Virus record (IMG/VR): IMGVR_UViG_3300034111_001138
Span: 1 to 30,909 of that record
Length of the DNA stretch: 30,909 nt
Strand: one strand, 5' to 3'
From: a virus
The notes under the pieces are model-generated. The model was not told where the DNA came from and made no database searches. It saw nothing but the letters and a program-made list of their open reading frames with translations. This document shows positions 1-30,909 of this stretch, in pieces. Within the stretch, counting starts at the first letter, position 1. Each line of letters starts with the position of its first letter. Made by a program: the position numbers and the translations under genes.

Positions 1-1072
1 CATGACGCATGACGTTTCCTGAAAAATCCAGGACCAGGCAATCAGATTTACTAGGCGCTAAACGTGTCCCGCGACCTAGCATTTGAACGTAAAGAGACGT
101 GCTCAACGTCGGACGTAGCATTGCAAACATATCAACGCCTGGGACGTTAAACCCAGTTGTCAGAACATTTACGTTAGTCAGACAGCGAACACGGCCGCTT
201 GCAAAATCTCTTATGATGCGATCGCGATCTACTTTTGGGGTTTTACCCGTAACACTTTCGCAGGTAACACCGCGCTCGCGCATGGCATCACGGACTTCAT
301 GCGCATGATCGACACCCGAGCAGAACACAAGCCACTTACTGCGATCCTCTGCTTTAATGCAGATCTCGTCACATGCATCCTGAGTAACGGCAGAAGCCGC
401 AGCCTCTAACTGACCGGGGATAAACTCCCCCCCACGCCGGCCGACAGCAGAAACGTCGATCGAGTTCTTAGATCCGCGCGCAACTAATGGCGCAAGAAAT
501 CCATCATCAACGCCGCGTCCAATATCATAACTATAAACGATTTTGTCGAAGAGGCGATCTGGCCCCTCATCTAAACGACCGCTATCCAAGCGGTAAGGAG
601 TAGCCGTTAAGCCAAGGACGCGCAGATCAGGATATATTTCGCGTAATTTATCCAGCAGTTTCCGATACTGCCCGCTCTCTTTATGTGGGATGAGATGGGC
701 CTCATCCACTACAACAAGATTACGCTCACCCAGCGCGCCGACATCATATCTTGCTACACTTTGGATTGAGGCAAAGAGAATCTTGTGATGGCGATCTCGC
801 CGTCCTAGTCCGGCGCTATTTATGCCAACGGGTGCGCCAGGCCAATGCGACAGGAGCTCGTCATAGTTTTGACGGACAAGCTCTCGAACATGCGTAAGCA
901 TTAAAACGTTCATTGAGGGATAATCGCCGTGAAGACGGCGCAATACCTCGGCTATTACAAGTGATTTCCCTGTGCCTGTCGCTAACTCGACTAAAGGATT
1001 GCCTCCCCCTTCGGCCCAATAGCTAAAAATCTCATCTACAGTTTCGAACTGATATGGACGTAAATTAAGCAT
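1..1072 (-). CDS. DEAD/DEAH-box superfamily 2 helicase, C-terminus cut by the window edge
   Basis: Reading leftward from ATG at 1072, the frame stays open to base 1, giving at least 357 residues. Visible motifs are Walker A ATGTGKS (residues 31-37), the DEAH box VVDEAH (121-126), motif III TATP (156-159) and a motif VI-like QMLGRGTRL near residue 330. This set defines an SF2 DNA/RNA helicase of the type III restriction/RecQ-like fold. By family knowledge it is an ATP-driven strand-separating motor. Next to a nuclease, ssDNA-binding protein and Sak4-like ATPase it probably serves phage DNA replication or recombination. Its start overlaps the methyltransferase stop by 8 bases, so it is translationally coupled as part of the leftward early operon. 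The missing C-terminus could carry a further domain. Confidence 0.9.
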   Translation of the reverse strand, partial: MLNLRPYQFETVDEIFSYWAEGGGNPLVELATGTGKSLVIAEVLRRLHGDYPSMNVLMLTHVRELVRQNYDELLSHWPGAPVGINSAGLGRRDRHHKILFASIQSVARYDVGALGERNLVVVDEAHLIPHKESGQYRKLLDKLREIYPDLRVLGLTATPYRLDSGRLDEGPDRLFDKIVYSYDIGRGVDDGFLAPLVARGSKNSIDVSAVGRRGGEFIPGQLEAAASAVTQDACDEICIKAEDRSKWLVFCSGVDHAHEVRDAMRERGVTCESVTGKTPKVDRDRIIRDFASGRVRCLTNVNVLTTGFNVPGVDMFAMLRPTLSTSLYVQMLGRGTRLAPSKSDCLVLDFSGNVMRH

Positions 1073-1703
1073 TATAATCCTCCACCCGCTCCAAATCTCG
1101 GCGGCAAGGTTTGATCCAATGAAGCTGTGTGTGACCTGGCAGGCGCGGCGTGCGCCAAATGACCCAGCAATAAGAAGTCGCAGTCGATCCTTTCGGATCC
1201 AGGCGGCCTTTGTGCATCGGGACGCGTTCAGAGAATTGAAGAACGGCTGACGGCGGATTAGTCGTAAACAAATTATTGTAACGACCGACGCCTTCTAGGA
1301 ATGACGTGCGAACCAGGAGCCCCACGCCTTTATGCGCAACCTCTAAGCCACGCAGAGCAAACTTTTCCGCTTTATTGAACGGCGGATTAGTTATGATCCA
1401 GGACGTAAGGCTGCGCTCATTGCTGGGCGACTTTTCAAGAAAATCAATTCCGCCAACGCCGCATCCATAATAATTTATGTCTGTCTCATAAACGCTAGCA
1501 AAATATTCGCTCAACGTGCGCGACATATGCCCGGCGCCACAAGCAGGCTCCCAGCAAATATCCGTTGAGTAAATACAATCATTAGCAAGAAGCCAATTAC
1601 ACAAAGCGCGGGTCGCCCATGGCGGTGTTGGAAAAAAATCCAACTCCTCCTTGGAGTCATGACGCTTGGCCATAACGGCATATGGAGTAGAGGCGACATT
1701 CAT
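1065..1703 (-). CDS. DNA methyltransferase, probably N6-adenine type
   Basis: A 212-residue protein with the SAM-binding motif EPACGAGHM (from residue 52) and the catalytic motif NPPF (106-109), in that order. The early FFPTPPWAT segment is common in phage adenine methyltransferases. NPPF-type motif IV is typical of exocyclic amino methylation, most often N6-adenine. No partner restriction enzyme lies nearby, so it is an orphan that may protect phage DNA from host restriction or mimic a host mark. ATG 1703 overlaps the TAA of the upstream nuclease (TAATG), and the stop overlaps the helicase start. A second in-frame Met at residue 11 is an alternative start. The recognition sequence cannot be read from the protein. 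Confidence 0.85.
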   Translation of the reverse strand: MNVASTPYAVMAKRHDSKEELDFFPTPPWATRALCNWLLANDCIYSTDICWEPACGAGHMSRTLSEYFASVYETDINYYGCGVGGIDFLEKSPSNERSLTSWIITNPPFNKAEKFALRGLEVAHKGVGLLVRTSFLEGVGRYNNLFTTNPPSAVLQFSERVPMHKGRLDPKGSTATSYCWVIWRTPRLPGHTQLHWIKPCRRDLERVEDYNA

Positions 1704-2665
1704 TATATCGCCTCCGGTATTTGTGGCTTAGGATCCCTGCCGTCGACGTAGATCGCATTATCTTCATGCGCGACACGAAGTTGATATGTGACCGTATGAT
1801 CAAGCTCAGATGAGTCGATAACTTCGCCAGGAACAAGCTCAGGAATATAAATGTGATGCTCACAACCGCGCTTTTGCTCGGCGTAAGAAAGCATACGGTC
1901 CTCGCGACTGCACACCCATGTCTTTCCATCAACAATGCCTGCAAAAACGCAGGTTCGACAATGAACACGCGCCCAATCGTCGTAGCGGCAAACTTTCTCA
2001 TGCTTACACCAGCGACAGAGAAAAGATTCTTGTTTTGGCGGCGGCTCATTGGCATGCGCAATACGATCCGCCTTTTCGATAATCTTTGTGGCGACCTCGG
2101 GATTATATTTCACCCGCTCTGCTTCAATCTCATCCGTATTTTTGTTATGGACGATATAAAGCGCGCGCTCCAATTTCAGGCCATGCATATAAATTTGCAT
2201 CTGCATGAAATGGACAGGCTTAGATGCCTCTACGCCTTTAGTGCGAAAATCATTAAATGACTTATCGTTGGCGGTCTTACATTCGAGAAGATGTATCGTC
2301 TTTTCCGCGCACGGAACTCCGACAATCTGTCCATCGGTGGATCCTTGAATGATCCCGCCCAAAAAACTAACGGTCCACTGCTTGCCAGTATTCGGATCGC
2401 GACTTGATACATTGCATCCTATCGCACGAAGATCCTCTATAATGCGCAACTCTTCGCGGTGGCCCGTTTGAAATAAACGCTCTTGCCGCCCATCGTGCCT
2501 TTTAAGAGGAGAAACCCAGCGCAAACCATACCAAAGCGAACGCTCGCACTCATTTCCGATCGAGGAACAGCGCAAGTTTTCATCGTCAACTGGCGTTTGC
2601 AACGCCTGATAGTGCTGCTCAATACGCTCAGCAACGGGAGATTTTGTTTTATCGAGTCCTGCCAT
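1703..2665 (-). CDS. PD-(D/E)XK nuclease, Cas4/RecB-like, with two cysteine clusters
   Basis: A 320-residue protein. The nuclease core is seen as GSTDGQ (Asp111) followed by LLECK (Glu128, Lys130) and the helix QMQIY (155-159), the usual D...ExK...QxxxY order of RecB/Cas4 exonucleases. Cys40 in an NECERS segment, together with Cys217, Cys220 and Cys226 (CRWCKHEKVC), matches the four-cysteine pattern that binds an iron-sulfur cluster in Cas4/AddB proteins. A second set, Cys236, Cys239, Cys253 and Cys269, looks like a zinc ribbon after it. It probably resects DNA ends to feed the neighbouring ssDNA-binding protein and Sak4-like ATPase. No CRISPR genes are near, so a Cas role is unlikely. Metal content is inferred from cysteine spacing. 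Confidence 0.82.
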   Translation of the reverse strand: MAGLDKTKSPVAERIEQHYQALQTPVDDENLRCSSIGNECERSLWYGLRWVSPLKRHDGRQERLFQTGHREELRIIEDLRAIGCNVSSRDPNTGKQWTVSFLGGIIQGSTDGQIVGVPCAEKTIHLLECKTANDKSFNDFRTKGVEASKPVHFMQMQIYMHGLKLERALYIVHNKNTDEIEAERVKYNPEVATKIIEKADRIAHANEPPPKQESFLCRWCKHEKVCRYDDWARVHCRTCVFAGIVDGKTWVCSREDRMLSYAEQKRGCEHHIYIPELVPGEVIDSSELDHTVTYQLRVAHEDNAIYVDGRDPKPQIPEAI

Positions 2666-2727
2666 GACAAAGTTCCGGCGTTCTCGGAATCAAATGATTC
2701 CAAAGCTAAAAAAATCCTATGAGGAAT

Positions 2728-2749
2728 TGAGCGGCGCGAACGCCGCTCA
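2728..2749 (+). terminator. Strong hairpin, possible rightward-reading terminator
   Basis: A perfect 9-bp inverted repeat, TGAGCGGCG / CGCCGCTCA, with a 4-base loop, lies in the gap between the nuclease and DUF669-like genes. Read on the plus strand it is followed at once by GTTTTT, as expected of an intrinsic terminator. No rightward gene ends here, so it may stop antisense transcripts. Read leftward the loop is TTCG but the nearest T run is about 13 bases past the stem, so it would be a weak terminator or an mRNA-stabilising stem for the early operon. Confidence 0.5.
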
Positions 2750-2760
2750 GTTTTTAAGGA

Positions 2761-3240
2761 TTATTTACGCATCCAGGGTTGTGCCGCCTGAGGCTTTGGC
2801 ACCGCCGCTTTCACCGGCGCAGAATTTGCAACCTGCGCGCCGTAAGGAAGAAATCCCTTTACGGTGTTTCTAGGCTCAAATTGACCGCTTTTATCGTGTT
2901 CGATAACAACCTTTGCGATAACTGGGATGCCATGAAGATCCTCAGTATTATCGATCGGACCGATACCTGCCGCCGAAATAAGAGACGCGATAACCTGCTG
3001 TCCAATACGCTGTGCGGTCTCGTTCTGATGACGAACCATAATGTTCGCCCAGACTCGACGCCCTTCAAAATCACCCTCAACAACTTTTAGCGTGAGTTTC
3101 ATTTGACGGCCCAAACCCGTTTTGGTATCGACAACGTCGGACTCGATAATTTCGACCACATAACTTCCGGCGGGAAGCGGTTCAAAATTATCGGGTGCTG
3201 GGAGCGTATCAAGAGATAATGTTTCGCCAATGTGTGCCAT
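2761..3240 (-). CDS. DUF669-like single-stranded DNA-binding protein
   Basis: A 159-residue protein opening MAHIGETLSLDTLPAP, with a central beta-rich part (LPAGSYVVEI..., MKLTLKVVEGDFEGRRVW) and a flexible Pro/Ala/Gln-rich tail ending QPWMRK. This layout and the neighbourhood fit the phage DUF669 family, thought to bind ssDNA in recombination modules. It sits 12 bases downstream of the Sak4-like ATPase and upstream of the nuclease, the usual company. The start is ATG 3240, with an AGGA-type ribosome site about 11 bases upstream. Its likely job is to coat ssDNA and work with the Sak4-like protein. No enzymatic motif is visible. Confidence 0.75.
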   Translation of the reverse strand: MAHIGETLSLDTLPAPDNFEPLPAGSYVVEIIESDVVDTKTGLGRQMKLTLKVVEGDFEGRRVWANIMVRHQNETAQRIGQQVIASLISAAGIGPIDNTEDLHGIPVIAKVVIEHDKSGQFEPRNTVKGFLPYGAQVANSAPVKAAVPKPQAAQPWMRK

Positions 3241-3252
3241 TTGTAGTGTATC

Positions 3253-4035
3253 CTATTGGTTTGCGTGTGTCGGAAAATATGGAGCAAGGGCCTCGAACCC
3301 CTTACCCTTTTCGAACTTAATCTTGGCTGGCATTGTGTAGCGATTTTTAGCTACAAATGCCGGCCGACCCTCCGTAAGGATGAAAGTTGTGCTTCCACCT
3401 TCGGCAATCGCTCTACTCTGATTAAAACCGACGTCCTCCTTTCGGGTTGAAATGGACTTTTTCATTAAGAAAATGCAGTCCATGTCGCGCTCGACGGCGC
3501 CCACGCTACGAGAATGTAAGTCGATTTCGTAGCGGTGATAGCTCGACGACTCTGGGTCGTCGAAGCGTTCGATAGAGCTGTGTGCGATAAGGATGACAGC
3601 CATCCCGCGATCGCGGCGCAGCGCATTAATTCCATCGATGAGTTCTTGCCAAACGCGCTGGGCCAGGACGTAACCTTTGCCGTAGCCGAAGCCCTCGATC
3701 GACGATTGCTTATTGCCCTTGTCGTCGCCTCGGGCGCACGTTTCTGCAAAAATTAAACGCTCTAATTCAGTGATGCTATCAATCACGAGCGTCTGGAAAT
3801 TGTGCTCCTCAGTATAAAGAGCGCCAATTGCTTCCATAACCTCAGAAAATTTTTCCAGCTTTCCAAATGAGTTGAGCGTGACGCCGCCAGGCGTGCCATC
3901 TTCGATCTGCAAAAAGATAGGCTCAGGAAATTCAGACGCGAGCGTAGTCTTGCCAATACCTGGATCTCCGTAGATCAGGATCCGAGGAGGCAGCGATACG
4001 CTTACCTTTAAGACGTCCTTTAAAGTTAAAGCCAT
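3253..4035 (-). CDS. RecA-fold AAA ATPase, Sak4-like recombinase
   Basis: A 260-residue protein with Walker A GDPGIGKT (residues 23-30), Walker B LVID (83-86) and a later sensor-like strand VILIAHS. It resembles the phage P-loop family (AAA_24) that includes Sak4, a short RecA/Rad51-like core that promotes ssDNA annealing together with a phage ssDNA-binding protein. The adjacent DUF669-like gene and RuvC-like resolvase support this. A second possibility is a RecA-type loader of unknown partner. Start ATG 4035 has AAGGAT about 9 bases upstream and follows the resolvase stop by 15 bases. It belongs to the leftward early operon. Confidence 0.82.
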   Translation of the reverse strand: MALTLKDVLKVSVSLPPRILIYGDPGIGKTTLASEFPEPIFLQIEDGTPGGVTLNSFGKLEKFSEVMEAIGALYTEEHNFQTLVIDSITELERLIFAETCARGDDKGNKQSSIEGFGYGKGYVLAQRVWQELIDGINALRRDRGMAVILIAHSSIERFDDPESSSYHRYEIDLHSRSVGAVERDMDCIFLMKKSISTRKEDVGFNQSRAIAEGGSTTFILTEGRPAFVAKNRYTMPAKIKFEKGKGFEALAPYFPTHANQ

Positions 4036-4050
4036 TAGTTAAAATCCTTT

Positions 4051-4524
4051 TTAAACCAGCTTAAACACGGTTTCGGCGCCCCACTTCGCCATCAACGCAG
4101 CCTCAGCGCGCCCTTCATCTTTCCTGCGGGAGAACCGTTCGGCGCTTTCAGGCCAAAGATTGATCGCGCGGCGGCGCGACTCCTCTTTGTCAGAAGAAAG
4201 ACTGAAATATTTTTTCCACTTTGTAGGCGTGACGAAATGCAGAGGTATGTTGAGCGCCTGCACGACCCCAACGGCGACGCCGAAGGCCATGCCAAACGAA
4301 AACATACTAGCCACGCCCTGCCCGGGCCGACTCGAGACAAGCTCAATGACGCAGGCATCAGGACTCATTTGATTTAAGCGCGAAGCAAGCTCGACCCCAT
4401 TTACGCGGTGATCGGCGAGAGGCATATCTTCAACCGACACAACATGTGTGTGTGCTGAAAAGTAGAACGCTATGGCGCCCGACTTGCCTGGATCTATCGC
4501 TGCTATACAGATTGAGTCTTTCAT
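4051..4524 (-). CDS. RuvC-like Holliday junction resolvase
   Basis: Begins MKDSICIAAIDPGKSGA, the RNase H-fold first strand with catalytic Asp11. Later acidic residues fit the RuvC set: Glu61 in CVIELV, and Asp136/Glu141 in KDEGRAEAALMA. At 157 residues it has the usual length for a phage RuvC. A longer frame opens at GTG 4599, but ATG 4524 has a clear GGAAGG ribosome site and starts at the conserved first strand, and the extension would run through a perfect hairpin, so 4524 is preferred. It should cut four-way junctions made by the early recombination genes, or debranch DNA before packaging. Confidence 0.83.
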   Translation of the reverse strand: MKDSICIAAIDPGKSGAIAFYFSAHTHVVSVEDMPLADHRVNGVELASRLNQMSPDACVIELVSSRPGQGVASMFSFGMAFGVAVGVVQALNIPLHFVTPTKWKKYFSLSSDKEESRRRAINLWPESAERFSRRKDEGRAEAALMAKWGAETVFKLV

Positions 4525-4545
4525 AAAACCCTTCCACTTATTGAT

Positions 4546-4589
4546 ATCGAAGGGCGGAACACGAGATACTAAAGCTCCCGCCCTTCGAT
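4546..4589. repeat. 12-bp perfect inverted repeat just upstream of the resolvase start
   Basis: ATCGAAGGGCGG (4546-4557) and its exact complement CCGCCCTTCGAT (4578-4589) are separated by 20 bases. In leftward RNA this forms a stable GC-rich stem ending about 21 bases before the resolvase ATG and just before its ribosome site. There is no T run, so it is not a standard terminator. It could protect the 5' end, be an RNA-processing site, or bind a protein. Confidence 0.6.
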
Positions 4590-4782
4590 TTGCACGCACA
4601 TGCTGTCACGCGATGTTTGTGCATATTCCCGTTAGCCAGTTATCAATTGACCTCCGAGAAATCCGGTGCGCCATTGCACCGAATTGGTCTTCCGCAACGT
4701 CACGCGCAAATACAGCGCCAAATCGGGTGGCATTTTCAAGTGGTGTTTAGTGCAAGCCTGTTGAAAGACAGAGTTGTTCGAC

Positions 4783-4791
4783 TTATCCACG
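4783..4791 (+). promoter_or_regulatory. Single DnaA-box-like 9-mer
   Basis: TTATCCACG differs from the consensus TTATCCACA at the last base. It lies in an AT-rich part of the non-coding region, next to one of the CGAATTG repeats. One 9-mer of this quality can arise by chance, so a role in replication start is only suggested by the location. Confidence 0.25.
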
Positions 4792-4863
4792 AATTGACCA
4801 TTTTTTGACGATCTGTTGAAAAGGCCCTTGATTTTTGTTGCGAATTGAAATTTGCCGATTCCC

Positions 4864-4891
4864 AAAAGAGCCCGACGCCGAAGCGCCGGGC
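4864..4891 (-). terminator. Intrinsic terminator after cro and the 78-aa gene
   Basis: Read leftward: GCCCGGCGC, loop TTCG, GCGTCGGGC (one G-T pair), then TCTTTT. The loop is closed C(UUCG)G, an especially stable tetraloop. It starts 20 bases after the stop codon of the 78-residue gene and before all the recombination genes, the same position as lambda tR1 relative to cro. Read-through or antitermination would be needed for transcripts from the cro promoter to reach the downstream genes. Confidence 0.8.
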
Positions 4892-4911
4892 AGTTGGGGA
4901 GGAAAGCAACG

Positions 4912-5148
4912 CTATGCGTCGCACGCAGAAGCACCTCCTCTGCGCTCGGTAGGCGCATCGTTAAGACGACGAGCCAATTCAGTTGAATGCGCAAGCAGAT
5001 CGTCACGAACGATCTCCTCATACGAAATATCTTTCATGCTGATGCCAGCGCGGACATAAGCGACAACGCGCGCGCCTATATTATTAATGTCGCGGATCTC
5101 TCTGAGAGCTTGGATCATTAGATCGAGAAGAGGAGCGCCCTTGTTCAT
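4912..5148 (-). CDS. Small protein of unknown function, coupled to cro
   Basis: A 78-residue, mostly helical protein (LLDLMIQALREIRDIN; YEEIVRDDLLAHSTELARRL) with a charged, polar C-terminus. Its ATG overlaps the cro stop codon (ATGA), so it is almost surely translated. I do not recognise the family. The position directly after cro and before a terminator is where phages keep small regulators such as CII-like activators, antitermination proteins or anti-repressors, but no DNA-binding motif is clear. Its role is open. Confidence 0.65.
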   Translation of the reverse strand: MNKGAPLLDLMIQALREIRDINNIGARVVAYVRAGISMKDISYEEIVRDDLLAHSTELARRLNDAPTERRGGASACDA

Positions 5149-5354
5149 TGGACATCCCTCTTTGGTCTCAGCGGATAAAAATCGTTTGGCTGAACATTGC
5201 CCTTGGTCAACTCATAAATTTTAACCATGACTTCCGCGTTTGGTAATCTGTCGCCATTCAAGTAACGAGTGACCGCAGGCTCCGTAACCCCCAGTTTCCA
5301 GGCCACAAAGGAGCGGGCCCAGTCGTTTCGTCTCATGTAATCAGCGAGTCTCAT
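5145..5354 (-). CDS. cro: Cro-like helix-turn-helix repressor
   Basis: With ATG 5354 the protein has 69 residues and opens MRLADYMRRNDW. A helix-turn-helix follows (SFVAWKLGVTEPAVTRYLNG), then DRLPNAEVMVKIYELT. Many proteobacterial Cro proteins begin with this type of sequence. The frame extends to ATG 5384 or TTG 5390, but those starts lack a ribosome site and would place the promoter/operator inside the gene. No strong ribosome site precedes 5354 either, so the message may be leaderless. It is divergent from the repressor gene and first in the leftward early operon. Expected role: bind the same operators as the repressor and favour lytic growth. Confidence 0.82.
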   Translation of the reverse strand: MRLADYMRRNDWARSFVAWKLGVTEPAVTRYLNGDRLPNAEVMVKIYELTKGNVQPNDFYPLRPKRDVQ

Positions 5355-5361
5355 GTCAAAG

Positions 5362-5390
5362 AGAATTAACGATATGGTATTCATCGTCAA
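5362..5390 (-). promoter_or_regulatory. Candidate leftward early (cro) promoter with an operator half-site
   Basis: Read leftward, TTGACG (5390-5385) is a good -35 and TAATTC (5368-5363) a weak -10 at 16-bp spacing. Transcription would begin a few bases before or at ATG 5354. ATACCA, the half-site found at the repressor start, lies between the two boxes (5380-5375), where a bound repressor would block polymerase. The -10 match is poor, so confidence is modest. Confidence 0.4.
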
Positions 5391-5451
5391 GACATTATTG
5401 CCAAATTCGGAATATTTTTATAAAAACCAGTTGACTTCATTCCGCGTTGTT

Positions 5452-5466
5452 ATACCATATTGGTAT
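5452..5466. promoter_or_regulatory. Perfect operator-like dyad overlapping the repressor start codon
   Basis: ATACCA-TAT-TGGTAT is a perfect 6-3-6 inverted repeat. Its last bases are the A and T of the repressor ATG (5465-5467). An extended -10 element (TGTTATACC, 5448-5456) overlaps the left half, so binding would shut the repressor's own promoter. A half-site TGGTAT recurs at 5375-5380 in front of cro, and a weaker, imperfect dyad lies at 5398-5412. This is the expected arrangement of operators in a divergent repressor/cro switch. Confidence 0.65.
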
Positions 5467-6193
5467 GAGCAACCTCAAAAACATCATGAAAAACCTAGGG
5501 TTAAAGAACCCTGCCCTAGCAGAAAAAGTCGGCTGCAAGCCGGTGGAAATCTGGCGCCTTGCGCAGTGGCCCGCGAAGGGTGGCAGGCAGATGACCCCAG
5601 CCTGGGCAGAAAAACTTGCTCCTCACCTGGGAATCAAACCGCACGAACTGTTGTTTGATTATGCGGTTAAAGAAGCCGTCGATATCGCAGAACATGTTTT
5701 GCAAAAACGCGTTCCGGTTGTCGGCGCATGCATTGCTGGGCATTACTTTAAGAAAGAAGATGAACCACAGCCAGACATTGAGTCTAATATTCCAAAATTA
5801 CCAGGAAAATATTGGGGTTATGATCAGTTCGCCTACCGTATTATTGATACGCCATTGGGCTTTGGGCCCCTGTCCAATGATTTTGTAATTTGCATCAACT
5901 ATCACAGCGTGCGGCGAAATTTGATCGACGGAGATATGGTCGTAGTTGAAAAAACAGAAAACCAAATCACAGAGCGAATATTGTGTCGCCTGACGAGCAT
6001 AAGTGAAACCAGGTTTGTTCTAATGCCTTGGCAAATACCCTACGACCCCACATCCGGTAAAAAGCTCGGCCTTAGCGTGAAGGCAATAGACTTACCAACT
6101 GACAATTCCCCTGATGTTTTTGATTTTGTTCTAAATAATGAACAAATTGAAATTACATCATTGGTTATTGGTAGGCTAAAATTCGAGGCTTAA
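5465..6193 (+). CDS. CI-like lysogeny repressor, S24/LexA-type with an apparently degenerate protease centre
   Basis: From ATG 5465 the protein has 242 residues. An N-terminal helix-turn-helix (about 8-65, LGLKNPALAEKVGC...EIWRLAQ) is followed by a C-terminal S24-type domain with a cleavage-site-like Ala91-Gly92 (VVGACIAGHY) and the IDGDMVVVE strand (154-162). At the place where related proteins have GDSM there is IDTP (127-130), and the usual VKRL lysine motif reads LCRL (173-176), so Ser and Lys of the self-cleavage dyad seem missing. Ser148 could align with some family members instead. The start codon overlaps an operator dyad with no upstream ribosome site, suggesting a leaderless message like lambda cI. 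Role: maintain lysogeny. Confidence 0.85.
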   Translation: MSNLKNIMKNLGLKNPALAEKVGCKPVEIWRLAQWPAKGGRQMTPAWAEKLAPHLGIKPHELLFDYAVKEAVDIAEHVLQKRVPVVGACIAGHYFKKEDEPQPDIESNIPKLPGKYWGYDQFAYRIIDTPLGFGPLSNDFVICINYHSVRRNLIDGDMVVVEKTENQITERILCRLTSISETRFVLMPWQIPYDPTSGKKLGLSVKAIDLPTDNSPDVFDFVLNNEQIEITSLVIGRLKFEA

Positions 6194-6203
6194 TAATTTT
6201 TTT

Positions 6204-6242
6204 TTGACTTTTAGTTCCAGTCTGGTAATATTCTCTGGTAAT
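6204..6242 (+). promoter_or_regulatory. Promoter of the integration operon, with a 9-bp direct repeat
   Basis: TTGACT (6204-6209) and TAATAT (6226-6231) are spaced 16 bp, and a TGG before the -10 makes it an extended -10 (TGGTAATAT). TCTGGTAAT occurs twice (6221-6229 and 6234-6242), 13 bp apart start to start, covering the -10 and the start point. The repeat may bind a regulator. A GGGG-type ribosome site precedes ATG 6256. The promoter lies 11 bases after the repressor stop, so integration genes could be driven separately from the repressor. Confidence 0.6.
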
Positions 6243-6255
6243 TCGGGGAATGTGA

Positions 6256-6579
6256 ATGTCAAAAGATTTTAAGTTCCACAATCGTTCGACCGAAGATCTC
6301 GCGGATGAGTATGGCTCGGTTAAGCAACAGATTACTGCGTTGGACGAGCACGAAAAAGAGCTTGGCGAGGAACTTAAAGCTAGGATCGATGATGTGCAGG
6401 CTATCGGTCGCAAATGGACCGTAAAGAAGTCAGTCGCAAAGGGTCGCACAACTCTCGACGTTGACGCGATACGCAAGTTGTTGGGTGAAGAAATTAAGAA
6501 ATACGAAAAAGTGGGTCAGCCATCTGCCCGCTTGCTCGTTAAGCCGACAATGATTTTGGGCGAGTCGGCTGCCGAATGA
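6256..6579 (+). CDS. Small charged coiled-coil protein of unknown function
   Basis: A 107-residue protein with a predicted helical, heptad-like stretch (SVKQQITALDEHEKELGEELKARI from about residue 21), then a KWTVKKSVAKGRTTLDVDAI segment. It is first in the rightward operon after a good promoter and ribosome site (GGGG before ATG), and its TGA overlaps the next ATG (ATGA). I do not recognise a characterised family. Being cotranscribed with the excisionase-like gene and integrase, it may help integration, excision or their control. Confidence 0.7.
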   Translation: MSKDFKFHNRSTEDLADEYGSVKQQITALDEHEKELGEELKARIDDVQAIGRKWTVKKSVAKGRTTLDVDAIRKLLGEEIKKYEKVGQPSARLLVKPTMILGESAAE

Positions 6580-6920
6580 ATAAGCCGTTTTACTCAGACA
6601 AAGAGTTGGCGAAATTATTCGGGCTCAGCTTCGAGCAATGGACCGCCGCGTCTGTTGTTCTCGAACGAAAGGGGTTTCCTAAAAAGGATCCTCAGTTCAA
6701 CAACCAACGATACTGGCGCGGGATCCAGGCATTTCTAGATCGTCGATCTGGAGTCCTGGAAGTAACGCCAGGGGAACAGGAAAGCGAAAATGCTATACGC
6801 TGGAATAGAAATAGCGGGGTTGGTTCAAAGAGCCTCAAAAGACGGGACGACGCGCCTGTATTGGAGAGCTCCGAGGCCAGCCATCGCACTACGCTACGAG
6901 CCGTCATTAATAAGAATTGA
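6576..6920 (+). CDS. Excisionase-like small protein (DUF4224-type context)
   Basis: The first 60 residues (MNKPFYSDKELAKLFGL... YWRGIQAFLDRR) look like a winged-helix or MerR-like DNA-binding domain and resemble small proteins found directly before phage integrases, such as DUF4224 proteins. It is coupled to the preceding gene by ATGA. The remaining 40 or so residues overlap the integrase gene by 131 bases in another frame and look like low-information sequence imposed by that gene. Likely role: bind attP arms and direct excision or regulate the integrase. Similarity is judged by eye. Confidence 0.6.
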   Translation: MNKPFYSDKELAKLFGLSFEQWTAASVVLERKGFPKKDPQFNNQRYWRGIQAFLDRRSGVLEVTPGEQESENAIRWNRNSGVGSKSLKRRDDAPVLESSEASHRTTLRAVINKN

Positions 6921-7992
6921 AGAAACGGACCCAAAAGAAGTTGCGGCAGTTTGTGCTCAGTTGCAGGCAGAGGCTCTGGAATGGATCGCAACACAAACTG
7001 GTGCCGTAATACAGATTAAAAAAGAACCCACATGGTCTGATCTTGCGCGCGCATATGTTCTGAACGCTGACAGTCCATACCACAGTGTTAAATTTAACAC
7101 GCGCAAGACTTATCGCTTCGATCTCGACGCACTCGATGGGTTGATCGGACATGTCAAACTTAGTGCGATGAATCTTGCTTTCTTCAAAAAGCTATATGAC
7201 GGGATCCGACACAACGGGGACGGTAAGGATCACGTTACCCAGGCACATCGATCGATTTCAATGATGAGGCGCATGATCAGCTACGGCATAGCATCCGAGC
7301 TTAAAGGATGTTCTCGCTTGTCTGAGATACTTCACAACACGCGCTTCGAACAGCCAACCAGGCGTGGCGTCGCCATGACGCGCGAGCACGTCGAGACGTT
7401 CGTCAGGAAGGCCGTGGCGCTCGGGCGCCCTTCCCTGGCGATCTCTACCGCCCTGCAATTTGAAACGTCCCTACGCCAGCGCGACTGCATCGGCGAGTGG
7501 ATCCCGCTTAACGATAAAGCCGCAACATCGAATTTCGTCATCGGTCGCGCAGAATGGGGAAATGGATTGACTTGGGCGAATATTGACGACCAGTGGCGCC
7601 TATCTAAGCGCACGACCAAAACAGGTAAGGTTGTGAGTCATGATCTCACGCTCTGCCCAATCGCATTCGGACTACTTCAAGAGATTCCTGAAAGCGATCG
7701 CATCGGTCCTGTCATTTTAGATGAGCGCGCTGGCCGACCATACGCCAACAATGCGTTTCAGGAGCAGTGGCGCAAGATTGCTAACCTTGCAGGCATCCCA
7801 AAAGAAATCCGCAACATGGACGCGCGCGCAGGCGCGGCAAGTGAAGCTGACGAAGCTGGCGCAACTCTCGATGATGTTCGTTCAACGATGGGACATAGCG
7901 ATGCAAAGACGACATTGCGTTACATTCGCAACAGCGGATTAGAGCAATCTAGGCGTGTTGCAACAGCGCGTCTTAACTTGAAGAACAGGTGA
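6790..7992 (+). CDS. int: Tyrosine recombinase, phage integrase
   Basis: A 400-residue protein with an N-terminal arm-binding part (LYWRAPRPAIALRYEPSLIRI), a core-binding part (WSDLARAYVLNA...TYRFDLDALDGLIG) and a C-terminal catalytic domain: first Arg in TSLRQRD, box II as NMDARAGAASEADEAGA where the usual His is Asp, then MGHSDAKTTLRYIR supplying the late His and the nucleophile Tyr. Asp in place of the first box-II His is common in this alphaproteobacterial subgroup. ATG 6790 has AGGAAAG upstream. The stop lies 63 bases from the attP core, so integrase and site form one module. Role: insertion and excision at a tRNA-Gly gene. Confidence 0.93.
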   Translation: MLYAGIEIAGLVQRASKDGTTRLYWRAPRPAIALRYEPSLIRIEETDPKEVAAVCAQLQAEALEWIATQTGAVIQIKKEPTWSDLARAYVLNADSPYHSVKFNTRKTYRFDLDALDGLIGHVKLSAMNLAFFKKLYDGIRHNGDGKDHVTQAHRSISMMRRMISYGIASELKGCSRLSEILHNTRFEQPTRRGVAMTREHVETFVRKAVALGRPSLAISTALQFETSLRQRDCIGEWIPLNDKAATSNFVIGRAEWGNGLTWANIDDQWRLSKRTTKTGKVVSHDLTLCPIAFGLLQEIPESDRIGPVILDERAGRPYANNAFQEQWRKIANLAGIPKEIRNMDARAGAASEADEAGATLDDVRSTMGHSDAKTTLRYIRNSGLEQSRRVATARLNLKNR

Positions 7993-8001
7993 GAACAAAG
8001 G

Positions 8002-8139
8002 TGTGAAACGCGTGTGGAACGTGAAACTTTTGATTTTTATAAGTGATTGATTTTTGGAGCGGGCGAAGGGAATCGAACCCTCGACATACAGCTTGGGAAT
8101 CAACTCCAACCATTGAAATCATTAAGACACGTTCCACAC
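8002..8139. other. attP: attP: tRNA-Gly(CCC) 3'-half core with inverted arm repeats
   Basis: Bases 8055-8099, read leftward, give TTCCCAA (anticodon loop, CCC), a variable region, a proper T arm (GAGGG TTCGATT CCCTT), the acceptor strand CGCCCGC, A and CCA, that is, the 3' half of a tRNA-Gly. The 5' half does not follow: there is no GCGGGCG partner strand and the anticodon stem fails, although a D-arm-like TTCAATGG remains. GTGTGGAACGTG at 8013-8024 recurs inverted at 8128-8139, and a variant GTGTGAAACGC lies at 8002-8012; these look like integrase arm sites. On insertion the core would rebuild the host tRNA 3' end. It is not a working tRNA gene. Confidence 0.8.
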
Positions 8140-8523
8140 CTACTTATTATTCTTTTTCTGAAACGCCTCCCCACCCGTTGTTAATCCTGGGAAATTAGGC
8201 TGAGGATAGGCTGACTTGTCAGTTGGCTGATCTCTACATTTCAAAGCCATCTCAATCAAGCGATCATTAAGGTCTCGCTCGCGCTGATCTCGAAGCGCGA
8301 TGTATCCGTAAATTCTATCGTCGTTTCTCATCATGTAATATCCAAGAGCCCCTATAATTGTAAGCAATAAAAGGATCATGGCTATCATAATTGGGTTGAT
8401 CTTATAGGCCGTAAGGAGGCTATTCGTCACGGTCGACACCGTGCCCGAGGAAACGGGAACCGTATTATGCTCCTCGTAATCGTATTGAGGAGCTGGGCGC
8501 CGGGGCGGTCTAGGCTTGTCCAT
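8140..8523 (-). CDS. Single-span membrane protein, candidate holin or inner spanin
   Basis: From ATG 8523 (MDKPRPPRRPAPQY...) the protein has 127 residues: a proline-rich, charged N-terminus, one strongly hydrophobic span (about 43-65, INPIMIAMILLLLTIIGALGY), then a charged segment with one Cys (96) and a polar end. The frame extends to 8631, but that part lies within the endolysin gene and looks like overlap. ATG 8523 overlaps the endolysin's last codons by 14 bases. Its place right after the endolysin suggests a lysis role. One span with a soluble C-terminal domain would fit an inner spanin or a class III-like holin; sequence alone does not decide. Confidence 0.65.
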   Translation of the reverse strand: MDKPRPPRRPAPQYDYEEHNTVPVSSGTVSTVTNSLLTAYKINPIMIAMILLLLTIIGALGYYMMRNDDRIYGYIALRDQRERDLNDRLIEMALKCRDQPTDKSAYPQPNFPGLTTGGEAFQKKNNK

Positions 8524-9232
8524 ATTCTTCGTGAGGCTCGTCGTCATAGGCCATGTCAGGCTCAGGCTCGTCAGACATCTCCTCTTCTGGATAGACAAGC
8601 GCCAGGATAGCCTCGCGCACCTCTTCATCATCGCGCAGTGCAGCTAACAACCAATCTCTAAACTCAGGCGTAGATTGCTCCTGGGACATCGCCGCCAACA
8701 CTGGCGCGTCACTCTGAGCCTCGCGCAATGCAGTTCTGAATTTCTCTGCAATCGCAGCAATCTCTTTGTTGCGATCCACGCCGTTAATAATACGACGCGC
8801 GCCAACATAATCTCTGCGACCGTTGCCGATATAATCTGACAATCTCTTGCCAGTAAAAGCGCCTTGCAACATTCCCTCAAACGTCGCGCGCAATGCTATC
8901 GGCCATGACAAGCCGTCCTCTGCTTTGCCAATTCCCCAGCGTTTCCAATTCTGCGACCACGTAACCTGGACAAGTCCAACGCCAATGTAGGGATAATAAC
9001 GCTTTGATCTTAGGTAACGCTCCCCGCCAGCCTCTTTCACTGGCACCATCTTATGCGCCGTCTCCCAATAGATCGTCGCTAAGATATACGACATCTGATC
9101 GAGCGTTATGTCTGAGTGTTCAGCCGTCCAGTAATCAAGGATCTTTTCCATCCCATCGACCTGGCCCTTTGTTAAGCCATTTGTGAAAATCGACTTGCGA
9201 ACAGAGGAAAAGAATACGCCAAAATCAATCAT
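8510..9232 (-). CDS. Endolysin, glycoside hydrolase family 19-like
   Basis: A 240-residue protein with the GH19/phage muramidase pattern: AT-YWETAHKMVPVKE (catalytic-type Glu57 and Glu67), YIGVGLVQVTWSQNW (83-96) and GMLQGAFTGKRLSDYI. No signal peptide or membrane anchor is seen, so it needs a holin to reach the cell wall. The last 60 or so residues are very acidic (EEEMSDEPEPDMAYDDE), an unusual tail that may be a linker or inhibitory segment. It overlaps the fibre-associated gene by 8 bases. Role: cut peptidoglycan glycan chains at lysis. Confidence 0.86.
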   Translation of the reverse strand: MIDFGVFFSSVRKSIFTNGLTKGQVDGMEKILDYWTAEHSDITLDQMSYILATIYWETAHKMVPVKEAGGERYLRSKRYYPYIGVGLVQVTWSQNWKRWGIGKAEDGLSWPIALRATFEGMLQGAFTGKRLSDYIGNGRRDYVGARRIINGVDRNKEIAAIAEKFRTALREAQSDAPVLAAMSQEQSTPEFRDWLLAALRDDEEVREAILALVYPEEEMSDEPEPDMAYDDEPHEEYGQA

Positions 9233-9686
9233 GGATATAACAAGACTTACCTAAAAACTCAGGCCAGAACGCTTTTAATTCATCTGTGTTGGTTGCAACA
9301 TCTATGCGCTGATCTTTTGGCAAATCACGCAATTCTTGCTTCTTGGCAACAATTTCTTTTGTATCAGCGCCAGTTTCTAAAGCGCGTTGAAAAGCAACAT
9401 CTAGTTCAGCCAGCTTGTTAAACCTAGCGCCTCTTAACCTGTCACGATGAAGCTCGCGGGCCTTATTCATATCAACATTAACTACGCCGTTAGCAACAAA
9501 CCAAGCCTTGCAAAACCAATAGTCTGGAAGGTTTTCGTGTTCGACAATCATAGGAGAAAGATTTGCTGGGATGCCTGCAAGTATTTCTTCCGCGCTTGTC
9601 AAAACACTCTCGGCAATTTGAATTGTGGGCCTGTTTTTAATAGGGCCGCTCATATCATTATTGTGAATAACAATTCTCATTGTCAT
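9225..9686 (-). CDS. Fibre-associated phage protein of unknown function
   Basis: A 153-residue protein whose second half ([18 protein letters not shown]..., [26 protein letters not shown]) resembles a conserved phage protein often found straight after tail fibre genes. It starts at ATG 9686, overlapping the fibre stop (ATGA), so the two are translated together. A role as fibre chaperone or tail part is inferred from this pairing. The N-terminus ([16 protein letters not shown]) has no motif I can name. Confidence 0.65.
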
Positions 9687-12520
9687 ACCTTATAATATCT
9701 GGACAAATATTGGCCTTCCGATTGAACCTGGAAAAAATTCCCAGCCTTCACAAAGAAAGACAATGTTGACCATTTAGTGTTGTTATTTATATCGTCGCCA
9801 TAGCGACCGCACTCTTGCGCTGCGCCAGTGCTAGGCCCCGCGTAAGCGCGGAAGTCGTTGGTGTATGGGCCACCACACTCACCGCTAACAAAACAATCAT
9901 AAGGCGCTTGAACCCAAGTGTTCGCAGGAACATCACCAAACGTCTGGTAGTCAGGTATGCCGCCGCCACCAAGCGGGCCTGAGTTAGTAGTTATTGTCCC
10001 ATTTTTGTTGAATTTTATCCAACCATATTCCTGGCTGTTAGTGCTGTTTGTTCCTTGAATAATGCACTTGTCTGGATCTCCTGCTGCGTCCAGCACTGTT
10101 AAAGCGCCGGAAGTCCCGTTACCGTCAGACTTAACAAAGCAACGCGCATTTACATAAGTGTTGTTGTAAAGATCTATGCGGGTTCCGCTGTATCCAATTT
10201 TGGTTTGAGCATTATATTGTAGATACACTGTCTGAGCGGAGATGCTGTAAACAAAGCCAGCCGTTCCACTAGCTCCACCTAAGAAAAGACCTAGATTTCC
10301 ATCAGTGCCGCTAATCGAAAAAGAGTTATTCGCGCCAGGAGGCGAGCTAATTTGAACATCACCATTAACATTAAGGAACGCTCCATAAGCACCATTGCCC
10401 GAGTTCATTGAAATAGAGCCAATGCTAAATTGACCGCCTGTAGTCCACGAAGGAGCGCCAACAGACAACTTAACAGGGGTAATACTTCCGTCAGGTATTA
10501 CTGCGCCGGTGCTAAATCTTGCATCGTCACCAGCAGCAACAGTCCCAGCGGTAGTTCCAACATTCCTTGTTGCGGAATTGCCGAGCAACAAATTCGCTCT
10601 TGCGAATAATGGATCTTGTAGATCGGAAAGATTTTTACTGATCTTTAATGAGCTAGTATCTTCCGGCCCCTGTGGGCCTTGAATTCCTTGCGGGCCTTGG
10701 TTTCCTTGATCGCCTTTCTCACCTGGCGGTCCTTGAACACCGTCGTCTCCTTGTCTCCCTTGCGGGCCTTGTGGGCCAGCCGGGCCTTGCGGTCCGACAA
10801 TTCGCCCAGCAGATGCCCAGCCTGTCCCGTCAGGATCGTCGGCGGTTGATACAAATACATAAATGAACCCATAACGCGGGTTTGTTATATCCGTTGGATT
10901 ATAAATAAGCCCTTCACCCTCTTGAAGCTGGATAGGCCTTGGAGGCAAACCAGGGCCATCCCAATTCTCTGGGATTAATCCATCAACAGGCAATTCCTCC
11001 GGCGTCCTATTGGTAAAGTCGCCTCTTATTTTAGCGGCCCTGCCCGCTTCACCTTGCGGCCCCTGCGGCCCTTGAATTCCCTGTGGCCCCTGTGGGCCAG
11101 GAGGCCCGTCATCCCCAGGAACGCCCTGCGGCCCTTCCGGCCCCTCTACACCCTGAGCGCCAGCGGAACCCTGTTTCCCTTCTGGGCCTCGCGGCCCCTC
11201 TGGGCCAACGACTTTGCCGCTATCAATCCAGCCATCAACTTCTAAACCACCGTTGCCGACAAACGTGAATAAGTGGCCTGTCTTATCTGGAACTTCGGAG
11301 CCATTATAAAGAAGCGCATCGCTGTAACCCATTTGAACAGGAACAGGAGGCTTTCCTGGGCCATCCCAATTTGCTGGGATGAAGCCATCTTTAGGGAGAT
11401 TGAATGGGTTTACGTTATAGAATTCCCCGACGACTGTGAGAGGAACGCCAGCCGGACCAGTCTCGCCCTCTGCCCCTTGCGGCCCTTGTATTCCGCGTGG
11501 ACCTTGTGGCCCTTGCGGGCCTTCTGGGCCGTCAACACCGTTGTTCCCAGGCACACCTTGTATGCCAGGCAATCCTTGGATGCCTTGAATACCCTGTGGC
11601 CCCTGTGGCCCCTGAGATCCTGTATTACCAGCTGGGCCTTCTGGGCCAGGTGGGCCTTGCAATTTGCCGTAATTAATCCAGCCAGCAGGAACAATCCTCG
11701 TCCCGCAATAACCATAGACTAAATCACCCCCCACAAGGTTAGGCTTATAAATAAGCCCTTCGCCAACATTCATTTGAACTGGCGCGGGAGGGTCATCTGG
11801 CCCGTCGAAATCTTTCGGTATTAGACCGTCTGGGGGAAGAGTTGCCGGATCTGCATTATTAAATTGACCGATGATTGTTACGGACTGACCGGGCGCGCCT
11901 TGCTCACCCGCAGGGCCTTGCGGGCCAAACTGGCCCGCCGGGCCTTGAATACCAGCAGGCCCAACATTTCCTTGTGGCCCGATATTTCCTTGCGGCCCTG
12001 GGTTGCCAGGGACACCTTGAATACCTGGGCGACCATCTTCGCCTTGCGGCCCTTCGTTACCTTGAATACCTTGCGGGCCAGGTATGCCCTGTGGGCCAGG
12101 AGGCCCAGGAGGGCCAGCAGGAATATTCTTAATTGAGAACTCAGACTCACGTAGAGCTGAGATAATATAGCCAGTTGTCTGATTAAATTCGCGCCGCCCT
12201 ATTCCTGGTGCCGTAGGCATAACTACTTGGCGCGCTTTGATAGATCCTATTAATTCAATCTTCGTCGCAGATATCGCAGGTCTAAAAGTTACTACGCCGT
12301 CAGTGATAGGCTGAGGAAGAGTGTCTATGTCTTTTCCTGACGCAGAATTAAACGTCCAGTTATCATACTCTATTCCGTTTACTCGAACAGTAATGTCTTG
12401 GGCGTCACCATAAATAGGAAACGAAACAGCAATTGTTGAAAGAGTTTGCCCCGGATTCGGGGTAATCAGCATGTAGCGATCTGCATTAGCTACTGGCGGA
12501 ACGGGAGGGATAACAGCCAT
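9683..12520 (-). CDS. Tail fibre: T7-gp17-like N-terminus, collagen-like shaft with three repeated domains
   Basis: From ATG 12520 (ribosome site GGTGAG) the protein has 945 residues; ATG 12532 is an alternative. Residues 1-135 resemble the T7 fibre attachment domain ([18 protein letters not shown]... [16 protein letters not shown]). Then come four Gly-X-Y collagen-like blocks (about 136-211, 289-359, 439-494, 576-619), separated by three related globular domains of about 80 residues that share G-F-N/T, LP-DG-IP, WDGP and PP-P-Q motifs. The C-terminal 320 residues are rich in Gly, Ser, Asn and Thr and probably bind the host receptor. Collagen-like repeats in phages form trimeric shafts. Role: host recognition. 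Confidence 0.87.
10664..12115 (-). repeat. Collagen-like Gly-X-Y blocks alternating with three duplicated domains in the fibre gene
   Basis: Four runs of GPQ/GPE/GIQ-type triplets lie at 11888-12115, 11444-11656, 11039-11206 and 10664-10795. The spacer domains at 11657-11887, 11207-11443 and 10796-11038 are alignable by eye, so the unit (domain plus collagen block) has been duplicated twice. At DNA level this gives many near-identical 9-base units, a likely substrate for length change by recombination. Confidence 0.9.
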
Positions 12521-12582
12521 ATTTCTCACCATCTTATTCGACGGTCTATTTCTGGCGATTGTTCCCCAAAAGTTAAACGCAC

Positions 12583-15500
12583 CTACTCTCCGTTCAGCAT
12601 CCTTTGCTGGCCTGGCGTCGGCTTTAAATTCATAAACTTTAGACTCAGCTTTTCACCGCCATCAAAGATCAGCGGGGCTCCGAAAAAGTGGTTTTGAAAC
12701 CATGCCAATTGGCGCGCCTGGTGGAGCTGCTTGCCCTGAAAATATTTAGGGTCGCCCGTAGCGATGCGAGCCGCAGCGCCGCCGACAACCTGCAAACCCT
12801 TCTTTGCTACCCCAAGACCAGGACCAAGCATTTCATCGAAAAAGTCGCTATCAGCGCGACGGCTTAAAGGCTGATCGGCTCCGATCATGCGATAGGGATC
12901 CACCTGCCCCATGGTCGCTTTTGATACGCGTTTGGCCAGCTCGTTATATAACGGGACTATCGCCATGCGATCGATGACTTCCTTAGCAAGTTGGCCAGGA
13001 TTATCCGTAGGCTTTTCTCCCTTGGACATTTTGTAAGCATAATAAGATAGAGCTCCAAGCCCGGCACCATAAGCAAGAGCGCCTGCCATGCGGTAATTAA
13101 GGCGCTGCATATTCGCTAGATAGAATTGCTCATGAGACGCATAAACGAAACTCATGAACTGACCGAGTATGCCTGCTAGTGGGTGGCTCATCCATATAGG
13201 AGCAACGCCGATGTTCGATGTTGGGACGATCGTGTTTACCTCACGCTTCATCGCAACCTTGTAAAGCATAGCCGCGCGCTTTTCCGCGTCGTTCTCAACC
13301 CACTGATCGACGTTTGAAAACCTTACATCGCGCTCATAGCTACCATACTTATCGAACATGCGGCCGATCTCGACAGCCTCATTCGGCTGAATATTAGATT
13401 CCGCGAACCTCGCAATATCGAGCGCCGTGCCCTTACCTTTGAACATACGCTCGGCAGCATCAGAGAATTGCTGTGTCGCCATAAGCATGGTCGCCATCTT
13501 GACGTTATCCGTCCAGGAAGTCATGCCGTTGAGAAACTGCATCCTATTGGCGCCATAGGCGATCGTTCGCTCAAACTTATTTCCCATTCCCATATTCGTC
13601 ATATGATCAATGTCATGAGTCATAAGGGTGAGCATTGTCTCAGTGCCAATAAGCAGCGCGCGAGACTCGCGTTTTAACTGCTTGACAAGAGCTGTTTGCT
13701 TTCCGGTGAATAGCTCTTGGGGAACGTCGGCAAGAACCTTGCCATAACTCACCCACTGATCAGTAAAGACTTTATCAACGCCATACTTTAGGGCTGCGCC
13801 AAAGCCGGCGTCGCTGAAAGAGTTTAACGTCGCGCGCCCTAGAGATGTAAGCGACGCCCAGTTGCGCAATCCACGAGCAACTCGAACAAGGCCCTGGTTT
13901 GTTGGATCTGAACTATAGCCATACCGATTGCGCATGATCTGGTTCAATCCGGTGAATTGTTGCAGATCGAGATCCATCTGAGCCAGCATATTCTTTTCTA
14001 GGCTCTTATACTCACTTTGAGTAATAAAGCCCTTGTCTCGCCTGGCGCGCTCAGCGGAAAGCATGCGATCGTAATCTTCTCGAACGCCGTCAATCATGCG
14101 CGTCATTTCAGGAGATCCGTATCTCTCCGTCATCATGACATCGACAGGAAGCGACCTGGCAATCGAGCCCAGAACCGTGCGCATGTCGGTTTGCAGAAAC
14201 TCAATCTTATCCTCAATTGGAATAGGAATTGTGCGCCGCTTCATAGATCCGCGTAAGCCCTCGCGAGAAGGTATAGCGTCAGAGAAAGGATCTTGTTCGC
14301 TCAGGTAATCAGTAATTGTGCTAGGGCGACCGCGCCAATTATGGGCGATCGAGTTGGCGCGCGTCATTAGCTCGCCATCAGAATAGTCACGCTCAGATTC
14401 AAGAATTGAGCGAATTGCATCCTCCGCAGCGCTGTCAGCGGAAGCGCGCCGAGGAGATCCTTCAATGTCGCCTGCCGCCTCAGCGGCTTCTTCCCGGTCC
14501 TTTACCGCGTTCTTAAATGACTTAGATGAATTGCCTTCCCATTCCATCAACAGCTTTTCACGCCGATCAAGAGCGGTAACATGCTCGCGCTCAGCAATGG
14601 ATTCAGCAATACGAAGCGCCTTCATAGCTTCATACTGATTTGCCACTCTATTTGTTAGGACACCAACCCGATCTGTAGATTTTGGTTTGGCTGATTTAGC
14701 TTCAAGTTTAAGAGCTTCGAGCTCATCTTGCAGCTTTTTAATCGTTACTAAATTTTCTGGCAGAGCTCCGTCGTTGAGTGCGTCAATTTCACTTTTAATA
14801 TCTTTAATCGAGGCGTTTATTATATCCGCATTTTCGGACGCCGAAGTTTTCGCAGCCTTTTGTTTGCCTGTTCCTACTTGACGCTCATTTATACGAATTT
14901 CATTTTCTTTAATACGTCGCTCTAGAGTTTCAATACGCCCAGCTATGCGATCGCGTGCGGCTTGCGCAGAAACAACGTCTCTTTGAGCTAATCCAATTTG
15001 CTCTTTTTGCTGAACCTTAACAACCTGGTCTCTTTGAAGATGTTTGTAGATCATGCCTACAAAACCTTCCCAATTATTATCCGCCTTAAACGGATCTAAC
15101 TGATGCGAAATCCAAGAGTCAGCGCCAAGAGGCGCGTGCATGTCTTTAGAAAAAAGCGGCAATCCATCGTCGTGCATTGCGTTTTGCCCGCGCTCCAACC
15201 ACGGATCCAATAATTTCCTTATTGCTTTGGCGGCCTGGGTGACGTTCGGATCTCCCTCAACGTCTGTATCCAGCTTGTTCATCGCCATAAAGACTCGCTG
15301 ATTAAAATCTGGATAATCAAGCGTTCCCTCTGGCTTAGCTCCTGGCCAGTAGCCAGACCCGCGCTGGCGAAAGCCCGGATTAGTCGTTCCATAACGATGC
15401 TGAGCATAGGCGTCCTCCAACGCAATCAAACCTTCAACTTGGATCCTTTCAGCTTCGACCTGGACATGATTGCTTAAAGCGCCACCAAGAGCTTTTACCT

Positions 15501-16905
15501 CATCGCCCATAAGCTGCCGCGACGTGTCGACGACATCTAAGAGCAATGATCGAGCAGCTTTTGAGTAGCTATGCTCCATGATTATACCGACAGGGCTTTT
15601 TCCATATTTAGCGGCGAAGCGCCCTATAGCTGTATAGGTATCAGCAACGTAGTGACCGCCCGGGACAGTCTTTGCTAGACCAGTGATGACCTCGCCAGCC
15701 TTGTCTCGGACAGGTCTTAGGAACTCTGGCGTTATTTCTTTCTGAATTAAGTTGCGCGTATCGCTTGCTTGTGCAGACAGTCCGCCACCAGTTCCCGTAG
15801 CCTGATCAGGTAGCTTGACCTCTTCATTGTCGTTGAAGTGCGACACGGCTTCATGATGTTCAAACTCAGGCGACTCCCTGACAACAGGAGACTCGCGAAC
15901 CTCAGGCTCAACCCTCGGCGTATCGGTTCTTTTAAGAGCGTTTATATCTTCAATGCCGTAATGCTTCGCGATCGTTTCTTCGAGCGGAACATTCGGATTC
16001 ATATTATCCGATATATCTACATACTCGCTGCCATCCCATATGGCCGTATTGCCATTGTGATCCTGTAATATCTTTACCGATATAGGCGCATTAGGCGCTA
16101 ACTGATTATCTAAATCGTAAGTAGCAATTGGATTTTGACCAGCATTTAGTCCGGCGTTTTCTCTAATCTTATTAATTTCATCTTCAAGGGCCTTAACCTT
16201 GCGATCAGCGACATACATAATGCCTTTGCCTAGAACGCCTGCGACAATTGTTGAAGCGGCCATTGACTTAATAGCATCCTCATACGTTCGACCTGGATCG
16301 TTTGCTTGATAAAAAGGCTCCATGGCTGCGGCGCCAGCAGCGCCAGATAAAGCGGCGCGACCAAATTGGCCGATAGATTTGGGGCCTAGCGCAATAGGCA
16401 ATAGCGCCGCAGGGCTAATGCCGCCGTTCACAAAAGACAAACCGACCCCTAATGCTCCATTAGCGGCAATAGTTTCTCGATCGTGCTCTCGCTGCCTAGC
16501 CTCTTGAATAGCATAATCAAGCTCAGCCTTATTCTTAAAGCCAATTAGATAAGAAGTCTGACCGGCAAGAGGCGTGCCCTCTGCTTCTTTCAATGGATTG
16601 AAATCTGGATCAGGGGTGTGATCGATCGCAGGCGGATATGTGAAATTATAAACAGCCTTACCAATCACATTAAAGTCATTCTCATTCCACAAGGCGCGCG
16701 CCGTCTCGCCCCATGTAGGCTTTTTATCTTCAACCGTAACAAAGTTAGGTTTTTGATCGTAACGCGGAACAGCAATATTCGCGCCCATTCCTGGCTTAAT
16801 GCCTTCATCAACCTGGACAGGCTGCGGCTGCGGAGGAACAATTGGCGCAGGCGTGGCCGGCGTAAGCTCAGGTTGAACCTGATCTGTCTTTACTTCATCC
16901 ACCAT
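12583..16905 (-). CDS. Giant internal virion (ejection) protein, T7 gp16-like
   Basis: A 1440-residue protein placed where T7 has gp16. A Pro/Gln-rich N-terminus ([17 protein letters not shown]) is followed by small-residue hydrophobic stretches at about 150-235 ([11 protein letters not shown]..., [11 protein letters not shown]). A long coiled-coil zone lies about 625-790 ([20 protein letters not shown]). The C-terminal half is rich in helices ([39 protein letters not shown]). T7 gp16 spans the cell envelope during DNA entry, and the hydrophobic parts would suit that. I see no lytic enzyme motif here; that activity sits in the upstream gene. It overlaps the 1194-residue gene by 11 bases. Confidence 0.75.
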
Positions 16906-19900
16906 CGCCTACCCCAAAACTAAACGGGCCTTTGAGCAATTCAGAAGGACCTCTTTCCATAGCCCTCTTCCAACGAGGGTATGTTTTATAAAAATTCATA
17001 TCCATGTTTTGCATTGCTTCTTTGCCGAACATTGGATCTTTCATTGGATCCATAACGTTGCCGTCCATATCTTTTGGAGGGAAACGAATTGGCGCTCCTG
17101 TCTTATCCATCAAAAGATGCGTGCGCCCGGTAACTGGATCTTTAATTTGCACCGCGTATGAAGGCGGCTGCCTAGACGCAACTGAGTCCAATGTTTGAGC
17201 ATCAGACAAGAGCTTTGCATCTAATTGGACATGCGCCAGGCTGGCGTTTGACCCATCAACATGAACACCTGCCTCTAATGATTTCTCAATAACGAAAGCG
17301 TTAAAGCCGCCTTTGAAAGCCATTAACTCTTGTGGCGTCTTATAGACATTTTCAGGCGGTATAAGCATTACTTCGCCACCATTAAATGCTGATACGCCAT
17401 AATATTTTTTAAGAGTTTCTGTAGCCTGAGTCCTAGACGTCGACATGTCATTGCCGGCCACATAATAATTTTCAACCATACGTTTCCAGTTTTCCGTAAG
17501 GACCTGGGCGCTGCCAAGATCTACGTCTTTTGGAGTTGTTGGTGATGCAGGTGTAAACCAAGATCCAGTGACAGATCTTAAAACACTGCTCGTATCTTCG
17601 TTTTTTAAAGTCTCACGAACCTCTTTACGTTTATTTGTCATAACCTGATCTGAGCCAGCGGATTGAGCGTCCTGCATCAAAACGCGCTTAGCCTCTTCAT
17701 ATCCCATAAACCTTACGGCGGTGTTCCAATAGGTCATCCGCTCGCGCTGCCCTTTGTGCTCTTTGTCAAACACAAATGGATTAAGACCATATGCTCGCTC
17801 CATAAGCATATAGCCAGCAGTAACTTTTTGCGGATCTCCTGATCGCGTAAGTCCAGCAACAACTCCGGCAAACTGTTTATTGCCAGCTATACGCTCAAAC
17901 TCTTTGTCATTTAGATCATTCTTTAACCCAGCAGCGAACGCCTCTGCTTGCTGAGGGCTTGCGCTTGCTAGATAAGCGCCCATGTCATTGATAGTTTTGT
18001 CGGGGAAAGTTGCCGCAGCAATGTCGCCTGTTACCCCATGATTCACCAAGGCAATCCCAGATTGCCTATGCTGCATTAATGAACCTTTGAAAACGTCTAA
18101 TGGCGTTACTTGCTCGCCAAATTGTTGAGGCGTAGCCATGGCGCTAAAAGGAGTTGGCGCACGCGTTGTCCAATTAACATCCTTCCTCGCCGCATATGAG
18201 TGGGGATCTTCTTGGATTTGTTTTGCACGCCCATCAACTTGCTCGCGAACTGCTTCGGCAAGTTTCATATGATAAAAATCGGGGTGTTCTGCCGCGAGTT
18301 TATCTGTCTGAGCTTTTAATTGTTCAGGACCGCCGGGGTATCCGGCAGCAGCTATTGCTAGTGGAGCTGCATCTGCCTTAGCCTGCAACTTTGTATATTC
18401 TTCGCCGAGCTCTTTAGGATGTGTGTCGGCGATCTGTTTTAATTCAGCCAACTTTTCAGGGGTAGGAACAATGCCAAACTTAAACCCCTCACCTGCAACA
18501 TTCATTTGTTCCTTGGCATAACTTACAGTCGCCGCATTATCGGCGGCAGCAAACTTAACCGCCTGGGAGGCGAGCCAAGGATTTTCGTGCATTTGCTCCG
18601 CGGTAAATGGGAGCGGGCTATTTCTTCCGTAGGCAACAGGAGCACCGCCCTGAGCGACACCACGGTTCCCAAGCGCAATATCACCACCGCCATTTAATTT
18701 AGACGCACTATTAAGACGATTGGCCCAGCCGTCAGAAAGCTCAGGATGTTGCGGGCTCCAACCTCTAGGGCGCTCATAGCCGGCCATTGCAGAGGCGGCA
18801 GATTGAACATCGCCAGCTCCTTTTAAAGCAGTTCCAGCAGAAAACTCAGAGCCCCGCGTTAGTTCATGATGAACGAACTCTAATTGTGTTTCAAGATCGT
18901 TCCACGGCTTACCGCGCGAAGCAGCAAACGCTTTTAGATTTTGAGCGCGCTGACCGTTCCATTGCGCAATACCAATTGAATCTGAGCCATCACGTCCATC
19001 GCGAGGATTAATCGCATTAGGATTAAATCGGCTTTCCTGAGAAAACGCACCAGCTATTGCGGCCGCCTGATGCGGCGTCCAACCCTTAGCCTCAAAAAAC
19101 TTCTTCACACCCTGGGCGCTTGAAAAATTTATACCAGCAGTGCTTTGAGGCTGCGGCCCCATTATTGAAGCAGCTCCTTGCTGAGGGCTTAAACCGCCAG
19201 CAGGTTTGAAATACATTTCATAAAGATTGCGAGAGGCGCGCAACTTAGCTGCGGCCTCTGGCGCAAAATGCGTCATAGCCTCATTATAGGCTTCATTAAA
19301 TTGCTGCTCGTTGGCAGGAATGCCTTTGGAATAAAGTTCAGATAAACCATCTGCCTGCGAAACCGCGGCTTGCTTTTTAGTTTTTTGCTCATCAGTTAAG
19401 GACGTTATTTTATTCACCGCATTATTAAATGCAGATTCTCTTTGCTCAGGAGATAGCGGACCTTTTGACTCTAGAATATTTTTTCTAGCCCACTCGGTCG
19501 CCTTATCAATACCGCCACCGGGTTGATCTCTTATGCGCTGAACATTGCCCTGGGCCCAACTATTAAGCGCCTCCTGCTTAGTCATATTGAGCTCATGCTC
19601 AACTCTTGCAGGCGTATATGTTGATTTAAAATATGGGTTGTTTTGAAGCTCGATCAGATTTTGTTTATAAGCCGCATACTCTGGCGTCTTCTCAATAAAG
19701 TCTGGCTTATCAGCAGGCGTGCCAAAAGAAACATTTGATAAATCGTTTTTCAGATCTCCATTACGCGTAAGTAAATCATTGTAACCATTATGTAGATCTC
19801 TTTCCCTTTTATTATTTACAAGTGAAATATGATGCTGTGACCCAACCTGGACGGCATGAGACCACATAGATTCGCCAACACCCTCAGGGTATCCTTGCTG

Positions 19901-20479
19901 AATAAAGGCGTCAGCATATTTACCGACAGCAACTTGAAACTGGTCAGGATCATTTTCATACTTATTTCTAAGGGTATTAATATTCTCATTTATAATTGTT
20001 TGAGCCGCAGCTCTATTTGTTACTGTTATGGCATGGCCATACGCTTCGGAAGCCTTAGCCCCTTGCGGATTAGCTCCACTTGTTTCGTTTGCATTAGGGG
20101 CGCCAAACCAGCTTGAAGCGGATCCGCCAAGCATACCTGACAAATCAAAGCCGCCGAAATCTCCGCCGCTTCCAGATATAGGCTGTAAGTTCCCCTCGCT
20201 ATCTCGCTGGAAAGTCATAGAGAAATCGTTGGATTTTTCTTTCATCTTTCCAGCGAGAGAGCCGAGAGCTCCGATCGCCATCGACCCGAGTTTTCCTGTT
20301 TGTTCAATACTGGCAATCTTAGATTTTACTTGGGCCTCGCCATACGCGTTCAAACCCTGAGCAAGCGCCTGCATGCCCTGGCCAGTGCTTAGCGCGTCGC
20401 CGCGTCTAAAGATTGAACTATCAAGCTGCACTTCCGGCTGTTGAGTTAAAACCGGTTTTACATCTGGCATATCAACCAT
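16895..20479 (-). CDS. Internal virion protein with embedded lysozyme domain
   Basis: A 1194-residue protein in the position of T7 gp15. At about 452-597 it carries a phage-tail-lysozyme-type domain: AKGWTPHQAAAIAGAFSQES (Glu482 as likely catalytic acid), NPNAINPRDG, then SIGIAQWNGQR. The regions before and after are helical and rich in Gln, Ala and Lys, as in ejection proteins. Likely role: part of the ejected channel, opening peptidoglycan so DNA can cross. In T7 the cell-wall enzyme is on gp16, not gp15, so the domain has a different home here. Coupled to the gp14-like gene by TAATG at 20479. Confidence 0.82.
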   Translation of the reverse strand: MVDMPDVKPVLTQQPEVQLDSSIFRRGDALSTGQGMQALAQGLNAYGEAQVKSKIASIEQTGKLGSMAIGALGSLAGKMKEKSNDFSMTFQRDSEGNLQPISGSGGDFGGFDLSGMLGGSASSWFGAPNANETSGANPQGAKASEAYGHAITVTNRAAAQTIINENINTLRNKYENDPDQFQVAVGKYADAFIQQGYPEGVGESMWSHAVQVGSQHHISLVNNKRERDLHNGYNDLLTRNGDLKNDLSNVSFGTPADKPDFIEKTPEYAAYKQNLIELQNNPYFKSTYTPARVEHELNMTKQEALNSWAQGNVQRIRDQPGGGIDKATEWARKNILESKGPLSPEQRESAFNNAVNKITSLTDEQKTKKQAAVSQADGLSELYSKGIPANEQQFNEAYNEAMTHFAPEAAAKLRASRNLYEMYFKPAGGLSPQQGAASIMGPQPQSTAGINFSSAQGVKKFFEAKGWTPHQAAAIAGAFSQESRFNPNAINPRDGRDGSDSIGIAQWNGQRAQNLKAFAASRGKPWNDLETQLEFVHHELTRGSEFSAGTALKGAGDVQSAASAMAGYERPRGWSPQHPELSDGWANRLNSASKLNGGGDIALGNRGVAQGGAPVAYGRNSPLPFTAEQMHENPWLASQAVKFAAADNAATVSYAKEQMNVAGEGFKFGIVPTPEKLAELKQIADTHPKELGEEYTKLQAKADAAPLAIAAAGYPGGPEQLKAQTDKLAAEHPDFYHMKLAEAVREQVDGRAKQIQEDPHSYAARKDVNWTTRAPTPFSAMATPQQFGEQVTPLDVFKGSLMQHRQSGIALVNHGVTGDIAAATFPDKTINDMGAYLASASPQQAEAFAAGLKNDLNDKEFERIAGNKQFAGVVAGLTRSGDPQKVTAGYMLMERAYGLNPFVFDKEHKGQRERMTYWNTAVRFMGYEEAKRVLMQDAQSAGSDQVMTNKRKEVRETLKNEDTSSVLRSVTGSWFTPASPTTPKDVDLGSAQVLTENWKRMVENYYVAGNDMSTSRTQATETLKKYYGVSAFNGGEVMLIPPENVYKTPQELMAFKGGFNAFVIEKSLEAGVHVDGSNASLAHVQLDAKLLSDAQTLDSVASRQPPSYAVQIKDPVTGRTHLLMDKTGAPIRFPPKDMDGNVMDPMKDPMFGKEAMQNMDMNFYKTYPRWKRAMERGPSELLKGPFSFGVGDGG

Positions 20480-21069
20480 TAGATCAATCCACCTAAGAGA
20501 CCGAGAGCACTACCCGCAATACTTGTCATCGCGCCAAAGCGAGCTTGCTTGACTTGTGTTCTGCTATTTTGCGCGGCAGCCAAACCAGAAAGCATTGCGC
20601 CCATTGACGCCATGTGACCGCTGGCAAGAGTTGCGGTTGCGTTTTGATTAGCCATGTATTGCGCTTTATAGCCTTGCAGCATGTAGAGCTTGCGCGCAGA
20701 CATCTTTGCCATCTTATCATTGTAAAAATTAGCTGATGTATTTTCGAGCGCGTTATCCTGTTTTCCCTGTGCAGCATTTTTAACAGCCCAATTAGACGGA
20801 CTATTTGGATCAGAACCATCCATGGCCATGACGGCATTAACGTTTGCCATCTGTGAATCCCACCTTTGCCTCATGGAAAAGTTTGTTTGCGCCGCCTGAA
20901 TATCTGCAACCTGCGCTGCAATCTGATATTGACCAGCCTGATACTCATTTTGAAAAAGAGCGTCCTGGCCTTGCTGCATAATATTTTGTGCTTGGGTATA
21001 GGATTGGTCCCATATACCCATTGCAGACAGGCCGCCGGCCATTTCCTGCATAGATGCGCCGTCACCCAT
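20479..21069 (-). CDS. Internal virion protein, T7 gp14-like
   Basis: A 196-residue Gln/Ala/Met-rich helical protein (QAQNIMQQGQDALFQNEYQAG) ending in a hydrophobic, Gly-rich stretch (MTSIAGSALGLLGGLI). Size, composition, small hydrophobic segments and position between the nozzle gene and the large ejection proteins match T7 gp14, which inserts in the outer membrane on infection. Stop and start codons overlap neighbours on both sides (TAATG). No sequence motif proves the family; the call rests on context. Confidence 0.7.
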   Translation of the reverse strand: MGDGASMQEMAGGLSAMGIWDQSYTQAQNIMQQGQDALFQNEYQAGQYQIAAQVADIQAAQTNFSMRQRWDSQMANVNAVMAMDGSDPNSPSNWAVKNAAQGKQDNALENTSANFYNDKMAKMSARKLYMLQGYKAQYMANQNATATLASGHMASMGAMLSGLAAAQNSRTQVKQARFGAMTSIAGSALGLLGGLI

Positions 21070-23306
21070 TAGTTCGAAACCTCCAATGAGAGCTCGCAGA
21101 CTGTTATCGGTCCAGGGCGATGTTTAATTACATCAACCGACTGGTTCCATGATCTTCCAAGCGTTCTTATCCTGAATGTGCCATCAAGTAGTTTTGGCTG
21201 AGCAGTTCCATCAGTTCCAAATACGCTTGTTGTAAATGTCTTATTGCCGAGCATAAAATCAGTTGATTGCTCAACGTTAATAGATATTCGATCGATACTT
21301 AATCTTTTTGTTCTATCGCCATTTCTATCAAAGTAACTAAACGGCCTATAGATCGAGGGGGTATAAAAACCCGCAACTAAAGTCGGGCTTGATAGATCTT
21401 CACCCGGATACGGAATAATAAATCCATTCTCATCAATGGCGCGCTCGCCATAGTCGAGATTGTAATCCATTAACGTAACCATCGTCCCGGCTGGGGCTTG
21501 ATAGAAAATACCTTTTCCATCTGGCGGGGTAGCTTTTCCATTACTTCCATTAACAAGAAGAGCGTGATCTAAATAAACTTGCTCCGTTCCTGTCTCGCAA
21601 GCGGCATATGCAACATCTCCGTAATTATAAACCGTCGTATAAAATACACTCGGGCCTCTTGCAGAAAGCCACGTTACAGTTCCGTTTGATACCCAAGGAG
21701 ACCAACCAATAAACAATGGCTGACCCTCTGAGCCAAAAGCTGCCTTACCTACAACAATTGACCCGTCTTTGTTGACGACATAGACCATACGCTCAGGGCG
21801 ATAGCCGTCACCAGTTGTGACGGTAATATGCACCGGCCCAGTAAAGAGATCCGTGTGCATATCAGACACGTCTTGCGTCAAGAACGGGCGCGTATATGAG
21901 CCAGTAGGACGAACAGCCGCAATACGATTGAGCTCAGAATTAATAAATAACATTGCATCGTTCAGTGTAATTGGTCGAACATTAGCAATGCCGTCGTCTG
22001 AAATTCTTTCGAATGTTATGTTACCTGGCTGGACAGGATATTGCTGCGAAGCTGGGATGTAATAAACGCCGCGTCTTGTAAAAACGAATTGACCTTGCTG
22101 CCATCCCTGAACAAAGAAAATATCTTGCGATCCTGAGACGAGCTCAAATATTGCCGAGTCAGCATTGCCGCCGGCGCCAGGCTGAGTAGAAGCGGCAACA
22201 GTATCAATCCAGAAACTATTGGGCGATCCTATCTGAGACCAAAGAACTGCATTTGTCGCCTGAGGGAAAGCCGTAAAGATCAGACGTCCCCGATCGTATG
22301 AAACGCTCTCAGGGTATCCCTGGCGCGAACTAAAAAACTCTTCTTGCCACTGGATAGTTGGAGAACCCGGATCCGCCTTACCAGGAAGATTGGTTTGAGC
22401 AGACGCGCCTAATGGAGAAACAAGCTGATCGTTTTGCTGATAAGCAGCTTGTTCAAATATGATGTTTGAAATCAATACGCCGACAACAGTTCCGGCATTT
22501 GGATTATCTTTGTCCGGAAGCGCCTTAACAGAGCCAACCTCAAACTTAACCCCTGACGCCGCGAGCTGAACTATCTGACCTGGAATAAAAGGCGCAATAT
22601 CTTTTACCGCAACAGCGATAGATTCCGGCAATCGATATGTTACCGTGGCAACCACTTTATTGGGCGCTTTATATTCTTTGATTGTTACTTGCTGGCCTAA
22701 TATCGAAATAATTGCGCCAACTAGATTAGGCGTAAAGTAATTCTTCGAGCAGGTTAAATTAACGTCGCCAGTCAATCCGTCATAAGACATAGCCGCGCCA
22801 AGAACAGCGCGACGGTAAAACGGCATCTTAATAGCGCCAGATCCTTGATCAAATGAGAATTGATAAAAATCCCACTTGCGCGTTTGTCGATCCCATACGC
22901 ACATATACGGCCGCATAGTAGGATAGCAGATATAAATATTGTCCTGAGCCTGAGCGAAATTAATATTGCTTATATGGCGAGCGTCCCAAATAAGGACTTT
23001 TGGATCATCAACATAAGCTATGACGTTTCCAATAAGATCGACAAACTCTAATTTGTGAGCTGAAAATCTAATTAGAAATTCTTCGCCGGTAGAAACACGA
23101 ACATAATCACCGCGCGTTGTATCGGTATAGTAAAGAAGATTTCGGCCAGCCCTGGGTATAAGCTGACCCGTAGCCGTGCAGCGCCAGTTTTGGCATACTT
23201 GGCCGCCAGCCTTTACAACATTGACGTCATTCCTTCGGCGGGAAGATTGATTAATCTGCCCTCCTGAAAAGTCGACCTGAATATCGAAATCAGATCCGGC
23301 GCTCAA
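21069..23306 (-). CDS. Tail tube/nozzle protein, T7 gp12-like
   Basis: A 745-residue, beta-rich protein beginning DFDIQVDFSGGQINQSSRRRNDV, similar in its opening to podovirus nozzle and tail-stabilisation proteins (substantial N-terminus with arginines, tryptophans and repeated WDxxxxxN motifs). Later segments such as YPESVSYDRGRLIFTAFP and GSPNSFWIDT are typical of the tubular protein B family. The start overlaps the stop of the gp11-like gene by 4 bases (ATGA). Likely role: six copies forming the distal tail tube, to which the fibres attach. Confidence 0.83.
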   Translation of the reverse strand: MSAGSDFDIQVDFSGGQINQSSRRRNDVNVVKAGGQVCQNWRCTATGQLIPRAGRNLLYYTDTTRGDYVRVSTGEEFLIRFSAHKLEFVDLIGNVIAYVDDPKVLIWDARHISNINFAQAQDNIYICYPTMRPYMCVWDRQTRKWDFYQFSFDQGSGAIKMPFYRRAVLGAAMSYDGLTGDVNLTCSKNYFTPNLVGAIISILGQQVTIKEYKAPNKVVATVTYRLPESIAVAVKDIAPFIPGQIVQLAASGVKFEVGSVKALPDKDNPNAGTVVGVLISNIIFEQAAYQQNDQLVSPLGASAQTNLPGKADPGSPTIQWQEEFFSSRQGYPESVSYDRGRLIFTAFPQATNAVLWSQIGSPNSFWIDTVAASTQPGAGGNADSAIFELVSGSQDIFFVQGWQQGQFVFTRRGVYYIPASQQYPVQPGNITFERISDDGIANVRPITLNDAMLFINSELNRIAAVRPTGSYTRPFLTQDVSDMHTDLFTGPVHITVTTGDGYRPERMVYVVNKDGSIVVGKAAFGSEGQPLFIGWSPWVSNGTVTWLSARGPSVFYTTVYNYGDVAYAACETGTEQVYLDHALLVNGSNGKATPPDGKGIFYQAPAGTMVTLMDYNLDYGERAIDENGFIIPYPGEDLSSPTLVAGFYTPSIYRPFSYFDRNGDRTKRLSIDRISINVEQSTDFMLGNKTFTTSVFGTDGTAQPKLLDGTFRIRTLGRSWNQSVDVIKHRPGPITVCELSLEVSN

Positions 23307-24025
23307 TACCGATACCCCCCACCATATCGACGGATAAACCTCGACGCGACCAGGCGGGACTTAAACATCACACGAGTAGAATCTTCCTGAGCGTTACGAG
23401 TCTTAGCGCGCGCCAGGAGCTCATCTGAATATTTCTCCCAGGCCGTAGCCATCTGGTAATCTTCATTGAGCGCGCGATAAATGTTGGCTTCTATCTTGGT
23501 TCTCAGACACGCCTGAAAACCAGTTGACCAATCCTGAGCTCCCTGAGGGAATTTTGTATAAAGCGCGTAAACGCCTTCTGGCGCGATCGTATGTATCGCA
23601 TCGCCAATAACTCTATAGGTAAGAGCCGGCGGATACATATCAGCCATAGATCTATTATACGCCGCCAGGTAACGCTCTAGCCTTTGCTGATCGTCCATTC
23701 TCCAAACATTTACGATCTGGATACAGTCAACGGGCTTGGCAAAAACGTCCTTATAGCCAGGGTAATTGCTATCCCCGATGCGCTGTAATGGGATCTGATC
23801 AGTTGAGAAGTTCCAGTCATATTCTCCCAGAAGGAATAGGACGGCCTGCTCATAGGCATTATTAGCTACGCGCCATTCGTCAGACGTATCGTCGTAAACA
23901 TCAACTGGATTGTTTCCAGTGTTTGTAAGCGCCTGATTGATAATTTTGAGCTTATCGGAAAGATCGAAAACCCGCGTTTGCGGATCAACGTTCGCATAAT
24001 TCGGGTAATCTGGCGTGTTTGTCAT
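23303..24025 (-). CDS. Tail tube adaptor, T7 gp11-like
   Basis: A 240-residue protein with features of tubular protein A: LKIINQALTNTGNNPV near the start, WRVANNAYEQAVLFLLGEYDWNF, PVDCIQIVNVWR, then YALYTKFP and a C-terminal helix (DEDYQMATAWEKYSDELLARAKTRNAQ-like). It is the first gene after the terminator at 24069-24096 and is coupled to the nozzle gene. Likely role: dodecameric gatekeeper joining portal and nozzle. No clear ribosome site precedes ATG 24025. Confidence 0.83.
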   Translation of the reverse strand: MTNTPDYPNYANVDPQTRVFDLSDKLKIINQALTNTGNNPVDVYDDTSDEWRVANNAYEQAVLFLLGEYDWNFSTDQIPLQRIGDSNYPGYKDVFAKPVDCIQIVNVWRMDDQQRLERYLAAYNRSMADMYPPALTYRVIGDAIHTIAPEGVYALYTKFPQGAQDWSTGFQACLRTKIEANIYRALNEDYQMATAWEKYSDELLARAKTRNAQEDSTRVMFKSRLVASRFIRRYGGGYRY

Positions 24026-24068
24026 GGTGCAAAGCTATCGACGCCAAAGCAACCATTCACCGCACCTC

Positions 24069-24096
24069 AATAAGAAAGGCCGGGAATTTCCCGGCC
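24069..24096 (-). terminator. Intrinsic terminator between capsid and tail genes
   Basis: GGCCGGGAATTTCCCGGCC (24078-24096) is a 7- to 9-bp perfect stem with a short loop. Read leftward it is followed by TTTCTTATT. It lies between the small capsid-side gene and the gp11-like gene, so it would reduce transcription of the tail genes relative to the capsid genes, like the T7 terminator after gene 10. Confidence 0.75.
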
Positions 24097-24123
24097 CTCC
24101 TCAGTCCATCCTTAGTCAGATTA

Positions 24124-24306
24124 CTAGACCGTCTTGCGGATTGACGTTTCAGGCTGCTTCGCAGGCTTAGCGTCGTCCCAAGGCTTTAGGCTAAACTGAT
24201 CAGGAAATCGCCTAACAGCGTCATGCACGTCAATGGCATAACCCTGATATTCTGTTACCTGGCCATTAGCCGGATCTTTGTAATAACCTTTTATCAAGCT
24301 GATCAT
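24124..24306 (-). CDS. Small 60-residue protein, unknown function
   Basis: Starts MISLIKGYYKDPANGQVTEY three bases after the stop of the probable decoration gene, with an AGGT-type ribosome site. It contains the segment DVHDAVRRFPDQFSLKPW and ends with a Lys-rich tail. It fills the gap before a terminator on the coding strand with good codon use, so it is likely real. It could be a minor head or head-completion protein; no family is recognised. Confidence 0.6.
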   Translation of the reverse strand: MISLIKGYYKDPANGQVTEYQGYAIDVHDAVRRFPDQFSLKPWDDAKPAKQPETSIRKTV

Positions 24307-24309
24307 CTA

Positions 24310-24831
24310 TTAACCTGCATCGTAAGTTAGCCAGCTATTAACGGTAGCCGTTGGAGCCGTGCCATTAACATCAATGCCAGCGCGAATGTAGCGGTAAACA
24401 ATACCCGACTTAAAGTTTAAGACCGGGATATAGTTTGTTTCTCCACTAGTAACAGCCGGACTTGCGCCACAAGTATTAAATGATGGAGCAACGGCAGAGC
24501 GAGCGCCACCAAAGTCCTGCACCGCCAACATCTCAGTGTTGCCAGGCGCAAACGCAGGATCGTTAGAGCCAAGAAGATACACAGTGTATTCCTCAGTTCC
24601 CGCCGTCTGTTTGCGCGCCGTCCAGTCGATAATCCAGTAGCCATCGAAAAGACCTGGGCCAACATCAAGCGTTGCCGGAGCGCCGCTCTCTTGAAAGTAG
24701 CCAGAAGCCGTAAACGTCTGAGGCGTCAAGCTGCCAGTGAAGCAGTTAGCAGCGTCAAATGTGCCGACTTTCGTTGGTGGATTAAACGGAACCGGAGCTC
24801 CGTTGTTTCCGATAAATGGGCCTAAAGGCAT
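24310..24831 (-). CDS. Probable capsid decoration or head protein
   Basis: A 173-residue protein, beta-rich and Gly/Thr-rich, with no helical segments of note (FDGYWIIDWTARK, EYTVYLLGSNDPAF, VYRYIRAGIDVNGTAPT). It lies 23 bases after the major capsid gene with a strong AAGGAG ribosome site, the usual place for a head decoration or cement protein. The function is inferred from place and composition only. Confidence 0.6.
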   Translation of the reverse strand: MPLGPFIGNNGAPVPFNPPTKVGTFDAANCFTGSLTPQTFTASGYFQESGAPATLDVGPGLFDGYWIIDWTARKQTAGTEEYTVYLLGSNDPAFAPGNTEMLAVQDFGGARSAVAPSFNTCGASPAVTSGETNYIPVLNFKSGIVYRYIRAGIDVNGTAPTATVNSWLTYDAG

Positions 24832-24854
24832 CGTCGTATTCTCCTTGCGTTAAA

Positions 24855-25841
24855 TTACGCTGCGATCTTTGCAGCGGTGACAGACGTAAGGCGAGCTACC
24901 GAACGAGGATGTTCGCGGGCAATACCCCAGTCCCATTTAATGTGAGTTGAGTTGAACGGAGCGCCAATCAACTGACCCTCAGGGCGAACCGTAAGAGGCG
25001 TTTGTTCGATCGCATACAGGCCGCCATCACGGAGGCTGATGCAGTAGATCGAAGCAGTTGCAGGAGCGCCGCCGCCTGCGCCAACTTCCGTAAACGGAAG
25101 CATGTCAGGAGAGTCGTCAGGCTCGTAACCAAACAAGATCGGCAAGCCCTTATAGCGCATAACGCGACGTCCCAACGGATCTGCCATATCGTAAGTCACC
25201 GTATTATTGGTGAGCTGCGGATCGCGCGCAGAAGCGTCAAGATAAGGCATAAGGCCGCGAGGCATTAGCCAATGGGTTGGCTTGTTCACTAACCAGTAAA
25301 GGATATCCAGGTTAGCAAGCGAAAGCGGAGCACCGCCAGCAGCAGTCGAATTGTTATACAGATTGCCGCCCGTGCCAGCGTTTGTAGCAAGGTTGTTGCA
25401 GCGTGACTGAATACCATTCGGAGCCGTTGGATTCAGATCGTTGTCAGATTTAATAAAATTCTGAGTAAACATCTGCGCAAGCGCAGTTGTCTTCAACTTA
25501 ATCTGGCGAGCTTCGTGCTCAGGACCAAGACGATCCATGATTGCGCGGTCGACTTTAACATATTCGTCGACGAAGAACGTGTCTTCTTCACGAAGGTTAA
25601 AGTGACCTGTGGCTTCGCCGCCCGCTGTGTTCAAACCACGGAAGCCAACCTGTGGCACTGTGGCAATATCCATATAAGCGCGCTTACCATTCATTGCGGG
25701 GAGAAATGGCATTGACGCCATTAGGTCGCTCTCCGCAGCCATGTTCTCTACAAAGATACGAGTTGGACTATCTTGATCCATCGTCTTTGCATATTCAAGG
25801 AGTGTAATCGGAGCCGATACACTCGAATAAACTGTTGCCAT
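24855..25841 (-). CDS. Major capsid protein
   Basis: A 328-residue protein immediately after the scaffold gene, with a very good ribosome site (GAGG before ATG 25841). Sequence features fit a HK97-fold capsid protein of podovirus type: N-terminal SAPITLLEYAKTMDQDS, an E-loop-like region (GEATGHFNLREEDTFFVDEYV), a spine-helix-like DRLGPEHEARQIKLKTTALAQ, and a C-terminal YCISLRDGGLYAIEQ...WDWGIA. Length and position support the call strongly; a structure match is the missing proof. The high-quality ribosome site and the terminator downstream fit very high expression. Confidence 0.85.
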   Translation of the reverse strand: MATVYSSVSAPITLLEYAKTMDQDSPTRIFVENMAAESDLMASMPFLPAMNGKRAYMDIATVPQVGFRGLNTAGGEATGHFNLREEDTFFVDEYVKVDRAIMDRLGPEHEARQIKLKTTALAQMFTQNFIKSDNDLNPTAPNGIQSRCNNLATNAGTGGNLYNNSTAAGGAPLSLANLDILYWLVNKPTHWLMPRGLMPYLDASARDPQLTNNTVTYDMADPLGRRVMRYKGLPILFGYEPDDSPDMLPFTEVGAGGGAPATASIYCISLRDGGLYAIEQTPLTVRPEGQLIGAPFNSTHIKWDWGIAREHPRSVARLTSVTAAKIAA

Positions 25842-25855
25842 CTCATTTACCTCAT

Positions 25856-26629
25856 TTAGCTAGCGCGGCGATCCATTTGGGACCTGGCGTTCCAACGTTG
25901 TTCGAACGTCATTTTGTCCCATCCCTCGATCTCGCCGCCGCCAGCTTGATCGCGTCCCAAACCGTTGAACGAAGTAACGCCTTGGTTTGAGAGAGAACGC
26001 TGCATTTTCTCCATCGCTTTCACGATGTCGGGCGTGAAAAGCGTTTGAGAAAGTTGTGCTCCTACCTGGTCGCCAAAGGAGGAACGGAACCACTTTTGAA
26101 GATTGTCGATGCGAGCTGCACCGTTGTCGCCAAGCTGCTTGAACATTTCAGCGCGTTCAGCTTCGGCTTTCGCTAAGAAAGATTTGTTTGCTTCGATTGA
26201 ACGCTCAACAAACTTAGTGGCGATCTCGCCATACTCTTTTTTGGTCATTCCCTTTTCGTAGGAAATTTCCTGCAAAAGACCCCACATCGGATGATCGGGA
26301 TCTAAGTTAAAACCCTCAGGAACCTTTGCTCCTTCTGGTAAAATTCCATAGTCTTTTGCGCTCGCAGGCATTTCAGATTTGCGCGCCTGCGCTTGCTCAT
26401 CTACGGACTTTTTAAATTCGGAAAGTTCTTTGAACTTTGCGCCGAGCTCGTCTAATTTTACGCCGCGATTGGGATCGTAATATTCATCCGAAATCCATGA
26501 AGGACGCGGAGGCGCTTCACTTTGCGTCGGGGAGACGGCGGGCGATTGTTCGCTGCCCAGTTGTAACGCTGTTTGGGCGGGCTCTACTGAGTTCGAGGGC
26601 GTCTGGTTTTCTATCATGCGGTGACTCAC
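25856..26629 (-). CDS. Capsid scaffolding protein
   Basis: A 257-residue, hydrophilic, helix-rich protein: disordered Pro/Ser/Gln-rich N-terminus, then KLDELGAKFKELSEFKKSVDEQ and SIEANKSFLAKAEAERAEMFKQL, and a basic C-terminus ending RSQMDRRAS, where scaffold proteins bind capsid. It sits just before the major capsid gene. The start is GTG 26629 with GGAG four bases upstream; ATG 26617 is possible. It overlaps the preceding small gene by 113 bases. Likely role: guide procapsid assembly and leave before packaging ends. Confidence 0.78.
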   Translation of the reverse strand: MSHRMIENQTPSNSVEPAQTALQLGSEQSPAVSPTQSEAPPRPSWISDEYYDPNRGVKLDELGAKFKELSEFKKSVDEQAQARKSEMPASAKDYGILPEGAKVPEGFNLDPDHPMWGLLQEISYEKGMTKKEYGEIATKFVERSIEANKSFLAKAEAERAEMFKQLGDNGAARIDNLQKWFRSSFGDQVGAQLSQTLFTPDIVKAMEKMQRSLSNQGVTSFNGLGRDQAGGGEIEGWDKMTFEQRWNARSQMDRRAS

Positions 26630-26822
26630 GCAACTCCATCACATCGATTAAATCGCGTGCGAGACTGCGCTGACCCTCACTTCTATTCACCGCACCGAGA
26701 TCCGAGCCGTGAACAGAAACGTGTTGGAGCACCCTTAGAAGGTATTGTGCGAGGCATTGAGCATCGGAGTGAAGGCCAAGTCTTTTGAGACCTTCTCTCT
26801 CCTCGTCACTTGGAAAGATCAT
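26517..26822 (-). CDS. Small protein between portal and scaffold, unknown function
   Basis: A 101-residue protein (MIFPSDEEREGLKRLGLHSD... YLLRVLQHVSVHG...SLARDLIDVMEL) whose ATG overlaps the portal stop (ATGA). The first 65 residues fill the gap between portal and scaffold and look like real helical protein. The last 35 overlap the scaffold gene in another frame. I do not recognise a family. It may be a minor head protein, or function in portal or scaffold assembly. Confidence 0.6.
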   Translation of the reverse strand: MIFPSDEEREGLKRLGLHSDAQCLAQYLLRVLQHVSVHGSDLGAVNRSEGQRSLARDLIDVMELRESPHDRKPDALELSRARPNSVTTGQRTIARRLPDAK

Positions 26823-28504
26823 ATGTTACCTTTGATTTGATATTGCGGAATTGGCGCTTGCGTCGGACCTGCCGTTTCGCCCGGCATTGGCTGACCTTGC
26901 GCCATGGCTGGCGCGCCTGCCTGAGTGCCATTCTGCAATTGCTGAATCTGAGCGACGGCACCGGCGATCTTCGCAGGATCTCTTCGCGCCCACATAGAAT
27001 TGACGCCCATTTTGTTCGCGACATTCTGTAACGTCTTTGTTCCGTCGGTCGCCATCTTCCATTCTTCTGGAAAAGCAGACGCGCCAATTTGAACAAAGCG
27101 TGAGAAGAGAGCGACTTCTTCTTGCTCGGCCGAACGTTGAGCTGGGTTGTAAGGCATCATCGCAACAGGGCGCTTTCCGCCACCGCGCGCAGGAACCATG
27201 ATCTTTTCAACCTGCCCGGCCTTTTCAAGCAGATACAAGTATCTCTTAAAGACCCCAGCGCAGAACTCTTCCCAAAAGACTAGACCCGGCGTTCCGATGC
27301 GTCTCTGCGCCAATGTCATTTCATCTAACCACTGTGTCGCAGTTGGCGGAGTCTTACCGTCTTGCTGAGGCCAGTCTAGAAAGAACAACCTCTTTATTCG
27401 CGTCTCATAATCTTGCGTAACGTAAATCGCAGGATCGATAGACGGAGGGTTGTAAAGATTTTTAATCGCCCCCTCTTCGCCAGGACGGATCGCGTAAGCC
27501 ATGCCGCTTTCAATACCGTCAGAGATATTGGCGAAAGAACTATCCGGGAAACTAATCGGAGGAGCTAAGGCGAGATCGACATTGCGCACTTTCATTTGCG
27601 CCAGCTCGTCGACAACGCGCAGGTCCGGCAATGCCTGGATCAAAGGCCCAACACCCCAGGCCCAATCAGGCGTAGCGTTAAAGCGCGCGACAATAAACGG
27701 ACATGACCCAGCGCCCCTTAAAACCGCCTCATGCGCTAGGTATCCGTCAACCGTAATACAATGCTGCCACTTCTCTTCGCCTGGATCGTCTAGGATTTTC
27801 CAAAACGACCAAACGACAACGACATTCTTCTTGTCGTCCCTGTTACCTTTTTCAACAACAGGCCTTGGAATCTCAATATCAGGAAGGACGGATTTTAAAT
27901 ATCGGTAACGCGTATGGCGAACAACAAAACGATCATCGATCGATCCATCAGCGCCGATATTAATTTCCATTTCACGGATAGGAACACACTGGACCTTCGG
28001 AGGCTCCCAGCTTTTTTCTTGCTCTATCCAAAGACCCACAGTTCCCAAAGCAAGATCGGGATTAAATGCCTTACCGCACTCAGCATAAAGATTACTAGAA
28101 AGAATAGACTTAAATACCGTAGCATCTGCATGGGCCGCCATGATCTCAACTTCCTGAACCATTTCAGGAGGAACGATCGAGCTTGCGCGCCTCACGAGCC
28201 ACTGAGCGTTTTGCGGGAAAAACGTATTAATAATAACCGTTGGAAAATCACCGCAAAGCTCAAAGCCAAACGAAGTGTTTACCTGAGGCGTCTGATAAAT
28301 CTTCCCCATTGGCTTGGGGGATGTAGAGTTTACCGTGATAGATCTATGCGGAGCGGCGAACACATAGCCCTCGCGCATATCATATTCAAAAGGAGCTTTC
28401 TGACGCCTGGCATCCGCCAAGCGCCACTTAACCATCGCTTCGAGATAAGCTCTCCGCGATCCATAATTATCAGTGCTCTCTTCCTCTTTATTATCTCGCG
28501 CCAT
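26819..28504 (-). CDS. Portal (head-tail connector) protein, podovirus type
   Basis: A 561-residue protein with the podoviral connector layout: helical start (RRAYLEAMVKWRLADARRQKAPFEYDM), an early FPTVIINTFFPQNAQWLV region, a beta wing (WEPPKVQCVPIREMEINI), PFIVARFNATPDWAWGVGPL, then LPDLRVVDELAQMKVRNVDLA with a stem helix, and a Gln/Ala-rich crown tail. It resembles the T7 gp8/head-tail connector family. It sits one gene after the terminase region and starts at a TAATG overlap with the Met/Gln-rich gene. Role: twelve-subunit DNA entry and exit port. Confidence 0.87.
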   Translation of the reverse strand: MARDNKEEESTDNYGSRRAYLEAMVKWRLADARRQKAPFEYDMREGYVFAAPHRSITVNSTSPKPMGKIYQTPQVNTSFGFELCGDFPTVIINTFFPQNAQWLVRRASSIVPPEMVQEVEIMAAHADATVFKSILSSNLYAECGKAFNPDLALGTVGLWIEQEKSWEPPKVQCVPIREMEINIGADGSIDDRFVVRHTRYRYLKSVLPDIEIPRPVVEKGNRDDKKNVVVVWSFWKILDDPGEEKWQHCITVDGYLAHEAVLRGAGSCPFIVARFNATPDWAWGVGPLIQALPDLRVVDELAQMKVRNVDLALAPPISFPDSSFANISDGIESGMAYAIRPGEEGAIKNLYNPPSIDPAIYVTQDYETRIKRLFFLDWPQQDGKTPPTATQWLDEMTLAQRRIGTPGLVFWEEFCAGVFKRYLYLLEKAGQVEKIMVPARGGGKRPVAMMPYNPAQRSAEQEEVALFSRFVQIGASAFPEEWKMATDGTKTLQNVANKMGVNSMWARRDPAKIAGAVAQIQQLQNGTQAGAPAMAQGQPMPGETAGPTQAPIPQYQIKGNI

Positions 28505-28914
28505 TAGGCAGCACCGCCCGCGGCGGTCCCGCCTAGAGCGCCAGAGCTAAGAGCTGATTGAAGAGGAAGCGTCATCTGCGACGGAATAGAAGCCGTCGCC
28601 ATCGTTCCAAGATTGCCGCCGCCAAGCGTCATGTTAGCGGGCGCAAACTGGCGCAACATATTCCAAGTGCCAGATGAAACGTCAGACTGAACCTGAGCAA
28701 CCTGCTTCTGAACTGATGCCTGCTGCTGGGCTGTTAATTGCTGCTGTTGACGAGCTTGCTCTTGCGCCGCTTGATCGGCCTGGGCCTTCTGCATTGCCTG
28801 AGCTTGGGCCTGCTGCTGAGCCATCATGGCTTGCATTTGGCTTTGTTGCTGCATCATCATCATCATCATCATCATGGCGCCCATGCCGCCATCGCCGCCA
28901 CCGCCTCCGCCCAT
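28504..28914 (-). CDS. Low-complexity Met/Gln/Gly-rich protein
   Basis: From ATG 28914 (GGGAG ribosome site 7 bases upstream) the protein has 136 residues: six Gly, then eight Met in a row (residues 14-21, encoded by ATG repeats at 28852-28875), then a long Gln/Ala region (about 22-85, QQQSQMQAMMAQQQAQAQAM) and a small globular tail. The frame extends to 28959, but that start has no ribosome site. It overlaps the portal start by TAATG. The place, before the portal, is where T7-like phages have small adaptor or assembly genes such as 7.3, but similarity is only positional. Confidence 0.65.
   Translation of the reverse strand: MGGGGGGDGGMGAMMMMMMMMQQQSQMQAMMAQQQAQAQAMQKAQADQAAQEQARQQQQLTAQQQASVQKQVAQVQSDVSSGTWNMLRQFAPANMTLGGGNLGTMATASIPSQMTLPLQSALSSGALGGTAAGGAA
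28852..28875 (-). repeat. Eight-copy ATG trinucleotide repeat
   Basis: A pure (CAT)8 on the plus strand, read as eight ATG codons inside the low-complexity gene. It is a simple-sequence repeat in which slippage by three bases would only change the number of Met residues. Confidence 0.95.
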
Positions 28915-28983
28915 GCGAAATCTCCCAACCTGAAAACTCAGGATGGAGACTGGCCTCATCGGGCCTAGCGATCACCGCACCGC

Positions 28984-29376
28984 CTATGACTTGATGTGTT
29001 CCGCGCCCTCTTCGAGTAAGCGCCAATAGAGTTGATCTGGCGTAACAATCCACCAACGATTGAAGCCAAGCGCGTGCTTGACAAAACTCACGCAGGTAGA
29101 GATTCCTCGAAAGCAAAAGTCTCTATTTTTCACCGGCATACGCACGATCGCACATGAATTTAATTTCTTAGCTAATGGTTCCAGTGCCTCTTCGGCGCCA
29201 GGAAATGTAAAGCAATGAACACCCTTGAAATCATAATCTAAATAAATCCAGGTATTTGTGTGCGGCATATACCGACATAATGCGACATGCTTAAACTCGC
29301 CTGGGACCATCTTGCCATACCAGGTGTAAGTGTCTCGATAGAAAGCAATCAACCAATCATTCGTATCATGCGTCAT
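28984..29376 (-). CDS. Papain-fold-like protein, circularly permuted NlpC/P60 pattern
   Basis: A 130-residue protein with GEFKHVALCRY near the middle of the N-terminal half, followed later by STCVSFVKHALG and TPDQLYWRLL. His in the early strand followed by Cys at the start of a helix is the order in circularly permuted NlpC/P60 hydrolases. The start overlaps the terminase stop (ATGA), so it is made with the packaging genes. It may be a peptidase, amidase or transferase in head assembly or lysis, or an inactive structural relative. The permuted assignment is by eye and needs a profile search. Confidence 0.55.
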   Translation of the reverse strand: MTHDTNDWLIAFYRDTYTWYGKMVPGEFKHVALCRYMPHTNTWIYLDYDFKGVHCFTFPGAEEALEPLAKKLNSCAIVRMPVKNRDFCFRGISTCVSFVKHALGFNRWWIVTPDQLYWRLLEEGAEHIKS

Positions 29377-30890
29377 GGCCTAAGCCTCCGCATGTCTTTC
29401 TGCTTTTGTTGAATACGCATGAAGCGAGGAACGTCTTGATAGGCCGGCCCAGACAGAACACGCCCATTGCCTAAGAACAAAACCATATATTGAAGGCAGT
29501 CAGCTATATCCGAATACTTATCTTTTTCAGGCGTCGGATCCTCGCCGATCATCAGTTTACGCATCTGATATTTGCCGCTCATGCCGGCAACCAATGTCGG
29601 GCAATTCAACGGATCGATCTGCAAGCGTGGACCACCATTGAACATTTCATTTAAGACTTGTTCAACCGCAGTAATTCTTGTTTGAATATGATTATTCTTA
29701 ACCGGAGCAGGAGAAACGTGCATGCCATACTTAGAAAAAACATCATAAGCCGTGTTTTCATCAGCCTGCCCTCGATCTCTTCCCTTGGGATCACCAGTAA
29801 ATCTTATCGCCGCGCCAGGATAATGTTGGTCTAATTGCCTCTTTAACGCCGGAGCAAAAGTCGCGGCGCCAACTCCATACATCCTAAACTCTCGCAGGAT
29901 GTAGATACGGTTTCCAATCTCTTGACCAACAAGCGCGCTTGGACGCCTGCCGAAATCCAAAGAAACCACCAAAGGGTAAGCATTATTATAACTAAGGGGC
30001 CTCGGGCTAACATGTGTCTCCCTTCGAAACATCGGCCATACGGGATCGCCGTCAACAACAAACGTAATCCGATTCATTAATCGGCTATCAATCCATTGCT
30101 TCGACTTACCGCGCCGCTTCTCGTCATAGAAACCAGGCACAAGCCATTGAGCGTTTTCAGCGCCAGGATTCATCTGGTAATCAACAACCGTCTTTCCGTC
30201 AGGTCCAAAGATCTCGTTCAATGCGGGGGGTTGAACAAAATAGCTCCAATCCTTCGGCCAAAACGATCGATCTTCTTCTGGTATCTCGTCAGGATACGGA
30301 ACTTCTTGCGTCATCTGAACAAGCCAATGATCTTCATTCGGCGCGTTCAAATCCGCCAGCACGCCAGACCAGCGCGAACCGCCATCCTTCTGCGCAGGAT
30401 AACGACCCGTTCTTGACTCAGCTTCATCGAAAATAATCTTAGGAATATATTCGAGCTCGTTAATCCAAACGCCCGTCAACTCTAACGATCGCAGCTTAGC
30501 CACGTCCGCTTCATCGTCCAGAGCAAGAAAGATTACTTCACACTCAACATCAGCCCAGCGCATCATGTGCATCATGGGCTTACCCCAGTTCATCTTCCCG
30601 TAAAGATTCTCGCTCCACCAATCGAGCCAGGTCCTTACAGTCGTATTCCTCAGCGCCGGATAACTATTGCGGATGACCGCCCAACGTGACCGTCTAATCC
30701 CATCAAGAGGACTTTTGTTTTGTTCGGCCGCAAGCATCCCGATTTTAATACAAGACGCCGAACTCGTTCCAGAACCAATAGGACCACGTATGACACTGAC
30801 ATGAGCCCTATCGACAAGATAATCAGCGAGAACCTTACCTCCGGGCTCATAAATCTTTCGCCCATGTTCATCAATGTCTAATTGCGCCAT
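29373..30890 (-). CDS. terL: Terminase large subunit
   Basis: A 505-residue packaging motor. Walker A-like GPIGSGTSS (residues 36-44), Walker B VWINE (141-145, catalytic-type Glu145), and a C-terminal RNase H-like nuclease with Asp312 (SLDFG), Asp367 (FTGDPKG) and Asp461/Asp464 (YSDIADCLQY). The Walker A lysine is replaced by Thr, though Arg35 precedes it. Other terminases in this family have deviant P-loops. Role: ATP-driven DNA translocation and end cutting. The start overlaps the TAA of the upstream frame (TAATG), as expected after a small terminase gene. Confidence 0.92.
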   Translation of the reverse strand: MAQLDIDEHGRKIYEPGGKVLADYLVDRAHVSVIRGPIGSGTSSASCIKIGMLAAEQNKSPLDGIRRSRWAVIRNSYPALRNTTVRTWLDWWSENLYGKMNWGKPMMHMMRWADVECEVIFLALDDEADVAKLRSLELTGVWINELEYIPKIIFDEAESRTGRYPAQKDGGSRWSGVLADLNAPNEDHWLVQMTQEVPYPDEIPEEDRSFWPKDWSYFVQPPALNEIFGPDGKTVVDYQMNPGAENAQWLVPGFYDEKRRGKSKQWIDSRLMNRITFVVDGDPVWPMFRRETHVSPRPLSYNNAYPLVVSLDFGRRPSALVGQEIGNRIYILREFRMYGVGAATFAPALKRQLDQHYPGAAIRFTGDPKGRDRGQADENTAYDVFSKYGMHVSPAPVKNNHIQTRITAVEQVLNEMFNGGPRLQIDPLNCPTLVAGMSGKYQMRKLMIGEDPTPEKDKYSDIADCLQYMVLFLGNGRVLSGPAYQDVPRFMRIQQKQKDMRRLRP

Positions 30891-30909
30891 TAAGCAACCA
30901 GTGCATTAT
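30890..30909 (-). CDS. C-terminal end of the upstream gene, presumably terminase small subunit
   Basis: Only the last codons are in the window: the frame ends ...NALVA followed by TAA, whose last base is the A of the large terminase ATG. The same TAATG coupling occurs elsewhere in this block. Naming it small terminase rests on gene order alone. Confidence 0.3.

Follow-up and report, generated by a model that had tools for sequence, protein, structure and literature searches.

The window, by which we mean the whole stretch of 30,909 nucleotides (30.9 kb) that was analysed, contains an integrase gene directly followed by a 45-base core that matches part of a tRNA gene and is flanked by short repeats. 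The features of this region are:

6576–6920, plus strand: 114-amino acid open reading frame, candidate excisionase (recombination directionality factor), proposed from position and co-occurrence
6790–7992, plus strand: tyrosine integrase of 400 amino acids (Pfam PF00589 Phage_integrase, E 1.6e-8; PHROG integrase; family alignment)
8001–8011, plus strand: outer putative arm-type site of the P arm, GTGTGAAACGC, a tandem copy at an 11-bp offset
8012–8023, plus strand: inner putative arm-type site of the P arm, GTGTGGAACGTG, one half of a perfect 12-bp inverted pair
8055–8099, minus strand: attP core of 45 bases, TGGAGCGGGCGAAGGGAATCGAACCCTCGACATACAGCTTGGGAA, a perfect match to tRNA-Gly(CCC) that starts at the 5' edge of the anticodon loop and runs through the CCA
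8128–8139, minus strand: inverted putative arm-type site of the P' arm, GTGTGGAACGTG on the minus strand
8510–9232, minus strand: endolysin-like gene (PHROG phrog_181, lysis) on the attR side, where it is the first gene recognised

The integrase gene abuts the core, as an earlier note on this DNA had described, with its reading frame ending at position 7992, 62 bp ahead of the core. It encodes a tyrosine recombinase, in which the catalytic residues R229, K277, R346, H369 and Y378 can be aligned. The histidine of box II (HxxR) is replaced by Met343. This position is occupied by methionine, arginine or threonine in all 18 of the 18 aligned family members, never by histidine, and several relatives are visibly integrated. 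The 114-residue reading frame overlaps the start of the integrase frame by 131 bp in another frame, an overlap also present in the related genomes G002 and G003, and in most relatives a homologue of its product is encoded just ahead of the integrase gene. The homologue from Bradyrhizobium phage ppBjS10J-1 is annotated as a winged helix-turn-helix protein; a fold search with the protein from the window gave a low-confidence model and no match below E 1. Position and co-occurrence make it the natural candidate for an excisionase.

Phage genes are located on both sides of the core, also as previously noted: replication and regulation genes to the left, and lysis, tail, capsid, portal and terminase genes to the right. 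Matches to PHROG families of connector, tail and internal virion proteins identify a podovirus-like, T7-type structural module. Residues of a 949-amino acid tail fibre-like protein, encoded at 9683–12532, include long collagen-like Gly-X-Y stretches. At positions 1–1071, a helicase gene (589 amino acids in G003) is cut by the left end of the window; the 30.9 kb record thus falls short of a complete genome.

The identification of the core as the 3' half of a tRNA-Gly(CCC) gene, and the suggestion that it should be found at the ends of such genes in host genomes, are both borne out by exact matches (45 of 45 bases) in 36 bacterial contigs of a one-genome-per-species collection. All those with order-level or finer names belong to the Hyphomicrobiales (Methylocystis, Methylosinus, Chelatococcus, Camelimonas, Alsobacter and Aestuariivirga, plus bins without names), while a few are titled merely Alphaproteobacteria or Proteobacteria. 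The 5' half of the tRNA adjoins the core in 35 of the 36, the sole exception being an attR junction (L004, see below). ARAGORN found tRNA-Gly(CCC) at the core in each of the 13 contigs scanned among these 35, and none in L004. It also found no tRNA gene over the full window; the 5' half is therefore missing there, in agreement with the earlier note. A plasmid search returned nothing beyond matches of tRNA length.

Junctions and empty site in related prophages

Prophage contigs of relatives align to the window from position 8099 down to 1 and from 8055 up to 26691. Since the alignments break at 8099 and 8055, the point of permutation is the core, and the prophage gene order is that of the window cut at this point. 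Contig L042 (IMG/VR 3300033571_027027), which encodes an integrase 81% identical to ours, contains a P arm like that of the window, followed by the core and the 5' half of the tRNA, and is an attL junction. ARAGORN recognises an intact tRNA-Gly(CCC) gene here, and the host gene is thus restored on integration in this relative. Contig L041 (3300033571_004854, with the same dataset number as L042) runs from host DNA through the core into a P' arm and is an attR junction, as is L004, a contig of a Methylocystaceae metagenome-assembled genome. Both P' arms start as in the window, with TCAACTCCAACCATTGAAA. The integrase of the Methylocystaceae genome, 83% identical, is located on a separate contig (C108) that ends exactly at the end of the core. 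The host flank of L004, with genes that we take from their translations to be aroA and cytidylate kinase, aligns over 2.3 kb, at 83.5% identity, with L020, a Methylocystaceae genome in which the tRNA is uninterrupted and which represents the empty site.

Both junctions, the empty attB site and the whole tRNA gene at attL are thus shown in relatives with integrases 81–83% identical to that of the window, which also provides the attL and attR junctions that the earlier note had proposed to look for. Together with the exact core matches, the junctions establish tRNA-Gly(CCC) as the target gene. The closest integrated relatives are Methylocystaceae. Among viral contigs, scans for the P-arm and P'-arm sequences brought up L042 and L041 alone; the window phage's own host and its own attL and attR were not found, and the host assignment is made via relatives that are about 80% identical. 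The GC contents of the window (0.49), L020 (0.486) and the host flank of L004 (0.50) are in agreement. In one prophage contig (L054, G003:C108), positions 1–4000, past the primase gene, contain transposase frames of the IS5 type as well as an AraC-like regulator, which suggests that this prophage has received an insertion or been rearranged.

We are almost certain that a temperate podovirus-like phage has its intact attP at positions 8001–8139 of the window and that its integrase would bind two arm sites on the left and one on the right and recombine the core with the tRNA-Gly(CCC) gene of Hyphomicrobiales. The tyrosine integrase encoded next to it would occupy the two tandem arm-type sites of the left arm and the inverted site of the right arm, and would recombine the 45 bp of the core with the matching 3' half of the host gene at a putative crossover point. 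This half would be displaced and the phage core would take its place, which would leave the tRNA gene whole at attL.

As P arm, core and P' arm are joined in the window, a single prophage cannot be what was assembled; the molecule is most likely virion or excised DNA. The claim that the phage is not integrated thus holds for the assembled molecule, in line with the prophage order of the relatives, which is the window order cut at the core; further copies of the phage may be integrated elsewhere in the sample. Lambda-type integration can generate an identical P-core-P' junction within a tandem lysogen, and the window could then be the internal junction of dimeric prophages, integrated despite an attP that looks intact. 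The IMG/VR record, which is linear and lacks end repeats, fits such an arrangement, but double integration would be needed, the contig contains no host DNA and the junctions of the relatives are single and do carry host DNA; we consider this very unlikely. Less probable still is an assembly chimera, in which reads from attL and attR were bridged over the 45-bp core. The contig of the Methylocystaceae genome that breaks off exactly at the core end indicates that assemblers meet ambiguity at this point; however, bridging would require overlaps of at most 45 bases, and L045 and L091/G407, two further phage contigs, have the same P-core-P' layout. An intact attP on virion or excised DNA is thus the reading that we prefer, and the earlier note is supported in nearly all respects.

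Putative arm-type repeats and the integrase amino-terminus

In the window, the left arm has the sequence GTGTGAAACGC-GTGTGGAACGT and the inverse of the motif is found in the right arm; there are thus two tandem 11-bp copies on the left side of the core and a single inverted one on its right side. The perfect inverted pair around the core had been recognised before; it is 12 bp long, with GTGTGGAACGTG at 8012–8023 on the plus strand and at 8128–8139 on the minus strand, and a scan of the 30.9 kb revealed no further perfect copy. A second, tandem copy on the left, GTGTGAAACGCG at 8001–8012, with two mismatches and 11 bp upstream of the left GTGTGGAACGTG, had been overlooked.

Related phages have other motifs, again matched across the core. 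The left arms of G002/G001 (which we take to be two ends of one prophage, from their common dataset number) and of G003 read GAGTCCAACG(C/T)-GAGTCCAACGT, with the inverse of the same motif in the right arm, while L045 has GGACGGAACT-GGACGGAACG on the left and the inverse, AGTTCCGTC, on the right. When the P arm is compared with the reversed P' arm of the same phage, the scores are 12 for the window, 13 for G002/G001, 11 for G003 and 9 for L045, against 6–8 between phages of unlike motif. When the two 60-bp flanks of the window were shuffled, 26 of 20,000 shuffles attained its score; the corresponding numbers are 1 for G002/G001, 23 for G003 and 145 for L045. When P and P' arms of the four distinct phages (with G407 among them) were paired in all 24 possible ways, the true pairing gave the highest summed score, but by a margin of just 40 to 39. 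G407, with an integrase of 51% identity, retains the tandem pair, although its cross-core match of 6 bp is within chance, and it was dropped as a fourth case of arm covariation. The region contains repeated putative arm-type sites distinct from the core sites, as for a heterobivalent integrase of the lambda or L5 type, with three versions of the motif matched across the core.

The integrase varies alongside. Between the window and G003, residues 1–75 are 69% identical and the remainder 86% (Fisher p = 0.002), whereas between G002 and G003, which share an arm motif, the values are 92% and 90%. Divergence of the amino-terminus that tracks the motif would be expected if this part of the integrase reads the arm sites. 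A model of residues 1–70 consists of three strands followed by a helix, with pLDDT values of 60–79 except for one block of 45 and the rest poorly modelled, and is compatible with an arm-binding domain.

Gene ends commonly carry inverted repeats, and the first gene across the core converges on this region, so the repeats might be taken for a terminator of transcription or a palindrome with a regulatory role and the core for a decayed or captured tRNA fragment without a role in recombination. The arms, however, are 104 nt apart with no run of T behind them, the motif changes in concert on either side of the core, and the relatives recombine at exactly this core. The attL and attR junctions rule such an explanation out, as far as we can judge, and we give it next to no credence. 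In each phage the motif is matched on the two sides of the core, and the integrase amino-terminus diverges along with it; this is strong indirect evidence that the repeats are integrase arm-type sites. The arm function proposed for them in the earlier note is strongly supported by this concerted change and by similar repeats behind integrase genes of the wider family.

A genome search in Hyphomicrobiales beyond G003 gave integrases of at most 45% identity. Those of 33–45% adjoin tRNA-Gly(CCC) (five genomes) or tRNA-Arg, -His or -Phe, and many have tandem GGAACG-like repeats right behind the stop codon. Most of the integrases located at tRNA-Gly(CCC) with 42–45% identity have tandem GGGGAACG-type repeats past the stop codon; the attR right arm contains an inverted GTTCCCCAT in G108 and G234 and GTTTCCAG in a third case. 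It is conceivable, though we would not count on it, that arm-type specificity drifts fast in this family while core specificity for tRNA-Gly(CCC) stays fixed, with closely related phages sharing one attB and each recognising, through its integrase amino-terminus, arm sites in a code of its own. If so, co-resident prophages would be insulated from each other's integrases.

Comparison with known systems

The attP ties a viral contig to the Hyphomicrobiales, most likely to the methane-oxidising Methylocystaceae, and the lineage of the window phage is shown to be temperate. Related integrases with one core and differing arm sites also form a natural series for testing how arm specificity evolves. 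Our literature search found no paper on Methylocystaceae phages that use a tRNA-Gly(CCC) attachment site.

Among named phages, the closest integrases (31–34% identity) are those of Microcystis phage Mwe-JY08, Sinorhizobium phage NV1.1.1 and Bradyrhizobium phage ppBjS10J-1. Mwe-JY08 and ppBjS10J-1 have a small upstream protein as in the window, but all three are distant and contain no tRNA-Gly core in the stretch read past the integrase gene. The terminase and integrase of Mwe-JY08 (L080, PP395640.1), recorded on the cyanobacterium Microcystis, are 49% and 34% identical to those of the window phage; given this likeness to an apparently alphaproteobacterial phage, its host assignment may deserve a check.

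Attachment sites that restore the tRNA gene are textbook knowledge (Islander, PMC4383910). The T7-like cyanophages P-SSP7 and S-TIP37 are likewise podoviruses whose attP lies behind the integrase gene and agrees perfectly with a portion of a host tRNA gene, but there the target is a cyanobacterial tRNA-Leu gene and the match is to its first half; integration requires the integrase and attP, and stable lysogens did not form (PMC8776855). Podovirus CRP-3 of the Roseobacter RCA group, for which integration was confirmed by sequencing and PCR (PMC6918029), also infects an alphaproteobacterium and has its core at a tRNA 3' end, although the tRNA is tRNA-Met and the replication module is of another, HMO-2011-like type. 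The target gene is shared with the Paracoccus prophage vB_PspS_PD39, an alphaproteobacterial prophage with a tyrosine recombinase assigned to tRNA-Gly(CCC) (PMC6536676); this phage is a siphovirus, and the comparison covers target and recombinase type.

The pattern of co-varying arm sites has already been reported for the Cluster K mycobacteriophages (CrimD and relatives; PMC3203893), where 11-bp arm-type repeats flank the core, the right-hand sites are inverted and the consensus covaries with the integrase amino-terminus. The window resembles them in its 11-bp repeats inverted across the core and in a motif that varies with the amino-terminus of the integrase. The Cluster K phages differ in having two pairs of arm sites, against two plus one in the window, in infecting other hosts and in the location of attP, which lies 5' of the integrase gene.
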